A stretch of 64,000 bases of DNA from the NCBI RefSeq assembly GCF_002806995.1, contig NZ_NIHE01000004.1, positions 186,001-250,000 on the forward strand, read 5' to 3'. Position 1 is the stretch's first letter. Each line of letters starts with the position of its first letter. Position numbers and translations under genes: made by a program. Of this stretch, positions 1 to 64,000 are shown piece after piece. This DNA comes from Confluentibacter lentus (GTDB lineage: Bacteria > Bacteroidota > Bacteroidia > Flavobacteriales > Flavobacteriaceae). The notes below the pieces were generated by a model, which was not told the origin of the DNA, ran no database searches, and worked only from the letters and a program-made list of their open reading frames with translations.

Positions 1-222
1 AAAGCTGTGGCTGAAAAAGATTATCGTGAGGCATATCAAGCGGCCCATAAAATGAAACCTACCGTAGATTTATTTGAGCTCGGCGTGCTAGCCACCTTAA
101 TTGAGGTTCAGGATTGGGGCAAATTCGAAAAAAGGGACTTGGATATTAAGCCTCAACTGGATATTGTCATCGACGCTGTAGAAAAAGCCATTGACGAATT
201 AAGATCTGATTTCAATTTATAA
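1..222 (+). CDS. Hpt (histidine phosphotransfer) domain protein, C-terminal part
   Basis: The reading frame is open from the first base, so this is the C-terminal part of a longer gene; a GTG at position 7 is not needed as a start. The visible 73 residues are helical and contain AAHKMKPTVDLF, which matches the Hpt signature AHKLK with the phosphorylatable histidine at about visible residue 16, followed by a second helix with a conserved GK. Hpt domains relay phosphate between hybrid sensor kinases and response regulators in the cytoplasm. It ends 3 bp before cinA, so the two are probably co-transcribed. The partner kinase cannot be seen. The family call is fairly secure, the precise role unknown. 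Confidence 0.7.
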   Translation, partial: KAVAEKDYREAYQAAHKMKPTVDLFELGVLATLIEVQDWGKFEKRDLDIKPQLDIVIDAVEKAIDELRSDFNL

Positions 223-225
223 TAC

Positions 226-1476
226 ATGTTAGCCGAAATAATCACCATAGGCGATGAGCTTCTTATAGGTCAAGTTATTGACACGAATTCTGCTTTTATA
301 GCTAAAGAACTCAACAAAATTGGTGTGTCGGTGTATCAAATTACGTCTGTTCAAGACGACAAATCTCATATTTTAACAGCTTTTAAAGATGCTGAAAGTC
401 GGGTGAATATCATCATCATTACGGGTGGCTTAGGGCCAACAAAAGATGATATTACTAAAAAAACCATCGCTGAATATTTTAATGACACATTAATAAGGGA
501 TGCTTCAGTATTAAAAAATATTGAAGAACTTTGGAAGCATTATGCAGGTGGATTGCTTTTACAGGTGAATAAAGACCAAGCATTGGTGCCTTCTAAATGT
601 AAAGTACTCATGAATAAATTAGGTACAGCTCCTGGTATGTGGATGGAAAAAAACAATAAAGTTTTTATTTCGCTTCCAGGTGTTCCTTATGAAATGAATG
701 CATTAATTCAAGACGCAGTTATCCCTAAATTAAAGGAAAAGTATAATTGTCCATATATCTTACATAAAACTTTATTGGTGTATGGGTTGGGTGAAAGTGC
801 ACTTGCTGAAAGAATTGAATCGTGGGAAGATGCTTTGCCAAAGCATATAAAATTAGCCTATTTGCCAAGTTTGGGAAAAATGAGATTACGCTTATCTGCA
901 AAAGGATTTGATGCGCAATATATAAACAGTAGTGTGCAGGCTGAAATAGATAAAGTAATACCATTAATAAAAAATGAATTTGCTGGGTATGAAGAGGAAG
1001 ATGGCTCGGTAGAAGTTGTTATTGCCAAACAATTAACCAATTTAGGGAAAACCTTAGCGATAGCCGAAAGCTGCACGGGTGGTATGGTTGCCGAACAATT
1101 TACGGTACAACCTGGCGCATCGGCATATTTTAAAGGAGGTATTATTACCTATTCTACCGAATCTAAGATAGATGTCCTAGGGGTGGCAGAATCAGAAATA
1201 GACGCTCATTCGGTAGTAAGTTCACAAATAGCCGAATCTATGGCAAAAAACGTGTTGCAATTGTTTCAGTCAGATTATGCCATTGCAACCACAGGTAATG
1301 CTGGGCCTACAAAAGGTGATTCTGATGCAGAAGTAGGAACTGTTTTTATCGCCATAGCTACAAAAAATGCCGTGTATTCTGAAAAATTTATGCTGGGTAA
1401 TTATCGTATAAAAGTGATTAGTAAAGCAGTAAATAAAGCTTTGGAAATGCTATTAAAAGAAATTTTTAAAAATTGA
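226..1476 (+). CDS. cinA: CinA family nicotinamide-nucleotide amidohydrolase
   Basis: A 416-residue full-length CinA. The N-terminal MoCF-like domain shows IGDELLIGQVIDTN at 8-21 and TGGLGPTKDD at 66-75. The C-terminal CinA domain starts near 265 and carries AESCTGGM near 282, the NMN deamidase motif. Family members deamidate nicotinamide mononucleotide for NAD salvage, and the N-terminal domain has been linked to ADP-ribose hydrolysis. It is cytoplasmic. ATG at 226 follows the Hpt gene by 3 bp, indicating translational coupling. The gene precedes the rpmB operon, as is common in Flavobacteriia. No defects seen. Confidence 0.95.
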   Translation: MLAEIITIGDELLIGQVIDTNSAFIAKELNKIGVSVYQITSVQDDKSHILTAFKDAESRVNIIIITGGLGPTKDDITKKTIAEYFNDTLIRDASVLKNIEELWKHYAGGLLLQVNKDQALVPSKCKVLMNKLGTAPGMWMEKNNKVFISLPGVPYEMNALIQDAVIPKLKEKYNCPYILHKTLLVYGLGESALAERIESWEDALPKHIKLAYLPSLGKMRLRLSAKGFDAQYINSSVQAEIDKVIPLIKNEFAGYEEEDGSVEVVIAKQLTNLGKTLAIAESCTGGMVAEQFTVQPGASAYFKGGIITYSTESKIDVLGVAESEIDAHSVVSSQIAESMAKNVLQLFQSDYAIATTGNAGPTKGDSDAEVGTVFIAIATKNAVYSEKFMLGNYRIKVISKAVNKALEMLLKEIFKN

Positions 1477-1487
1477 TAATAAATAGA

Positions 1488-1517
1488 TTGTCATAAATTA
1501 AAGATTTTGTATATTTG
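1488..1517 (+). promoter_or_regulatory. Bacteroidota-type promoter of the rpmB operon
   Basis: TTG at 1488-1490 and TATATTTG at 1510-1517 are separated by 19 bp, matching the -33 TTG / -7 TAnnTTTG consensus of the primary sigma factor in Flavobacteriia. It lies 40 bp before the L28 start and is one of the best consensus matches in the window, as expected for a ribosomal protein operon. Confidence 0.8.
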
Positions 1518-1556
1518 CACCTCGTTTTTAAACAACAATATTTAAAGTTATATATA

Positions 1557-1793
1557 ATGTCAAGAGTTTGTGAACTTACAGGTAAGAAGGCAATGGTTGG
1601 AAACAACGTGTCTCATGCGATGAATAAAACTAAACGCAAATTTAATGCGAACTTAGTTAAGAAACGTTTTTACATTCCAGAAGAGGATAACTGGATAACT
1701 TTAAAAGTATCTACGTCAGCTTTAAAAACTATTAATAAAATAGGTATTACGGCAGCAATTAAAGATGCAAAATCTAAAGGGTTTTTAAAATAA
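1557..1793 (+). CDS. rpmB: 50S ribosomal protein L28
   Basis: Seventy-eight residues starting MSRVCELTGKK, with the bL28 hallmark of a CxxTGK N terminus and GNNVSHA. The ATG at 1557 is chosen because the N terminus then matches the family; the frame is open further upstream to 1515, but that would cross the promoter and add unrelated residues. L28 is a component of the large ribosomal subunit near the E site. It heads an operon with L33 and a DUF4295 peptide, the standard flavobacterial order. Confidence 0.97.
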   Translation: MSRVCELTGKKAMVGNNVSHAMNKTKRKFNANLVKKRFYIPEEDNWITLKVSTSALKTINKIGITAAIKDAKSKGFLK

Positions 1794-1820
1794 TAGCCGC
1801 ACATAATAAGTTAAGAAAAC

Positions 1821-2003
1821 ATGGCAAAAAAAGGTAGCAGAATACAAGTTATATTAGAATGTACTGAGCATAAAGAATCTGGACAACCAGGAACTTCAAG
1901 ATACATTACAACTAAAAACAAGAAGAATACGCCTGACAGAATGGAGATTAAAAAATTTAATCCTATTCTTAAACGTATGACAGTTCACAAAGAAATTAAA
2001 TAA
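1821..2003 (+). CDS. rpmG: 50S ribosomal protein L33
   Basis: Sixty residues starting [18 protein letters not shown], typical bL33. This version lacks the paired cysteines of zinc-binding L33, having only one cysteine near residue 14, so it is the zinc-independent type. It sits 27 bp after rpmB and 35 bp before the DUF4295 gene, in the same transcript. Confidence 0.97.
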
Positions 2004-2038
2004 TTAGAGGTTTCTAAAACTTCAAAACGTATTGAATC

Positions 2039-2191
2039 ATGGCAAAGAAAGCAGTAGCATCGTTACAAACAGGATCAAAAAGATTGTCAAAAGCTATTAA
2101 AATGGTAAGATCTCCAAAAACGGGAGCTTACACATTTGTTGAAGCTATTATGGCACCTGAATTAGTTGATAATTTCTTAAGCAAGAAATAA
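2039..2191 (+). CDS. DUF4295 family small basic protein
   Basis: A 50-residue ORF beginning MAKKAVASLQTGSKR and ending in FLSKK. This is the conserved Bacteroidota peptide annotated as DUF4295, found almost always directly after rpmG. Its small size, strong positive charge and constant location among ribosomal genes suggest a ribosome-associated role, but the function is not established. The gene is followed by a clear intrinsic terminator that closes the rpmB-rpmG-DUF4295 transcript. Confidence 0.92.
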   Translation: MAKKAVASLQTGSKRLSKAIKMVRSPKTGAYTFVEAIMAPELVDNFLSKK

Positions 2192-2212
2192 TTTACTTCT
2201 TTATAGATATTT

Positions 2213-2248
2213 AAAAGCTGCTTTCTTAAAGAAAGCGGCTTTTGTTTT
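2213..2248 (+). terminator. Intrinsic terminator of the rpmB operon
   Basis: The arms AAAAGCTGCTTTCT and AGAAAGCGGCTTTT form a 14-bp stem with one G-T pair and a 3-base loop, followed by a T-rich tail. It lies 22 bp past the DUF4295 stop. Confidence 0.85.
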
Positions 2249-2319
2249 ATATTTACATTCCGTTTTAATGACAATTTTTCAGTAGGTCATAATGGGCAGG
2301 AAAGTTGTTAGGATGTTTT

Positions 2320-2417
2320 GGGCGTTACCACAAGGGTCAGGCTTTCAGCTGTATCTTTTTTGTTAATCCTGCTAAGGCAGGAATCCAAAAAAGGATGTCG
2401 CTTCAATCCTTAACGCA
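2320..2417. repeat. Structured dispersed repeat with terminal GCGTTA/TAACGC arms
   Basis: About 98 bp of noncoding DNA between the terminator and ftsY. The ends are inverted (GCGTTA at 2322-2327, TAACGC at 2411-2416). The centre is a long hairpin: ATCTTTTTTG at 2353-2362 pairs with CAAAAAAGGAT at 2386-2395, enclosing a second hairpin, ATCCTGC at 2366-2372 against GCAGGAAT at 2376-2383. From memory it resembles an unnamed repeat present in many copies in Bacteroidota genomes. Only one copy is in this window, so repetitiveness itself is inference. Confidence 0.55.
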
Positions 2418-2455
2418 TTAATAACTAAACAACAAACGACTAAACATTTCATAGA

Positions 2456-3409
2456 ATGAGTTTTTTTAAAAAAATATTTTCATTAGAAAAAAAGGAAACC
2501 TTAGATAAAGGACTTGAAAAATCCAAATCCACTTTTTTTGGCAAATTAAGTAAGGCCGTTGCAGGAAAATCTAAAGTAGATGATGAGGTTTTAGATAATC
2601 TGGAAGAGATTTTGGTGTCTAGTGATGTCGGCGTTAATACCACGCTTAAAGTCATAGAACGTATTGAAGCCCGAGTAGCCAAAGATAAATATTTAGGAAC
2701 CGACGAACTTAATTTAATCCTTCGTGAAGAAATCGCTGGTCTGCTCTCTGAAACCAATACAGGGGAAGATACCGAATTTACCATTCCATCAACTAAAAGA
2801 CCCTATGTGATTATGGTAGTTGGCGTTAATGGCGTTGGTAAAACAACGACCATTGGCAAATTGGCCTATCAATTTAAAAAACAAGGATTGAACGTGGTGC
2901 TTGGTGCTGCCGATACGTTTAGAGCTGCTGCCATCGACCAACTTCAGGTTTGGGCGGATAGAGTAGGTGTGCCGTTAATCAAGCAATCTATGGGTAGTGA
3001 TCCAGCTTCTGTGGCGTTCGATACGCTTAAAAGTGCTGTGACACATAATGCGGATGTAGTGATTATTGATACAGCGGGTCGTTTACACAACAAAGTCAAT
3101 TTAATGAATGAGCTTACCAAAGTAAAACGGGTGATGCAAAAGGTGGTTGAGGATGCACCTCATGATGTCTTGTTGGTTTTAGATGGTTCTACAGGGCAAA
3201 ACGCATTTGAGCAAGCCAAACAGTTTACAGCCGCAACCGAGGTCACCTCATTAGCCGTTACCAAACTAGATGGCACTGCAAAAGGTGGTGTGGTGATTGG
3301 TATTTCAGATCAATTTAAAATTCCCGTAAAATATATTGGTGTTGGTGAGGGTATTGAAGACCTTCAGGTATTCAACAAATTTGAGTTTGTAGATTCGTTT
3401 TTTAAGTAA
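2456..3409 (+). CDS. ftsY: Signal recognition particle receptor FtsY
   Basis: A 317-residue SRP GTPase. The helical N domain covers about 1-105, followed by the NG GTPase core: P-loop GVNGVGKTTT near 123-132, DTAGRL near 205-210 and TKLDGTAKGG near 269-278. The acidic A domain of enterobacterial FtsY is reduced to a short lysine-rich N terminus, as usual in this phylum. It acts at the inner membrane, accepting ribosome-nascent chain complexes from Ffh. It follows the rpmB operon and precedes rimO in the conserved order, although here a serine hydrolase gene is inserted between ftsY and rimO. Confidence 0.97.
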   Translation: MSFFKKIFSLEKKETLDKGLEKSKSTFFGKLSKAVAGKSKVDDEVLDNLEEILVSSDVGVNTTLKVIERIEARVAKDKYLGTDELNLILREEIAGLLSETNTGEDTEFTIPSTKRPYVIMVVGVNGVGKTTTIGKLAYQFKKQGLNVVLGAADTFRAAAIDQLQVWADRVGVPLIKQSMGSDPASVAFDTLKSAVTHNADVVIIDTAGRLHNKVNLMNELTKVKRVMQKVVEDAPHDVLLVLDGSTGQNAFEQAKQFTAATEVTSLAVTKLDGTAKGGVVIGISDQFKIPVKYIGVGEGIEDLQVFNKFEFVDSFFK

Positions 3410-3434
3410 AATTTCCGCATTCACGGAATCTTTT
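3407..3434. terminator. Weak bidirectional hairpin between convergent genes
   Basis: AAAATTTCCG and CGGAATCTTTT form an imperfect hairpin with A/T flanks on both sides, between the ends of ftsY (+) and the serine hydrolase (-). The stem core is only about 5 bp. Confidence 0.35.
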
Positions 3435-4506
3435 AATTTATCAACAAATTAATCTTTTCCCAAAGATCATTATCGAAATTGGTTGGACCTAATTCATCTT
3501 CATTGCCACTATCTCCCATGCGCACTATTACCATATTTTTGCTTGGGATGATGTACAATTTTTGGTCGAAAGCACCCAATCCCGCAATCAAGTCATCCGG
3601 TGCATTGGGAATTAATTTACCTGTAAACAAGGTTTCAGAACCCGGAATTTTATAATTGCTTTTTCCATTCAACCAATATAAATAGCCATATGATTTATTC
3701 AAATCTTGTGATGTGGTTGTCATCTCCATGAAATAATTTTTATCTGCCAATATGGTTGTACCGTTCCAAACACCTTCGTTTAAATTCAATAATCCGAAAC
3801 GCGCCATACTTCTCGCATTGCTAAAATACAGGTTTAAATAACTACCCGTTTTAACCCAACCTCCAGACATGCCTATCTTGTTACGTATTTTAGCATTAAA
3901 ATAATCCTTGAAATCCTGTCCCACAGCACCAGTAACAATATTATCCAAGATTGTATACGCACCTTGATGGTAATACCAAAACGTATCCGGTTCATTTTTA
4001 TACAGAAAACATTCGGGGTCGGTGCAAAAATTTTGGGGAACGGTATAATCGAGTCCAGTAGTCATTGTTAAATGGTTGCGTACCGTAATTTGTGATTCTT
4101 GTTCCGAAGTTAAAGACGACCAACCAGTGCCCATATAATTGGAGGACGGATTGTCAATCGATAAAAAGCCTTCTTCCTGTGCAATCCCAACGGTAAAAGC
4201 GGTTAAAGTTTTTGCGGCTGAGTTCCAAGAATGAATACTCGATTGTTGAAAAGTCCCAAAATACTTCTCAACAACAATTTTTCCATCCTTTAAAATAATA
4301 AAAGCATCAGTAGCACTGGCTTCCAGAAAATCATACAACGGTTGTTCTGCACTGGCATTCCAGCCCACCTCGGCAATGGAAAGCGTTGCCCAAGTATTGG
4401 AATTAACAGGTGGAAAATAAAGAGTGTCCGGTTCAACGGGTTCGTCTTTAGAGCAGTTAAAAAACGACAATAAAGCAATAAACAAGAATACGTTTATACG
4501 TTTCAT
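3433..4506 (-). CDS. Serine hydrolase lipoprotein, beta-lactamase/PBP-like fold
   Basis: The ATG at 4506 gives 357 residues; it places the lipoprotein signal MKRINVFLFIALLSFFNC first, with the lipobox cysteine at 18. An upstream in-frame start at 4536 would bury the signal. SAAK, in the context HSWNSAAKTLTAF, supplies the SxxK nucleophile of the beta-lactamase family. The order of later motifs resembles class C esterase/6-aminohexanoate-dimer-hydrolase-like proteins (WYYHQGAYTIL region, GLGAFDQKLYIIP near the C terminus). It is probably an envelope-anchored peptidase or esterase of unknown substrate. It interrupts the usual ftsY-rimO adjacency and is transcribed against both. Confidence 0.8.
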   Translation of the reverse strand: MKRINVFLFIALLSFFNCSKDEPVEPDTLYFPPVNSNTWATLSIAEVGWNASAEQPLYDFLEASATDAFIILKDGKIVVEKYFGTFQQSSIHSWNSAAKTLTAFTVGIAQEEGFLSIDNPSSNYMGTGWSSLTSEQESQITVRNHLTMTTGLDYTVPQNFCTDPECFLYKNEPDTFWYYHQGAYTILDNIVTGAVGQDFKDYFNAKIRNKIGMSGGWVKTGSYLNLYFSNARSMARFGLLNLNEGVWNGTTILADKNYFMEMTTTSQDLNKSYGYLYWLNGKSNYKIPGSETLFTGKLIPNAPDDLIAGLGAFDQKLYIIPSKNMVIVRMGDSGNEDELGPTNFDNDLWEKINLLIN

Positions 4507-4650
4507 AATAGTAGGTTTTAATAACGGGACATACAAATATAATAAAATAGTGATTAGTTAATAGTGAAAAGTGAATAGTTACTTCAGCTAAACACCAAAC
4601 AACTAAACAACTAGCAACCCAACACCAAAGACCTAAGACCCGATACCCAA

Positions 4651-4693
4651 AATTCGTAAATCATAAATCGTATATCGTAATTCGTAAATCATT
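4651..4693. repeat. Imperfect TTCGTAAATCAT tandem repeat upstream of rimO
   Basis: ATTCGTAAATCAT occurs twice, separated by related AAATCGTATATCGTA units, immediately upstream of the rimO -7 box. A similar TCGTAATTC stretch lies upstream of lysS (53098-53128) at a comparable distance from its promoter. The rest of 4507-4650 is A-rich filler with no gene seen. Confidence 0.5.
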
Positions 4694-4696
4694 CCC

Positions 4697-4704
4697 TATC
4701 TTTG
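4697..4704 (+). promoter_or_regulatory. -7 promoter element of rimO
   Basis: TATCTTTG matches TAnnTTTG, 19 bp before the ATG of rimO. No good TTG is seen at the -33 spacing, so the upstream repeat may take part in recognition. Confidence 0.6.
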
Positions 4705-4723
4705 CACACTTATTAAAAAAGGC

Positions 4724-6034
4724 ATGCGTACAAAATCACTAAAGAAAAACCGAATTAATGTAGTCACCCTGGGCTGTAGTAAAAATGTTTACGATAGCGA
4801 GGTGTTGATGGGGCAATTAAAAGCCAGTGGAAAAGATGTGGTTCATGAAGAAGAAGGGAATATCGTGGTGATTAATACCTGCGGATTTATCAATAATGCC
4901 AAGGAAGAAAGCATCAACACGATTTTGGAATACGTGCAAAAAAAGGAAGATGGCGAAGTCGATAAAGTGTTTGTTACGGGGTGTTTGAGTGAACGTTACA
5001 AACCGGATTTGTTAAAGGAAATCCCGAATGTGGATGAGTATTTTGGAACCACTGAGCTTCCCGGATTACTGAAAGCCTTGGGTGCCGATTATAAACACGA
5101 ACTCATTGGTGAGCGTTTAACCACCACGCCAAAAAATTATGCCTATTTAAAAATTGCCGAAGGATGCGATCGCCCCTGTAGTTTTTGTGCCATTCCGTTA
5201 ATGCGTGGTAAACATAAAAGTACGCCGATTGAAGATTTAGTGACCGAAGCTGAAAAACTAGCCGCCAAAGGGGTCAAGGAACTTATTTTAATTGCGCAGG
5301 ATTTAACCTATTACGGGTTGGATTTATATAAAAAACGCAACCTGGCCGAACTTTTGGAGGCCTTGGTAAAAGTAGATGGTATTGAATGGATTCGTTTGCA
5401 TTATGCCTTTCCAACGGGGTTCCCAATGGATGTGTTGGAGGTTATGAAGCGTGAACCGAAAATATGCCATTATTTGGATATTCCGTTGCAACATATTTCT
5501 GATAGCGTTTTAAAAAGCATGCGTCGTGGTACCACCAAAGAAAAGACCACGCAATTGATTAAGGATTTTAGAGCCGCTGTGCCTAATATGACCATTAGAA
5601 CGACCTTGATTGTGGGCTACCCCGGTGAAACTGAAGCTGATTATCAAACCCTAAAACAATGGGTGAAGGAGATGCGTTTTGAGCGTTTGGGCTGTTTCAC
5701 CTACAGTCATGAAGAAAACACCCATGCCTATAATTTGGAAGATGATGTCCCAGAAGCCGTGAAGCAACAACGTGCCAACGAGATTATGGAACTGCAATCG
5801 CAGATTTCTTGGGAGTTGAACCAAGAGAAAATAGGCAATACCTTTAAAGTGGTTATTGACAGAAAAGAAGGCGGTTATTTTGTGGGAAGAACAGAATTTG
5901 ATTCACCCGATGTTGATAACGAAGTGCTTATTGATGCCAGCAACATCTATTTAAAAACAGGGGAATTTACCACCGTTAAAATCACGGATGCTGCTGATTT
6001 TGACCTTTATGGCGAAGTAGTTATGTCACCTTGA
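4724..6034 (+). CDS. rimO: Ribosomal protein S12 methylthiotransferase RimO
   Basis: A 436-residue radical-SAM methylthiotransferase that modifies an aspartate of ribosomal protein S12. The N-terminal UPF0004 domain has cluster cysteines in TLGCSKN (C18), NTCGF and VTGCLSERY. The radical SAM motif CDRPCSFC lies near 148-155 and a TRAM domain near 370-430. The final codons (VVMSP then TGA) are unusual: they coincide with a dispersed repeat at 6024-6040. Two decayed copies of this 3' end nearby instead end in VVANK or VVIK, which look more like the ancestral terminus. The enzyme is otherwise intact. Confidence 0.96.
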   Translation: MRTKSLKKNRINVVTLGCSKNVYDSEVLMGQLKASGKDVVHEEEGNIVVINTCGFINNAKEESINTILEYVQKKEDGEVDKVFVTGCLSERYKPDLLKEIPNVDEYFGTTELPGLLKALGADYKHELIGERLTTTPKNYAYLKIAEGCDRPCSFCAIPLMRGKHKSTPIEDLVTEAEKLAAKGVKELILIAQDLTYYGLDLYKKRNLAELLEALVKVDGIEWIRLHYAFPTGFPMDVLEVMKREPKICHYLDIPLQHISDSVLKSMRRGTTKEKTTQLIKDFRAAVPNMTIRTTLIVGYPGETEADYQTLKQWVKEMRFERLGCFTYSHEENTHAYNLEDDVPEAVKQQRANEIMELQSQISWELNQEKIGNTFKVVIDRKEGGYFVGRTEFDSPDVDNEVLIDASNIYLKTGEFTTVKITDAADFDLYGEVVMSP

Positions 6035-6040
6035 GCGCAG
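6024..6040. repeat. Half-copy of a dispersed inverted repeat overlapping the rimO stop
   Basis: TGTCACCTTGAGCGCAG differs at one base from TGTCACCTTGAGCGTAG at 14036-14052, the left arm of a full inverted repeat. The rimO stop TGA (6032-6034) lies inside it, so the repeat encodes the last two residues and the stop. Confidence 0.65.
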
Positions 6041-6086
6041 GCCAGGTGTTAATTTGTATGGGGAGGCACTTTTCATGTTGATATTA

Positions 6087-7448
6087 TTATTTCTCTCTTT
6101 TTGCCTTTATTTCACTATCATAATTTTTAATAATTAGGAAATCTACTTGACCTTTTTCATTTTTTGAAAGGATTTGAGTATTAGGAAAAACTTCATAGCA
6201 AATAAATTCATTTTCTTTAATAAAGTGCATTTTCCAAGCAGTGTGAGAGTTACTGTCTTTTAAATAAAGGTCGCCATTTTCTTTGTAAATTTTTATAGTT
6301 GAGGGATCATTTGGTGAAAATCTATACGTTCCAACATAATCATCCATTGCAGATGAGGAAATCTTTATTTCTTTTAATGGTGCTTTTTCAGCGACTATGG
6401 CTGCAACTTGGTCATTAATGATATCGGTGTTTATAAAACTACCATTACTAAAAGTAACAACTAAAATATCTTCTTGTGGTAAATAGGTTGCTTTACAATT
6501 AAAACCATTGATATGTCCACCGTGTTCAATTTTTTTACTTCCAAAAATATCCCCCAAAGCCCAACCATATCCATATGGTGTAAAAGTTTTATTATTTAAT
6601 TGAAATGGCATCCATGCTTTTTGTAATGTTTCTTTTTTAACTAATTTGTTTGTTATTAATCCTTCGTGCCATTTAAAATAATCTTGGACAGACATGATAA
6701 GTCCACCAGCAGCATATGGGAATGTGGTATTTAAGTAGCCTGAATTTACTAGTTTGTAATCAGCATCCAAATCGTAGCCCTTTGCTCTGTTTTGTATGAT
6801 AGTTGTGGAACTGTCGTAATAAGAGTCCGTCATTCCTAGCGTATCAAAAATATTTGATTGGATATAATCGGCATACGCTTTACCTGTTATTTTTTCGATG
6901 ATGTATCCCAATAATATGTATCCCGAATTTGAGTAGCTGTATTTTTCACCCGGCTGAAAATCAAGTGGCATATTTTTAAATAAATCAATTAATTCTTCTG
7001 TGCTATAAGGCGTTTGTTTTATTTCCAAATCCTCTATTTCAGTAAGGTTTTTAATGCCAGAAGTATGCGTTAATAAATTTTTAATTGTAATTTTTTTAGA
7101 ATGCACTGGAAAATCTGGAACATGTGTTTGAATGGCATCGTTCAAATCTAACTTACCTTGTTCGTATAATTGTAAAATGGTAATAGCAGTAAATTGTTTT
7201 GTGATACTACCAATTCTAAATATATTACTTGGGTTGGTTGCCACATTTAATTCTATATCCGCTTTACCAAAACCTTTTTCATAAATGATGTGGCCGTTTT
7301 TTGAAATAAGGGTAGCACATCCAACACCATCCTCTGTAAAAAAAGTATTGAAAAAGTCATCTAATTTGTTTTCAAGTTTTGTTTGGCCAAAGCTGTAGCT
7401 GGTAATTATAAAAATAAAGGCAGTAAGAAATTTAATTTGCTTGTACAT
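6087..7448 (-). CDS. Secreted serine hydrolase, class C beta-lactamase/PBP-like
   Basis: A 453-residue protein with a signal peptide (about residues 1-21, cut after SYSFG). All three catalytic motifs of the family are present: SITK in FRIGSITKQFTA (SxxK), YSNSGY (YxN) and HGGHING (HxG). A C-terminal extension of about 100 residues resembles the DUF3471/lipocalin-like tails of such enzymes. It is probably periplasmic or exported; the substrate could be a peptide or an ester. It is divergent from a membrane-anchored winged-helix regulator. A 16-base A tract lies just upstream of its start. It is the first cargo of the rimO-oxidoreductase hotspot. Confidence 0.85.
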   Translation of the reverse strand: MYKQIKFLTAFIFIITSYSFGQTKLENKLDDFFNTFFTEDGVGCATLISKNGHIIYEKGFGKADIELNVATNPSNIFRIGSITKQFTAITILQLYEQGKLDLNDAIQTHVPDFPVHSKKITIKNLLTHTSGIKNLTEIEDLEIKQTPYSTEELIDLFKNMPLDFQPGEKYSYSNSGYILLGYIIEKITGKAYADYIQSNIFDTLGMTDSYYDSSTTIIQNRAKGYDLDADYKLVNSGYLNTTFPYAAGGLIMSVQDYFKWHEGLITNKLVKKETLQKAWMPFQLNNKTFTPYGYGWALGDIFGSKKIEHGGHINGFNCKATYLPQEDILVVTFSNGSFINTDIINDQVAAIVAEKAPLKEIKISSSAMDDYVGTYRFSPNDPSTIKIYKENGDLYLKDSNSHTAWKMHFIKENEFICYEVFPNTQILSKNEKGQVDFLIIKNYDSEIKAKREK

Positions 7449-7454
7449 GATTAA

Positions 7455-7470
7455 TTTTTTTTTTTTTTTT
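7455..7470. repeat. 16-bp T/A homopolymer in the 5' region of the serine hydrolase gene
   Basis: Sixteen consecutive T on the + strand (A on the coding strand), 6 bp upstream of the ATG at 7448. A promoter-like ACAATTTTG lies immediately upstream on the minus strand. Tracts of this length are prone to slippage and would change initiation spacing or 5' UTR length. Confidence 0.75.
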
Positions 7471-7564
7471 GCAAAATTGTTTTATACTGAACACATTCTG
7501 TCTTTAGAAAAACTTTAGATTTTCTATTTTTATGGATAAACAAAATATATAAACCACAGAAATG

Positions 7565-7572
7565 TAATTTTG
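7565..7572 (+). promoter_or_regulatory. -7 promoter element of the winged-helix regulator gene
   Basis: TAATTTTG matches TAnnTTTG, 26 bp upstream of the regulator's ATG. Confidence 0.55.
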
Positions 7573-7597
7573 TATTCATTTATAAAAGAGCACAGCA

Positions 7598-8326
7598 ATG
7601 AAAAATACAGAAGAAATGATTACTGAAAGATTTGTTTTTAATCCAAATCGTAGCCTTTTGATTGATACAACCACAACAAATGAAATTAAACTTGAACCAA
7701 GGCTAGGAAATTTATTGAGCTTACTTTGTGATAACAGAGGGAAATTAGTGACTAGAGAAGATATTATTGATAAAATCTGGAACAATTACGGTGGTGCTGA
7801 AGACGGTTTAAATCAAGCGATTTCTTATTTGCGTAAAGTACTTTTAGACAAAGACAAAAAAATAATTGAGACCATTCCAAAGAAAGGCTATGTTTTAAAT
7901 ATGCTGGTTTTAAAAGACCAAGAAACTAGACATAAACAACATCAGTCTATTTTTAAAAAGCTTGGAATTAAGGGTTATGCTGCCATTTTTGTATCTATCA
8001 TCTTGGCAGGAGTTATCTTTTTAAAAAAGGATAAATCATCTTCAGTAACTACAAAAAACAGTCCAGTTGAATTTTCAACGGATGTTAATTACAATGAATT
8101 GAACAAGCCTGAAGCCGAAACATTTTTGAATACCATCACGACAGTTTCCCCCGATAACACAACATATAAAGTCATTGCTATTGGTGATAAAAGACCAACT
8201 TTTTATATCAACAATAAACTCGTTAAAAATCAAGAAGACTATACTGTTTTGATAGATAATATGCTGAAACAATTATGGGAAAGGCAAAAAAAGTACTATG
8301 ATTCCATTGGAGGTATCAATAAATAA
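7598..8326 (+). CDS. Membrane-anchored winged-helix transcriptional regulator, CadC/ToxR type
   Basis: A 242-residue protein. An OmpR/PhoB-type winged helix covers about 15-105 (LVTREDIIDKIW, LNQAISYLRKVLLD and the wing ending in ETIPKKGYVL). One transmembrane segment follows near 128-146 (GYAAIFVSIILAGVIFL), then an extracytoplasmic domain of about 95 residues. This one-component layout resembles ToxR/CadC regulators, which sense envelope signals. It is divergent from the serine hydrolase at 6087-7448, its obvious candidate target, by analogy with envelope-sensing control of hydrolases. It forms cargo 1 of the hotspot with that gene. Confidence 0.8.
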   Translation: MKNTEEMITERFVFNPNRSLLIDTTTTNEIKLEPRLGNLLSLLCDNRGKLVTREDIIDKIWNNYGGAEDGLNQAISYLRKVLLDKDKKIIETIPKKGYVLNMLVLKDQETRHKQHQSIFKKLGIKGYAAIFVSIILAGVIFLKKDKSSSVTTKNSPVEFSTDVNYNELNKPEAETFLNTITTVSPDNTTYKVIAIGDKRPTFYINNKLVKNQEDYTVLIDNMLKQLWERQKKYYDSIGGINK

Positions 8327-8345
8327 TTAAATGTACCCTATCCAT

Positions 8346-8372
8346 ACATTCATTGCCCACCAAACACAAAAT
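8346..8372 (-). pseudogene. Remnant of the 3' end of the FAD/Fe-S oxidoreductase (copy a)
   Basis: ACATTCATTGCCCACCAAA followed by CACAAAAT aligns with 11152-11175 around the stop codon of the oxidoreductase (ACATTCATCCGCCAAA, then TACAAAAT), with a 3-bp insertion. It is joined directly to a rimO remnant. On its own 27 bp would be weak; the identical arrangement at 9951-10241 makes it credible. Confidence 0.6.
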
Positions 8373-8519
8373 TGGGAGTTAAACCAAGAAAATAAGTAAC
8401 ACCATTAAAGTGCTTATTGATGCCAGCAAAATCTATTTAAAAACGGGTGAATTTACGACGGTTAAATTACGGATGCTGCGGATTTTGATTTATATGGTGA
8501 GGTTGTTGCCAATAAATAA
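8372..8519 (+). pseudogene. Decayed 3' end of rimO (copy a)
   Basis: The stretch aligns with rimO 5809-6023. It reads WELNQEN, then VLIDASKIYLKTGEFTTVK, then after a one-base loss ITDAADFDLYGEVVANK and a stop. A 75-bp segment corresponding to rimO 5847-5921 is missing, between two AAGTG(G/C)TTATTGA repeats. It has an early stop and no start. It separates cargo 1 from cargo 2. Confidence 0.85.
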
Positions 8520-8697
8520 ATTGGTTTAATCGTATTGGTTCTCTTAACTTCCCGGGACTTTATGCAGGTGGGGACTTTTATTACCGATGTTTACAAATAT
8601 ACCGAAAAGATTAAAAGAAAAACTTTCACTTAGGATAAGAAAATGCAAACACCGACCTTTGTCGGTAAATCTTAAAACACCAGTTGCATAAAACCTT

Positions 8698-8712
8698 GTT
8701 AGCGGTAGTACT
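8698..8712. repeat. Left inverted repeat of cargo 2
   Basis: GTTAGCGGTAGTACT, matched at 9933-9947 by AGTATTACCGCTAAC in inverted orientation with one mismatch. The pair tightly brackets the two ORFs of cargo 2; this arm lies 7 bp beyond the stop at 8720. The gap 8520-8697 also holds a small hairpin, ACCGAC-CTTT-GTCGGT, near 8650, and no gene. Confidence 0.6.
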
Positions 8713-8719
8713 ATTTTTC

Positions 8720-9412
8720 TTAGTAAGTTATAGTAGAAGGTTGTATAGAAACTCTTCTAAGTTTTTTCATATAGGTTTGTTCGCTTCCTCTGTTATCCCA
8801 AGCAGCTTTAAAATGTTCTATTAATGATGGAATGTCTGATTCAATAGTCGATTTCCATAGATTTTGATTATATTCATAAACCCTCAGCATATTGTCAACA
8901 TCAAAAATTTTACCTGTATCTTTTGTCTTAATTAGTGCAACTGGTAAATCATTTGCCATTCTCATTCCTAATTCAAAAAGAACATTCGGATTATGGTCAG
9001 TTAAATCTGCAATCACTAAATCTGCTTCTAGTAAATCATTTATGATTGTAGATTGTATAACATCAGAGCCTTGTTTGTTGGCGGTTTCTACATTAAAACC
9101 AGCTTCGATTCCTGCGGGAATAATTAAACTGTCTAGTACTTCTTTAAAAAAACCTTGAGCGCGAATGTCATTCCTTTCAACAAATGGCATGATTACAAAT
9201 GCCTTTAATTTTAATTTTCCTTTTGTATTTTTTCTAGTTTCTCCTATAACAATTGTTGAATGGGATATTGGACTTGACTCAGAGTCAGATAATGGATTCC
9301 CATTAGTTATATTTAACTCTTTGCAATTTTCACTAAAAACTTTAGAAAATTCCTCATGAAAATCAGGATGTAATTTGAACTTATCTTCCAGAGTGTTACT
9401 TAAATACTTCAT
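8720..9412 (-). CDS. Nucleoside 2-deoxyribosyltransferase/TIR-like domain protein, C-terminal half of a frameshifted gene
   Basis: The 230 residues contain FVIMPF near 73, GSDVIQSTIINDLLEADLVI and IADLT..NPNVLFELGMRMA, the pattern of nucleoside-2-deoxyribosyltransferase-like and TIR-like nucleotide-processing domains, with the glutamate of FELG in the catalytic position. The N-terminal part (KYLSNTLEDKFKLHPDFHEEF) is helical and continues directly from the upstream ORF in another frame: the sequence before this ATG reads IEAFLKIEIFRNVLDYYKG then SKLPE without stops. The natural protein is therefore probably about 385 residues long. Related domains act as NAD- or nucleotide-degrading effectors in antiphage systems, which is a possible but untested role. 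Flanked by inverted repeats as a cassette. Confidence 0.75.
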   Translation of the reverse strand: MKYLSNTLEDKFKLHPDFHEEFSKVFSENCKELNITNGNPLSDSESSPISHSTIVIGETRKNTKGKLKLKAFVIMPFVERNDIRAQGFFKEVLDSLIIPAGIEAGFNVETANKQGSDVIQSTIINDLLEADLVIADLTDHNPNVLFELGMRMANDLPVALIKTKDTGKIFDVDNMLRVYEYNQNLWKSTIESDIPSLIEHFKAAWDNRGSEQTYMKKLRRVSIQPSTITY

Positions 9413-9452
9413 TTCAGGAAGTTTACTTCCTTTATAGTAATCTAATACATTT

Positions 9453-9878
9453 CTAAAAATCTCTATTTTTAAAAATGCTTCTATTTTTTTTTCTCTTTTC
9501 AGTTTGCACGTCAGGAGTATAAACAGTAGATCTGCCGAAATCGGTCAACGCTATTTCTTTTGCATCTCTTGTACCTATTGTAAATCCAAAATCTCTTGAA
9601 GCTTGAGAACAATAAAAGAATTTGTTATTATCAGTTAAGTTAATTGCAACTTTTACATCTTTAGGAGTCCACGGATTTCCACCGTTCATTTCTTTTAATT
9701 TTTGAGCAATTATAAGACTTTTTTCAACTGTTACAATTTGGTAGTTTCGTGTTGGCTTTGGAGACTTTTTAACAGTTTTTGCATTTGTAGGTTTGGCTTT
9801 AGTAGCTTTTTTGGGGCTAACTTTTTTTGCTATACCATTCAATGCTTTTGACTCTGTAATTTTTGTATCCTCTCCCAT
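9453..9878 (-). CDS. N-terminal half of the frameshifted deoxyribosyltransferase/TIR-like gene
   Basis: The 141 residues begin with a lysine-, alanine- and proline-rich tail (about 1-45), followed by a compact region with NGGNPWTPKDVKVAINL, CSQASRDFGF and IALTDFGR, which resembles a winged-helix domain. The last residues after EKRKK are out of frame. Removing one base from a run of nine A (coding strand, 9484-9492) restores a continuous frame into the next ORF. The start at 9878 is chosen for the MGEDTK N terminus. The DNA-binding-like domain plus enzymatic domain suggests a sensor-effector protein; I do not know a named family. Confidence 0.65.
   Translation of the reverse strand: MGEDTKITESKALNGIAKKVSPKKATKAKPTNAKTVKKSPKPTRNYQIVTVEKSLIIAQKLKEMNGGNPWTPKDVKVAINLTDNNKFFYCSQASRDFGFTIGTRDAKEIALTDFGRSTVYTPDVQTEKRKKNRSIFKNRDF
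9484..9492 (-). other. A9 homopolymer at a frameshift joining two ORFs
   Basis: Nine A on the coding strand. With eight A the frame runs EKRKKIEAFLKIEIFR and links 9453-9878 to 8720-9412 as one gene. It may be a null mutation, a phase-variable switch, programmed slippage or a sequencing error. Confidence 0.7.
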
Positions 9879-9932
9879 GATATATTTTTTTAAATTATTA
9901 TGTTAAAATCAAATATAATGATATACTCTAAA

Positions 9933-9947
9933 AGTATTACCGCTAAC
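9933..9947. repeat. Right inverted repeat of cargo 2
   Basis: AGTATTACCGCTAAC, the inverted partner of 8698-8712 (14 of 15 positions). It lies 55 bp upstream of the cassette's first start codon and directly abuts the oxidoreductase-end remnant. Confidence 0.6.
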
Positions 9948-9950
9948 TTT

Positions 9951-10118
9951 AATGATATGAAATCGTTTTAATGTTTTATATCAGACGTTAAACGAAGATA
10001 GCTGAAAAATTTTACAAACAAAAACCAAGTTATAAACAATTATCCACCAAAATATAAAATAGATTCGTAATTGATGTTTATCGCTTGGCTCATCTCCATT
10101 TAGTGAGTTTTGGTGTAG
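9951..10118 (-). pseudogene. Decayed 3' end and downstream flank of the FAD/Fe-S oxidoreductase (copy b)
   Basis: This aligns with 11051-11230 along its length, including about 95 bp of noncoding flank (AATGATATGAAATC, ATATCAGA and GTTAAA are shared). Translated in the gene's frame it reads TKTH-stop-MEMSQAININ, then YESILYFGG and a stop, against TKTCEMAMSQAINTN then YESILYLADECL in the intact gene. It cannot be functional. It is directly fused to a rimO remnant at 10119. Confidence 0.88.
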
Positions 10119-10241
10119 CTGAACCAAGAAAGAAATACTTTAAAGTGCTTATTTATGCCTGCAAAAATCCATTTAAAAACGGCTATAAATATTACGGATG
10201 TTGCGCATTTTGACTTGTGTGAGGAGGTTGTGATTAAGTAA
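10119..10241 (+). pseudogene. Decayed 3' end of rimO (copy b)
   Basis: It begins CTGAACCAAGAAAG (rimO LNQEK) and ends in frame as AINITDVAHFDLCEEVVIK plus stop, matching rimO KITDAADFDLYGEVV. It carries the same 75-bp deletion as copy a and a further loss after KIHLKT. It separates cargo 2 from cargo 3. Confidence 0.87.
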
Positions 10242-10340
10242 ATTACGTTGATTTTTGATTGGTTCGTTTAATGTTTTGGCTATGGTTTCGTTACGTAAAA
10301 ATACATGAATATTTTCTGGGGTAAGCCGAATATAACAAAT

Positions 10341-10376
10341 TTACTTCTGACTTTCCTATTGGAAAGTCAGAAGTAA
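10341..10376. repeat. Perfect 16-bp-stem palindrome beyond the toxin gene
   Basis: TTACTTCTGACTTTCC, loop TATT, then GGAAAGTCAGAAGTAA. It lies 30 bp past the yoeB stop. It could be a transcription barrier or terminator, though it lacks a clean U tract in either direction, or a mobile-element end. The rest of 10242-10406 has no gene. Confidence 0.7.
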
Positions 10377-10406
10377 TTAATTATGGACGTTGTTGTTAAT
10401 AGGCTG

Positions 10407-10685
10407 TTATTTATCATCATAATGAAATCTGCATTGAATTATTGTGCATTTTTGGTCAACACCTTTTTTTCCAGATACACTATAAACTAATCTGTGTTCA
10501 CCTGTAATTCTTCTTGACCAAAAGCCTTTAAGTCCGTGTTTTAGAGGTTCAGGTTTTCCTGTTCCTTTAAATGGGTTTACTTTAATTTCTTTTAACAAGT
10601 CTTTTATTTTGATTGCTGTATCAGGGTCATTTTCTAGCCAATAGGTGAAATCTTCCCATCCGTGTGCAGTAAAATCAATGTTCAT
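10407..10685 (-). CDS. yoeB: Txe/YoeB family toxin, ribosome-dependent endoribonuclease
   Basis: Ninety-two residues of the RelE superfamily, YoeB branch. HGWEDFTYWLEND at the N terminus, PFKGTGKPEPLKHGLKGFWS in the middle and RRITGEHRLVYSV then HYDDK at the C terminus give the expected catalytic set of Glu, Arg, His and terminal Tyr. Family members cleave mRNA in the ribosomal A site. Its ATG directly follows the antitoxin's TAA with no gap, as usual for coupled toxin-antitoxin pairs. It is the distal gene of cargo 3. Confidence 0.92.
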   Translation of the reverse strand: MNIDFTAHGWEDFTYWLENDPDTAIKIKDLLKEIKVNPFKGTGKPEPLKHGLKGFWSRRITGEHRLVYSVSGKKGVDQKCTIIQCRFHYDDK

Positions 10686-10955
10686 TTAATGAGCTAATTC
10701 TATTTCATCTTCATTGTATTCAACTAATTCTCCCTTTTCGATTTGTTCGATGGATTCCATTAGTCTGTTTCTATTAGCTTTGGTAGATAATAAGTGTTCT
10801 GTTTCTTTTAATGAATTATACTCATTAATAGACATTATGACAACAGCGCCATCACCTTTACTTCTTGGTACAACTATCACTTCCATTGACTTTGAAACAT
10901 AGTCGAAGTGTTTCTTTATACTCTTGCGTAGAGTGGAAATTGTTATTGCTCTCAT
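10686..10955 (-). CDS. yefM: Phd/YefM family antitoxin
   Basis: With the ATG at 10955 the protein is 89 residues and starts [20 protein letters not shown], the usual YefM N terminus; a longer in-frame start at 10994 would lie inside the operator repeats. The DNA-binding N-terminal half includes [20 protein letters not shown], and the acidic C-terminal tail ([12 protein letters not shown]) is the likely toxin-binding region. YefM neutralises YoeB and represses its own operon. Upstream are three TGTACA boxes at an exact 12-bp period, which fit the known YefM operator core. Confidence 0.92.
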
Positions 10956-10971
10956 AACTATTGGTTTTTTA

Positions 10972-11001
10972 TGTACATTATATTGTACAAACAAATGTAC
11001 A
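10972..11001. promoter_or_regulatory. Triple TGTACA operator of yefM-yoeB
   Basis: TGTACA occurs at 10972-10977, 10984-10989 and 10996-11001, each 12 bp apart, 17-46 bp upstream of the antitoxin start. TGTACA hexamers are the core recognised by YefM in Escherichia coli, where they are likewise arranged in repeats. Three self-complementary boxes in phase suggest cooperative binding. Confidence 0.7.
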
Positions 11002-11145
11002 ATATTTATGCCGAATTTCCAAATGAGAAGATTTGTCGGCTTGTTATCAGCTATGATGATATGAAATCTTTTTAATGTTTCATATCAGAAGTTAAATAAA
11101 ATCTGTTAATTTTTATTGAAAATTAAGTTAAGTGATTTTTACAAC

Positions 11146-13965
11146 TTACAAACATTCATCCGCCAAATACAAAATAGATTCGTAATTGGTATTTATGGCT
11201 TGGCTCATGGCCATTTCGCAGGTTTTGGTAGAGGCGTAATAGCCATCGCAAACCACGTTTTTTAGTTCTTGCGCCTCTTGGTTGGTGGAAGAGGTGGTGA
11301 GTTCTGGAAATAAAAACCCTCTATCGCCCGCCATACCACAACAACCATTGTTTTTTGGTACAATAACCTCTTTGGCAAAATGCTTGGCAAGGCTTGTAAA
11401 TGCATCTTCAATCTTTAACTTTTCCAAAGTGCACACCGAATGCAACACAATGCTATTTTTATTACGTTTCACCTGACTTTTAGGTAGTACCATATCGTGT
11501 AAAAAGGCGACCGTATCTAAAATTCGTAGTTTTTTTAATTTGTCTTTGTTTTCAGCAGTGAGGGTAGAACCCATTTGCTTTAAGCTATACGCACACGAAC
11601 TCACATCAATCACCACAGGAATTTTTCCTGAATCTGTGGCATCCCAAAGCCTTTCAAAAATGGTATTGGCTGTAAAACCATACGCCTCTTGATGCCCTTT
11701 TGATGAAAAGGGTTGGCCGCAACAACTGCTATTCACATCCTTTAAAATGGAAACGGCGATGTTTGTTTTTTTACAGACACTTAAAAAGGCTTCCATACTA
11801 TTTTTTTCCTTGCCTTCATACGTGCCCAAAACCCTAGAAATACACGACGGAAAGTAGATAATGTCTGGCTTGGGTTTTGACTGTGATTCTAAAACCGATA
11901 AACTAGGGGGCGATGCAATTTGTGGTGTCCATAATGGCGCATTGGGAATGACTTTTCTAAGGAGCTTGGTGAGGTTGCCCATAGTTTGTTTCCCAAAAAA
12001 ACTATTGATGAGTGTTCCTGCCTTGATGGCGGTTCTTAGTGTCCATTGCATTGTGCCAAAGTGTTTAGCAACCGTTAATGCCACGGCGTTTGCAAATTTG
12101 GAATGGTTTTCACTGCGTAGTCGTTTTACCAAATCACCTGTATTGATATCTACTGGGCAGGCGGTAGCGCACAAACCATCCACGGCGCAGGTGTCTAAAC
12201 CATCATACTGGTATTGGTCTTTTAGCAAGTTGTAATTGGCGGTATCGCCTTGATGTTCTAACGTTTTTAAGGCGCGACGAACCACAATACGTCGTCTTGG
12301 TGTGGTGGTGAGATCTTTACTTGGGCATTTATGCTCGCAATACCCACATTCTATGCAGGTGTCCACTTCAGGCTCCACCGTGGGCAGGGCCTTTAAATTT
12401 TTTAAATGGGTATTTTTATCATCATTAATAATCACGCCCGGATTTAAAAGCAAATGTGGGTCCACCGACAATTTTAAGGTTTTCATAATCTCATACCCCA
12501 AACCACCCCATTCGGTTTCCACAAAAGGTGCCATGTTTCTACCCGTACCGTGTTCCGCTTTGAGAGTGCCATCATACTTTGTCAACACCAATTCCACAAC
12601 CTCTTTAATGAAGGTGTCGTACCGATTGATTTCATAATCCGTATTAAAGGATTGTGTGACCACAAAGTGAATATTCCCATCTTTGGCATGCCCGAAAATA
12701 ATCGCGTTATTGTAGTGGTACTTTTTAAAAAGGACATGTAAATCAACAATGGCAGCGCCTAATGTTTCCACAGGGAACGCGATATCTTCTAAAATAACGG
12801 TCGTACCAGAAGCGCGCACGGCACCTACGGCGGGAAATAAGCCTTTACGGACTTTCCATAACGCAGCCATTTCAGAAGGCACACTGGTGAAAACAGGCGT
12901 TTGAATGAGATTCCAATGCTTCATAAGGCTTAAAAAATCAGTCACTTTTTTATCCAGTGCTTCCGAATCATTCTCCTGATATTCGATAAGCAAAGCAGCG
13001 GCAGATTCTGGTAATGTTTTTACGAAATCGGGGATGGATTCCATATTTTCAACAGCTCTTAGCGACGCTCTGTCCATGAGTTCCACCATCATTGCACCAG
13101 AATTTTTAAGAGGCACAATGGCTTGGCACGCATCAAAAATGGACTGGAAATAGAGTAGGGCAGTCGATTTAAATTTATAATCGGGAACTGTATTTAAAAC
13201 CACTTCAGAAATAAAAGCCAAAGTCCCTTCGGCACCAATAAGCAAATGCGCTAAGATATCCAACGGATGTTCAAAATCGATAAAGGCGTTTAACGAATAA
13301 CCGACCGTATTTTTGGTCAAGTATTTTTTACGGATTTTATCATGCAATTTTTGATTTGATAAGATGTTGTTTTGAAGCGTTGATAAGTTGTCGAACAAGT
13401 CTTTTTCAACCGTTTCAAATCTGGAATAATCATCGTTATTTTCTGTGGAATAGGTGTTTCCATTAGGTAAAATAAACCGTAAATATTTAACCGTATGATA
13501 GGAGTTTAAAGCCACGCCACAGCACATGCCACTGGAGTTGTTGGATACGATGCCACCCATCATGGCGGCATTGATACTCGCTGGATCAGGACCTATTTTT
13601 TTACTATACTTTTTTAAATGGGCGTTCACCATAGCCCCTGTCAATCCTGGTTGTACTCGAACAGTATCGCCATTATTTTCCACGGAAATTTGTTTCCAAG
13701 AATGACTTAAATCCACTAAAATACCATCGGTAATGGATTGCCCCGATAAACTCGTGCCACCCGTGCGAAATACCAAAGGCATGTTGTAGGTTTGCGAAAA
13801 TTGAAATAATGAAATAACTTCTCCCTCGCTAATGGGTTGCACCACCGCTTTGGGAACTAAATGATAAAAACCAGCATCGGAGGCGTAAGATACCAAATCT
13901 ATATAACGGGTTTTGATCCTGCTGGCAGGTAGTATGTTTTCAAGCTCTAAGGCAATATTCTTCAT
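11146..13965 (-). CDS. FAD-binding and (4Fe-4S)-binding oxidoreductase, D-lactate/2-hydroxyacid dehydrogenase-like
   Basis: A 939-residue fusion of a GlcD/Dld-type flavoprotein with a GlpC/GlcF-type iron-sulfur subunit. The PCMH-type FAD domain spans about 30-230 (RTGGTSLSGQS, MGGIVSNNSSG), and the FAD-oxidase C-terminal domain runs to about 500 (GHAKDGNIHF, AEHGTGRN). Two ferredoxin-like clusters follow (CIECGYCEHKCP near 536, CAVDGLCATACP near 590), then two CCG domains (SSCCGQPFSS near 744, NNGCCGMAGD near 871). Such proteins oxidise D-lactate, D-2-hydroxyglutarate or glycolate and pass electrons to the quinone pool. It lies downstream of glpD, with a repeat hairpin between them. Copies of its 3' end occur in the hotspot. 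Confidence 0.88.
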   Translation of the reverse strand: MKNIALELENILPASRIKTRYIDLVSYASDAGFYHLVPKAVVQPISEGEVISLFQFSQTYNMPLVFRTGGTSLSGQSITDGILVDLSHSWKQISVENNGDTVRVQPGLTGAMVNAHLKKYSKKIGPDPASINAAMMGGIVSNNSSGMCCGVALNSYHTVKYLRFILPNGNTYSTENNDDYSRFETVEKDLFDNLSTLQNNILSNQKLHDKIRKKYLTKNTVGYSLNAFIDFEHPLDILAHLLIGAEGTLAFISEVVLNTVPDYKFKSTALLYFQSIFDACQAIVPLKNSGAMMVELMDRASLRAVENMESIPDFVKTLPESAAALLIEYQENDSEALDKKVTDFLSLMKHWNLIQTPVFTSVPSEMAALWKVRKGLFPAVGAVRASGTTVILEDIAFPVETLGAAIVDLHVLFKKYHYNNAIIFGHAKDGNIHFVVTQSFNTDYEINRYDTFIKEVVELVLTKYDGTLKAEHGTGRNMAPFVETEWGGLGYEIMKTLKLSVDPHLLLNPGVIINDDKNTHLKNLKALPTVEPEVDTCIECGYCEHKCPSKDLTTTPRRRIVVRRALKTLEHQGDTANYNLLKDQYQYDGLDTCAVDGLCATACPVDINTGDLVKRLRSENHSKFANAVALTVAKHFGTMQWTLRTAIKAGTLINSFFGKQTMGNLTKLLRKVIPNAPLWTPQIASPPSLSVLESQSKPKPDIIYFPSCISRVLGTYEGKEKNSMEAFLSVCKKTNIAVSILKDVNSSCCGQPFSSKGHQEAYGFTANTIFERLWDATDSGKIPVVIDVSSCAYSLKQMGSTLTAENKDKLKKLRILDTVAFLHDMVLPKSQVKRNKNSIVLHSVCTLEKLKIEDAFTSLAKHFAKEVIVPKNNGCCGMAGDRGFLFPELTTSSTNQEAQELKNVVCDGYYASTKTCEMAMSQAINTNYESILYLADECL

Positions 13966-14035
13966 ATCTATATTAACGTGAGTTCAATTTAAAAGCAAAC
14001 CTAATCTAAGTATAAATTCCAATATTAGTATTTAT

Positions 14036-14107
14036 TGTCACCTTGAGCGTAGTCGAAAGGTCATGTAAATCGATAATTTATGGGTTTCGACTGCGCTCAA
14101 CCTAACA
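14036..14107. repeat. Dispersed inverted repeat with arms TGTCACCTTGAGCG.../...CGCTCAACCTAACA
   Basis: The arms, about 24 bp each (14036-14060 and 14084-14107), are largely complementary around a short A/T-rich centre. The left arm matches 6024-6040 at the rimO stop with one difference. It sits between glpD and the oxidoreductase and could end glpD transcription. The remaining 13966-14035 holds no gene. Confidence 0.7.
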
Positions 14108-14133
14108 TTCAAGTATGAGTAAACCCACATTGA

Positions 14134-15801
14134 TTAGAACTCGGTTTCATAATAATGCGTGGCATCATATACAAGTTGCTGTAGTTGGGCTTTTTCAGCA
14201 GTAATTCTATCCGCATCCCAATTAAAATACTGTGTCATATCCTTCACAACCACATCTAAATGCTTGCTGATGCTTTTAATGTTGAAGTATAAACTACTGG
14301 TACGTCTTACGAAAAAATCAGCCAAGGTATTTGTCATTTCATAATGAACACAGTACCATAATTCGGCTCGTACCAAGCGTTCTTTAGGAGTTCCAAATGA
14401 ATAGGATTTTGCTTTTTCCAGCAGGATATCAGCGTTTTTTCCAAAGGTGGAGCAGAGATATGTTGAATAAAATGTGTCGGTTATCCCAAAATCCAGCAGT
14501 TGTTTTTTCAATGCATCTATATAATTAACGACATCTTCAGACGATTTTAAAGCAGGAGTTACCAAAGGGATGGTGTCTGTAAACGAGTCTTTAATTAGTT
14601 CTTTCTTTTCTTTGGGCATGGTTTTTAAAACGGTTTCTACCACCCGGTGCGCCATTTTTCTATACCCTGTTAACTTACCGCCAGCAATGGAAATAAGTCC
14701 GCTATCCGACACGAAAATCTCGTCTTTTCTGGATAATTCCGAAGGATCTTTACCATCTTCATGAATCAAGGGTCGTAACCCAGCCCAATTCGATTCCACG
14801 TCATCAAGTGTCAGATTTACAGTTGGAAACACACCATTGATGGCGATGAGCAAATAATTCACATCACTCATGGTTGTGACCACATGGTCTAGATTTCCAT
14901 CATAATTCGTGTCGGTGGTGCCAACATACGTGGTTTTTCCTCTGGGGATGGCAAAAACCATTCTGCCATCTGGAACATCAAAATAAATAGATTGCTTGAT
15001 GGGCAATTTTTCATAAGGAAATACAATATGAACACCTTTGGTTAAATGCAAACGTTTGTTGTTTAGGGAGACATCTTTTTTACGGATAACATCCACCCAA
15101 GGTCCTGTAGCCGACACATAATGATTGGCTTTGATGATGATTCTTTCTTTGGAGTTGTGGTCAACACATTCAATATTGTCGATTAGGGAGTCGGTGTAAT
15201 TGAAGGACATCATTTCACAATAGTTAATAATAGTAGCACCAAAACCAGCCGCTTGCTTTAAAATTTCGATGGTCAAACGGGCATCATCCGTTCTGTATTC
15301 GGTATAATAACCGCCACCTAAAAGAAATTGATCGTCTAAAAGCGGTTCTTTTTTCAGCGTTTTATGTTTGTCAAGCATTTTACGCTTGTCATCATCATTC
15401 ACATCGGCTAAAAAATCATAGACCATGAGTCCAAGCGATGTCAGCGTTTTTCCGTAGCTGCCACCTTCAATGAGTGGCAACAGCATTTTTTCTGGAACCA
15501 CTAAATGTGGCGCTAAGGTATTCAGAATGGCACGTTCCGTTCCCGATTCATGCACCAAACCGATTTCAAATTGCTTTAAATACCGCAAACCGCCATGAAT
15601 GAGTTTGGTGGATTTATTACTGGTTCCAGAAGCAAAATCATTCTTTTCAATAAGGCAAACCGTGAGTCCACGAGACGCAGCTTCCAAAGCAATGCCGGCA
15701 CCCGTAATACCACCACCAATAATCAGTATATCGAAAATGCTATTCTGTATTTTTTCTAAGTGTCCGGTTCTATGTAAAACAGAAAAAGGTATGGTGTTCA
15801 T
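14134..15801 (-). CDS. glpD: Glycerol-3-phosphate dehydrogenase, FAD-dependent
   Basis: A 555-residue GlpD. The N-terminal FAD dinucleotide fold is DILIIGGGITGAGIALEAASRG (about 25-46 by count, motif GGGITGAG), followed by GTSNKSTKLIHGGLRYL, the GlpD signature. The DAO domain extends to about 385 and a C-terminal DAO_C cap follows. It oxidises glycerol-3-phosphate to dihydroxyacetone phosphate at the membrane and feeds quinone. It is the first of two minus-strand dehydrogenase genes, which may be co-regulated. No glpF or glpK is nearby. Confidence 0.95.
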   Translation of the reverse strand: MNTIPFSVLHRTGHLEKIQNSIFDILIIGGGITGAGIALEAASRGLTVCLIEKNDFASGTSNKSTKLIHGGLRYLKQFEIGLVHESGTERAILNTLAPHLVVPEKMLLPLIEGGSYGKTLTSLGLMVYDFLADVNDDDKRKMLDKHKTLKKEPLLDDQFLLGGGYYTEYRTDDARLTIEILKQAAGFGATIINYCEMMSFNYTDSLIDNIECVDHNSKERIIIKANHYVSATGPWVDVIRKKDVSLNNKRLHLTKGVHIVFPYEKLPIKQSIYFDVPDGRMVFAIPRGKTTYVGTTDTNYDGNLDHVVTTMSDVNYLLIAINGVFPTVNLTLDDVESNWAGLRPLIHEDGKDPSELSRKDEIFVSDSGLISIAGGKLTGYRKMAHRVVETVLKTMPKEKKELIKDSFTDTIPLVTPALKSSEDVVNYIDALKKQLLDFGITDTFYSTYLCSTFGKNADILLEKAKSYSFGTPKERLVRAELWYCVHYEMTNTLADFFVRRTSSLYFNIKSISKHLDVVVKDMTQYFNWDADRITAEKAQLQQLVYDATHYYETEF

Positions 15802-15952
15802 TTGGGAATTATGCTATTATAGAATCCATATTATTGGTACTAAGATATTAAATAAATACATGGAATTTGAAAACCCGCATCTATCAATAATTTGGTTGCT
15901 TAAATTATTTATTAAAACACGACGCATATTTTTATTGTGAATTTAATTTTGC

Positions 15953-15960
15953 TACTTTTG
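15953..15960 (+). promoter_or_regulatory. -7 promoter element of the FKBP gene
   Basis: TACTTTTG matches TAnnTTTG; a TTG lies 15 bp further upstream (15935-15937), slightly short spacing. The transcript would have a 5' leader of about 105 bases before the ATG at 16074, in which no feature was recognised. Confidence 0.5.
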
Positions 15961-16073
15961 GCATCGGTTAAAAATAAACCAAAATAAACATTCAGAAAAT
16001 AGACTTCTTATTGTAAAGTGATATATTTTAGGGAGTTGAAAATAGATTAACAATAAACATTAAATAAAAACAA

Positions 16074-16805
16074 ATGAAATTATTTAAATTTTTAGGAGCC
16101 ATTGTATTAACATCATTGGTTTTTTCTTGCAATAGTAAAAAAACAGTAACTAAAGAATCATTAAAAACAGAAGTTGACTCTGTTAGTTATGCTTTAGGAT
16201 TAGATGTGGCGAATAGTATTGGTGCCAATTTTGAAGAGGTTAATAGTGAGTTATTTTTAGCAGGGTATATGAATGCTATGGATTCTACCAATACCCTTAT
16301 GGATAAAACAGCAGCACAAACCATCATCCAGATGTATGTTCAAAAGAATCAAGCTAAAATGATGCAAAAACAACAAGAAGCTGCCGCTAAAGAATTAGAA
16401 AAACAATTTGGTGATATTAAAGCTGCTGGTGAATCGTTTTTAGCTGAAAACAAATCTAAAGAAGGTGTAAAGACCACTGCTAGCGGGTTACAATACATCG
16501 TTGAAAAAGAAGGTACTGGTGCAAAACCAACAGCAGAATCTACGGTTAAAGTTCATTATACGGGAACATTAATTGATGGAACTGTTTTTGATAGCTCTGT
16601 GGAAAGAGGAGAACCAGCTCAATTTGGTGTGAATCAAGTAATTAAAGGGTGGACCGAAGTATTACAATTAATGCCTGTAGGTTCTAAATATAAAGTATTT
16701 ATACCTCAAGATTTAGCTTATGGCGCTAATCCACGTCAAGGTGGCCCAATTCAACCGTTTTCAGCTTTGGTTTTTGAAGTTGAATTGTTGGAAATAGTAG
16801 AATAA
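16074..16805 (+). CDS. FKBP-type peptidyl-prolyl cis-trans isomerase, lipoprotein
   Basis: A 243-residue protein with a lipoprotein signal ending in LVFSC (C19). An N-terminal dimerisation domain of the Mip/FkpA type covers about 30-110 (DSVSYALGLDVANSIG), a charged linker helix rich in K, Q and E follows, and the FKBP domain fills 140-243 (TVKVHYTGTLIDGTVFDSS, VIKGWTEVLQLMPVGSKYKV, PPF-like PIQPFSALVFEVELL). It assists folding of exported proteins on the periplasmic side. Monocistronic: own promoter and terminator. Confidence 0.93.
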   Translation: MKLFKFLGAIVLTSLVFSCNSKKTVTKESLKTEVDSVSYALGLDVANSIGANFEEVNSELFLAGYMNAMDSTNTLMDKTAAQTIIQMYVQKNQAKMMQKQQEAAAKELEKQFGDIKAAGESFLAENKSKEGVKTTASGLQYIVEKEGTGAKPTAESTVKVHYTGTLIDGTVFDSSVERGEPAQFGVNQVIKGWTEVLQLMPVGSKYKVFIPQDLAYGANPRQGGPIQPFSALVFEVELLEIVE

Positions 16806-16831
16806 TATAAGTGCTACATAAACGTATTGAT

Positions 16832-16860
16832 AAACAGGAAGCAAATGCTTCCTGTTTTTT
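16832..16860 (+). terminator. Intrinsic terminator of the FKBP gene
   Basis: AAACAGGAAGCA and TGCTTCCTGTTT form a 12-bp perfect stem with an AA loop region, ending in a T tract. Confidence 0.9.
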
Positions 16861-16901
16861 GTTTAAAAAAATATCATGGTGTAATAATTGCCTCAAGGTT
16901 G

Positions 16902-16909
16902 TAACTTTG
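16902..16909 (+). promoter_or_regulatory. -7 promoter element of era
   Basis: TAACTTTG fits TAnnTTTG, 20 bp before the ATG of era. Confidence 0.55.
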
Positions 16910-16929
16910 TAGCATCAAATTAAAAATTT

Positions 16930-17811
16930 ATGAATCATAAAGCTGGGTATGTAAATATTATAGGGAACCCCAATGTTGGGAAGTCCACTTTAATGAATGC
17001 ATTTGTTGGGGAAAAACTATCCATCATAACTTCGAAAGCGCAAACTACCAGACATAGAATCTTGGGGATTGTAAATGGCGACGATTTTCAAGTGTTGTTT
17101 AGTGACACACCGGGTATTATAAAACCAGCTTATGAGTTACAGGAATCGATGATGGGGTTTGTGAAATCTGCTTTTGAAGATGCCGATATTTTGTTATATA
17201 TGGTCGAAATTGGCGAACAAGCCTTAAAAGATGAACTATTTTTTGAAAAGATTACCTCTTCTAAAATACCTGTATTGTTGCTTTTAAATAAAATTGACAC
17301 GTCCAACCAAGAACAATTGGAAACCCAAGTACAGTTTTGGGCAGAAAAAGTGCCAAATGCAGAAATCATTCCCATTTCAGCATTAGAAGGATTTCAAGTA
17401 AAGGAAGTATTTGATAGGATTATTGAGTTGCTTCCAGAATCGCCACCATTTTATCCGAAAGACCAGTTAACGGATAAACCAGAACGTTTTTTTATCAATG
17501 AAACCATTCGTGAAAAAATCTTAATTCATTATAAAAAAGAAATTCCTTATGCTGTTGAAGTGGATACTGAAGAGTTTTTAGAAGAAGACACGATTATCAG
17601 AATTCGTTCGGTCATTATGGTTGAGAGAGAGACGCAAAAGGGTATTATTATCGGTCATAAAGGAGCTGCCTTGAAACGAGTAGGCGTAGAGGCTAGAAAA
17701 GATTTAGAATTATTTTTCGGCAAGCAAATCCATTTAGAACTCTATGTGAAAGTGAATAAAAATTGGCGTTCCAATCAAAACCAGCTGAAACGTTTTGGTT
17801 ACAATCAGTAA
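16930..17811 (+). CDS. era: GTPase Era
   Basis: A 293-residue ribosome-assembly GTPase. The G1 loop is GNPNVGKST (12-20), the switch II motif DTPG is near 60 and NKID near 120. The C-terminal KH domain has HKGAALKRVGVEARKDLE near 242-259. It binds the 3' end of 16S rRNA and couples 30S maturation to growth. der, another ribosome-assembly GTPase, follows about 0.8 kb downstream on the same strand with a convergent membrane-protein gene between. Its likely terminator lies inside that gene's 3' coding end. Confidence 0.97.
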   Translation: MNHKAGYVNIIGNPNVGKSTLMNAFVGEKLSIITSKAQTTRHRILGIVNGDDFQVLFSDTPGIIKPAYELQESMMGFVKSAFEDADILLYMVEIGEQALKDELFFEKITSSKIPVLLLLNKIDTSNQEQLETQVQFWAEKVPNAEIIPISALEGFQVKEVFDRIIELLPESPPFYPKDQLTDKPERFFINETIREKILIHYKKEIPYAVEVDTEEFLEEDTIIRIRSVIMVERETQKGIIIGHKGAALKRVGVEARKDLELFFGKQIHLELYVKVNKNWRSNQNQLKRFGYNQ

Positions 17812-17923
17812 TTAAAACTAATGATAAATTTTTAATTAGATAACACTAGCTTTAAATGTGTATGTGATATTTGCATCATAGTTAAATTTTTTGCAGTTAA
17901 TAAATGTTTTTGAGTTAGTTAAT

Positions 17924-18469
17924 TTAGTTTAAATTTTTAGTAAACTCCAAATTGGTTTCAGTTTGGGGTTTATTTTTTAAACTGATGGTGTGTTGCATAA
18001 AAGCATATAAGTCGCTTATTTCTCGGTTGCTCGACTCTTTGCCAAGTCTTCCAATAACATAGAGTAAAAACCATATAATAACCATTAAAAGCATAAAGCT
18101 AATTTGAATGGCATAACTCGTTTTCAAAGTAATGTTAGCATACGTCCATATTCCAAATGCAATAAACAAACCTGCAACCATAAAATGTAAAAACATAAAT
18201 AGTGTCCATACGGTTGGATTAGGCCCAATCAAACCACTTATAATACTGGAATGTTCTTCAATTTCGGTGATTTCAATTTGTAACTGCGGAGACCAAAATT
18301 GTCTATTTTCATTAGATTTTCTAATAAATATATGATTGTCAATACGGGTAATAACAAAGAACGAATTTGTAGATTTAGCTTCATCAAAAGCATTTAATAT
18401 AGTGTCTTTGTTTTTATTAATTCCGAATTTAAATCTAGGCCGTAAAGCAATATTATTTTTGTAGGACAT
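17924..18469 (-). CDS. Conserved hypothetical membrane protein
   Basis: The 181 residues have a soluble N-terminal part (about 1-82) with a beta-rich stretch (FFVITRIDNHIFIRK, LQIEITEIEEHSSIISGLIGP), then two strongly hydrophobic segments (TVWTLFMFLHFMVAGLFIAF near 85-105 and IQISFMLLMVIIWFLLYVIG near 121-141) and a charged C-terminal tail. I recognise it only as a conserved flavobacterial protein that often sits near era/der; no function can be given. It is convergent with era and divergent from der. Confidence 0.7.
   Translation of the reverse strand: MSYKNNIALRPRFKFGINKNKDTILNAFDEAKSTNSFFVITRIDNHIFIRKSNENRQFWSPQLQIEITEIEEHSSIISGLIGPNPTVWTLFMFLHFMVAGLFIAFGIWTYANITLKTSYAIQISFMLLMVIIWFLLYVIGRLGKESSNREISDLYAFMQHTISLKNKPQTETNLEFTKNLN
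17941..17977 (+). terminator. Probable era terminator inside a convergent coding region
   Basis: TAAACTCCAAA and TTTGGGGTTTA form an 11-bp stem (one G-T pair) with a 10-base loop, followed by TTTTTT. It lies 130 bp after the era stop, within the last codons of the minus-strand gene 17924-18469. Confidence 0.6.
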
Positions 18470-18566
18470 GGATTCATATTAGTTCATGATAAATTTAATT
18501 ATTTTTATGTAAAATGTAAGCTTTTTAATCTTTTCTTAAAATGAATAATGCTTGAAGTATATTTGT

Positions 18567-18574
18567 TACTTTTG
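18567..18574 (+). promoter_or_regulatory. -7 promoter element of der
   Basis: TACTTTTG fits TAnnTTTG, 41 bp upstream of the der start. Confidence 0.55.
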
Positions 18575-18615
18575 CAAAAGTTTTCAGAAAACAAAAAGAG
18601 CTTAAGAAAAAAATT

Positions 18616-19920
18616 ATGAGCAATATAGTAGCCATTGTAGGACGTCCAAATGTTGGGAAATCAACTTTTTTTAATCGGTTGATTCAGAGGAGGGAAGCTA
18701 TTGTTGATGCCGTTAGCGGTGTTACCAGAGACCGTCATTACGGAAAAACGGAATGGAACGGAAAGGAGTTTTCTATAATAGATACTGGAGGGTATGTGTT
18801 GGGAAGTGATGATGTTTTTGAAGCCGAAATAGATAAACAGGTTGAATTAGCGATTGATGAAGCAGATGCTATTATTTTTATGGTAGATGTTGAAACAGGT
18901 GTTACGGGTATGGATGAAGATGTTGCCAAGCTTTTAAGAAAAGTAAATAAACCGGTCTTTCTGGTCATTAATAAAGTTGATAATGCCAAGCGTAATGAAG
19001 ATGCCGTAGAGTTTTATGCTCTAGGCTTGGGAGAATATTATACCATTGCTAGTATTAATGGAAGTGGTACGGGAGAATTATTGGACGATCTTGTAAAAGC
19101 TCTACCCGAAAAAGAAATTGTTGAAGAAACAGAATTACCTCGTTTTGCGGTAGTGGGTCGCCCCAATGCAGGTAAATCATCATTCATTAATGCATTAATT
19201 GGTGAAGATAGATACATAGTAACCGATATTGCAGGCACAACACGAGACGCCATTGATACACGATATAACCGTTTCGGATTTGAATTTAATTTGGTTGATA
19301 CGGCTGGAATCAGAAGAAAATCCAAAGTAAAAGAAGACTTAGAGTTTTATTCGGTTATGAGAAGCGTTAGAGCGATTGAACATTGTGATGTCTGTTTGCT
19401 TGTTTTAGATGCCACACGTGGATTTGATGGTCAGGATCAAAATATATTTTGGTTAGCAGAACGTAACCGTAAAGGGGTTGTTATTCTTGTAAATAAATGG
19501 GATTTGGTTGAAAAAGATCATAAATCTACCAATGAATTCGAAAAAAAGATAAGGGAACAATTAGAGCCTTTTACCGATGTGCCTATTGTGTTTATTTCTA
19601 CATTGACCAAACAGCGTATTTTTAAAGCCATAGAAACGGCTGTTGAAGTTTATAACAACCGAATCAAAAAAATAAAGACCAGCAAGCTAAACGAGATATT
19701 GCTTCCTATTATTGAAAATAATCCGCCGCCTGCATACAAAGCAAAGTATGTAAAGATTAAATATATTATGCAGTTGCCAACAGATCAACCGCAATTTGCT
19801 TTTTTCTGCAATCTTCCCCAGTATGTAAAAGATCCATACAAACGTTTTCTAGAGAACAAAATACGTGAGCATTTTGATTTTAAAGGCGTTCCTATTAGCA
19901 TTTATATGCGCCAAAAGTAA
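18616..19920 (+). CDS. der: Ribosome biogenesis GTPase Der (EngA)
   Basis: A 434-residue protein with the diagnostic tandem G domains: GRPNVGKST at 9-17 and GRPNAGKSS near 181-189, each followed by its DTGG/DTAG and NKVD/NKWD motifs. The C-terminal KH-like domain occupies about 350-434. Der is needed for 50S subunit assembly. The ATG at 18616 gives the standard [17 protein letters not shown] start. The gap 19921-20061 holds no gene. Confidence 0.97.
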
Positions 19921-20061
19921 TCTTTATTGAAAACATAAATTTTTGTTAAAAAGGAGTTATTACTTTAATTCCGTTTAAACCTTACCGTTTTGGTTAAGTC
20001 TAAAATGCAATGTTTAAAATGAAAATTCATCAATCATTAATTACCAAACCAAAAAATTCCA

Positions 20062-22893
20062 ATGAAATATTTTTTCACTCTAACCTTAATGTTATTTACA
20101 TTAGTTTCATTTTCACAAGCTAAATCTTTTAAAGTTGTAGGCAAATTAATTTCTGAAGATGAAAAAATACCACTAGAATCAGCTACCGTTTATTTAGAGC
20201 GTGCCAAAGACAGTTCGATGGTAACTTACACCATTACGGATAGAGCAGGTAATTTTTCTTTGGAGAACAGAACGGATGAAACTGAGTTAGGCATGTTTAT
20301 TTCCTTTGTGGGGTATGAAACATTCTTTCAAAAGGTTAAAATCGATAAACAAGAAATCAATTTAGGTACTATTAACTTAAAGACTGATACCAACGCCTTA
20401 GATGAAATTGTGGTAAGATCTACAGCTCCTATTACGGTAAAGAAAGACACTTTAGAGTTCAACGTCAAATCTTTTAAAACTAAAAAGGATGCCAACATAG
20501 AGGATTTGTTAAAAGAGCTTCCAGGGGTTGAAATTGATGAAGAAGGTACTATAACCGTAAATGGTAAGGAAGTTAATAGAATTTTTGTTAATGGGAAGCC
20601 CTTTTTTGGGGATGACCCAACCATTACAACTAGAAATTTAACAAAAGATATTGTTGAGAAAATTCAAATTCTGGACACAAAAACTAAAGACCAAGCTTTT
20701 ACGGGAGAAACGGTTTCTGGAGACAATAAAACAATAAATCTGGTAGTAAAAGAGGAAAATAACAAAGGCGTATTTGGTAGGGTTGCAGCTGGTTTAGGTA
20801 CCGATGATCACTATGAATATGCTGGTATGTATAATTATTTTAATAATGACCAACGCATCAGTGTGTTGGCTGGAGGGAACGATATCAATTCTCCTGGTTT
20901 TAGTTTTGGTGAAATACGCCAAATGTTTGGCGGTGGCGGTGGTAATGCTGGATTTGGCGGCGGCGGTGGCGGTGGCGGTTTTAGGTCTTTTGGTGGTGGA
21001 CAAGGTATTACCGAATCTCAAAATTTTGGGGGTAATTATGCGGACAAGTTTGGAAAAGCTACCGATCTTTCTGCTAATTATTTCTACTCAGGAAGTAATT
21101 CTGAAAATAGGTCATTAAGTAATAGAGAAAATATTTTACCAGATTCTAGATTTTTTACAACATCTGAATCTACTTCGCTAACTGATAGTGATAGCCATAG
21201 CGCGAATGTTGAATTTGATATTGAAATAGATCCTACACTCCTAATCAACATAAGGCCTTCATTTCGTTATTCCAAAAGTACAACGGTTTATACGGAAGAG
21301 GAATCATCTTCTGATGACAATAACACCTTATTAAATGAATCATCACAAAACTCAAATGTCGAGAATATAGGTAAGAATTTTAGTAATGACTTAGACATCA
21401 CTAAACGATTTGGTACCAATGGTTCTTTTTTGAGATTTAGCATTGACAACCGAATTAATACTACAGAATCGGATGATTTCTTGAATTCTGAGACTACTTT
21501 TTTTCAAGACAGTTCCAGAGATATTTTAAGAGAACAATATACAGATGGTGACACAAAAAGCAATCAATTTAGCTCAGCTTTAACTTATAGGGTGCCGCTT
21601 ATTGGTAAAGAGTTTTTTGCAGAGCTTCAATATGCTTATTCCAATAACAAACAAGAAGATAGAAAAAGCACCTTTGATAGAGATTCCAATACAGGTGAGT
21701 ATTCCGATTTCAATACCACTCAAAGTACAGATTTTGAATATACCAATAAAGCACAAACCCCCTCTTTGGAGTTGGAGTATAGAAAAGAAAATTGGTCTGC
21801 AAGCATAGAGACATCTTATATTTTTAGAACTTTAGAAAACAATGATGATTTGCGACCTGAATTAAGTTTGACTCGTGATTTTGAAGCTGTTGAAGTGAAT
21901 TCCAGATTGCGATATACATTTAGTCCGCAAGCATCCTTAACAGTGGGTTATAATTTAAATAATAACGTGCCTCAATTATCACAATTACAGCCTTTTGTAA
22001 ATGTATCTAATCCATTAAACACCATTGTGGGTAATCCTGAATTAGAACCTGAAAATGCGCACCGTGTTTATGTAAATTATAATACGTTCGATTTTCAAAA
22101 AGGAACAGGATTTTATGGCTATTTTAATGCCAATTTCCAAAATAACCAAGTCGTTTCAAAAACAACCATTGATGAAAATTTACAAAGAGAAACGACTTAT
22201 ACCAATGTTAATGGCGCATATAGCCTAACTGGATATGCATCTTTAAATAGAAAAGTTACTATTGACAGCTTAAGAACCTTGAATTTTGGTGTGGGGATAA
22301 ATCCTAATATCAGACGTTCCATAAACTTTAACAACGGTATTCAATACTCTAGTCTTAATACGACGTTGTCCCCAAGTATAGACCTACGATTGGTTTGGCG
22401 TGATGTACTTGAAATTGCTCCAAGTTATAGTTTGTCATTTACAAGAAATACCTTTGATATTGACAACTTTAATACACAAGAGTTTATCAGTCATAATTTA
22501 TTTATAAATACAGCAACCTTTTTGCCTAAAGGATTTGAGTGGCGTAATGACGTGCGTTTTAATTACAACCCAAACATAGCAGATGGTTTCCAAAAAAGTG
22601 CTTGGTTTTGGAATTCTTCTTTAGCGTATTCGGTTTTAAAAGACCAAGGAACAGTGACACTAAAAGTGTATGATTTATTAAATCAGAACACCAATGCACG
22701 TAGAGTGGCAACACAAAACTATATTGAAGATACGCAAAGTACCGTTTTGACACAGTATTTTATGTTAAGCTTCTCTTGGAAGTTTAACACGTTAGGAAAT
22801 CAACAAGCTCAAGGAAATAGAGGAGGTCGAGGTGGTTGGCAAGGTGGTGGTGCTCCAGGTGGTGGCGGAAATTTTAGGGGAGGACCTCGCTAA
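20062..22893 (+). CDS. Outer-membrane beta-barrel receptor (TonB-receptor-like, carboxypeptidase-regulatory domain)
   Basis: A 943-residue protein with a signal peptide (cleaved near SFSQA). The N-terminal carboxypeptidase-D regulatory-like domain is near 22-110 (LESATVYLERAKDSSMV). A plug-like domain follows (DALDEIVV, VNGKPFFGDDPTITTRNL near 110-230), then a large barrel of the OMP_b-brl_3 type to the end. Two glycine-rich stretches are unusual: near 291-315 inside the barrel and at the C terminus (GNRGGRGGWQGGG and on). It has no SusD partner, so it is not a typical polysaccharide-utilisation pair. It is paralogous to the next gene. Substrate unknown. Confidence 0.88.
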   Translation: MKYFFTLTLMLFTLVSFSQAKSFKVVGKLISEDEKIPLESATVYLERAKDSSMVTYTITDRAGNFSLENRTDETELGMFISFVGYETFFQKVKIDKQEINLGTINLKTDTNALDEIVVRSTAPITVKKDTLEFNVKSFKTKKDANIEDLLKELPGVEIDEEGTITVNGKEVNRIFVNGKPFFGDDPTITTRNLTKDIVEKIQILDTKTKDQAFTGETVSGDNKTINLVVKEENNKGVFGRVAAGLGTDDHYEYAGMYNYFNNDQRISVLAGGNDINSPGFSFGEIRQMFGGGGGNAGFGGGGGGGGFRSFGGGQGITESQNFGGNYADKFGKATDLSANYFYSGSNSENRSLSNRENILPDSRFFTTSESTSLTDSDSHSANVEFDIEIDPTLLINIRPSFRYSKSTTVYTEEESSSDDNNTLLNESSQNSNVENIGKNFSNDLDITKRFGTNGSFLRFSIDNRINTTESDDFLNSETTFFQDSSRDILREQYTDGDTKSNQFSSALTYRVPLIGKEFFAELQYAYSNNKQEDRKSTFDRDSNTGEYSDFNTTQSTDFEYTNKAQTPSLELEYRKENWSASIETSYIFRTLENNDDLRPELSLTRDFEAVEVNSRLRYTFSPQASLTVGYNLNNNVPQLSQLQPFVNVSNPLNTIVGNPELEPENAHRVYVNYNTFDFQKGTGFYGYFNANFQNNQVVSKTTIDENLQRETTYTNVNGAYSLTGYASLNRKVTIDSLRTLNFGVGINPNIRRSINFNNGIQYSSLNTTLSPSIDLRLVWRDVLEIAPSYSLSFTRNTFDIDNFNTQEFISHNLFINTATFLPKGFEWRNDVRFNYNPNIADGFQKSAWFWNSSLAYSVLKDQGTVTLKVYDLLNQNTNARRVATQNYIEDTQSTVLTQYFMLSFSWKFNTLGNQQAQGNRGGRGGWQGGGAPGGGGNFRGGPR

Positions 22894-22911
22894 TAGTATT
22901 CAGATAAGAAC

Positions 22912-22944
22912 AAAAAACAACACCATTTGGTGTTGTTTTTTTTT
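22912..22944 (+). terminator. Terminator between the two outer-membrane paralogues
   Basis: AAAAAACAACACCA and TGGTGTTGTTTTTT form a 14-bp stem with a TT loop, ending in a run of nine T. It shows the two paralogues are separate transcripts. Confidence 0.9.
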
Positions 22945-23123
22945 GGTTATAAATGAAGTCTTCATGCTAATTTTGCTGGTTGCATAGATTGGAATGATTA
23001 CTTTTTTTACTGTTTTTGAAATTTTGTGTGTAAAATTTAAGTTTATTTTAAGAATTGTCATACGAATATGTTATTATATTCGTTTTATATAAAATTATAA
23101 TCATCAATCAATCAACCAATCAC

Positions 23124-25904
23124 ATGAAAAAAATCTTAATTATCGTAGTAATTATGCTTACTACGCATGCCTTTTCACAATCACAATCATTTAAAATTTC
23201 TGGAAAATTACTCACTTACGAAGGGAACACCCCTTTAGAATCTGCAACAGTTTATTTAGAACGAATTAAGGACAGTTCCATGGTAACCTATACCATTACA
23301 GATAAAAATGGGTATTTTTCTTTAGATAACAAAACGGGTGATAGTGAACTCAATTTCTTTATTTCGTTTGTAGGTTACGAAACGTATTTCAAAACGATAA
23401 AACTTGAAAGCCCCGAAATAAATTTAGGAACGATTAATTTAAAGATAGATTCCAATGCACTCGATGAGGTTATTGTTAAATCTACAGCACCAGTTGTTAT
23501 AAAACAGGATACGTTAGAGTTTAATTCCGATTCTTTTAAAACCAAAAAAGACGCTAATATTGAGGATTTGCTGAGGGAATTGCCAGGTGTAGAAGTAGAT
23601 GAAAATGGATCTATTAAAATTAATGGAAAATCTGTAGACAAAATTTTGGTAGATGGAAAACCTTTTTTCGGCACCGACCCAACGATTACTACAAGAAATC
23701 TTAATAAAGATATTATTAGTAAGATTCAGGTTAGTGATACCAAGACAGATGCAGAGGCATTTGCAGGAGAAACAGGTAGCCAAACTAGTAAGACTATTAA
23801 TTTGGTGATGAAAGAAGACAAAAATAAAGGCGTTTTTGGTCGTGTGGCAGGGGGTGTTGGTACAGATGACAGGTACGAATATGCAGGTATGTTTAACCTG
23901 TTTAAGGGCGATCAACGGCTGAGCATTTTAGCAGGGGGAAACAACATAAATCAATCTGGATTTAGTTATGGTGAAATAAGTAAAATGTTGGGGGGCGCTA
24001 ATTCGATTATTTCATATGGGAATGGTACGGTAATTATAGATGGTAGGAACTTTGGTGGGGGTCAGGGCATTACAACGTCCAGAAGTTCAGGCGCAAATTA
24101 TGCAGACGATTTAGGAAAGAAATTAGATATTTCTGCTAATTATTTCAATTCTAAATCCGATTCAGAAAATGAGAGTATAACTGAGCGAGAAAATATTTTT
24201 ACAGATAGAACCTTTTTTAATGATTCGCAATCAAAGACAATAAATGAAACAGATAGCCACGATTTGGGTATGCAAGTACGGATTAAACCAGATTCTATGC
24301 TTTTTATATCTGTTAATCCTAAACTAACGTATATAAATTCTAAAAGCATTGGCGATGCCAACGGGCAAAGCTATAATGCTTCTCGTGTGCTTACCAACGA
24401 GTCTACAACAGATACGTACGTTGATAACGAAACTAAAAATTTTAGTAATGATATTAGTTTCACAAAACGTTTTGGAAGTAAAGGATCTTTCTTAAGAGGT
24501 AATTTTTATTTTGATGATAAAACAAGTTTAATTGATAATTACTTTAATTCTGAAGTTGTTTATTATGGCGACAATCCTGGGACAGTTGAGAGAAATCAGT
24601 ATAGAAAAACAGATGATGAATCCAATACAATCAATGGGAATTTAACTTATAGGTTGCCATTGATAGGAAAAGAATTTTATTTGGATTTTAATTATGAATA
24701 TCGAAAGACGATCTCCAAAAGGCGTTTTAGTTCCTTCGATTATGATGCGGTTGCCGAAGAATTTGAAACAGATATTAATGAAGACTTTAGTACAGATTTC
24801 AAAAACACCAATCTCTTAAATAGCCCGTCTGCAAAATTGGGTTACCAAGATAAAAAGCTGAATACCTATGTCATGGCTAAATATTTTTTTAGGGATTTGG
24901 AAAATATAGATTATTTAAGGCCAAACTTTAATCTTAAAAGAAGTTTTGAAGCTCTTACGGGTACAGCGTATTTAAGTTACAGGCCCACTCCCCAGAAAAT
25001 GGTTTATTTATATTATAATGTAAACAACAGTGTGCCAGATATTTCAAGATTTCAAGCATTTAGTGATATAACAGACCCATTGAATACTGTTACGGGCAAC
25101 CCATTGTTAAAACCCTCAACTACTCACAATTTTTATACATATTACGATATTTATAACCCTAATGGCAATGGACTTAGCTTGTATATGAGTTCTTTTGTGG
25201 AAGACAATGCCGTGGTGGCTAAGCAAACGGTAAACGATGATTTAAGCAGGGAAACAACATATGTTAATGCTAAAGGTATTTATAGGGTAAATGGAGATGC
25301 AAGCCTTTCTAGAAAATTTATAATTGATACTCTTAGAACAGTACAAATTAGTGGTGGTATTGGGGGAGGGATCAATCGATCCGTAAATTTTAATAACGAT
25401 GTACAATTTGCAAATTTAGCTAAGACAACTAATGTAAATATTGGTGCTCGTTTCGTTTGGAAAGATGTTATGGAGTTAAGACCTTACTATACGCTTAGTT
25501 ACACAAAAAACACATTTAATTTTGAAGGGTTAGAGGGACGTGATTTTACAAATCACAGAATTAGAATTTTTAATTTAGTAAATTTTACTAAAAAATTGGA
25601 ATGGCAGAATGATATAAATTTTAACTATAACCCTAATGTCGCCGATGGCTTCCAGAAAAGTTCATGGTTTTGGAACTCTACTTTATCGTATTCTGTGTTA
25701 AAAGATCAAGGAACCATCACTCTAAAAGCATTTGATTTACTAAAACAAAACACCAATGCCAGAAGGGTGGTTGATCAAAATTTTATTCAAGACCAACAAA
25801 ATACAGTATTGAGACAGTATTTTATGATTGGTTTTAGTTGGAAATTTAATTCTTTAGGAGCCAATGCTGGTCAAGGAGGTATGGCACCACCACCGCCAAT
25901 GTAG
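23124..25904 (+). CDS. Outer-membrane beta-barrel receptor, tandem paralogue
   Basis: Using the ATG at 23124, the protein has 926 residues and begins with the signal peptide MKKILIIVVIMLTTHAFSQS; the frame extends upstream to 23055 but adds a non-signal stretch. Architecture is that of the preceding gene: regulatory-like domain (LESATVYLERIKDSSMV), plug-like region (VDGKPFFGTDPTITTRNL) and barrel, with clearly similar sequence throughout, so it arose by tandem duplication. It lacks the glycine-rich insertion inside the barrel and ends in MAPPPPM instead of a glycine tail. Likely role: transport or adhesion at the outer membrane; ligand unknown. Confidence 0.88.
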   Translation: MKKILIIVVIMLTTHAFSQSQSFKISGKLLTYEGNTPLESATVYLERIKDSSMVTYTITDKNGYFSLDNKTGDSELNFFISFVGYETYFKTIKLESPEINLGTINLKIDSNALDEVIVKSTAPVVIKQDTLEFNSDSFKTKKDANIEDLLRELPGVEVDENGSIKINGKSVDKILVDGKPFFGTDPTITTRNLNKDIISKIQVSDTKTDAEAFAGETGSQTSKTINLVMKEDKNKGVFGRVAGGVGTDDRYEYAGMFNLFKGDQRLSILAGGNNINQSGFSYGEISKMLGGANSIISYGNGTVIIDGRNFGGGQGITTSRSSGANYADDLGKKLDISANYFNSKSDSENESITERENIFTDRTFFNDSQSKTINETDSHDLGMQVRIKPDSMLFISVNPKLTYINSKSIGDANGQSYNASRVLTNESTTDTYVDNETKNFSNDISFTKRFGSKGSFLRGNFYFDDKTSLIDNYFNSEVVYYGDNPGTVERNQYRKTDDESNTINGNLTYRLPLIGKEFYLDFNYEYRKTISKRRFSSFDYDAVAEEFETDINEDFSTDFKNTNLLNSPSAKLGYQDKKLNTYVMAKYFFRDLENIDYLRPNFNLKRSFEALTGTAYLSYRPTPQKMVYLYYNVNNSVPDISRFQAFSDITDPLNTVTGNPLLKPSTTHNFYTYYDIYNPNGNGLSLYMSSFVEDNAVVAKQTVNDDLSRETTYVNAKGIYRVNGDASLSRKFIIDTLRTVQISGGIGGGINRSVNFNNDVQFANLAKTTNVNIGARFVWKDVMELRPYYTLSYTKNTFNFEGLEGRDFTNHRIRIFNLVNFTKKLEWQNDINFNYNPNVADGFQKSSWFWNSTLSYSVLKDQGTITLKAFDLLKQNTNARRVVDQNFIQDQQNTVLRQYFMIGFSWKFNSLGANAGQGGMAPPPPM

Positions 25905-25947
25905 ATTTACTAAATAGTTAATATATTCAAAATAAAGTTTGAAATAG

Positions 25948-25993
25948 AGTTAATTACTTTATTGTTCATCAATGATGGTAATTAACTCTTTTG
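25948..25993. terminator. Terminator after the second receptor gene
   Basis: GAGTTAATTAC (25948-25958) pairs perfectly with GTAATTAACTC (25978-25988) around a 19-base loop and is followed by TTTTGTTT. It lies between convergent genes and may serve both. Confidence 0.75.
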
Positions 25994-26024
25994 TTTCGTT
26001 TAGGTCTTGATAATTTTATTAAAA

Positions 26025-26822
26025 TCACCACCCACCAGAAGCACCGCCGCCTCCAAAACCACCGCCTCCAAAACCACCGCCAAAGCCTCCGCCAGAACTT
26101 CCGCCTCCAAAACCTCCAGAGCCACCACCAAAACTGCCTCTGCCCATGTTACTTAAAATAATGGCATCCCAAATATCAAAGCCACCAGATTTATTCCCTC
26201 GGTTGCCACCACCTCTACGTTTATTGTTTGAAATAGAGATTAAAATGATGATGAAAATAATCACAAATATCAATCCTACTGGAAATCCATTGTCATTATT
26301 GGATTTTCTGGTGCCTTGGTATTCGCCCGTTAAAACTTCAAAAATGGCATCAGCGCCTCTATTAAGTCCACCATAATAATCCCCTTGTTTAAAGTAAGGA
26401 ATGATATCACCTTCAATAATTCGTTTAGACATGGCGTCGGTTAGCAAATGCTCAACGCCGTAACCGGTATTGATGGCTATTCTTCTATCATCTCTCGCTA
26501 ATAAAATTAAAATACCATTATCTTCTTTCGCTTGCCCAATACCCCATTCGTGTCCCCATTGAGCACCTAAATAATTAATATCTTCCCCTTCAGTAGAGTT
26601 GATAACGGCAATCACAATTTGCGTGGATGTAGTGTCGGAATATTTAATTAGCTTATCTTCTAAATTACTTTTTTCTGAAGCTGATAATAAGTTGCTATAA
26701 TCATAAACACTGGTTTGAAAATCTGGTTTTTTCGGGATTTTAAACTGTGCCTGTGCCAATTGAATACATAACAATGCCATTACAAAAAGTAAAACTTTAA
26801 TATGCTTGTTGAATGTTTTCAA
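26025..26822 (-). CDS. TPM domain protein, YgcG-like, membrane-anchored
   Basis: The 265 residues comprise a signal peptide (1-25), a TPM domain near 40-165 (VYDYSNLLSASEKSNLE, EWGIGQAKEDNGILILLARDDRR), a transmembrane helix near 185-205 (PVGLIFVIIFIIILISI) and a long C-terminal tail made almost entirely of G, S and F. This is the standard layout of the YgcG family. TPM domains have been associated with photosystem or membrane-protein repair and with acid phosphatase activity; the bacterial role is uncertain. It is the last gene of a LemA-TPM-TPM cluster, a very common grouping. Confidence 0.9.
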   Translation of the reverse strand: MKTFNKHIKVLLFVMALLCIQLAQAQFKIPKKPDFQTSVYDYSNLLSASEKSNLEDKLIKYSDTTSTQIVIAVINSTEGEDINYLGAQWGHEWGIGQAKEDNGILILLARDDRRIAINTGYGVEHLLTDAMSKRIIEGDIIPYFKQGDYYGGLNRGADAIFEVLTGEYQGTRKSNNDNGFPVGLIFVIIFIIILISISNNKRRGGGNRGNKSGGFDIWDAIILSNMGRGSFGGGSGGFGGGSSGGGFGGGFGGGGFGGGGASGGW

Positions 26823-26884
26823 TGGGATTTAATATTTAATTTATATTGGAATATTTTTTGTGAAAATTTAAAGGTAAAAAGATG

Positions 26885-27325
26885 TTAGCCTTTTGAAATT
26901 TCATTTGAAAGTTCGTTGGTATCTAAATTATGATAAGGAAAATGTTGTTTTAATTGCTCCCCACATTTTAAAACGCCTTCAATCAAACCTTGTTTGAAAT
27001 TGCCAGATTTAAAATGGGATTGTATAATGTCTTTAGTGCTGTTCCAAAAATCGCTTCCAACAATGTCATTTATACCTTTGTCTCCATAAATAACAAAGGT
27101 TTTTTCTTTAACGGCAACATATATTAAAACACCGTTTTGTAATTTGGTGTTGTCCATTTTTAAAGTGTGAAAAACGTCTAAAGCGCGATTGAATGCATCG
27201 CCTTCAGACGTTTTTTCTATATGGATCCGTATTTCTCCAGATGTGTTAAGTTCTGCTAATCTAATGGCTTCTACAATCTCTTGCTCTTCATTAGTAGATA
27301 GAAATGCTTCAACCTTCTTAGACAT
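26885..27325 (-). CDS. TPM domain-containing protein
   Basis: A 146-residue soluble TPM domain with no signal or membrane segment (starts MSKKVEAFLSTNEEQEIVEAI; core HIEKTSEGDAFNRALDVF, LQNGVLIYVAVKEKTFVIYG, DKGINDIVGSDFWNS). It is the shorter partner of the YgcG-like protein downstream and lies 22 bp after lemA, so the three are probably one operon. Confidence 0.88.
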   Translation of the reverse strand: MSKKVEAFLSTNEEQEIVEAIRLAELNTSGEIRIHIEKTSEGDAFNRALDVFHTLKMDNTKLQNGVLIYVAVKEKTFVIYGDKGINDIVGSDFWNSTKDIIQSHFKSGNFKQGLIEGVLKCGEQLKQHFPYHNLDTNELSNEISKG

Positions 27326-27347
27326 AATTTGCTAATTGAATATGATT

Positions 27348-27944
27348 TTATTTGAAGTCAAAATTTACATCAGGAGCTTTTTCGCTACCAGCTTCTGCTC
27401 TGAAATAATTTAATTCGCTGAAGTTAAATAATCCAGCTAACAAAGAATTTGGAAACGTTTTAATATGCTTGTTGTAGGGTTCAACAGCACCATTGAAGCG
27501 GTCTCTTGCGACGTTAATTCTGTTTTCAGTACCTTCTAATTGGCTCTGTAATTCTAAAAAGTTTTGATTGGCTTTAATATCTGGATATCTCTCAACTGTT
27601 ACTAATAATCTAGATAACGCACTACTCAATCCACTTTGAGCTTGATTAAATTCAGCTAATTGATCGGGGGTGATATTAGTTGGGTCTATGGTTGTAGCCG
27701 TGGCTTTGGCTCTCGCTTCAATCACTGCTGTTAAAGTGTTTTTTTCAAAATCTGCAGCACCTTGCACAGTTTTTACTAAATTGCCTATTAGGTCATTTCT
27801 ACGTTGGTAACTGCTCTCTACATCACCCCAAGTTTTTGTGGCTGTTTCTTTTAAGCCTACAGCGGTGTTATTAAATCCTTTTGCCCAAGAGTAAATTCCT
27901 ATTACTACTACTGCAACAATAATCCATGGTAGCCATTTTTTCAT
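27348..27944 (-). CDS. lemA: LemA family protein
   Basis: A 198-residue protein with an N-terminal membrane anchor (WLPWIIVAVVVIGIYSWAKG) and a helical LemA domain (YQRRNDLIGNLVKTVQGAADFE, VTVERYPDIKANQNFLELQ, ENRINVARDRFNGAVEPYN). The topology is short cytoplasmic tail, one helix, then a coiled extracytoplasmic domain. LemA proteins co-occur with TPM proteins, as here, in envelope-associated systems whose biochemical role is not settled. Confidence 0.93.
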   Translation of the reverse strand: MKKWLPWIIVAVVVIGIYSWAKGFNNTAVGLKETATKTWGDVESSYQRRNDLIGNLVKTVQGAADFEKNTLTAVIEARAKATATTIDPTNITPDQLAEFNQAQSGLSSALSRLLVTVERYPDIKANQNFLELQSQLEGTENRINVARDRFNGAVEPYNKHIKTFPNSLLAGLFNFSELNYFRAEAGSEKAPDVNFDFK

Positions 27945-28007
27945 TTTATGTAAATTTTATGATTTTTAATCGGTTTTGTATAATTAGTAATTCATTTCCA
28001 AGAAATG

Positions 28008-28337
28008 TTACAGGTGCTCTTTGATTTTTATGAGCTGATTTTTTATATCCTCTAATTTACTTATGATTTCAAAGTTGTTGAGTGTTTCTTGCTTGTCTTC
28101 TTTCAAATGTATCTTAGCGCCTTCCAGAGTAAAACCGCGTTCCTTTACCAAATGGTAAATAAGCTTTAGGTTTTTAATGTCTTCTGGAGTAAACTTCCTA
28201 TTGCCTTTGGCATTTTTTTTAGGTTTAAGGGCATCAAATTCTTTCTCCCAAAAACGTATTAAAGAGGTATTCACAGCGAAAGCCTTAGCGACTTCGCCAA
28301 TGGCATAATATCGTTTTTCGGGTAATTCTATATGCAT
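28008..28337 (-). CDS. MerR family transcriptional regulator
   Basis: A 109-residue protein with a MerR winged helix at about 8-75 (YYAIGEVAKAFAVNTSLIRFWEKEF, then PKKNAKGNRKFTPEDI). The short C-terminal helix is a dimerisation coil with no obvious metal or ligand cysteines. Its ATG overlaps the stop of the M23 peptidase gene (TAATG), so it is translationally coupled to it. It may regulate the peptidase/LemA cluster, but that is inference from position. Confidence 0.9.
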   Translation of the reverse strand: MHIELPEKRYYAIGEVAKAFAVNTSLIRFWEKEFDALKPKKNAKGNRKFTPEDIKNLKLIYHLVKERGFTLEGAKIHLKEDKQETLNNFEIISKLEDIKNQLIKIKEHL

Positions 28338-29308
28338 TAATCGAGAGATTGGTTTTCTAATGAAGCATGTTCTAGCATTTGATTAAATTCTTCGGCTGTT
28401 AAACTTCCGTAGTAAAAATTAATAGGGTCTATGCGCTCGCCATCTTTAAATATTTCATAATGAAGGTGTGGTGCCTCAGAACGTCCGGTGCTGCCAACAA
28501 ACCCAATAAGATCACCACGTTTCACTTTTTGGTTTTTCCTAACATTGTATTTAAATAAATGAGCATATAAACTCACATAGCCATAGCCATGATCTATTCT
28601 AATATGGTTGCCATATCCCGACGCTGTATTATCGGCACGTTCCACAACACCATCGCCAGTAGCATAAATGGGCGATCCTTTTGGAGCTGTAAAATCCATG
28701 CCCCAATGCATTTTTCTAACTTTGGTAAAAGGATCGGAACGAAAACCATAACCCGACGCCATTCTAGTAAGATCTTCATTACTTACAGGTTGTATAGCGG
28801 GAATAGCGGCCAAAAGTTTTTCCTTATCTTCTGCTAGCTTGGCAATTTCATCAAGGGATTTGGATTGTACCACTAATTGTTTTTGAATGATATCCAAGCG
28901 TTTATTACTTTCTATGATTAGTTTGGAATTATCAAAACCCTCTAAACTTTTATATCTGTTCACACCTCCAAAACCAGCTGTACGTTGTTCTTCAGGAATT
29001 GGGTTGGCTTCAAAGTAAACACGGTATATATTATTGTCCCTATCGGCTATATTAGCCAAAACCATTTCAGTTTTCTCCATTTTTTTGTTAAGTAACTCAA
29101 ACTGGAGTTGGGCATTTTGCAATTCGCGTTTTAAGGCTCTTTCTTTAGGGGATTCAACAAATTGACTTGCTAAAAACACAAAAATAAATCCAAATAAAGC
29201 AGCTGCCAAAGTAAATACAAAAGCATAGGTAAAGGTTGTTCCTTTTTTGCGTTCTATCTTTTTATAAGACAGCGACTCAGAATCGTAATAATATTTTACT
29301 TTACTCAT
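28337..29308 (-). CDS. M23 family metallopeptidase with N-terminal membrane anchor
   Basis: A 323-residue protein with a transmembrane segment near 27-49 (TYAFVFTLAAALFGFIFVFLA), a coiled-coil-rich linker (about 55-165) and a LytM/M23 domain near 190-305 with HWGMDFTAPKGSPIYATGDG, GNHIRIDHGYGYVSLYAHL and HLHYEIF, the zinc-binding and catalytic histidines. It cleaves peptidoglycan cross-links or acts as an amidase activator in the periplasm. It is divergent from alaS and heads a cluster with merR and lemA-TPM. Confidence 0.93.
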   Translation of the reverse strand: MSKVKYYYDSESLSYKKIERKKGTTFTYAFVFTLAAALFGFIFVFLASQFVESPKERALKRELQNAQLQFELLNKKMEKTEMVLANIADRDNNIYRVYFEANPIPEEQRTAGFGGVNRYKSLEGFDNSKLIIESNKRLDIIQKQLVVQSKSLDEIAKLAEDKEKLLAAIPAIQPVSNEDLTRMASGYGFRSDPFTKVRKMHWGMDFTAPKGSPIYATGDGVVERADNTASGYGNHIRIDHGYGYVSLYAHLFKYNVRKNQKVKRGDLIGFVGSTGRSEAPHLHYEIFKDGERIDPINFYYGSLTAEEFNQMLEHASLENQSLD

Positions 29309-29462
29309 TATTTAATTTATACTATTTTTACACCAAATTAAATTACCAAATGGTTGGTTTTTGGTATGTAAACGAACAAACCTACAAAATATTTCTCAAA
29401 GTAAATTTAGTAAAACTAACTGATAAAATCCAAAGGAAGTTATATCCGTTAGAAATTTAAGA

Positions 29463-29470
29463 TAGATTTG
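29463..29470 (+). promoter_or_regulatory. -7 promoter element of alaS
   Basis: TAGATTTG fits TAnnTTTG, 53 bp upstream of the alaS ATG; no TTG at the expected spacing. The 215-bp divergent gap 29309-29523 holds nothing else recognisable. Confidence 0.5.
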
Positions 29471-29523
29471 CAGGGAAAAGAAAAAAAATGTTTCCAAGAG
29501 AAACACAGTTTTAATAAAAGTAC

Positions 29524-32160
29524 ATGAAGTCACAAGATATTCGCTCTAAATTTTTAAGTTTTTTTGAAGATAAAAAACACCTTATTGTACCATCGGCACC
29601 ATTGGTTTTAAAAGACGACCCAACTTTGATGTTTAACAACTCGGGAATGGCGCAATTCAAAGAATACTTTTTAGGAAATGGAACTCCAAAAAGCCAAAGA
29701 ATAGCCGATACTCAAAAATGCCTTCGTGTTTCTGGAAAGCATAATGATTTGGAAGATGTTGGGTTTGATACGTATCACCACACGATGTTCGAAATGCTTG
29801 GAAATTGGTCTTTTGGTGATTATTTTAAAAAAGAAGCCATTAATTGGGCATGGGAATTATTGACAGAAGTATATAAAATACCGAAAGAGAATCTATATGT
29901 GTCTGTTTTTGAAGGAAATGCGGAAGAAAATGTGCCATTCGATCAAGAGGCTTATGATATTTGGAAGGGATTAATCAGTGAAGACCGCATTATTTTAGGA
30001 AATAAAAAGGATAATTTTTGGGAAATGGGCGACCAAGGACCGTGTGGTCCCTGTTCAGAAATTCATGTCGATTTACGTTCGGATGCAGAAAAAGCACTAG
30101 TTCCTGGAAAAAGTTTGGTGAATAACGACCATCCACAAGTGGTTGAAATTTGGAATAACGTTTTTATGGAATTCAATCGTAAAGCCGATGGTTCCCTAGA
30201 AAAATTACCGGCACAACATGTGGATACAGGCATGGGATTTGAACGTTTGTGCATGGCATTACAAGGAAAAACTTCAAACTATGATACGGATGTTTTTACG
30301 CCACTTATTGAGAAAGTCGAGCAAATTACAGGATTTAAATATACGTCGAACGAAGTTAAAAACATTTCTGAAGAACAAAACAAAACCAATATCGCCATTC
30401 GGGTCGTGGTCGATCACGTTCGTGCAGTGGCTTTTGCCATAGCAGACGGACAATTGCCGTCTAATACTGGCGCAGGTTATGTGATTCGTAGAATTTTGCG
30501 TCGTGCCATTCGATACGGATTTACATTCTTGAACACCAAAGAGCCTTTCATTAACAAGTTAGTTGAAGTCTTAGCGAATCAAATGGGTGAATTTTTCCCA
30601 GAAATACAATCACAGCAACAATTGGTTACAAACGTCATTCGTGAAGAAGAAGCATCGTTTTTAAGAACTTTGGAACAAGGGTTACAGTTGTTAGATAAAG
30701 TTGTTTCAGAAACGTCAGGGAAAGAAGTTTCAGGGGCAAAAGTTTTTGAATTGTATGATACGTTCGGATTTCCAAAGGATTTAACAGCTTTGATTTTAAA
30801 AGAAAGAGGTTATACCTATAACGAAGCATATTTTGAAGTTGAATTGCAAAAACAAAAAGCACGTTCTCGTGCCGCATCTGAGGTTTCAACGGAGGATTGG
30901 TCAGTTTTAATTTCAGGAAATGTGGAAACATTTGTGGGTTATGACCAAACGGAAAACAACGTAAAAATCACTAGAATCCGTAAAGTGGATTCTAAAAAAG
31001 ACGGCATTTTATATCAAATTGTTTTAGATAGTACCCCTTTTTATCCTGAAGGTGGCGGCCAAGTAGGCGACAAAGGTACTTTGGTTTCCGCTAACGAGAC
31101 TATTGAAATTATCGATACTAAAAAAGAGAATAATCTGATTTTGCATTTTACAAAACAACTTCCTGAAAATATTGAAGCTAATTTTGTTGCCAAAGTCAAC
31201 ACTGATTTAAGAACGTCAACGTCTAAAAATCACTCCGCTACACATTTAATGCATTTGGCTTTAAGAAACATTCTCGGAACCCATGTGGAACAAAAAGGAT
31301 CGTTGGTAAATCCGAATTATTTACGTTTCGACTTTTCACATTTTTCAAAAGTTTCCGAAGATGAATTACGCCAAGTGGAAGCAAGCGTCAATGCCCAAAT
31401 TGAAGCACAATTAAAATTAGTAGAACACAGAAATATCCCCATTAAAGAAGCATTGGATAAAGGCGCGATGGCCTTGTTTGGAGAAAAGTATGGTGACACG
31501 GTTCGTATGATTGAGTTTGGGGAAAGCAAGGAACTTTGTGGTGGTATTCATGTGAAAAACACGGCTGATATTTGGCATTTCAAAATCATTTCGGAAGGGG
31601 CTGTTGCCGCTGGAATTCGTAGAATTGAAGCGATTACAGGTGATGCGGTGAAAGATTTCTATCAAAATCAAGAAAATACCTTAGCTGAAATCAAGGAAAC
31701 ATTGAAAAATCCGCAGGATATTTTAAAATCCGTTACGTCATTACAAGATGATAATGCGAAGCTGAAAAAGCAGATTGAGCAATTATTAAAAGAAAAAGTT
31801 GACGGTTTAAAAAATAATTTAGTTTCGGAATTTCAAGAAATAAATGGTGTTAACTTTTTAGCAAAAGAAGTGGATTTATCAATGAGTTCCACCAAAGATT
31901 TGGCCCAAGCTATGGGGAGTTCTAAGCCAAATTCCTTTGTGTTTTTGGCATCGGTGGAAGACAATGCGCCGAACATTCATTGCTACATTTCAAAAGAATT
32001 AGTAGCAGGTAAAGGTTTAAATGCTGGAAATATTATTAGGGAATTAGGTAAATACATAGACGGAAATGGCGGTGGTCAGCCGTTCTTTGCATCAGGAAAA
32101 GGGAAAAATGTTAATGGAATTAAAGAGGCTTTAGGCAGAGTGATTACCTTTATTAAATAA
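29524..32160 (+). CDS. alaS: Alanine--tRNA ligase
   Basis: The 878 residues are full length for bacterial AlaRS. The class II catalytic core lies at about 1-240 ([30 protein letters not shown]). The editing domain has HSATHLMH near 570 and CGGIHV near 672, the zinc-binding set that clears Ser- and Gly-tRNAAla. The C-Ala domain ends with [16 protein letters not shown]. It charges tRNAAla in the cytoplasm. Followed on the same strand by a secreted hypothetical protein and a GSCFA protein. Confidence 0.98.
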
Positions 32161-32257
32161 CTAATAAATGCTTCTAGGCTCTATGTTTTAGTAGATATTT
32201 ATAAATTTAAAACTTAATAAAATAATTATATTTCAGAAAACTTAATATTATAATTTT

Positions 32258-32860
32258 ATGAGAAATTTTTTAGTTGTTTTAACATTGTTTTTTGTTTCTT
32301 TTGCTGATGCTCAAAATAAGGAAGTATATTCTTTGGAGTTTCATTCTTGGATTGGGGCAACTGACAATAATCATTATGAAATGGCTTTAATTGTATTGCA
32401 ATTGGACCCTTATTATTTAGGTGAATTGGATAATACAGGAGAATTTGATGCCCAAGTTAGAGTAAAATATACCGTTGAAGGTGTTGAAAAAATTGTTGAA
32501 TTCAATGCGCATGTAAAGGCATCATATCTTGATAATCAAAATGATAAACAAGTACAAAACTCGAATTTTTATAGCATGATTGTTGACGGTTATCCTCCAG
32601 TTAAGTTAATAAAAGGCGATGGAGGTTATATTCCTGATAATTTTGTTTTTTCTGGAGTTATTAAAGACAATCTAACTTATCCTATAAGTGCTTTTCATAT
32701 AGATGATGCTGGTTTTCTTGAAGAAAATATTAGATATGCATTAGTAAATACGGATTATTTTAAAACAGCCGATGAAGGACGTGCGAAAATAAAAAAATTC
32801 TTTTCTCCAGCTGATGCTATGTATAGGGAACTCATGCTATACATTGCTAATTTCGACTAG
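32258..32860 (+). CDS. Secreted hypothetical protein
   Basis: A 200-residue protein with a clean signal peptide (MRNFLVVLTLFFVSFADAQ). The mature part is beta-rich, with no cysteine and no lipobox (EFHSWIGATDNNHYEMALIVLQ, VKYTVEGVEKIVEFNAHVKA). I do not recognise a family. It sits between alaS and the GSCFA gene, which are often adjacent in relatives, so it may be a lineage-specific insertion. Confidence 0.7.
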   Translation: MRNFLVVLTLFFVSFADAQNKEVYSLEFHSWIGATDNNHYEMALIVLQLDPYYLGELDNTGEFDAQVRVKYTVEGVEKIVEFNAHVKASYLDNQNDKQVQNSNFYSMIVDGYPPVKLIKGDGGYIPDNFVFSGVIKDNLTYPISAFHIDDAGFLEENIRYALVNTDYFKTADEGRAKIKKFFSPADAMYRELMLYIANFD

Positions 32861-32877
32861 ATATTTAACTTGAAATA

Positions 32878-33825
32878 ATGCAATTAACTACCAAAGTTCC
32901 AATTAGGAAAGCCGACATTGCCATTAACTATGCTTCAAAAATAGTTTTATTAGGTTCTTGTTTTGCGGATAACATGGGTGAAAAATTTCAGTATTTCAAA
33001 TTTCAAACAACTGTAAATCCGTTTGGAATTATTTTCAATCCGATGTCATTAGCTAATATTATTGAAAGAAGTTTAAAGCAACATTATTACACCGAAAAAG
33101 ACATTTTTTTTCATAATGAGTTGTGGCATTGCTTTGATGTGCATTCCGAATTATCAAATCCAAATAAAGAAACGTTTCTAAATTATTTAAACGAACTGCT
33201 CGATTCTACAAATAAACAATTACACGATTCAACACACATCATCATCACATTAGGAACTTCGTGGGTGTATCGTTTTGTTGAAACCGAACAAATTGTGGCG
33301 AATTGCCATAAAGTGCCCCAAAAGCAATTTACTAAAGAACTATTATCGGTTGATGATATTACAAAGTCGCTGGAAACCATTGTAAGTTTAATAAATACAG
33401 TAAATTCCAAAGTATCCATTATTTTTACAGTGTCGCCTGTGCGACATATAAAAGATGGGTTTATTGAAAATACACAAAGCAAAGCCCATTTAATTACAGC
33501 CATACACTCCAACAACCAAGAGCCAGCAACCAGCAACTATTTTCCGAGTTACGAAATCATGATGGACGAACTCCGCGATTATCGTTTTTATGCCGAAGAT
33601 ATGTTGCACCCCAACCAAACGGCAATCAATTATATTTGGGAAAAGTTTCAGCAAGTTTGGATTTCAGAAGAAACTATAAAAACAATGGATATTGTTGAGA
33701 CTATTCAAAAAGGCCTATTACATAAACCATTTAATCCGAATTCTGAAGCCCACAAAGTATTTATTCAAAAATTAGAAGCTTACAAATTAAAAGTTCAAAA
33801 AGAACATCCTCATATAGTATTTTAA
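32878..33825 (+). CDS. GSCFA domain-containing protein
   Basis: A 315-residue protein bearing the eponymous GSCFA motif at 26-30 (IVLLGSCFADNMGEKFQ), the block FQTTVNPFGIIFNP, ITLGTSWVYR near 123-132 and a late DMLHPN motif. GSCFA proteins are related to SGNH hydrolases: the serine of GSCFA and the DxxH motif would be the catalytic elements. Substrate unknown; presumably an esterase or acyltransferase in the cytoplasm. The link with alaS is conserved in Flavobacteriia. It ends 5 bp from the convergent AraC-type gene. Confidence 0.92.
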   Translation: MQLTTKVPIRKADIAINYASKIVLLGSCFADNMGEKFQYFKFQTTVNPFGIIFNPMSLANIIERSLKQHYYTEKDIFFHNELWHCFDVHSELSNPNKETFLNYLNELLDSTNKQLHDSTHIIITLGTSWVYRFVETEQIVANCHKVPQKQFTKELLSVDDITKSLETIVSLINTVNSKVSIIFTVSPVRHIKDGFIENTQSKAHLITAIHSNNQEPATSNYFPSYEIMMDELRDYRFYAEDMLHPNQTAINYIWEKFQQVWISEETIKTMDIVETIQKGLLHKPFNPNSEAHKVFIQKLEAYKLKVQKEHPHIVF

Positions 33826-33830
33826 AACTA

Positions 33831-35009
33831 TTAGTGTTTTTTGAACTTTAAATAGTCTTGCGGTGAATAGGTTGTTACTTTTTTGAAAGCACTAAAAAAA
33901 GGGTTGTATGAGGCGAATCCTGTTTTATAAGCCAATGACTCTAAAGTATTTGTTTTTAAGTAACCCTGTTCTATTAGATTGAGACTGTCTTTTATTCTAG
34001 AACGCATTCGAAATTCGGAAAAGGATATGTTGGAATGGTATTTAAATAAATATACAATATGGCTAGTTGGTACGCCTAATTTGTTGGCAATATCGCTAAA
34101 AGAAGCTTTGGGATTTCTAAAAATAAATTCTTCGTTGCTCAATTTGTCAATCTCATCAATATAACTAAAAATGTTAGACCTGATTTTTTGCTGTAATTTT
34201 AAATCTTGATGGTTCTTCTGTGTATCTGGTTCCAATATCCAGTTTTTATTTGCAGATGCGAAAGCTTCCTCATTATTTAACTTAGGAGGTGTAAACTTGA
34301 GAAGTTTTTTATTAAGAATGGGCAATCCGTATAAGATTTCTGGAGAGATTAAAATTTTAAAAAAGATGAATAACCAAAAAATCAATATAAGAGGAGCCAT
34401 GGATTTTCCTGAAATCATGGATTCAGAATTGACTTCTTTATAGATTGAAGCCAATAATGCAATAGATCCTAATATATTAAGGGTAAATAAATAAATCGAC
34501 CAATTTTTTATTAAACTAAAGTGAATATTGCTTATTGGAATATTTTTTTTTAACCATATGTCCTTCCTTAATAGTTTAAAAATTAATATTAAATAGAATA
34601 GTATAAATAAACCTATTAAAATAAAATTGGTAATAGCCCCCAAATGAAATAAAAAACTTTCTTTTAGTGTTGTATCGGTATTAATGACATAAAGGAATAT
34701 AATAAAAATTAAATGCTTTAAATCTTCAGGGTTGTATGTTTTTTTTTGGCGAACTAGATTTTTGTAATATAAATAAAAACAAGGAATAAGAATTAAATAC
34801 AGTATAGAAGGCGGGCCTTCCTTAGGCGCTAAAACGTTTTGTATACCTAATTCATAACTGCCATGGATTAAAAATCGAATAGACACTATTACAATAATTA
34901 ATAATAAAAAGGCATTGTAAAATGGATTGGATTTATATGAAGTTATCATTAAGGCAATGGTGACAAGGCCAACGATTCCGGTAAATAAAAATAAAAATGA
35001 TTCAATCAT
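33831..35009 (-). CDS. AraC family transcriptional regulator with multi-pass membrane N terminus
   Basis: A 392-residue protein. The first ~245 residues contain about seven hydrophobic segments (for example FLFLFTGIVGLVTIALMIT and FNAFLLLIIVIVSIRFLIH-like stretches). The C-terminal 105 residues are a double helix-turn-helix of AraC type (NPKASFSDIANKLGVPTSHI and LESLAYKTGFASYNPFFSAF), ending KVTTYSPQDYLKFKK. Such membrane-tethered AraC proteins are frequent in Bacteroidota and probably sense a membrane or extracellular signal. No partner gene is evident; its upstream 517-bp gap may include its target. Confidence 0.9.
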   Translation of the reverse strand: MIESFLFLFTGIVGLVTIALMITSYKSNPFYNAFLLLIIVIVSIRFLIHGSYELGIQNVLAPKEGPPSILYLILIPCFYLYYKNLVRQKKTYNPEDLKHLIFIIFLYVINTDTTLKESFLFHLGAITNFILIGLFILFYLILIFKLLRKDIWLKKNIPISNIHFSLIKNWSIYLFTLNILGSIALLASIYKEVNSESMISGKSMAPLILIFWLFIFFKILISPEILYGLPILNKKLLKFTPPKLNNEEAFASANKNWILEPDTQKNHQDLKLQQKIRSNIFSYIDEIDKLSNEEFIFRNPKASFSDIANKLGVPTSHIVYLFKYHSNISFSEFRMRSRIKDSLNLIEQGYLKTNTLESLAYKTGFASYNPFFSAFKKVTTYSPQDYLKFKKH

Positions 35010-35029
35010 TTATTGAAAATATGATTTAT

Positions 35030-35390
35030 TGCAATAATACTAAATTAGAGTGAACTTTTGAGGCAAACATTAAAAACTAACTATTCAATTAAAAGATTTT
35101 TTTCATTAGCAAAAGCCAGTATTTAGTATTATTGAGCTTCAAAATATAATTTATTCAGTTATTACTATGTTTTACTGATTCATTAAAATTGTTACTGATT
35201 CGTATAAAAAACCCTTTAGAATTATTTACTAGCTTTATATAATGCATTTTTATCAATACGTTTACATAGTATTTACCAAATATTATAACACTCTATAATT
35301 CTCAAACATAGAGATTTGTTGATATGCTATTATCGGTTTTTTTATTTAATGAGGGGTTTAATTTTGATTGATAATTTTATCAAGCAGTTA
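35030..35390 (+). other. Gene-free interval preceding an orphan terminator
   Basis: About 360 bp of very A/T-rich sequence without a credible ORF on either strand. Because a strong plus-strand terminator closes it although no plus-strand gene lies upstream before 33825, a small RNA may be encoded here. No convincing consensus promoter was found. Confidence 0.3.
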
Positions 35391-35429
35391 TAAAAGGTTG
35401 TCTTAGTTTAAGGCAACCTTTTATTTTTT
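35391..35429 (+). terminator. Strong orphan intrinsic terminator
   Basis: TAAAAGGTTGTCTTA and TAAGGCAACCTTTTA pair over 15 bp with one G-T pair around a 3-base loop, then a T-rich tail. It lies on the plus strand, between the start of the AraC gene (minus) and the beta-propeller gene. Confidence 0.8.
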
Positions 35430-35526
35430 AATCATAATTACTTATAAAATACGCAATTCATCGTATTGATTCCTCTGTATCTAAGTTGCAATTTTGTTCA
35501 CCAATTAACACAAAACAAATTCAACA

Positions 35527-37437
35527 ATGAAAAAATTAAATCAATTTTTATTACTATTAGTGGGGATTCTAATAGTAAATGTATCAACGGCGCAAAAAGC
35601 GGAAACTCCAGAAAATACCTATGATTTAGGTGCAACTATCAATGAAATGACATTAACGGTTGGCGGGATTTTAATTGCTGCAACCAATGAAGGATTGGTG
35701 GGCATTGACCCAAAACAAAGTACGCCTATTTTTACCTTTAACAATTTCGGAAAATTAAAACCAGAAGAAACAGATTTTGTACCTGCATCACCTTATATTG
35801 TGGTGTCTCAAGGAGCCGATTCAAAATTTGCTGGAATAGCCAAAACAAAGCGCGCCGTTATAAATTACATAACTGGAAAAGTTATTTTTAATTCTGAAAC
35901 AGATAATTGGAATCAAATTTACACATGTAATATTGTGCTGCCACAAAACAAATTAATAGTTAGTGGTATTCAAAAAGAAGGTGATAAGTTTGAAAAAATG
36001 ACTCCTAAAGTGGCTGTGTACGATTTAAGTACCCAGAAATTAGATTACAGTTTCTTTTTAGATAAGCCAGGTAGGGTTGGCGTTGCCAAAGATTTTAGTG
36101 TCACAGGTGTGCCTTTATTATTAAAAGAGTTTTTGATAATACCAACAGCCCAAGGATTAATTGCTAAAAAACATAATGGAGATGATTTATGGGAATGTAA
36201 AGTTAAAGGCGTTAATTGGATGGTTGCTGACGAAAGTGAAAAAGAAATTTATGGTTTTGAGACGACCGTTAATGGGAAAAACACTCGAATTCACAAAATA
36301 GGAAGTAATGGCGAAGAACTTTGGAAAGATGATAGAAAAGTACAAGGAAATGTATCTAACTTTCAAATTTTACCTCAAGGAATAGCTGTTGTAAGTGATA
36401 AAAGTTCAGGTGGTAGCACTAGTGTGTTTGCCACAAGTGACGAATCTGAAATTGTGTTTTTAAGTGCTTCTACGGGTGAAGATTTATGGGAAAAAGCCCC
36501 AAAAACTAAAGGTTATGTACAACATTTTTATGTACAAGATGATGGTATTTTATTTGGCATTCAGCAAGGAGGCATCAATAAAATTTCTTTTGACGGACAA
36601 ACCTTATTCAAAAAACCTTTAAAAACAGGTCCGAATATTATGGTTATGGCTCAATCGCCTCAAGGTTTAATTTACATAACAGGAGAAGATGCTAACATCG
36701 TAGATTTAAAAACTGGTGATCAAGTATGGGATAAACCATTAAAATATAAAAATTCGGCAGCCGTAGCTTCTACTTTCGATAGCGCAAAAAACAGGTATTT
36801 AATTGCTGCAGATGGAGAAGTCTATGCGATTGATGCCAATTCTGGAAATGTAACCAATTTTGCAAAAGTAAATTTTGATGAAAAAGAAGTTGCCAATACC
36901 ATGCAGATGAGAAATGGTAACATATTTTTGAGTTCTTCTCAAAATGTAGCATTGATAGGGAGTGATGGAAATCAGGTGTATCACGAATATTATAAATCGC
37001 CTTCTCAAAGTGGTTTTGTGAAAGTATTGTCTGGAGCATTGGCGGTAGCTTCAACAGGTTTGGCCATGGCTCATGCAGCAAAAGCAGGCATGAATAGAAC
37101 CAATAGTTACGGAAGTGCAAACGATTTAAGTAATTATAATGACTATGGAAAGGAAAACAAAAGAGCGGCTGATATGTTTGCATCTATTGGTGATGCAGCG
37201 TTTGATGTGATGTCAAAACGATTTAAAGCCACGGCAGCTACCGAAAACGCACAGTTTATTTTAACAAAACTTGAAGAAGGTGTTGGATTGGTAAAAATTA
37301 ATAAAGATACTGGTAAAGTAGATAAAGAAATTGTACTTAAAGATAAAAAACCAGAATATCAAGTTGATGAAATTGCAGGTGTTTTATATTATAAGGCTAA
37401 TGACAAAACTATATATGCTTATAATCTGCAAAAGTAA
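35527..37437 (+). CDS. Secreted PQQ-like beta-propeller protein
   Basis: A 636-residue protein with a signal peptide (MKKLNQFLLLLVGILIVNVSTAQ). Repeats of about 40-60 residues with the WE/W-type beta-propeller pattern are visible (NGDDLWECKV, NGEELWKDDRK, TGEDLWEKAP, TGDQVWDKPL). A hydrophobic insertion near 495-525 (VKVLSGALAVASTGLAMAHAA) followed by an N/Y-rich stretch interrupts the last blades. No PQQ-binding or catalytic residues can be assigned, so it is probably structural or a binding protein rather than a dehydrogenase. Confidence 0.8.
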   Translation: MKKLNQFLLLLVGILIVNVSTAQKAETPENTYDLGATINEMTLTVGGILIAATNEGLVGIDPKQSTPIFTFNNFGKLKPEETDFVPASPYIVVSQGADSKFAGIAKTKRAVINYITGKVIFNSETDNWNQIYTCNIVLPQNKLIVSGIQKEGDKFEKMTPKVAVYDLSTQKLDYSFFLDKPGRVGVAKDFSVTGVPLLLKEFLIIPTAQGLIAKKHNGDDLWECKVKGVNWMVADESEKEIYGFETTVNGKNTRIHKIGSNGEELWKDDRKVQGNVSNFQILPQGIAVVSDKSSGGSTSVFATSDESEIVFLSASTGEDLWEKAPKTKGYVQHFYVQDDGILFGIQQGGINKISFDGQTLFKKPLKTGPNIMVMAQSPQGLIYITGEDANIVDLKTGDQVWDKPLKYKNSAAVASTFDSAKNRYLIAADGEVYAIDANSGNVTNFAKVNFDEKEVANTMQMRNGNIFLSSSQNVALIGSDGNQVYHEYYKSPSQSGFVKVLSGALAVASTGLAMAHAAKAGMNRTNSYGSANDLSNYNDYGKENKRAADMFASIGDAAFDVMSKRFKATAATENAQFILTKLEEGVGLVKINKDTGKVDKEIVLKDKKPEYQVDEIAGVLYYKANDKTIYAYNLQK

Positions 37438-37459
37438 ATCTTGTTGTTGAGATTTGTTT

Positions 37460-37500
37460 GATTAGGCGTGATAAATTTTTATTGCGCTTAATCTTTTTTT
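37460..37500 (+). terminator. Terminator of the beta-propeller gene
   Basis: GATTAGGCGTGATAAA and TTTTTATTGCGCTTAATC form an imperfect stem of about 14 pairs followed by seven T, 22 bp after the stop. The remaining gap to 37686 shows no gene. Confidence 0.75.
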
Positions 37501-37686
37501 ATAACACTTAATCGAAAAATTAGTTGAGGTTCAACATATTAAATTATTTTTATAATGCTATTAATCAGTTGAAAATAAACATCAGTTGCGATAATCATTA
37601 AAAAAATTATTTGTGATTGGTGTTTTTTTATGCGGATTATTCATCCATACCATTAAAACACTCATTATTATTCAATATTATAAATT

Positions 37687-37968
37687 ATGGTATTTAATTT
37701 ACTTTTTAATACGGCCATCTATATCATTATTATTTTTTTGGTGATTTTTATAATCAAAGTATATATGCATACCATAAGATTAAATCTTATTGGTAAAGAA
37801 AAACAGGTGGTACTAGAAGCAAGCTTTAATAAAGAAAAAATCAAAAGTCAGATAATTAATGAGCATGTTTTATTGGCAAATAATTTAGAACAATCCATTT
37901 TTAATCGTTTATTTGAAATCAGTAAAGAACTTATCGGATTGCAAAAGTTACTTTTAAATTCTAATTGA
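37687..37968 (+). CDS. Small membrane-anchored hypothetical protein
   Basis: Ninety-three residues: one N-terminal transmembrane helix (FNTAIYIIIIFLVIFIIKVY) followed by a charged, helical cytoplasmic part (KEKIKSQIINEHVLLANNLEQ). The stop overlaps an alternative upstream TTG of the following sensor kinase gene and lies 8 bp before that kinase's ATG, so it is probably co-transcribed and may be an accessory of the kinase. No family recognised. Confidence 0.6.
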   Translation: MVFNLLFNTAIYIIIIFLVIFIIKVYMHTIRLNLIGKEKQVVLEASFNKEKIKSQIINEHVLLANNLEQSIFNRLFEISKELIGLQKLLLNSN

Positions 37969-37976
37969 TTATTGAC

Positions 37977-39923
37977 ATGAAGAAAAGACTGCTCTCAATC
38001 ATTTTCTTAGTCTTTACTTTATCTTGTTTTTCGCAAACTAATAACAAAAGATTGGATAGCTTATTGAACGTTAGCAAATCACAAAAAGAGATGCCGTTAG
38101 TAAGCACTTTAAATGAAATCTCTTGGGAGTTTAAAAATGCAAACATTGATAGTGCATTTTACTATGCTCGAAAAGCATTGCAAATTTCAAAAAAATCAAA
38201 TTCCAAAAAGGCCATTGCATTTTCCTATAATAGTCTGGCAAGTTGTTTTGAAAATATAGGAGAATTGGATAGTGCCTTGGTCTATCACAAAAAAAGTTTA
38301 AATATTAAACTTGAAATCAGAAACAATGAAGGTATTGCCGATTCATATAACAATATGGGTATTGTTTATGACCTAAAAGGGGATTTTGCCAAATCTTTAG
38401 AGAATTATTTTGAAGCGCTTAAAATTTATGAAACTGAAGATGTGCCGTTTGATAAAGCACCGATGGTTTTAAGTAATATAGGCATCGTTTACAAAAAGCA
38501 AAAAGACTATAACAAGGCCTTAAATTACTATAAAAAAGCTCTTAAAATATATAAAGATAATAACTATGATTTTGGAGTTGTAGTGACTTCAGGAAACATA
38601 GGTTCCGTACTTCTAAAATTAAAGGAATTTGATAGTGCCATAGTATATTCCACGAATGCCAAAAACATGTATTCAAAACTAGGATATCATCGATATGTTC
38701 CTTACATGTTACGCAACATTGCCGAAGCTAAAGATAGTTTAAAACTAAATGAAGAATCACAAAATCTTTATAAAGAGGCCATCAAGATTTTTAAAGATGA
38801 AAATAATTTATATGAATTGACAAATTCTGAATTGGGATTGGCAACCAGTTTAATAACTTCAAAAAACTACAATGAAGCTATTGGAAATGCCACAAATGCC
38901 TTAAATATTAGTGCGAATCAAGGCTTTAAGGAATTTGAAGTTCAAGCGTATAAAATATTAGCTTTAGCCTATAGCCATTTGGGTGATTTTAAAAAAGCTT
39001 ATTTATATAATGAAAAATATGCTTTAGGAAAAGATAGTTTGTTTGAAGATACGAAGACGAAATTGATTTTCGACCTTGATAAAAAATACGAAACTGAAAA
39101 AAAAGAAAAAGAAATTCTCGCGCAGCGTGCCAATATTGCTGAAAAGGAATTAGATATAAATCAAAAAAACACACAGATTATAGGGTTGGTCATTTTGGCC
39201 TTGGTATTGTCTTTATTAGGTTATTTATTGTACAAACAACAAAAACTAAAAAACCAACAACTACAAAAGGAAAACGAGTTAAAAGAGGCTTTAATTAAAA
39301 TTGAAACCCAAAATAGTTTGCAAGAACAGCGTTTAACCATATCTCGGGATTTGCATGATAACATCGGGGCGCAACTCACATTTATTATTTCATCCATTGA
39401 AAATCTTCAGTATGGTTTTAAAATCACCAACGAAAAACTAACTAATAAATTAATGAGTATTAGTGCGTTTACTAAAGAAACTATTTATGAATTGCGTGAT
39501 ACCATTTGGGCCATGAATAAAAATGAAATTTCTTTAGAAGATTTACAAATACGTACTACAAATTTTATTGAGAAAGCCAATATAGCTTCTGATGAAACGG
39601 TTTTTGAATTCAATGTCGATTCAGAATTAAACAAAGACATTACCTTCACATCGGTTCAGGGCATGAATATGTACAGAATTATTCAGGAAGCCATTAATAA
39701 TGCCTTAAAATATGCTGAAGCTAAAATCATTATTGTATCGTTCAAAAAGGTTAATAATCATTTAGAAATTTCAATTTCAGATGATGGTAAAGGATTTGAT
39801 GTAAATGACATTCAACTTGGAAACGGACTCAATAACATGAAAAAGCGAGCTGCGGATATGGGGGCGAATATTGTTATGGAAAGTCAGATTAATAAAGGTA
39901 GCAACATAGTATTAACCATATGA
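37977..39923 (+). CDS. TPR-containing sensor histidine kinase (HisKA_3/LytS-NarX type)
   Basis: The ATG at 37977 gives 648 residues and a signal-type N terminus (MKKRLLSIIFLVFTLSCFSQ); a TTG 12 bp upstream is less likely. About six tetratricopeptide repeats cover 60-345 (SYNNMGIVYDLKGDFAKSLE and similar). A transmembrane helix near 402-420 (IIGLVILALVLSLLGYLLY) separates them from a coiled coil and a HisKA_3 box RDLHDNIGAQL with the phospho-acceptor histidine near 460. The HATPase domain ends the protein (NALKYAEAK, DDGKGFD, GNGLNNMKKRA). It senses an extracytoplasmic signal and phosphorylates the regulator encoded 9 bp downstream. Confidence 0.93.
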   Translation: MKKRLLSIIFLVFTLSCFSQTNNKRLDSLLNVSKSQKEMPLVSTLNEISWEFKNANIDSAFYYARKALQISKKSNSKKAIAFSYNSLASCFENIGELDSALVYHKKSLNIKLEIRNNEGIADSYNNMGIVYDLKGDFAKSLENYFEALKIYETEDVPFDKAPMVLSNIGIVYKKQKDYNKALNYYKKALKIYKDNNYDFGVVVTSGNIGSVLLKLKEFDSAIVYSTNAKNMYSKLGYHRYVPYMLRNIAEAKDSLKLNEESQNLYKEAIKIFKDENNLYELTNSELGLATSLITSKNYNEAIGNATNALNISANQGFKEFEVQAYKILALAYSHLGDFKKAYLYNEKYALGKDSLFEDTKTKLIFDLDKKYETEKKEKEILAQRANIAEKELDINQKNTQIIGLVILALVLSLLGYLLYKQQKLKNQQLQKENELKEALIKIETQNSLQEQRLTISRDLHDNIGAQLTFIISSIENLQYGFKITNEKLTNKLMSISAFTKETIYELRDTIWAMNKNEISLEDLQIRTTNFIEKANIASDETVFEFNVDSELNKDITFTSVQGMNMYRIIQEAINNALKYAEAKIIIVSFKKVNNHLEISISDDGKGFDVNDIQLGNGLNNMKKRAADMGANIVMESQINKGSNIVLTI

Positions 39924-39932
39924 TTTTAAATT

Positions 39933-40583
39933 ATGACTGTAAAAATTGGCATTGTAGACGATAATGTTTTCTTGATTAACGCCGTAAAAGAAAAGCTGTC
40001 TTTTTTTGAAGATCTAAGCGTCCGGTTTACTGCCGTCAATGGATCTGATTTACTAACACAATTACAAACCAATCATAACCTCGATTTAATCCTCATGGAT
40101 ATTGAAATGCCAGTTTTAAATGGTATTGAAACTACGGAGATTGTCAAGCAAAAATATCCACACATTAAAATCATCATGCTCACTGTTTTTGATAATGATG
40201 AACATATTTTTAACGCCATAAAAGCGGGCGCAGATGGCTATTTATTAAAGGAAATTAATCCCAAAGATTTGCATGAAGGTATTTTAGAAACCTTAAATGG
40301 TGGTGCAGCCATGAATCCTTCCATAGCCATGAAAACCTTAAAATTACTTCGAAACCCCATAGATTTTAATTGTAAAGACACGTTGGAAGATATAAAACTA
40401 TCAGAAAGGGAAGTGCAAGTATTAGAGCAATTAAGTAAAGGCTTAAGCTATAACGTGATTGCAGAGCATCTTTTTTTATCTACAGGAACCATTAGAAAAC
40501 ACATTGAAAATATTTACAAAAAACTACAAGTGCACAACAAATTAGAGGCTGTAGAAAAAGCTAAGAAAAATAATATTATATAA
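39933..40583 (+). CDS. LuxR/NarL-type response regulator
   Basis: A 216-residue protein. The receiver domain occupies 1-120 with acidic residues DD at 9-10, the phosphorylated aspartate at 56 (LILMDIEMP) and the lysine of YLLKEINP near 105. The C-terminal LuxR helix-turn-helix is near 150-205 (LSEREVQVLEQLSKGLSYNVIAEHL, TGTIRKHIENIYKKLQV). It is the cognate regulator of the TPR sensor kinase directly upstream. Targets cannot be deduced. Confidence 0.95.
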   Translation: MTVKIGIVDDNVFLINAVKEKLSFFEDLSVRFTAVNGSDLLTQLQTNHNLDLILMDIEMPVLNGIETTEIVKQKYPHIKIIMLTVFDNDEHIFNAIKAGADGYLLKEINPKDLHEGILETLNGGAAMNPSIAMKTLKLLRNPIDFNCKDTLEDIKLSEREVQVLEQLSKGLSYNVIAEHLFLSTGTIRKHIENIYKKLQVHNKLEAVEKAKKNNII

Positions 40584-40658
40584 ACTTAGTTTAACCTTTA
40601 GATAATATATGTTCGGCTTCATGAGACTATATTTGTGAAAACATTTGAATTAGTCACT

Positions 40659-40702
40659 AACATTAGTTAGACTTCTCTGTCGAAGAAAACTAATGTTTTT
40701 TT
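40659..40702 (+). terminator. Terminator of the two-component operon
   Basis: AACATTAGTT (40659-40668) pairs perfectly with AACTAATGTT (40688-40697) around a 19-base loop and runs into TTTTTT. It also faces the rhodanese gene's 3' end. Confidence 0.7.
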
Positions 40703-40718
40703 ATGCCCAATGGTTTCG

Positions 40719-41024
40719 TTATAGTTTTGTTTTCAAATTCGCCCAACCACCACCGTTTATAACTTCAATATTATGGCTTTTTAAAATACTTGCCGCATTT
40801 CCAGAACGCATACCACTGGCACAACAGGTTATAATTGGTTTGTTTAATTTTTTAATATCGTCTATTTTAGAGTCAATTATTTGCAAGGGTATATTTTTAG
40901 AACCAGCTATGGCGCCTTGGCTATATTCGGCTTTTGTTCTAACATCAATAATAATGGCGCCTTTGTTAAGAAAACCTTTAATGTCTTCTTCTTTGTTTTT
41001 CAGAAAAAAATCTAATAGTCCCAT
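40719..41024 (-). CDS. Rhodanese-like domain protein
   Basis: A 101-residue single rhodanese domain (GAIIIDVRTKAEYSQGAIAGSKNIPL). The active-site loop is CASGMRSG with the catalytic cysteine at 68. There is no signal peptide, so it is a cytoplasmic sulfurtransferase or persulfide carrier of the PspE/GlpE type. Divergent from the enoyl-CoA hydratase-like gene. Confidence 0.92.
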   Translation of the reverse strand: MGLLDFFLKNKEEDIKGFLNKGAIIIDVRTKAEYSQGAIAGSKNIPLQIIDSKIDDIKKLNKPIITCCASGMRSGNAASILKSHNIEVINGGGWANLKTKL

Positions 41025-41130
41025 AATTTTTATTTTTTGACAAAATACGCCAATTAATTACAATCATAATGTAACAATAGTTACCACCATTTTTTTCAGT
41101 ATCTTCGATTTTTAATTCTGAAAGCTGTAA

Positions 41131-41886
41131 ATGGAAACTGAATCATACGTAAAACTTTTAATTGAAAACAAGGTTGGATATATAGAATTCTTCCATCCAA
41201 ATCGGAACTCAATGCCTAGTGATATTTTATCTCAGTTGCAAGAAACTATTTTTGAAGCTGGAAACAACGACGCTATTAACGTCATTGTTTTAAAAAGCGG
41301 TGGTGATAGAACCTTCTGTGCAGGCGCAAGTTTTAACGAGGTCATCGCAGTAAATGATGCCGAAAAGGGAGAATCTTTTTTCTCTGGTTTTGCACATGTC
41401 ATTAATGCTATACGTAAGTGTCCGAAGCTAATTATCGGTCGTGTTCAAGGGAAATCGGTTGGGGGCGGTGTTGGTTTGGCGGCGGCGACAGATTTTTGTT
41501 TGGCAACCAAATACGCTTCTATAAGGTTAAGTGAATTGAGTATTGGTATTGGGCCTTTTGTCATAGAGCCCGCTGTTTCAAGAAAAATAGGTTTAGCTGC
41601 CATGTCCCAAATGACCATAGATGCCGAAACGTTTTTTTCTGCGGAATGGGCAAAAGAAAAAGGCTTGTATGCCGATGTGTTTGAAACGGTTGAAGCTTTA
41701 GATGGGGCCGTGAAAGTTTTAGCAGAAAAACTAAGTACATATAACCCCGAAGCTTTAAAACAAATGAAAACCGTATTTTGGGAAGGTACCCAACATTGGG
41801 ATGCCTTACTTATTGAAAGAGCCAAAATTAGCGGTAAGCTGGTTTTAAGTGATTTTACAAAATCAACTTTAAAACGGTTTAGGTAG
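41131..41886 (+). CDS. Enoyl-CoA hydratase/isomerase family protein
   Basis: A 251-residue crotonase-fold protein. The first oxyanion-hole motif is DRTFCAGASFNEVIA near 65-79 and the second GRVQGKSVGGGVGLAAATDF near 104-123. The catalytic positions do not settle whether it hydrates, isomerises or hydrolyses. It is probably involved in fatty-acid or aromatic-CoA metabolism; no partner genes of such a pathway lie nearby. A TATCTTCG box close to the -7 consensus lies about 25 bp upstream. Confidence 0.9.
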   Translation: METESYVKLLIENKVGYIEFFHPNRNSMPSDILSQLQETIFEAGNNDAINVIVLKSGGDRTFCAGASFNEVIAVNDAEKGESFFSGFAHVINAIRKCPKLIIGRVQGKSVGGGVGLAAATDFCLATKYASIRLSELSIGIGPFVIEPAVSRKIGLAAMSQMTIDAETFFSAEWAKEKGLYADVFETVEALDGAVKVLAEKLSTYNPEALKQMKTVFWEGTQHWDALLIERAKISGKLVLSDFTKSTLKRFR

Positions 41887-41924
41887 ATTATATATGTATC
41901 ATACGCTAAAGATTCAAATTCAAA

Positions 41925-42635
41925 TTGAAAATTATTACTTGGAATTGTAATATGTCTTTCAGAAAAAAAGCTGAATTTATACTGAATGAAAATCCAGATA
42001 TAATTATTGTTCCTGAAAGTGAAAGTCCCGAAAAATTAAGGTTTACAAAAGGCATCACTTTGCCACATGATATTTTTTGGTATGGAGATAATCCAAATAA
42101 AGGAATAGGAGTTTATTCATATTCGGATTTTAAAATATCAATATCCAACTTGCATAACCCAGAGTTTAGATATGTAATTCCATTATTCATAAAGAATAAC
42201 GACATCGAGTTTGTTTTAATAGCAATTTGGTGTCAAAAACCCAAAAGTAGTGATAATTATGGGACTCATACTTGGAATGCCATAAAATACTATTCTGAAT
42301 TATTAAATAACGAAAAAGTAATAATAGCAGGAGATTTTAACAGTAGTTCAATTTGGGACAAGAAAAATAGAGAAGCAAATCATTCGAATATTGTTGGTGA
42401 ACTAAAAGGCAAAGGAATAGAAAGTGTTTATCATATATTTCACAACGAAGAACAAGGAAAAGAAAGTTGTGCAACTTTATTTATGCATCGAAAAAAAGAA
42501 AGACCTTATCACATTGATTTTTGTTTTGCTTCAAATTACTTTATCAATCGACTAAAAAATGTCTGTATTGGAGATTACGAAACTTGGACTAAATTAAGTG
42601 ACCATAAACCTGTAATTTGTGAATTTGATAATTAA
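41925..42635 (+). CDS. Endonuclease/exonuclease/phosphatase family protein
   Basis: A 236-residue EEP-fold protein: KIITWNCNM at the N terminus (metal-binding Asn), PDIIIVPESE (Glu), IIAGDFNSSSIWD (Asp/Asn) and KLSDHKPVICEF (Asp-His) at the C terminus, so all catalytic residues are present. The start appears to be TTG at 41925; an in-frame TAA at 41907 excludes any upstream ATG, and the sequence already begins at the usual family N terminus. Substrate may be DNA, RNA or a phosphoester. It looks like an isolated accessory gene. Confidence 0.82.
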   Translation: MKIITWNCNMSFRKKAEFILNENPDIIIVPESESPEKLRFTKGITLPHDIFWYGDNPNKGIGVYSYSDFKISISNLHNPEFRYVIPLFIKNNDIEFVLIAIWCQKPKSSDNYGTHTWNAIKYYSELLNNEKVIIAGDFNSSSIWDKKNREANHSNIVGELKGKGIESVYHIFHNEEQGKESCATLFMHRKKERPYHIDFCFASNYFINRLKNVCIGDYETWTKLSDHKPVICEFDN

Positions 42636-42654
42636 AAAAATAATCATAAAAACA

Positions 42655-42687
42655 AAAAAGCAACCTTCTCAAGTTGCTTTTTGTTTT
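42655..42687. terminator. Bidirectional terminator between convergent genes
   Basis: AAAAAAGCAACCT and AAGTTGCTTTTT form a stem of about 11 bp with U tracts in both directions, between the EEP gene and the DUF4136 lipoprotein. Confidence 0.8.
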
Positions 42688-42692
42688 TGTAA

Positions 42693-43268
42693 TTATTGCT
42701 TAGCTCCCGGAGGATATTTTTCCATGATTTTTGAAACAAACTCTTTAATACGTTCTTCCTTTTGTTCCATATTTCTACTTAAAAAGCCAGTACCCATGCC
42801 TTGCCAAACCAATTCTTTTTTATTGGCATCCAATAAATCTACAAACAGAACACCTTCTGTACTGGTAGATACGTTGGGTTGGTTCCATCCCCAGCCCCAA
42901 CCAGGACCGTAAAAACCACCCATGCCCCATGGACCGAAGCCTCCCCAGCCCCAGCCGCCCATGCCCCAGTTGTTGTTGTAAACATCAACGCGTTGATTGG
43001 ACTTGGTAAAAATACTAACTAATAAATCGGGGTTTTCAGATTTTGTAAAACCTTTGGCTAAAAGCTCGGTTTCTATTGCGCGAAGTATTCTGCGTTTATC
43101 TAAATCGTTAATTTCTGCTTTATCAATGCCATTTTTAAAAAAGGCAAATGTTTTGTATGCCCCAAAATTGGCGTTTTTATCGTAATCTGTTGCTACACGC
43201 ACAGAACTGCATGATGTTACCACCAATAGAACAACTAAAAGCGGCACGGTTTTGAATACATTTTTCAT
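42693..43268 (-). CDS. DUF4136 domain lipoprotein
   Basis: A 191-residue lipoprotein with lipobox VTSC (cysteine at 20). The DUF4136 pattern is present: VATDYDKNANFGAYKTFAFF near the N terminus, then RRILRAIETELLAKGF and LLVSIFTKS, ending VSKIMEKYPP. A central insertion rich in W, G, M and P (near 101-130) is typical of the family. Function unknown; it is an envelope protein. Confidence 0.9.
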   Translation of the reverse strand: MKNVFKTVPLLVVLLVVTSCSSVRVATDYDKNANFGAYKTFAFFKNGIDKAEINDLDKRRILRAIETELLAKGFTKSENPDLLVSIFTKSNQRVDVYNNNWGMGGWGWGGFGPWGMGGFYGPGWGWGWNQPNVSTSTEGVLFVDLLDANKKELVWQGMGTGFLSRNMEQKEERIKEFVSKIMEKYPPGAKQ

Positions 43269-43430
43269 AGAAGTTTAGTTTTTAAATTTTCTTTTTAACA
43301 ATTTTTTCCTAAAACCTTAAATTTAAAACACTCATAGCATTGGTTTTAAAGGGCTTTCAGTATTACTATCAGCATCAAGAATCATACCAACAGATTGGCT
43401 TTTAAGGGATTCTAAATCTAATTTCTGTAA

Positions 43431-43607
<177 letters not shown>

Positions 43608-43630
43608 TTATTTTTTAAGCGCGTTAGCGG

Positions 43631-43963
43631 ATGATTATAGTTTCTAGATATTTAGTGCCCAAAGGTTATACGGGTTTTGCATTTTTTCCTTTTGTGTTTG
43701 TGAAACATGCGCAATTAAGAAAGGATGCTTGTTTGGTAAACCATGAAAAAATTCATTTAAGGCAGCAATTGGAGTTGTTGATTGTGCCTTTTTACGTGCT
43801 TTACATTGGGGAGTTTTTAGTGAGATTATTTCAATTCAAAGTTTGGAATTTGGCTTATAAAAATATTTCATTTGAGCGTGAAGCTTATATGAATGAATCG
43901 AATTTACACTATCTAAATGACAGGTCTTTTTGGTGTTTTTTAAAGTATATTCGCAAACCATGA
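43631..43963 (+). CDS. Small membrane-associated protein with HExxH motif
   Basis: The 110 residues contain an N-terminal hydrophobic stretch (GYTGFAFFPFVFV), the metalloprotease-like motif HEKIH at about 38-42, another hydrophobic segment (LLIVPFYVLYIGEFLV) and a conserved FEREAY after it, which could supply the third metal ligand as in BlaR1/HtpX-type membrane proteases. It is much shorter than those enzymes. Its stop overlaps the start of the next gene (ATGA). I know it only as a recurrent flavobacterial neighbour; activity is unproven. Confidence 0.7.
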   Translation: MIIVSRYLVPKGYTGFAFFPFVFVKHAQLRKDACLVNHEKIHLRQQLELLIVPFYVLYIGEFLVRLFQFKVWNLAYKNISFEREAYMNESNLHYLNDRSFWCFLKYIRKP

Positions 43964-44850
43964 TGTTCCAATTACATAAAAGTGTCAACCAGAAAATTAA
44001 TTTACCAGATGAATTAGGAGTTGAATTATTTTTAAAACGCGAGGACGACATCCATCCCTTTATTTCGGGTAACAAATACAGAAAATTAAAGTATAATATT
44101 GAAGAAGCTCAAAAAAAAGGCTTTAAAAAACTATTGACTTTTGGAGGGGCTTACTCAAATCACATCGCTGCTGTTGCTTATGCAGGACATGCTTTTGACT
44201 TTGAAACCTTGGGCATTATAAGAGGCGATGAATTGCGAGATAAAATAGGGGGTAATGCAACGCTTTCCTTTGCAAAAAAACATGATATGCAGTTTGAATT
44301 TGTGACTCGGGAAGCTTACAGAACAGAGAAATTAATAAATGACTATCAAGATTATTATATAATTCCCGAAGGAGGCACCAATGCTTTAGCCGTAAAAGGC
44401 TGCGCGGAAATATTAACTGAAACGGATGCCGAATTTAATTATATATGTACTTCGGTTGGAACGGGAGGCACGGTGAGCGGACTCATAAATTGTTCACAAC
44501 CTAGTCAACAAGTTTTAGGGTTTCCTGCTTTAAAAGGTTCTTTTTTACAAGAAGATATTAGTAAATTTGTATCGAAGACCAATTGGAAGCTCATTACGGA
44601 TTACCATTTTGGAGGATATGCTAAAATTAATTTAGAGTTAATCCGTTTTATAAACGAGTTTAAAGGAAAGCAACGTATTCAGTTAGACCCCGTTTATACT
44701 GGAAAGATGATATTTGGAATTTTCGATTTAATTCAAAAAGGGTATTTTCCAAAAGGGTCAAAAATTTTAGCCATTCATACAGGCGGGTTGCAAGGTATAG
44801 AAGGCATGAACAACGTATTAAAACAAAAAAACTTACCGTTAATTGAATAG
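43960..44850 (+). CDS. PLP-dependent deaminase/desulfhydrase (ACC deaminase/D-cysteine desulfhydrase family)
   Basis: With the ATG at 43960 it has 296 residues. The PLP lysine is K39 in FISGNKYRKLKYN, the phosphate-binding/glycine region is SVGTGGTVSG near 172-181, and FGGAYSNHIAA near 60-70 is the substrate loop of this family. It may degrade D-cysteine or 1-aminocyclopropane-1-carboxylate; the sequence alone does not decide. The start overlaps the preceding HExxH gene, so they are coupled. A frame extension to 43930 is possible but less likely. Confidence 0.9.
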   Translation: MMFQLHKSVNQKINLPDELGVELFLKREDDIHPFISGNKYRKLKYNIEEAQKKGFKKLLTFGGAYSNHIAAVAYAGHAFDFETLGIIRGDELRDKIGGNATLSFAKKHDMQFEFVTREAYRTEKLINDYQDYYIIPEGGTNALAVKGCAEILTETDAEFNYICTSVGTGGTVSGLINCSQPSQQVLGFPALKGSFLQEDISKFVSKTNWKLITDYHFGGYAKINLELIRFINEFKGKQRIQLDPVYTGKMIFGIFDLIQKGYFPKGSKILAIHTGGLQGIEGMNNVLKQKNLPLIE

Positions 44851-44854
44851 AAAC

Positions 44855-45688
44855 ATGAACAAAATAGTGCTTATAGTATTGGCGTGCATGATTTTTAGTT
44901 GTGGCTCAAAAAAAGCTGTCACTAAAAAAAAGGATCCTAGAAAAACAAATACAGAGCGTGTTGTTATTCAAAAAGAGACCCCAAAAAGCCCTGAAATTAA
45001 TACCAATGAAAAGGAATCTGGTGTTAATGTTCCTAAAACAACTATAAGTTCTACTGAAGATTATATAGCAACATTTAGCGCGATAGCCCAAGAAGAAATG
45101 CGATTATACGGGATTCCAGCCAGCATCACCATAGCACAAGGGATTTTAGAATCTAGTTCTGGTAAAGGACGTCTTTCGGTGGAGGCTAATAACCATTTCG
45201 GAATTAAATGTCATGATTGGACGGGCGATAGAATATATCACGACGACGATGCCTCACAAGAATGTTTTAGAAAATATGTAGACGCAAAATATTCGTATAG
45301 AGATCATTCCTTATTTTTAACTACAAGACCTAGGTATTCAAAGTTGTTCGATTTAAAAAAGAATGATTACGAGGCTTGGGCCAAAGAATTAAAAGCGGCG
45401 GGTTATGCAACTGATAGAAAATATCCGGACAAATTAATTAGTCTTATAGAGCGTTACGAGTTGCATAAATTAGATGAAGCCGTTATTGGATATAAATACG
45501 AAAAACCTGTGGCGTCCAATAGAACAGGGGCTACCACTTATACCGTGGTAAAAGGGGATACTTTGTATTCTATTTCCAGAAAATATAATATGACAGTAAA
45601 AGAACTTCAAGACATGAATGGTTTAAGTGACAATGCAATAAGCATTGGACAGGAGCTAGTGGTAAAACCATCATCAAAAAACTTTTAA
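44855..45688 (+). CDS. Peptidoglycan hydrolase: glucosaminidase domain plus LysM, lipoprotein
   Basis: The ATG at 44855 gives 277 residues beginning with lipoprotein signal [16 protein letters not shown] (C16). A Lys-rich linker is followed by a glucosaminidase (GH73/FlgJ-type) domain near 75-210 ([22 protein letters not shown], then [21 protein letters not shown]) and a C-terminal LysM motif near 228-272 ([23 protein letters not shown]). It probably cleaves glycan strands of the cell wall. It follows the PLP enzyme by 4 bp and precedes hemL by 4 bp, suggesting one transcript. Confidence 0.93.
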
Positions 45689-45692
45689 ATAT

Positions 45693-46979
45693 ATGATTTA
45701 CAAACGAAGTAGTGCCTTGTTTGCAGAGGCAGAACGCGTTATTCCTGGAGGTGTTAATTCCCCTGTAAGAGCTTTTAAAGGCGTTGGTGGAACACCCATT
45801 TTTGTGAAAGAAGCAAAGGGTGCTTATTTATATGATGAAGATGGTAACCGTTTGATTGATTATATTAATTCTTGGGGACCGATGATTTTAGGTCATGCCT
45901 ACCAACCCGTTGTTGATGCCGTTGTAGAAAAGGCTAAAAAAGGTACTTCTTTTGGCATGCCTACGGAAATAGAAACACAAATTGCTCAATTAGCAGTTTC
46001 TATGGTACCTAATATTGATAAAATTCGGTTTGTGAATTCGGGTACGGAAGCTTGTATGAGTGCCGTGAGATTGGCTAGAGGGTATTCTGGGAAAGATAAA
46101 ATAATCAAATTTGCAGGGTGTTACCATGGGCATAGCGATTCATTTTTAATCCAAGCCGGTAGTGGCGCTAGTACCTTTGGAACACCAAACAGTCCTGGCG
46201 TTACAAAAGGTACTGCAAAAGACACTTTACTTGCGAAGTACAACGATATTGAAAACGTTAAACAGTTAATTGAAGCCAATCCTAATGAAATTGCCTGTAT
46301 TATTATAGAGCCTGTGGCTGGTAATATGGGTTGTGTGCCGCCAAATGATGGTTTTTTACAAGCATTAAGAGAACTATGTGATGCCAATAATATTCTATTG
46401 GTTTTTGATGAGGTTATGACTGGTTTTAGATTGGCTAAAGGTGGTGCTCAAGAGCTTTATAACGTGAAAGCGGATATTGTTTGCTTTGGAAAAGTAATAG
46501 GAGGTGGGTTACCAGTAGGTGCGTTTGCGGCAAGAGAAGAAATCATGAATTATTTAGCGCCTGTGGGTCCAGTATATCAAGCAGGAACACTCAGTGGAAA
46601 TCCGCTAGCGATGGCAGCGGGTTTGGCGATGCTGACTCAATTAAATAATGATGCTGGGGTTTTTAATCGATTGAATGAAAAAACAGCCTATTTACACGAA
46701 GGTATTGCCAATGTTCTGAATAAAAATAAAGTCGTTCATACTATCAATAGGGTAGGCTCCATGATTTCCGTTCATTTTGATAAAGATGCTGTGGTGGATT
46801 TTGAAACGGCTGCTAAAGGAAATAATGAAACGTTTAAAAAGTTCTTCCATGGTTTGTTACATGAAGGCGTTTACATTGCACCTAGTGCTTTTGAAACCTG
46901 GTTTATCACTGATGCTTTAACGTATGAGGATTTAGATTTTACAATCAATGCTATTAATAATGTTGCCAGAGTGTTATAA
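45693..46979 (+). CDS. hemL: Glutamate-1-semialdehyde 2,1-aminomutase
   Basis: A 428-residue class III aminotransferase-fold enzyme. [19 protein letters not shown] at the N terminus is the GSA-AM signature, [16 protein letters not shown] marks the cofactor region and the PLP lysine is in [16 protein letters not shown] near 266. It converts glutamate-1-semialdehyde to 5-aminolevulinate in tetrapyrrole synthesis. It is the last gene of a run beginning at 43631 and is followed by a terminator. Confidence 0.97.
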
Positions 46980-46981
46980 AA

Positions 46982-47010
46982 AAAGCATTTCCATTACGGA
47001 AATGCTTTAA
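46982..47010 (+). terminator. Terminator of hemL
   Basis: AAAGCATTTCC and GGAAATGCTTT form a perfect 11-bp stem around ATTAC, directly after the hemL stop. The U tract is short. Confidence 0.75.
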
Positions 47011-47047
47011 TCACTAACTAGAATCTAACTAAAATCAATAACTCAAT

Positions 47048-47536
47048 TTAAAATCTTCTATTTCTGAAATTATTATTTTGTGCAAAGCGTTTGTTGTTTC
47101 TCATCACTTTGTCAAGTCTGTTTTCCATGTGCGCTTGAATTTTCTCCAATTTTGTACGTTGCTCTGCATTAAGGATATAATTCATTTTTATTTTTGTAGC
47201 AATTTGATTGTCTAATCTGTCATTCATGCTACTTAAATAGTCTTGTTTTGTAGGTTTTTCAAAAGTGCCACTTTCTCTTTTAGCCTTATTGGCTTCCATC
47301 GTTAATTGTCTTTTAGTGGCATTTTCTAAATTTAGTTTGTAAATTTCTTTTTGTTGGAATTCGTTTAAATCTAACTGCAAAGTCATTCTTTTGGTTTGCA
47401 ATGTGGCAGATTCTTCTGGGGTTAGTGCAAACATTTTATCAGCCATTTCTTTTCTTTCTGGACGTTGTTGCATTCTTTGTTGTGCGATACCTTCTATTGA
47501 TATTAAAGCTAAGGCAATTAATAATAATTTTTTCAT
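47048..47536 (-). CDS. Periplasmic helical protein, Spy/CpxP-like
   Basis: A 162-residue protein with a signal peptide (MKKLLLIALALISIEGIAQQ) and an entirely helical, charged mature part rich in M, Q, K and N. LTPEESATLQTKRMTLQLDL and LNAEQRTKLEKIQAHME resemble the LTxEQ repeats of Spy/CpxP-type chaperones. Similar small proteins in Flavobacteriia usually carry no name. The C terminus is N/R-rich. Likely an envelope stress chaperone or metal-sensing protein; moderate confidence. Confidence 0.7.
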   Translation of the reverse strand: MKKLLLIALALISIEGIAQQRMQQRPERKEMADKMFALTPEESATLQTKRMTLQLDLNEFQQKEIYKLNLENATKRQLTMEANKAKRESGTFEKPTKQDYLSSMNDRLDNQIATKIKMNYILNAEQRTKLEKIQAHMENRLDKVMRNNKRFAQNNNFRNRRF

Positions 47537-47653
47537 GTCTTATAGTATTATGGGTTTATTTGCTATTAAGACTTTGGTAAATTATAATGGTTTAATGCGA
47601 ATACCTTTTTTAACTCTATATTAACAAGAGTTAAGTAGTTTAAAAACAAGTTG

Positions 47654-48877
47654 TTATTTTTTTAATGGAATCTGTAAACTCATGCCCGTTTGAAAATCGG
47701 GGGCATTATTCACTTTAAAGTCCTCCTTAAAATAAAGGGATACTTTGCATTGTGGACGCCCATAGGGATAGATAAAAGTCCAATCTGATAATGCGGTGTA
47801 AAGTGTATAGAATCCATTATGCCAACCGCCATTAATTTCTTTCCACTTTCCTTTAAATACATAATAATCTGTTTCCTCAAACTTGTTATATCTAGATTGA
47901 ATGTGGTGGTTAATGCCAAAGGCATGATAATTCATTTTTTTTGTGTATTTAGTAAACTCAATCTCACTTTGTAGACTTGCTAAATAAGGGTTGTTACCTA
48001 AATCGACGACATCTTTAAAATTGATAAGATTTTTACGTAATAGACTTGATCCTATTCCAATATAAAATTCATTTTTATTTTTAAGAACGATATTTTTAAC
48101 AACATTGGCTGAGATGCCAAAATCTAGAGAGGCATTAAACTTGCTGGTATTTATTCCTATATGGTTTCCAAAATTGGCATAGATACGTCTTTTTCCATTT
48201 TTAAAAAATGAAGGATAGTAAAAATGATTAAACTCCATGCCGCCCATAAAAAAATCATTATTGTTGAGTTCAAGAACCTTTCCATTTCTATCAGTATATC
48301 TAAAACTCATTTGGTTTAATCCGTAATAACGCCTTCCATAAGGGTCTTCACCACCAAAAATATTTGAGTGAAACCATTCAATGCTTTCATCTGAAGTAAA
48401 TAGAGAAAATGGGTGTTTTCCCTTGGTAATAAGATAACTTCTTAAAGTAATACCCAATTCATGATTTTTTGTTAAAGGAATATTGGCATCTACCCTAAAT
48501 TCTTTGATAACGGCATCTATTACAATATTCATATAGTCCGCAGGTGTGGTTTCTTGATTTACAAAATTAAATGGTCGATCGTGCCAAATAAGTTGGCTTA
48601 AATTTTTCCTAACTTGAGGATCTTTTGGCAGATATGCCTCAACAAAGGGGTGAAAATTATTTCCACTAATTGATGTGAAAGCTATTGTTGTATTTTCAGG
48701 AGGGTTTATTTTATAATTTTGGTTGATTCTAGAACTGAAAATCCCAAAATTATGAGTGGCTAAAAGACTTGGGTTTTCTATGCCATTTTTAATTGATAAT
48801 GTATCTTTTTGTTGTCCAAAAACCAGTAAAGAATAATTTAAAAAAAATAAAAGGAGGGACTTTTTTATCATTTTCAA
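47654..48877 (-). CDS. Secreted hypothetical protein, probable outer-membrane beta structure
   Basis: A 407-residue protein with a signal peptide (LLLFFLNYSLLVFGQ). Alternating hydrophobic/polar strands and aromatic-rich turns toward the C terminus (GMEFNHFYYPSFFKNGKRR, YANFGNHIGINTSKF, NASLDFGISANVVK) suggest a beta-barrel or beta-sandwich. It ends FQTGMSLQIPLKK, resembling the C-terminal strand of outer-membrane proteins. No family recognised. Confidence 0.65.
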   Translation of the reverse strand: MKMIKKSLLLFFLNYSLLVFGQQKDTLSIKNGIENPSLLATHNFGIFSSRINQNYKINPPENTTIAFTSISGNNFHPFVEAYLPKDPQVRKNLSQLIWHDRPFNFVNQETTPADYMNIVIDAVIKEFRVDANIPLTKNHELGITLRSYLITKGKHPFSLFTSDESIEWFHSNIFGGEDPYGRRYYGLNQMSFRYTDRNGKVLELNNNDFFMGGMEFNHFYYPSFFKNGKRRIYANFGNHIGINTSKFNASLDFGISANVVKNIVLKNKNEFYIGIGSSLLRKNLINFKDVVDLGNNPYLASLQSEIEFTKYTKKMNYHAFGINHHIQSRYNKFEETDYYVFKGKWKEINGGWHNGFYTLYTALSDWTFIYPYGRPQCKVSLYFKEDFKVNNAPDFQTGMSLQIPLKK

Positions 48878-49228
48878 AAAAATATGGGTTAAAAAAAAGA
48901 ATGAGAGTTAACTATTTAAATGAGTCTTGCTGTTTTTGTTAAAAAGACAAATATATTTATATAATGAGTTGGTTTCTTAAAAAAATTAACACTTATAAAT
49001 TTTTATCTTAAAGAAATTGTAAAGTTTTGATTAGCAATGTTAAACATTTCTAAATTCATTTTAAAACTAGAAACTTATTGTGTCTATTTGTACTGTAGTT
49101 TATTTGTAACATGAAATAGTTAATAAAATTATTTAGTTTAATAGTAAATTAGTAAAGTTTGGTTGGTTAGTTAGTAAAAACCCCGTAATTCTAGGATTAC
49201 GGGGTTTTTTATTAAAAATGCCCTTACA
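48878..49228. other. 351-bp intergenic interval
   Basis: A/T-rich and without a credible ORF. It contains the 5' flank of the minus gene 47654-48877 and, at its right end, a strong GC-rich hairpin terminator (49176-49210). Nothing else was recognised. Confidence 0.4.
49176..49210. terminator. Strong bidirectional terminator
   Basis: AAAAACCCCGTAAT and ATTACGGGGTTTTT form a perfect 14-bp stem with a 6-base loop and flanking A/T runs. It closes the hybrid kinase gene transcribed from the right. Confidence 0.9.
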
Positions 49229-51286
49229 TTAATTTTTATTAAAATGAAATAGTAACATTTTATACAGAAGTTCTTTTTCAAATGGTTTGGGAAGGTAATT
49301 GTTCATGCCGCTAAATATGGCTTTATTGATGGCCTCTGTGGTTACATTGGCTGAAAGACCAAAAATTATAACTTCTTTATTGTGATTTCTAATCAATTTT
49401 GTTGCTTCAAAGCCGTCCATTTCTGGCATATGGATGTCCATAAAAATTAATTGATACTTTTTTTCTTCTACTTTTTGTAAAGCAATTTTTCCATTTTCTG
49501 CTATATCCGCTTTTACGCCCATAGTCTGAAGAAGTTTTTTTAGAACGATGATATTTACATTGTTATCATCAACTATTAAAACTTTTAAATCGGATAGATT
49601 GATATTTTTTTTAACATCTATCAAATGTTCTTTTTCCTGATTTTTTGCAATCTTAAAGTTGACTGATATTGTAAATTTGGAACCTTTATTGACTTCACTT
49701 TCAACAGTGATTTCTCCGCCCATCATGGTTACTAAATGTCTAGAAATAGCCAAACCTAAACCACTACCTTCATATTGTTTTTTTGTGCTGATATCAATTT
49801 GTGTAAACCTATTAAAAATAGTATCAATTTTATCTTTTGGAATGCCAACGCCTGTGTCTTCAATAGTGATGTGTGTTTGTAATTCATTATCTATTTCTGT
49901 TTCGTTATACGTCAAGACAACACCTCCTTTATTGGTAAATTTTAAGGCATTTTTAAGGATATTGTTTACAATTTGAAGTAACTTGTTTTGATCACCTAAT
50001 ACGTTAAGACCTAGCGCATTTTTAAAATTTGTCTTTAAATAGAGATTCTTTTTTAAGAAAAGAAATTGGTTGACATCAATAAGTTCTTTTATTTTCTCTA
50101 ATGGGTTAAATACCATTTCGTTCAATTCAATATTTCCCGATTCTATTTTATCTATATCTAAAATATCGTTTATAAGATTCAAAAGGTTGCTGGAAGACTT
50201 ATCCATTAAATCGATATACTCTCTGTTTGTTTTGTTCAATTTACTGTTTTTAAGCAATTGAATAAATCCTAGAATGGCGTGCAATGGGGTTCTTATTTCA
50301 TGACTCATGTTGGACAGGAAATCCGTTTTTGCCTGCGAAGCTTTTTCTGCCTTTTTTCTCGCATTGTTGAGATTTTTATTGGCTTTTTTTAACGCTAAAT
50401 TAGATTTCCTTGCAAGGATGCTGCCTTTTTGCGCTTTCAAATAAAAATGGACAAGAAGGGAAACAACAATCGATAAAAACAAACCAACAATAAGGGCGAT
50501 ATTTTTAATATATAATGCTTCTGTCAATAATAATTTTTCAGTAGGCAATACATTTAACTGCCATGATTGATTGTCAGATTCATCTACTTCAATTGTGGTG
50601 GTATAAACAATGTTCCTTTTGGTTTTAAGTTTTATGTCTCTGTTTACGTTATAAAATAAATTTCCTTTATCGTCGTAAAGTTCGATGCTGTATTGGTTTT
50701 CTAGGTAATCAACAAACCTATTGAAGTTTGCACTGAAATCCATGCCGCCTGTAATACTCCCTTGAAACTGACCATTAAAATACACAGGCACATCAACAAG
50801 AAAAGAATGTCCCTGTTGTGTCAGTTTTAGCCAAGATGTTATGTTGGTTTTACCGTTTTCGGCATGTTTAATCCATTCATCCCTTCTATAATCAAGAGTG
50901 GAAATGTCTAAGTTTAGCGCCTCTTCATTGCCTTTATAAGGGTTGATCTTTTTAATGACCATTGAACTATCAATCCATTCAATAAATATGAAAGCAGCAT
51001 TCTGTTTTAATAATAAATTGGCATCATTTTCCCAGTTCTCATAATAGCTGCCATTTGTAAACTCTAACCTGTATTTAAGATTCTCAAGATTGGATATGTC
51101 TTCATTCATGATATTCTTAAACTCTTTAGACAATAATGCACCGGTTTCAAACACTTGTGCTTTTATTAAAGCATGATGTCTATCTAAAGATATTCTGTAT
51201 AATATAAGAATTGATGTAACAAGAACCAAAAAAGAGGCAATGGGCAATAAATTTAAAATTTTTTTCCCAATTAAAATTTTTGACAT
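49229..51286 (-). CDS. Hybrid sensor histidine kinase/response regulator
   Basis: A 685-residue protein. A transmembrane helix near 13-31 and another near 262-283 bracket a periplasmic sensor region of CHASE type. A short coiled coil leads into HisKA (FLSNMSHEIRTPLHAILGF, phospho-histidine near 327), the HATPase domain (NNILKNALKFTNKGG, EDTGVGIPKDKI, GSGLGLAISRHLV) and a C-terminal receiver with its aspartate near 615 (LIFMDIHMPEMDGFEA). It lacks its own output domain, so the phosphate would pass on through an Hpt protein such as the one cut at position 1, though no link is shown. Confidence 0.94.
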   Translation of the reverse strand: MSKILIGKKILNLLPIASFLVLVTSILILYRISLDRHHALIKAQVFETGALLSKEFKNIMNEDISNLENLKYRLEFTNGSYYENWENDANLLLKQNAAFIFIEWIDSSMVIKKINPYKGNEEALNLDISTLDYRRDEWIKHAENGKTNITSWLKLTQQGHSFLVDVPVYFNGQFQGSITGGMDFSANFNRFVDYLENQYSIELYDDKGNLFYNVNRDIKLKTKRNIVYTTTIEVDESDNQSWQLNVLPTEKLLLTEALYIKNIALIVGLFLSIVVSLLVHFYLKAQKGSILARKSNLALKKANKNLNNARKKAEKASQAKTDFLSNMSHEIRTPLHAILGFIQLLKNSKLNKTNREYIDLMDKSSSNLLNLINDILDIDKIESGNIELNEMVFNPLEKIKELIDVNQFLFLKKNLYLKTNFKNALGLNVLGDQNKLLQIVNNILKNALKFTNKGGVVLTYNETEIDNELQTHITIEDTGVGIPKDKIDTIFNRFTQIDISTKKQYEGSGLGLAISRHLVTMMGGEITVESEVNKGSKFTISVNFKIAKNQEKEHLIDVKKNINLSDLKVLIVDDNNVNIIVLKKLLQTMGVKADIAENGKIALQKVEEKKYQLIFMDIHMPEMDGFEATKLIRNHNKEVIIFGLSANVTTEAINKAIFSGMNNYLPKPFEKELLYKMLLFHFNKN

Positions 51287-51349
51287 TACGGTACTTTCGT
51301 TTGGTTGTTACATATAAAGGTACTGTTTTTTCCGACGATTTTATATATG

Positions 51350-53050
51350 CTAAGAAATAATTACTACAAACAGGCTACCATCATCTGTTTTTTCAACTTT
51401 AGCAAGATTGTTTTTAGTTAATTCTTTAATGGAAACATCCCATTTTTTATTGGATAAGCCCGATTGAATTTTTAAATCATTAAGTTCCAGTCTTTCAGCT
51501 TTTTTTAATAAGTCGAAAACAGCTTTCGCTTCTTCGCTAAGTGCAACCGCTTTTTTCTCTGGACGCATTTGCGGAAAAAACAATACTTCTTGTATGGATT
51601 GGTTATTAGTTAAAAACATAATCAATCGATCCATACCAATGCCCATACCCGATGTTGGTGGCATACCGTATTCTAAAGCGCGTAAAAAGTCGTAATCAAT
51701 AACACCAGTCGCTTCATCATCCCCTTTTTTAGCTAACTCCATTTGGTGTTCGAACCGCTCTCTTTGGTCTATCGGGTCGTTTAATTCAGAATAAGCATTT
51801 GCTATTTCCTTTCCGCATACCATCAATTCAAAACGCTCTGTTAATTCTGGATTTTCACGATGTTCTTTGCATAACGGACTCATCTCTTTTGGGTAGTCGG
51901 TTATAAACGTGGGCTGAATGTAATTGCCTTCACATTTTTCACCAAAAATCTCATCAATCAGTTTACCTTTCCCCATAGTATCATCTACCTCAATACCCAT
52001 ATTTTTCGCGGCAAGTCTAATCTCATCTTCCGTTTTTCCTGTAATATCAAACCCCGTAAATTGTTTTATGGAATCTGCCATGGTTATTCTGGTGTACGGT
52101 GCTTTAAAATCAATATGATGGTTGCCAAAAGTCGCTTTGGTGGTGCCATTTACAGCGATGGCACAATGTTCCAATAAACGTTCACAAAAATCCATCATCC
52201 AGTTGTAATCTTTATAAGCTACATAGATTTCCATAGCCGTAAACTCCGGATTATGCGTTCTGTCCATGCCCTCATTTCTAAAGTTTTTAGAAAACTCATA
52301 AACACCATCAAAACCACCAACAATCAATCTTTTTAGATACAATTCGTTGGCAATTCGCATATATAAAGGAATGTCCAAAGCGTTGTGGTGCGTCATAAAC
52401 GGACGTGCCGCAGCACCACCAGGGATCGGCTGTAATACAGGGGTTTCAACCTCAAAATAGCCTGCATCATTAAAGAAACCACGCATGGCATTAAATAGCT
52501 TGGTGCGTTTTACAAAAACTTCTTTCACATGTGGATTTACGACCAAATCTGCATAACGCTGTCTGTAACGTTGCTCGGGGTCCGTAAACGCATCGTGTAC
52601 ATTCCCTTCAGCATCAGTTCTTGGTAATGGTAATGGTTTTAAGGATTTACTAAGCAAAGTAAAGCTTTTCACCTTAACAGTTTTTTCGCCTACTTTTGTA
52701 GTGAATAAAATGCCTTCAACTCCCACAAAATCACCTATATCCAACAGTTTTTTATAAACTTCGTTGTATTGGGTTTTATCGTCTCCTTCACAAATTTCAT
52801 CCCTATTAAAATACACTTGTATTCTGCCTTCAGCATCTTGCAATTCTGCAAAACTCGCATTGCCTTGAATACGACGCGACATCAATCTACCAGCAATCAC
52901 AACCTTATTGTCTTCTTTGAAATTGTCCTTAATTTGCTTGGAATTATGCGATACCGGAAATAAATCGGCAGGATAGGGGTTGATGCCCATTTCGCGTAAT
53001 TTGGCTAATTTCTCTCTTCGTACAAGTTCGTGTTCTGATAATTGCGACAT
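51350..53050 (-). CDS. lysS: Lysine--tRNA ligase (class II)
   Basis: The 566 residues are a standard LysU/LysS: an N-terminal OB-fold anticodon domain (about 55-150, [21 protein letters not shown]) followed by the class II catalytic core ([67 protein letters not shown]). A short extra C-terminal extension of about 65 residues follows the core ([20 protein letters not shown] and on) and is found in some Bacteroidota LysRS. It charges tRNALys. Confidence 0.97.
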
Positions 53051-53080
53051 ATTCTAATTTCTGAATGAATTTTTGAGGCA

Positions 53081-53088
53081 CAAAGATA
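53081..53088 (-). promoter_or_regulatory. -7 promoter element of lysS
   Basis: On the minus strand this reads TATCTTTG, the same 8-mer as the rimO -7 box, 30 bp upstream of the lysS start. No TTG lies at the -33 distance. Confidence 0.55.
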
Positions 53089-53097
53089 AACATTTGA

Positions 53098-53128
53098 ATT
53101 ACGAAACACGAATTAGGAATTACGATTT
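53098..53128. repeat. TCGTAATTC-type repeat upstream of lysS
   Basis: GAATTACGAAACACGAATTA then GGAATTACGA; on the minus strand it reads TCGTAATTCC, TAATTCGTG and TTTCGTAATTC. It resembles 4651-4693 upstream of rimO and lies at a similar distance from the same -7 octamer. Confidence 0.45.
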
Positions 53129-53234
53129 TTTTTGGCGTTTTACTTCCCGATAAGTATCTTGAAATTTTATATTAATTGTAACAAAATATGTATTTTTAAG
53201 TCCAATGAGTATCATCAATCAATTATAAAGAATC

Positions 53235-53393
53235 ATGAGTATTTGGAGAGTGTTATTGTGTATATTTTGTCCGCCCTTAGCCGTTATAGGGAAAGGTTGT
53301 GGCTCCATATTAATTGTTTTTTTGCTTTGGCTTTGCGGCTGGGTACCAGGCGTTATTGCCGCTTTGGTTATTCTTAATAATCCAAAAAATTAA
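53235..53393 (+). CDS. YqaE/Pmp3 family small membrane protein
   Basis: A 52-residue ORF starting MSIWRVLLCIFCPPLAVIGK. Two hydrophobic segments are joined by GKGCGS, and the end is VPGVIAALVILNNPKN. This matches the Pmp3/YqaE proteolipid family (PPLAV, then WxxGxxPGxIHA-like motif), which are small membrane peptides induced by salt or cold in many organisms. It lies between lysS and the lipoprotein at 53431, with its own short leader. Confidence 0.88.
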   Translation: MSIWRVLLCIFCPPLAVIGKGCGSILIVFLLWLCGWVPGVIAALVILNNPKN

Positions 53394-53430
53394 GTATATC
53401 TTTGTATTTATATTTTAAAATTACGAACAC

Positions 53431-54180
53431 ATGAATCGGTTTTTTACCCTTTTTTGCTTAGTTATAGTTACAACTTTTTTTAGTTGCCAATTTTCGGAAA
53501 ACATATACATAAACGCCGATGGTTCAGGTAAAATGGAATTTACATTTGATGGTAGCCAACTGATGCAAATGGCAGGCGACCAAATGAGTGAAACCCAAGA
53601 AAAGGCAATAGATTCCACGTTTAATTTTAAAGAACTATTCGATGCCATGCGCGATAGCATTTCGAAATTGCCAGAAGAAGAACAACAAAAACTTAAGCGT
53701 TTAGAGCCTTTCAGTATGCACATGGTTATGGATCCTGAAACTTCTAAAATGCGCTTTGATTTGTTTACGGATTTCAATAAAGTAACCGAACTTCAGGATA
53801 TGTTTAAGGCTATGAAAGATTTTGGGGATATAACAGGAAAGGCACAAGCAAACGAGGCTAACAACCCGTTATCTATGTTTGGAGGCGACAGCAGTACCAC
53901 TTTAGATTATAATTACGATGGTAAAACATTCATGCGCACTGCAAAAATAATAGATAAAGAAGCCTATAAACAAGTAACCGACAGCTTAGGACAAATGGGC
54001 ATGATGTTTGGTTCTTCCACTTATAAATTGAATTACCATTTTCCAAAACGTATAAAATCTGTTTCAAACGAAACGGCCATGTTTAGTAACGACCGAAGAA
54101 GTTTTACAGTTGAGTTTGGTTTTATGGATTATATGACAAACCCCGAAGCTTTAAATTTAGAAGTGATACTAGAAGATTAA
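53431..54180 (+). CDS. Hypothetical lipoprotein
   Basis: A 249-residue lipoprotein (lipobox TTFFSC, cysteine at 19). The mature part begins with a short beta motif (ENIYINADGSGKMEFTFDGS), then a long helical, M-, D- and K-rich region (SETQEKAIDSTFNFKELFDA) and a beta-rich C terminus (YKLNYHFPKRIKSVSNE). I recognise it only as a common neighbour of lipB in Flavobacteriia; no function known. It is 4 bp before lipB and likely co-transcribed with it. Confidence 0.75.
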   Translation: MNRFFTLFCLVIVTTFFSCQFSENIYINADGSGKMEFTFDGSQLMQMAGDQMSETQEKAIDSTFNFKELFDAMRDSISKLPEEEQQKLKRLEPFSMHMVMDPETSKMRFDLFTDFNKVTELQDMFKAMKDFGDITGKAQANEANNPLSMFGGDSSTTLDYNYDGKTFMRTAKIIDKEAYKQVTDSLGQMGMMFGSSTYKLNYHFPKRIKSVSNETAMFSNDRRSFTVEFGFMDYMTNPEALNLEVILED

Positions 54181-54184
54181 TATT

Positions 54185-54904
54185 TTGAATAAAACCATTG
54201 AAATACAAGATTTAGGATTAAAAGACTATAAACAGACTTGGGATTACCAAGAGCATTTGTTTAAAGCCATTGTGGATATTAAAATCAAGAATAGGCAAGA
54301 AGACACCGATGTTGAAACCCCTAATTATTTTTTATTTGTAGAACATCCTCACGTATATACACTTGGTAAAAGTGGCGATATGTCTAACTTACTTTTAAAT
54401 GAACGTCAACTGAGTGAAAAGGGAGCGACATTTTATAAGATTAACAGGGGGGGCGATATCACGTATCATGGTCCCGGACAAATTGTGGGCTATCCTATTT
54501 TAGACTTGGATAATTTTTTTACGGACATCCATAAATACCTGCGCCTTTTAGAAGAAACGATGATCCTTACCCTAGCCGATTATGGATTGAAAGCAGGGCG
54601 TAGCGAAGGCGAAACAGGTGTTTGGCTAGATGTCGGTTCGCCCTTTGCTCGTAAAATTTGCGCCATGGGCGTGCGTGCGAGTCGTTGGGTAACCATGCAC
54701 GGATTTGCATTGAATGTAAACGCCAATTTGGGCTATTTTGATAATATCATTCCTTGTGGTATTCGAGGCAAAGCGGTAACGTCTCTAAATGTGGAATTAG
54801 GTGTCGAACACGTTGATGAAGCTGAAGTAAAAGAAAAACTACTGAAACATTTTAGTTCGCTATTTGAAGCGGAATTTTTGACATTTACTTTAAACAATAA
54901 TTAA
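54185..54904 (+). CDS. lipB: Octanoyltransferase LipB (lipoyl(octanoyl) transferase)
   Basis: A 239-residue LipB. The start is TTG at 54185: an in-frame TAG at 54170 precedes it and no ATG intervenes, while the family N terminus (KTIEIQDLGLKDYKQTWDYQ) fits. Motifs: NRGGDITYHGPGQIVGYPIL near 88-107, ARKICAMGVRASRW near 155-168 with the catalytic lysine, and PCGIRGKAVTSL near 189-200 with the acyl-carrying cysteine. It transfers octanoate from acyl carrier protein to lipoate-dependent enzymes in the cytoplasm. Confidence 0.95.
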   Translation: MNKTIEIQDLGLKDYKQTWDYQEHLFKAIVDIKIKNRQEDTDVETPNYFLFVEHPHVYTLGKSGDMSNLLLNERQLSEKGATFYKINRGGDITYHGPGQIVGYPILDLDNFFTDIHKYLRLLEETMILTLADYGLKAGRSEGETGVWLDVGSPFARKICAMGVRASRWVTMHGFALNVNANLGYFDNIIPCGIRGKAVTSLNVELGVEHVDEAEVKEKLLKHFSSLFEAEFLTFTLNNN

Positions 54905-55429
54905 CTATTCCATAGTACAATTTATTCTGAAGCTTACTAACATATTTGGTAAGGTTTCAAAATGATCCATTAAAGAGATGTTCGTTGCTAAAATTTCTCC
55001 TTTCATACCGTTTTTTGTATAATTTACTACATTATTCTCAGTATTTACAAACGTGCCATTTTCGGTTACTAAGGTTATTATTGCAAAATTCGCCTGAGTT
55101 TCACCACTGGAATATATATAATTTCCGCTATCTACAGGACTATTAAAAGCTCCTAAATTCACTGTTAAGGAATAATCCATGTCGTTATTTACGGCTTTGA
55201 AGGTTAAAATGTTTAGATCATCATTAATTTGAAGCACGCATGGGTCAGATATAAGATTGTATGTTATGCCATTAACGGTGATAAAACTATCGTTAGAGCT
55301 TCTTCGATGGCTATCAAATGTTTGGGTCAAGTTTTGATTTGACGCTGTTTTATGGCTGTCTTTATAAGAATGACCAATTAATAACATGGCATTGAATAAG
55401 CTTACAAGAATTAGCGTGTACGTTCTCAT
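54905..55429 (-). CDS. Exported hypothetical protein
   Basis: A 174-residue protein with a hydrophobic N terminus (TLILVSLFNAMLLIGHS) that may be a signal peptide. The mature part is beta-rich and has a cysteine pair (SDPCVLQ near 83 and RINCTME at the end) that could form a disulfide. It is convergent with lipB with no gap. No family recognised. Confidence 0.6.
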   Translation of the reverse strand: MRTYTLILVSLFNAMLLIGHSYKDSHKTASNQNLTQTFDSHRRSSNDSFITVNGITYNLISDPCVLQINDDLNILTFKAVNNDMDYSLTVNLGAFNSPVDSGNYIYSSGETQANFAIITLVTENGTFVNTENNVVNYTKNGMKGEILATNISLMDHFETLPNMLVSFRINCTME

Positions 55430-55527
55430 AACTTTTTATATAATATATTATCTACGTCAAATATAAATTTAAAATGTGAATTTTAAAATTGAATTATTTG
55501 TACTGTAAAACCATCACTATATTTTAA

Positions 55528-56721
55528 TTATTTAGACATTTCCTTTAAATAACTTTCATAATCTGAATAAGGTTCCTTTTTTCTGTTATTTGGTTTTAAA
55601 TAAATCTCTCCTTTTTGATTATCTAAAATCACATTAAAATGGTTTAATAGTTGATTTCCAAATAAGGTGGGTCGCCCTTGGGGATGGGAAGGGGCTGCAG
55701 CATTGGTGACGATGTCTTTAAATGTGATATCCGCTATGGTGGCATCCAAACGAATAATTTTTCTACCATTTAATATTTGCAACTCTTTTAGGTTTTCCCA
55801 GTTTTGCCCTTGACTTGTAAAGTCTTCTCCTATAAGCATGGTGCCGTCGCGACCGGTATCGAATAAAAACCAGAATGCATATTTTTTTCCATCCTGAATG
55901 ATATTTGCTTTTATTTTTGGTCGGTCTTGTTCAAACAACACCGCTTGCTTTTTATAATCCTTGGCATAAGCTGGGAGTTTATCGTGGACAATCAATACGT
56001 TTTTATCGTAATCAATCTCAATAATCTTATTTTTGAAGAGTCCGTTTCCAATAATTAAATCTTCGTGTGGTTTCATATTACCAACCTCTATAAGCGGTAC
56101 ACCATGCCAATTGAAATCGCCAAGCTTGAGTTCATTGCCAGAGCTAACACGTGATTCATTAACGCCTTGCGAATTATCCACCATTACTTTTCCGTCGAAG
56201 GATAACTGTAATTTTTCCGAATATGCCTTATTGACACAGGAAGCACCCGCACCTAAGTCGAATTGTATGGTAACTTCTTTATCGCCATTGAGATGTCCTT
56301 TAAAATAAATTCTAGAGCCTATCAAAGTAAAGGGGATGCTTTGTGGATATGGTTTAGAAAATGTCATAGAAATGGGAGTTGGTGCTTCCTTTGCTACAAT
56401 ACGCGTGTAACACGTATCTTTTCCATTCAGCAATACCATAAAATCATAGCTTTCTCCATAAGTGGTATGGAAAGTAATTTTATCCTTATCCGTTACTAGG
56501 CTTACCTTGTTTTTTTTCAAAGGAACATTTAAATAATAAACGTCGGGCTTAAGTTTCGAGTCTAATTTCCAATCGATTTTTAAGTTTTTGCCATCATGAA
56601 TCCATGCCTTTTCACTAGTAGCATGAATAATGGGGAGTTTGTTCTGAGCTAATAAACATGAGCTGAAACTTGTGAAGAACAAAATTGCAATGGCTTTTTT
56701 TGATTTTTTAAAGGGGTCCAT
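55528..56721 (-). CDS. Secreted retropepsin-like aspartyl protease family protein
   Basis: A 397-residue protein with a signal peptide (AIAILFFTSFSSCLLAQ). Two candidate aspartyl-protease half-sites occur: IQFDLGAGASCVN near 157-169 and FWFLFDTGRDGTMLIG near 286-301 (DxGA and DTGR types). The C-terminal part has LFGNQLLNHFNVILDNQ, typical of the end of this family. A cysteine in SSCLLAQ makes a lipoprotein possible. It has a four-unit operator-like repeat immediately upstream of its start region, directly downstream of an XRE regulator gene. Confidence 0.8.
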   Translation of the reverse strand: MDPFKKSKKAIAILFFTSFSSCLLAQNKLPIIHATSEKAWIHDGKNLKIDWKLDSKLKPDVYYLNVPLKKNKVSLVTDKDKITFHTTYGESYDFMVLLNGKDTCYTRIVAKEAPTPISMTFSKPYPQSIPFTLIGSRIYFKGHLNGDKEVTIQFDLGAGASCVNKAYSEKLQLSFDGKVMVDNSQGVNESRVSSGNELKLGDFNWHGVPLIEVGNMKPHEDLIIGNGLFKNKIIEIDYDKNVLIVHDKLPAYAKDYKKQAVLFEQDRPKIKANIIQDGKKYAFWFLFDTGRDGTMLIGEDFTSQGQNWENLKELQILNGRKIIRLDATIADITFKDIVTNAAAPSHPQGRPTLFGNQLLNHFNVILDNQKGEIYLKPNNRKKEPYSDYESYLKEMSK

Positions 56722-56783
56722 ACTTTTTTATGATTTTTATGGATCAAATAAAGAAATAATTTTTTGAAGGCTATGATTTTTTG

Positions 56784-56827
56784 AGCCGACAACTAGCCGA
56801 CAACTAGCCGACAATAACCCGACAAAA
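56784..56827. repeat. Four tandem 11-bp units (A(G/C)CCGACAA..)
   Basis: Units AGCCGACAACT (56784-56794 and 56795-56805), AGCCGACAATA (56806-56816) and ACCCGACAAAA (56817-56827). The period of 11 bp is close to one helical turn, which suggests repeated binding sites for one protein on the same DNA face. They lie between the XRE regulator's stop and the protease start. Confidence 0.75.
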
Positions 56828-56828
56828 T

Positions 56829-57368
56829 TTATACAATATTAAAATTCAAATAAATACGTAAAGCGTTTTTCTTATCTATTTCAATGGCGTTTCTAAGTAT
56901 GATGACGGTATTTAAGAGAACCCATGCCAAAGGAATTAATAAGGTATATTGGCTTCTTACTTCAAACCAATCGTTAAGAATAACTACAATTAAAAGTAAT
57001 AAGATGGCGAGCAAGGTCATTATTATTTGAATGGAAACCATCTGTCGTGTTAAGGGTGTAAACTGTTTTTTTATATACATGATTAGTAATGGGACAGCGA
57101 TATTTAAAGGAGGCAGTAATACAAAAAGTAAAGAAGAAAGATTAATGATTTTTAGCCACGTTATATCATGTTCTGGAATGGTTTCACTATTGTCAAGCAA
57201 TTCAGATTCATTTATTTCCAATGCAAGCGCTAAAGCTTTTAAGGTGTAACCTTTGGGAGATGTGCCAGCTTCAATGCGTTGAATGGTGCGTACCGAAATA
57301 CCTGATTTCTCAGATAATGCTTCTTGGGTTATGTTTAATTTTTGCCTTATGAGTAGTAATTTCGACAT
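56829..57368 (-). CDS. XRE-type helix-turn-helix regulator with membrane domain
   Basis: A 179-residue protein. The XRE helix-turn-helix is at 3-58 (IRQKLNITQEALSEKSGISV, RTIQRIEAGTSPKGYTLKAL). About 110 C-terminal residues contain three to four hydrophobic segments (LLFVLLPPLNIAVPLLIMYI, IIMTLLAILLLLIVVIL, LLIPLAWVLLNTVIILR), so it is membrane-anchored. The N-terminal domain is cytoplasmic. It is 44 bp downstream of mutA on the same strand, and the 11-bp repeats beyond its stop are a candidate operator controlling the protease gene. Confidence 0.85.
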   Translation of the reverse strand: MSKLLLIRQKLNITQEALSEKSGISVRTIQRIEAGTSPKGYTLKALALALEINESELLDNSETIPEHDITWLKIINLSSLLFVLLPPLNIAVPLLIMYIKKQFTPLTRQMVSIQIIMTLLAILLLLIVVILNDWFEVRSQYTLLIPLAWVLLNTVIILRNAIEIDKKNALRIYLNFNIV

Positions 57369-57412
57369 TTAAAACGTTCATTTTAGGTAATCCGCAACTT
57401 TTAATAAATAAA

Positions 57413-58768
57413 TTAATCCTCTTTTTTCAATCGCTCCTGCTCCAAAGCTTCAGATAAGCGTTTTTCTATAATGGGTTCAATTAAGGTTTTGCGCTGGTTG
57501 GTTTTTACAAAAGGGTAGAGTTCCAAAGTGTCTTTCATTTTATCACTTGGATTCATATGTTTATTGGTGCCTGTTAAAATGATGTCGCCTGCATTAAACT
57601 GTTGCTGTTCTTTATCAGCACTCTCTTTTATTTTACGTTGAATGGTACCTTCCTTAAGTTGCTTTAAAAAACCACCGTTGGCTTCTATATTTTTAAATAA
57701 GTCCAAAGCCTTTTCCGCTAATTGATTGGTGAGGGTTTCTATATAATAAGCACCATCCGCAGGATTATTGACCTTGTCAAAATAACTCTCGTGCTTTAAA
57801 ATCAATAATTGGTTACGTGCCATCCGATTTCCAAAGGCATTCATTTTATGATATATGGCATCGTACGGCAGATTACAAATGGTATCACTGCCACCTAAAA
57901 TGGCACTCATGCATTCGGTAGTGGTGCGCAGCATGTTGGTGTTGTAATCGTAAAGTGTTTTGTTGCGTTTTGTGGGCGTTGTATAAATGTGACAATCGGT
58001 ATTGACGTTGTATTCTGATGCCAAGGTTTTCCAGAGGATGCGTAAGGCTCTTAGTTTGGCGATTTCAAAAAAGTGGTTGCTGCCTATGGAGATGTTGAAG
58101 ATGCAAGAGACAGATTGCCTCGCATTGCTCGCAATGACTGAATCTAAACGATTTAAATACTCATTTGCATGTGCTAGGGCATACGCCAATTGCTGTACCA
58201 TATTAGCGCCTGCATTTTGATAAAGCGAGGCATCAACACTAAAGTAATTGGTCGCTTTTACAATAGCATCAAACGAATTAAAATCATCATTTAAATTGTT
58301 AAACCAATTGCCGTTTTTAGCGAGATTGCCTATGATGTCTGTATGGAAGTGGATTCCTGTATTTGCGGGAATGACAAAATCTTCTGAAAGAAACTGAAGC
58401 TCTAAGTGAATAGTAGTAGAAGCTTCGATATTTTTTAATAAATCTTCTAATGAAATAGTTGGATTCGGAATGATGAATTTAATACTGTCCGCACCTTTTT
58501 CAAGAAGTTTGATGGCTTTTAAGTTGGATTTTTTAACATCGGCGACATAAATAGTTTCACAAATATGCCACGGTGTTGTTTTGGTAATTGATGTCTTGGG
58601 AAGTGCTTCAACATCATCAGCATGATAAAACGGTTTTACCGAAATATCTTCGTTGGTTTTCCAGATAAGGGTGTTGTTATAATCGGCGCCAGCGAGGTCG
58701 AATTGTATTTTTTGTTTCCATTGTTTGGAAGTAACAGGCGTAAATTCATTAAATAGCTCATTGTTCAT
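57413..58768 (-). CDS. mutA: Methylmalonyl-CoA mutase small (beta) subunit, with two in-frame repeat insertions
   Basis: A 451-residue noncatalytic MutA-type subunit: FDLAGADYNNTLIWKTNEDI near 23-42, DIIGNLAKNGNWF near 144-156 and SIGSNHFFEIAKLRALRILW near 227-246 are typical. Two peptides are foreign: VIPANTGIH (132-140) and SVIASNARQSV (210-220). Both are translations of palindromic intergenic repeats inserted in frame, so the protein is longer than usual by about 15-25 residues. The large catalytic subunit, which normally follows in this order, is absent; an XRE gene occupies its place. The complex makes succinyl-CoA from methylmalonyl-CoA. Confidence 0.85.
   Translation of the reverse strand: MNNELFNEFTPVTSKQWKQKIQFDLAGADYNNTLIWKTNEDISVKPFYHADDVEALPKTSITKTTPWHICETIYVADVKKSNLKAIKLLEKGADSIKFIIPNPTISLEDLLKNIEASTTIHLELQFLSEDFVIPANTGIHFHTDIIGNLAKNGNWFNNLNDDFNSFDAIVKATNYFSVDASLYQNAGANMVQQLAYALAHANEYLNRLDSVIASNARQSVSCIFNISIGSNHFFEIAKLRALRILWKTLASEYNVNTDCHIYTTPTKRNKTLYDYNTNMLRTTTECMSAILGGSDTICNLPYDAIYHKMNAFGNRMARNQLLILKHESYFDKVNNPADGAYYIETLTNQLAEKALDLFKNIEANGGFLKQLKEGTIQRKIKESADKEQQQFNAGDIILTGTNKHMNPSDKMKDTLELYPFVKTNQRKTLIEPIIEKRLSEALEQERLKKED
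58109..58144. repeat. Palindromic repeat inserted in mutA (VIASNARQSV type)
   Basis: GACAGATTGCCTCGCATTGC then TCGCAATGACTGAATC, with ATTGC arms opposite GCAAT and an internal TTGC(C)TCGC duplication. It is read through in frame in mutA. The same kind of sequence is known to me as a dispersed intergenic repeat in bacterial genomes. Confidence 0.6.
58351..58376. repeat. Palindromic repeat inserted in mutA (VIPANTGIH type)
   Basis: GGATTCCTGTATTTGCGGGA then ATGACA, with arms ATTCCTG and CGGGAAT. It encodes VIPANTGIH in mutA. This resembles widely dispersed GTCATTCCCGC...GGAATCC repeats; the hairpin in 2366-2383 has a related CCTGC/GCAGGAATCC core. Confidence 0.6.
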
Positions 58769-58809
58769 AATCTATTATTCATTATTTATTGCTCATTACT
58801 AATCGCTAA

Positions 58810-59133
58810 TCATTCATCATCTTTTGTTTCCAAACTATCTTCATATTCAATAATGAAAATCTCCTCATTGTCACGTTTCATGTAATATTCTTCACGTGCA
58901 AATTTTTCCAATCCCTCTTCATTGTTTAACTTTTTTAAGGCTTTTTTATCTTTCTCAATTTCTTTTCTGTAATACTCTTTTTGGTCTTCTAAATCATCAA
59001 TCTCGTTATTTAATTCTCGGTGTATTAACCAAGAATTGGCATCAAAGAACAACATCCAAATGATGAACACAAACAGAATGAGAACAAATATGTTCTTAAA
59101 AGGTTTTAATAATGTTTTTTTGTTGAATGTCAT
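58810..59133 (-). CDS. divIC: Septum formation initiator, FtsB/DivIC-like
   Basis: The 107 residues have a transmembrane helix near 14-31 (NIFVLILFVFIIWMLFF) followed by a periplasmic coiled coil (LNNEIDDLEDQKEYYRKEIE) and the conserved GLEKFAREEYYMKRDNEEIF, the DivIC/FtsB C-terminal signature. It is a cell-division protein that assembles with FtsL and FtsQ-like partners. It follows udk by 1 bp and is coupled with it. Confidence 0.88.
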   Translation of the reverse strand: MTFNKKTLLKPFKNIFVLILFVFIIWMLFFDANSWLIHRELNNEIDDLEDQKEYYRKEIEKDKKALKKLNNEEGLEKFAREEYYMKRDNEEIFIIEYEDSLETKDDE

Positions 59134-59134
59134 T

Positions 59135-59740
59135 TTATAATTTTTGATGGATTATAGAACGTACAATATCTATTGCTACTGTATTGTATTTATTGTTTGG
59201 TATAATAATATCGGCATATTCTTTTGTCGGTTCAATAAACTGGTCATGCATGGGTTTTAAGGTATTTAAGTACCTTGTTAACACTTCGTCCAAATCCCGT
59301 CCACGTTCCGAAATATCACGTTTCAATCGACGTATTAAGCGTTCATCCGTATCGGCATGTACAAATATTTTGATGTCGAACATCTTTCGTAACTCTGGAT
59401 TTGTTAAAATTAAAATACCTTCCACAATCATCACTTTTCTAGGATGTGTTACGATGGTATCGCCAGTTCTATTATGCTTAACGAATGAATATACGGGTTG
59501 GTGTATGGGATTCCCTTTTTTTAATTCCGTTAAGTGATTTTCAAGCAAATCAAAGTCAATGGACCTTGGATGGTCAAAATTAATGTTGATACGCTCTTCA
59601 TAACTTAAATGTGTGGTGTCCTTATAATAGGAATCTTGCGATATAACACCTACTTCACCTTCGGGAAGTTCATTTAAAATCTGATTGACAACCGTTGTTT
59701 TTCCACAACCTGTTCCACCTGCAATACCAATGATAAGCAT
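59135..59740 (-). CDS. udk: Uridine kinase
   Basis: A 201-residue P-loop kinase with GIAGGTGCGKTTVVN at 5-19, the Asp/Arg-rich substrate region YEERININFDHPRSIDFDLL and LLENHLTELKKGNPIHQPVY. It phosphorylates uridine and cytidine in pyrimidine salvage. It leads the udk-divIC-mutA cluster, a conserved order in Flavobacteriia. Confidence 0.95.
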   Translation of the reverse strand: MLIIGIAGGTGCGKTTVVNQILNELPEGEVGVISQDSYYKDTTHLSYEERININFDHPRSIDFDLLENHLTELKKGNPIHQPVYSFVKHNRTGDTIVTHPRKVMIVEGILILTNPELRKMFDIKIFVHADTDERLIRRLKRDISERGRDLDEVLTRYLNTLKPMHDQFIEPTKEYADIIIPNNKYNTVAIDIVRSIIHQKL

Positions 59741-59761
59741 AAAAATGTTTTACGAACTATA

Positions 59762-59769
59762 CAAATTTA
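59762..59769 (-). promoter_or_regulatory. -7 promoter element of udk
   Basis: TAAATTTG on the minus strand (CAAATTTA here), 21 bp before the udk ATG, fits TAnnTTTG. Confidence 0.5.
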
Positions 59770-59807
59770 GTTAAACAGTAAGTCAGTTTAAATGTTAAAA
59801 AGGAATT

Positions 59808-60212
59808 TTATTTTTTAACCTCCGAAACTTCCTTCACGGTCACTATTTTTTCATTCTTATTGCCCCAACTGTTGGTAATGTAATTCATGACATCCGCAAC
59901 TTCATCGTCAGTTAATCCTTGGCTAGCCATCACACTATTATATTTTTTTCCGTTTACTACCACTTCACCTTGCAAACCATACTTAATGGCGTGAATACTT
60001 TTGGAGCGATGGTTCATTAAGAAGTCTGATTTTGCCAAAGGGGGAAAAGCTCCAGCAAGGCCCTCTCCATTACCCATGTGGCAGGTAATGCAGAAATCCT
60101 GATAGATATCTTTTCCTCGCTTGATGCTTTCGTCTAGCTCTTTATTTTGACTATAGATGGTATTAAATGTAATTGATAATAATACAAAACAAATGCTTAA
60201 GAATAATTTCAT
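59808..60212 (-). CDS. Cytochrome c, class I, exported
   Basis: The ATG at 60212 gives 134 residues with a signal peptide (MKLFLSICFVLLSITFNTIY). The haem site CITCH is at 41-45 and the axial methionine is probably in SVMASQGLTDDEV. PPLAKSDFL fits the class I fold. It is 7 bp after the sugar dehydrogenase gene and likely accepts its electrons in the periplasm. A longer in-frame start at 60260 overlaps that gene and is not favoured. Confidence 0.92.
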   Translation of the reverse strand: MKLFLSICFVLLSITFNTIYSQNKELDESIKRGKDIYQDFCITCHMGNGEGLAGAFPPLAKSDFLMNHRSKSIHAIKYGLQGEVVVNGKKYNSVMASQGLTDDEVADVMNYITNSWGNKNEKIVTVKEVSEVKK

Positions 60213-60219
60213 AAATAGT

Positions 60220-61341
60220 TTAGTTAGGTATAACTTTAACAATGCCTTTTCCTTCCACACCTAAATAAATATAGCCATCTGGCGCTTGTATCACGTTTCT
60301 AACACGGCCTATGCCTTCAAAAAGTTTTTCACGTTTCACCACTTTATTGTTTTCAAGTACCAAACGTTCCACATAACCAAATTTTAAAGAACCAACTAAA
60401 AGATTGTTTTTCCAATCTGGATATTTATCTGAAGTCACCATAGCTAAACCAGAAGGCGCAATAGATGGCACCCAATAGAATAATGGTTGTTCCATGCCTT
60501 CTTTAGCGGTTAATTCAGTAATGATACTGTTGTCATAATCAATACCATAAGAAATAACTGGCCAGCCATAATTTTTTCCTTTTTGAACGATGTTTATTTC
60601 ATCACCACCTTGTGGACCGTGTTCATGAGCCCAAATCTCCCCTGTAACAGGGTTTTTAATCATGCCTTGCGGATTTCTGTGGCCATAGCTCCAAATAGCT
60701 TTCTTGGCATTAGGTGTATTTACAAACGGATTATCTTCTGGTATCCTGCCATCATCATGTAATCTATAAACTTTACCATTATCTCTGGTGATGTCTTGCG
60801 GATTTACAAAATGCTCACCACGCTCACCAGCCGAGAAAAATAAATATCCATCGTTATCAAAAACAATACGAGAACCAAAATGCTGACCTCTTGTGGTGTT
60901 CGGACCTGCTTTATATAATACTTCCTGATTTGTTAAGGACGTGCCATTTAATTTCGCTCTCATAATAGCTGTATTGCCTCCAGTACCTTCACCTTCTGGT
61001 GAGGCATAAGAGATGTAAATCCAACCATTATTGACGTAATCTGGATGTAATTTGATGTCTAATAAACCACCTTGTCCACGATTATAAACTTCAGGAACAC
61101 CAGCGATATTAGTTTTTACACCATCTTTGAAATGAATCAATGCACCTGCTTTTTCGGTGATAAGCATGCTGCCATCTGGTAAAAATTCCAATCCCCAAGC
61201 AATAGGAATGTCTGAAACCACGACTTCAGTCGTGTAGCTAATTGTTTTAGGATCTTCGGCTTTAACAGACGATTCTGTTTGTTGTGCACACGCAGAAAGC
61301 GCTATTGTAATCAGCGGAATAATAATAACAAGTTTTTTCAT
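60220..61341 (-). CDS. PQQ-dependent sugar dehydrogenase (glucose/sorbosone type), lipoprotein
   Basis: A 373-residue lipoprotein with lipobox LSAC (cysteine at 18). The six-bladed beta-propeller motifs are clear: PIAWGLEFLPDGSMLITEKA, GGLLDIKLHPDYVNNGWIYI, WSYGHRNPQGMIKNP, EHGPQGGDEINIV and KNYGWPVISYG. PQQ-binding and catalytic residues of soluble glucose dehydrogenases (the His in GQHFGSRIVF and HGPQGGDE) are present. It oxidises a sugar in the periplasm. It lies between a TonB receptor and a cytochrome c, which supports a substrate uptake/oxidation operon. Confidence 0.9.
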   Translation of the reverse strand: MKKLVIIIPLITIALSACAQQTESSVKAEDPKTISYTTEVVVSDIPIAWGLEFLPDGSMLITEKAGALIHFKDGVKTNIAGVPEVYNRGQGGLLDIKLHPDYVNNGWIYISYASPEGEGTGGNTAIMRAKLNGTSLTNQEVLYKAGPNTTRGQHFGSRIVFDNDGYLFFSAGERGEHFVNPQDITRDNGKVYRLHDDGRIPEDNPFVNTPNAKKAIWSYGHRNPQGMIKNPVTGEIWAHEHGPQGGDEINIVQKGKNYGWPVISYGIDYDNSIITELTAKEGMEQPLFYWVPSIAPSGLAMVTSDKYPDWKNNLLVGSLKFGYVERLVLENNKVVKREKLFEGIGRVRNVIQAPDGYIYLGVEGKGIVKVIPN

Positions 61342-61377
61342 AGCGTAAAATATTTTTATAAAGTTAGTAAGAAATAT

Positions 61378-63669
61378 TTAGAAATTGTAATTAACATTAA
61401 CACCTGCATAATAGTTCACGGGATTACCCGGATAATAATATCTTGCTGGAGCGCTTCCAAAGCTTGGTGCATTGATAAGTATTTGAGATGCATATTTTTC
61501 ATCAAAAATATTATCTAGCCCATAAAATATATTGGCTCTTATTTTTTTGGTAATGCCTAATCTAAAACCCACTTTCACGTTTGTTAATTTATAATGGTCA
61601 GAATACAAACTATTACTATCGTTCATAGGAATGCTCCCAACATATTGAAAGTTGATGTTTCCGTAAAACCCTAGCTTCGAGTTGAAATCTATACCCGCAT
61701 TAAACACTTCATTAGGCACACCTGTTAAATCGTTACCAGAAAAATTATCTGTATCATCTACAAATTCCTTGAAGGTATAATCATTTAGTGAATAGCTCAC
61801 AAAAGAACCTAGTGTGAATGATTCCTTAGCTAAGATGTTATAATTTAAAGCCAATTCTAGACCATCATGTTGCGTTCTTCCGGCATTAATGCCAATATAT
61901 TGGTCTAAAGCCGTTCTTCTTGAAACCAATAAGTTTTTAATATCCATTCTATACAGAGCCAAGTTGAAAAACAATTTGTTTTTAACGACGGTGCCTCTAG
62001 TGCCGACTTCAAAATTCCAACCCGTTTCAGGTTTTAAATCTTGGTTTATTTGGCCGTCGGGCATCAAGGTTTCTAAAAGCGTAATGGGCGAAAAACCATG
62101 GCTGATATCAGAATACAAAGCAATATCATCAGAAATAAGATGCGAAATGCCAAACTTAGGAGACAAAATCCCATCAAACCCATAAGAACCCGATTGGTCT
62201 GGGTCTTCAGACGAAGCCATAAAACGATCGTTTAAATCGTAAGATGTTTGATTGTAATTCAAGCCAAGCGTCACCAGTGTTTTTTCTGTTAGGTTATAGT
62301 TGGTTTCCAAAAACACATTAAAATAAGAACGTTTCTCTTTAAAATCGACCAATTGGTCGCCTTGTACACTGCCCGTACCTTCAGGGAACTCTTGATAACG
62401 ATTTACATAAGTGCCATATTTATAAGTATCCCTAAACACTTCGCCACCAATGGTCCAATCTAAATTATTACCAAATACAGTGGTGTTGCCTATCAAACGG
62501 CTTCTTAGACCTATGGCAAAGGTATCGTCTTCCAAAATATCAAAAGGTCTTGGTTCGTAGCCACTACCAAATGATGTGAATACACTGGTGCTTTGTTTTA
62601 GGTGGTCGTTATATTCGTGGTTCCAAGACAAGCCAAAAACACCACGTTGTGCATCTTCATAACCTTTCGATTGTTGCCACGTAAATGCTGCGGAGGACGG
62701 ATTGTTTATATAGGCGTTCTGACTTATGGAACTTGGTATATAAGCAAACAAATCCACATAACTCATTAAAAACGTTAGTTCGTCTTTCTCACTTAAAAAG
62801 TGATTGGTGTTGATCGTGAATGTTTGACGATCATATTCTCCATTAGCTCTATAACCATCAGTGTGTGTATTGCTATAAATGGCCCTGAAACTGTTATTGG
62901 CAGCCCCGTGGTTTATATTTAATACTTCTTTAAACAAACCAAAAGAACCAAACATAAATTCGCCATTGGCTGTCGTTTCATTCAAATAAGCATTTTGTGG
63001 TGTGAGGTGAATGGTGCCACCCAATCCAGCACCATACATGCTAGAAGCACCTTTATCAATCTCCAATCTGGCAATAGACGTGAGCTCAAAATCTTCAATA
63101 TTGGTTTCGCCGCTACCGTTGGTTAAGGGAATATCTTTAAAATATGCCCTAATTTTAGCGGTGCCATATAAGTTTCTAGAACCAATACCTCGTATGGTAA
63201 TCCTGTTTGTATTTAGAGCCCCAGTTTGCATAAGTACGCCCGGCACCCGACTTAAAGTAGGTGCTATATTGGTACTATTAGCACGTTCTATATCTTCTGC
63301 TGAAATAAAATTTACGGTTGTTGTAGCCGTTTTTAATCGTTTTGGTAGCTGATTAGCATTGATGACCACCTCATTAAGTTCGGAAGGGTTGATGCTAAGT
63401 TGAATGATTTGGTAACTTTTGTTTAGCGCAATGTCAACATCATTGTAACCTGATTTTCTGAACGAATATGTGCCTGATTGAGGCACTTCAAACTCCCCTT
63501 GATTGTTTGAAATATACGTTTGATTGTTAGTGGTGTTGGTAATGCTCACATTGCTTAGAGGCGTACCATTTTCAATATCTATTATTTTTCCTTTAAAAAT
63601 ATCTTGCGCCGTAAGGGTGTGGATAGGAACAAGTATATAAAGTAACAGGGCTTTAAAAAAGAATCTCAT
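61378..63669 (-). CDS. TonB-dependent receptor
   Basis: A 763-residue receptor with signal peptide (FFKALLLYILVPIHTLTAQ). A carboxypeptidase-regulatory-like domain is near 22-95 (IIDIENGTPLSNVSITNT), the plug near 100-215 (RLKTATTTVNFISAEDIERA, PGVLMQTGALNTNRITIRGI), then a full barrel (GLNYNQTSYDLNDR and so on) ending in the terminal aromatic strand (YYAGVNVNYNF). It resembles FecA/Fe-siderophore or sugar receptors. It is first in a cluster with a sugar dehydrogenase and cytochrome c, 36 bp apart, so it may import the dehydrogenase product or its cofactor. Confidence 0.92.
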   Translation of the reverse strand: MRFFFKALLLYILVPIHTLTAQDIFKGKIIDIENGTPLSNVSITNTTNNQTYISNNQGEFEVPQSGTYSFRKSGYNDVDIALNKSYQIIQLSINPSELNEVVINANQLPKRLKTATTTVNFISAEDIERANSTNIAPTLSRVPGVLMQTGALNTNRITIRGIGSRNLYGTAKIRAYFKDIPLTNGSGETNIEDFELTSIARLEIDKGASSMYGAGLGGTIHLTPQNAYLNETTANGEFMFGSFGLFKEVLNINHGAANNSFRAIYSNTHTDGYRANGEYDRQTFTINTNHFLSEKDELTFLMSYVDLFAYIPSSISQNAYINNPSSAAFTWQQSKGYEDAQRGVFGLSWNHEYNDHLKQSTSVFTSFGSGYEPRPFDILEDDTFAIGLRSRLIGNTTVFGNNLDWTIGGEVFRDTYKYGTYVNRYQEFPEGTGSVQGDQLVDFKEKRSYFNVFLETNYNLTEKTLVTLGLNYNQTSYDLNDRFMASSEDPDQSGSYGFDGILSPKFGISHLISDDIALYSDISHGFSPITLLETLMPDGQINQDLKPETGWNFEVGTRGTVVKNKLFFNLALYRMDIKNLLVSRRTALDQYIGINAGRTQHDGLELALNYNILAKESFTLGSFVSYSLNDYTFKEFVDDTDNFSGNDLTGVPNEVFNAGIDFNSKLGFYGNINFQYVGSIPMNDSNSLYSDHYKLTNVKVGFRLGITKKIRANIFYGLDNIFDEKYASQILINAPSFGSAPARYYYPGNPVNYYAGVNVNYNF

Positions 63670-63814
63670 TGTTGTGTTTAGTTTGGTTTTTTAATTAAAG
63701 GCATAAAACTATTACTAAATATTCGATTTTTTTAACTCCATTGCTATAAAAGAATGTTAATTATAGCTTATTGTTAATGCTTTAAGCTATTTTATTAAAT
63801 AAAAATAAAACCTA

Positions 63815-63844
63815 TTGCAGAACATCAATATTTATATATATTTG
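63815..63844 (+). promoter_or_regulatory. Consensus promoter of an unknown downstream transcript
   Basis: TTG at 63815-63817, a 19-bp spacer and TATATTTG at 63837-63844. It is the same strength and layout as the rpmB promoter. The preceding 63670-63814 is divergent from the TonB receptor and shows no gene. Confidence 0.75.
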
Positions 63845-63849
63845 CACAC

Positions 63850-64000
63850 TTGATTTTTGAACTAGGAACAATCATTTCCTATAACAAATATAAAGACGAA
63901 TTGAACATATCGTTGTTAATGGCCAAGTATCAGCTGGCCCTTCACTAAAAATGTCCTCACGACATTTTCTTAATGTTCATTTCGGGGTGTAGCCCCTCGA
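63850..64000 (+). ncRNA. Structured transcript region of unknown type, truncated by the window end
   Basis: No ORF longer than a few residues (a 9-codon ATG...TAA frame at 63919-63948). Several complementary arms lie in succession: AGGAA/TTCCT (63864-63880), TAACAA/TTGTTA (63882-63918), TGAACAT/ATGTTCA (63902-63979), GGCCA/TGGCC (63921-63939), AAAATGTC/GACATTTT (63948-63968) and CGGGG/CCCC (63983-63996). It may be a small RNA or a long regulatory leader. I could not match it to a known RNA. Confidence 0.4.

Follow-up and report, generated by a model that had tools for sequence, protein, structure and literature searches.

The interval between rimO and a FAD/Fe-S oxidase gene of Confluentibacter lentus was found to hold three unrelated cargoes in line, split by decayed tails of both flanking genes. 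The best reading of this arrangement is a docking hairpin that took up cassettes and was overlaid by at least one, and probably two, rimO-anchored additions of other versions of the locus. The window analyzed is a stretch of 64 kb (G000:C27:186001-250000), where G000 stands for the C. lentus genome itself, a draft of 32 contigs and 3.35 Mb with 99.97% completeness and 0.6% contamination. All results come from sequence comparison and cover five genomes of the genus, two remnants and short alignments. The features between the two convergent genes were as follows, in window positions.

4724..6034, plus strand: rimO, intact, 436 aa
6035..8342: cargo 1, two genes, without cassette border
6087-7448, minus strand: serine hydrolase of cargo 1 (PF00144)
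7598-8326, plus strand: winged-helix membrane regulator of cargo 1 (PF00486)
8343..8372: oxidase part of the first junction, ~27 bp from the 3' end of that gene
8372..8545, plus strand: first junction, rimO 3' end and G002-type 3'UTR, with a 75-bp internal deletion
8546..8700, minus strand: E1, imperfect palindrome AAC...GTT located 3' of cargo 2, with an attC-like position, ends set by eye
8698..9947, minus strand: cargo 2 as a cassette, GTT-AGCGGT-AGT ... ATT-ACCGCT-AAC
8720-9412, minus strand: TIR/deoxyribosyltransferase-like gene of cargo 2, weak PF05014 and TIR-effector matches
9453-9878, minus strand: second gene of cargo 2, 141 aa, no family match
9945..9989, plus strand: E2, hairpin AAC...GTT adjoining the oxidase 3'UTR, then AAACGAAG, ends set by eye
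9947..10114: second junction, oxidase 3' end and 3'UTR, from self-BLAST and UTR comparison
10117..10271, plus strand: second junction, rimO 3' end and 3'UTR, same 75-bp deletion, more decayed
10262..10398, minus strand: array-type palindromic element on the 3' side of cargo 3, 78% to G000:C30:5789-5926, which lies inside a cassette array
10407..10994, minus strand: cargo 3 (YoeB and YefM), from Pfam families
10407-10685, minus strand: YoeB toxin of cargo 3 (PF06769)
10686-10994, minus strand: YefM antitoxin of cargo 3 (PF02604)
11146..13965, minus strand: FAD/Fe-S oxidase, intact, 939 aa

The two genes that flank the interval have housekeeping roles. The final codons and the 3'UTR of the window's rimO are unlike those of all four relatives in the genus. 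The first-pass annotation had read cargo 1 as a serine hydrolase with a membrane regulator and cargo 3 as a YoeB/YefM pair, and the Pfam families listed above agree with both assignments. For cargo 2, read as a deoxyribosyltransferase/TIR-like protein, both matches were present but weak: PF05014 scored 21.1 bits, below its cut-off of 28.8, and the TIR-effector match had an E value of 6e-7. Pfam, NCBIfam and PADLOC gave no match for the 141-aa protein of cargo 2. Integrase families were absent from the matches of the six cargo ORFs: five ORFs fell into other families, one of them weakly, and one had no match.

The junction remnants were delimited by self-BLAST of positions 4000-14000 against the 64 kb window. 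In the first junction, 8408-8507 matched rimO 5922-6022 with 86% identity (E 3e-23), and 8372-8420 matched rimO 5809-5859 with 84% (E 7e-7). In the second junction, 9947-10114 matched the oxidase end at 11051-11229 (73%, E 6e-25), and 10143-10234 matched rimO 5922-6024 (68%, E 2e-6). The remnants also matched each other, 8377-8547 against 10117-10271 (70%, E 9e-17). The oxidase part of the first junction, of only ~27 bp, sits at the expected place, and its score of 17 to the oxidase end was reached by 5 of 5000 shuffles. Pairwise identity with the flanking gene ends is significant, and the remnants are the 3' ends of both flanking genes, as had been claimed from the letters of the window alone; their coordinates, orientation and order, oxidase end and then rimO end, agree as well. 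Chance similarity and a different gene family were ruled out as the source of the remnants by these matches. A general tendency of rimO to leave remnants of its end seems unlikely: in 80 rimO loci of other species, scanned up to 10 kb downstream, two weak and short matches were detected, one of 48 bp (L064, 75%, E 2e-4) and one of 35 bp (L107, 80%, E 5e-4).

The same locus was compared in the five genomes of the genus, G000 and its relatives G001 to G004. In G002, G003 and G004, an intact rimO and an intact oxidase gene surround a single gene that varies between genomes: it encodes a 1074-aa protein of no clear family in G002, a 414-aa serine hydrolase in G003 and a 323-aa protein ending in a secretion-sorting tail in G004. 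In G001, rimO is followed by a 211-aa gene and then by the contig end. Among the four cargo proteins of the relatives and the six of the window, only the hydrolases of G003 and cargo 1 were alike (26%, E 1e-18). Single alternative cargoes between intact ends, as predicted in the first-pass annotation, were therefore present in three of the four relatives, G001 being cut by its contig end, and the comparison supports the rimO/oxidase interval as a hotspot of the genus. No intermediate with one junction was seen among the four relatives. Outside the genus, the best 80 of 573 rimO loci, some of them with short downstream flanks, had no oxidase of at least 45% identity beside rimO, which points to a young hotspot. 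The nearest named rimO among these 80 was that of Marixanthotalea marina, with 93% identity.

Local copies of today's rimO end should carry its private bases, of which there are four in the last ~96 coding nt. The first remnant allowed three of them to be tested and the second all four, and none was present in either (0/3 and 0/4), which disfavors a local tandem copy of today's rimO end as their source. The coding part of the first remnant matched G002 at 87 of 93 positions, versus 79 of 93 for its own rimO. Over the 60 nt past the stop codon, the similarity of the first remnant to G002, and of the second to both G002 and G004, was in each case reached by 0 of 1000 shuffles; no pair that included today's rimO came to the reporting limit of 20 in 1000. 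A UTR of the remnant type was not clearly visible in G001 and G003. When rimO end and UTR were scored together, the first remnant gave 115 to G002 versus 72 to its own gene, and the second 68 versus 36; the first was nearest to G002, and the second equally near to G002 and G004. The lack of private bases of today's rimO and the UTR kept from relatives mark the rimO remnants as displaced older ends rather than fresh local copies, and the present rimO end as the newcomer. The last full 100 nt of rimO is also its stretch least similar to G001, G002 and G004 (88, 84 and 85%), and second lowest in similarity to G003 (86%). For the oxidase remnant, the UTR scored 76 to G002 versus 41 to the own gene. 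Its coding part matched at 64 of 78 positions in the own oxidase and at 62-64 in the relatives (63 in G002), and it carries one of the two own-private bases of the present oxidase; a local ancestry may apply here.

Following the borders of cargoes 2 and 3 revealed repeat families in the genome. The contig G000:C30 proved to be an array in which 125-nt palindromic elements stand between small genes. A search with a 20-base core pattern, allowing at most 2 mismatches, was performed in 60 genomes, the own one included, and the core was present in 9 of them. Within the genus, its copies numbered 58 in G002, 21 in G004, 9 in G000, one in G003 and none in G001. Each cassette has a code, in the sense that the hexamer following GTT is the complement of the one preceding AAC. 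At least five of the six positions were complementary in 38 of 43 cassettes between neighboring elements, from seven array loci (G000, G002, G004), compared with 7.3% of 1806 mispairings. A chain search blind to the element sequence gave chains of 18 cassettes in G002:C2, 11 in G018, 6 in G028 and 4 in G029, versus 2-3 in Markov controls; the two shorter chains, of 6 and 4, amount to modest evidence. In the window, the chain length was 2, not above its controls. Two loci, L223 (G009) and L224 (G012), were left out of testing because their sequence ends too soon after the recombinase. The chains of the other genera start ~0.1 kb or less from a recombinase gene in G018 and G028, and ~3.4 kb from it in G029. 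No recombinase is known on the contig with the chain of 18.

At the end of a G002 contig, three copies of the element lie 0.8-2.1 kb downstream of the gene for a tyrosine recombinase of 394 aa. Relatives of this protein (E 1e-40 or better) occurred in 38 of the 60 genomes, the own one included, some of them without the N-terminal part. The G000 match, whose gene lies at G000:C31:137-1258, is only 40% identical, and no array was seen beside it, the contig stopping beyond the gene. An IntI-type integrase above the curated cut-off was found in none of the five genus genomes. Unlike integron integrases, the three recombinases tested scored 178-201 bits with the integron integrase model TIGR02249 (cut-off 265), a model that also gave matches below the cut-off in 14 of 14 control genomes. 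The recombinases also have ~100 extra N-terminal residues, and the one of G002 has 22 residues in place of 65 in the Vibrio integrase structure 2A3V (182-246), a stretch which we take to be the IntI-specific region. The genus, like other genera, has integron-like arrays together with a tyrosine recombinase, by which the cassettes would be moved.

Cargo 2 has the borders of such a cassette, with a code complementary at 6 of 6 positions and the AGT/ATT trimers of the arrays. It is the only 6/6 pair with array-type trimers at a distance of 250-3000 bp in the 64 kb, and 20 Markov controls contained none; the trimer rule was fixed after the arrays had been seen. The sequence of E1 is unique in the five genomes, with only a 24-bp match elsewhere in the genus (E 0.016). 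The E2 hairpin forms the right border of cargo 2, adjoins the oxidase remnant and belongs to a repeat family of the genus. E1 and E2 were hardly more stable when folded than their shuffles, E1 with a z of -1.6 (13 of 200 as stable) and E2 with one of -0.55 (58 of 200); three array-type elements, including the one beside cargo 3, had values from -5.0 to -5.35. Beside the oxidase gene, the E2 hairpin is complete only in G002 and in the window, with about half of it in G003 and hardly any in G004. Of 18 E2-type sites examined, 12 had the AAC, and 2 of these 12 had a matching cassette adjacent, with 0.09 expected: cargo 2 and a site on G000:C23 near 436.6 kb. This search spanned ~1-3.5 kb, with no more than 1-1.5 kb available in several cases. 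At cargo 3, the array-type element is confined to the left side. A matching cassette code was absent at cargo 1, at the right-hand border of cargo 3 and at G002's own rimO/oxidase cargo, and genome-wide the pattern GTTAGYGGYAG showed no excess over its reversed control. The border code suggests that at least one cargo, cargo 2, probably docked site-specifically as an integron-like cassette, and not by gene-end capture. E2 is the probable docking site, and at the rimO/oxidase interval it would be the ancestral one.

The two junctions have several features in common. The starts of the two rimO remnants lie within ~10 bp, and both remnants carry an identical 75-bp deletion, located between 13-bp imperfect direct repeats at 5846/5921. 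One derived base, absent from every intact gene, is common to both (0.15 expected). The common start, deletion and derived base suggest that one of the junctions may have been copied from the other; the direct repeats could make the deletion recur. In 86 comparable columns, the first remnant has 3 states absent from all intact rimO genes and the second has 13, which argues against plain sister copies. The oxidase parts are unequal as well, ~27 versus 168 bp. Reuse of a donor already holding a junction would reconcile the common features with the unlike decay, and it is from this combination that we propose such a route. The identity of the rimO remnants falls with distance from rimO, from 86% to 68%, in what are only two points. 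Decay that rises away from rimO is the direction expected for one-sided growth from an anchor.

On balance, we favor a hotspot that was filled in two ways, by rimO-anchored addition of other versions of the locus and by docking of cassettes at the hairpin. The starting state was probably a short spacer with hairpin E2 between convergent rimO and oxidase genes. Donor DNA with another version of the locus would recombine in rimO, and its far end, inside the donor oxidase 3' end, would join just within the resident rimO 3' end. Cargo added in this way would come to adjoin rimO, with the resident rimO end and the older cargo shifted toward the oxidase, and each such addition would leave a scar of oxidase end and rimO end. 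The addition may have occurred twice, or once with the scar reused. In the case of reuse, ordinary homologous recombination would suffice to add a scar-bearing donor, with one crossover in rimO and another between the donor junction and the resident rimO end. An integron-like recombinase would dock single cassettes at the hairpin, and cargo 2, perhaps also cargo 3, would have entered by this path. We infer this order of events and the one-sided recombination from the comparisons above. The common junction start, deletion and derived base count against two independent joinings, and the large difference in decay between the remnants counts against one copied junction alone. Also unfavorable to the two-way reading are the coding part of the oxidase remnant, which is no nearer to relatives than to the own gene, the unique sequence and weak folding of E1, the weak folding of E2, its reduced or nearly missing state in G003 and G004, the lack of a matching code at cargo 1, on the right of cargo 3 and at the G002 cargo, and the lack of a one-junction intermediate among the four relatives.

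A more doubtful explanation is a single tandem repetition that made one scar, later duplicated by unequal crossing-over, with the hairpin sites filled afterwards and independently by cassettes and other cargo. It accounts for the features common to both remnants and for the likeness of cargo 2 to a docked cassette, and the second junction is flanked by hairpin/element borders with complementary outer flanks (pair I9). However, sister copies should decay alike, which the 3 versus 13 private states and the unequal oxidase parts do not show; the deletion, lying between direct repeats, could recur, and the two remnants differ in their nearest relatives. The first-pass annotation had proposed that circular or transforming DNA was captured three times independently by single crossovers, with its own cargo each time. 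Its tandem form stands, and the capture of other locus versions is in line with the cargoes of the relatives, the private bases of rimO and the UTRs. Each gene end is indeed present in repeated versions, and today's rimO end did not give rise to the rimO remnants by local copying, but three independent captures are unlikely: the closely placed starts, the common deletion and the derived base speak against independence, cargo 2 has its own integron-like cassette borders, which counts against each capture having brought its cargo, and no sign of a circular donor was found.

Gene 3' ends frequently serve as attachment sites, and an ordinary integrative element could have used that of rimO or of the oxidase. 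We consider this very improbable, as both genes' ends occur in each junction, no cargo ORF matches an integrase family, and the duplicated stretches, being long and decayed, do not resemble short identical att cores. An assembly artefact that joined alleles from a mixed sample is just as improbable; the genome is a draft in 32 contigs, but its completeness is high, its contamination low, and the remnants are decayed rather than intact alleles.

For the favored rimO-anchored additions, the closest published parallel found is the growth of type VI orphan-immunity arrays in Vibrio cholerae (Kirchberger 2017, PMC5361080). There, one-sided additions beside a conserved anchor displace older cargo, the 3' end of the displaced gene can remain, and a mechanism akin to homology-facilitated illegitimate recombination is proposed, an idea also cited there for Rhs loci with orphaned 3' regions. 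At rimO, likewise, successive additions would have pushed back older cargo and left gene ends. Unlike in those arrays, where the anchor is part of a weapon system, the flanks here are housekeeping genes, and every scar contains the ends of both. Homology-assisted illegitimate recombination, as described in PMC2884548, combines one homologous anchor with one illegitimate joining and gives alternative segments at one site; there, replacement leads to dimorphic loci, whereas addition with scars is seen here. The locus is a readable record of how a core-gene hotspot without its own integrase grows, each addition scarring both neighbors, and it suggests that a cassette system may supply a hotspot of this kind.

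Of these findings, the integron-like system came as the greater surprise. Integron cassettes have GTT...AAC border boxes, and the cassettes here likewise have GTT...AAC borders with complementary flanks. The six-base cassette code and the apparent docking at intergenic hairpins distinguish them from integrons. As with the integrons, CALINs and attG insertions described in PMC12444791, PMC9024848 and PMC8618304, arrays lie beside a tyrosine recombinase, and cassettes occur elsewhere in chromosomes too. In the IntegronFinder 2.0 paper (PMC9024848), a single complete integron is named for Bacteroidetes proper, that of Salinibacter ruber, and reviews place Bacteroidota among the integron-bearing phyla (PMC12444791). 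Among open-licence PMC papers, no description of integron-like arrays in Flavobacteriaceae was found, and PMC8352920 contains no word starting with bacteroid, flavobacter or chlorobi. We tentatively propose an integron-like system, widespread in the Flavobacteriaceae, which would have its own recombinase branch, 125-nt sites, six-base codes, arrays of dozens and single-cassette docking at the hairpins of convergent genes. The rimO/oxidase docking site would have been tandem-multiplied, its scars acting as portable homology handles. Such arrays would extend integron biology into the Flavobacteriaceae, and the six-base codes would make cassette movement directly traceable. Among the E2-type sites, the one at L127 (G001:C207) looks empty by eye, with symmetrical flanks, and the one at L135 nearly so.

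The E2 hairpin at the right border of cargo 2 (window 9945-9989) is one member of a repeat family represented in all five genomes of the genus. Copies were located between ORFs in 5 of the 7 loci inspected and over an ORF start in 2, and the hairpin may have a second role as a transcription terminator. One E2-type hairpin adjoins a second lone cassette, a single 181-aa gene with a matching six-base code (six bases after GTT complementary to the six before AAC).

Lone cassette, integron-like arrays and tyrosine recombinases
L145 (own genome, G000:C23:433000-440000), about 3.0-3.8 kb into the locus: second lone cassette, six-base code
L196 (G000:C30:1-7837): integron-like array
L213 (G000): integron-like array
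L210, L212, L192 (G002): integron-like arrays
L211, L197 (G004): integron-like arrays
L192:6880-8064: tyrosine recombinase
L191:137-1258: tyrosine recombinase
L193:7251-8435: tyrosine recombinase
L220-L222 (other genera): tyrosine recombinase

In these arrays, 125-nt palindromic elements separated small cassettes, and the six-base complementary codes were specific to each cassette. The 20-base core pattern of the element, with up to two mismatches, was matched 58 times in G002. The tyrosine recombinases were 373-394 aa long, with an N-terminal surplus of ~100 residues. Their neighbours, judged by eye, were a sigma-factor-like gene and a gene resembling its partner. A contig end was found near the recombinase in G000, G002 and G004; in G018 and G028, from other genera, cassette arrays began adjacent to it.

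Directly upstream of rimO, a further beta-lactamase-fold serine hydrolase was encoded (window 3433-4536), and rimO therefore has serine hydrolases on either side. In two loci of other species, short stretches weakly resembling the 3' end of rimO were found ~8.3 kb (L064; 48 bp, 75%) and ~3.5 kb (L107; 35 bp, 80%) downstream of rimO.
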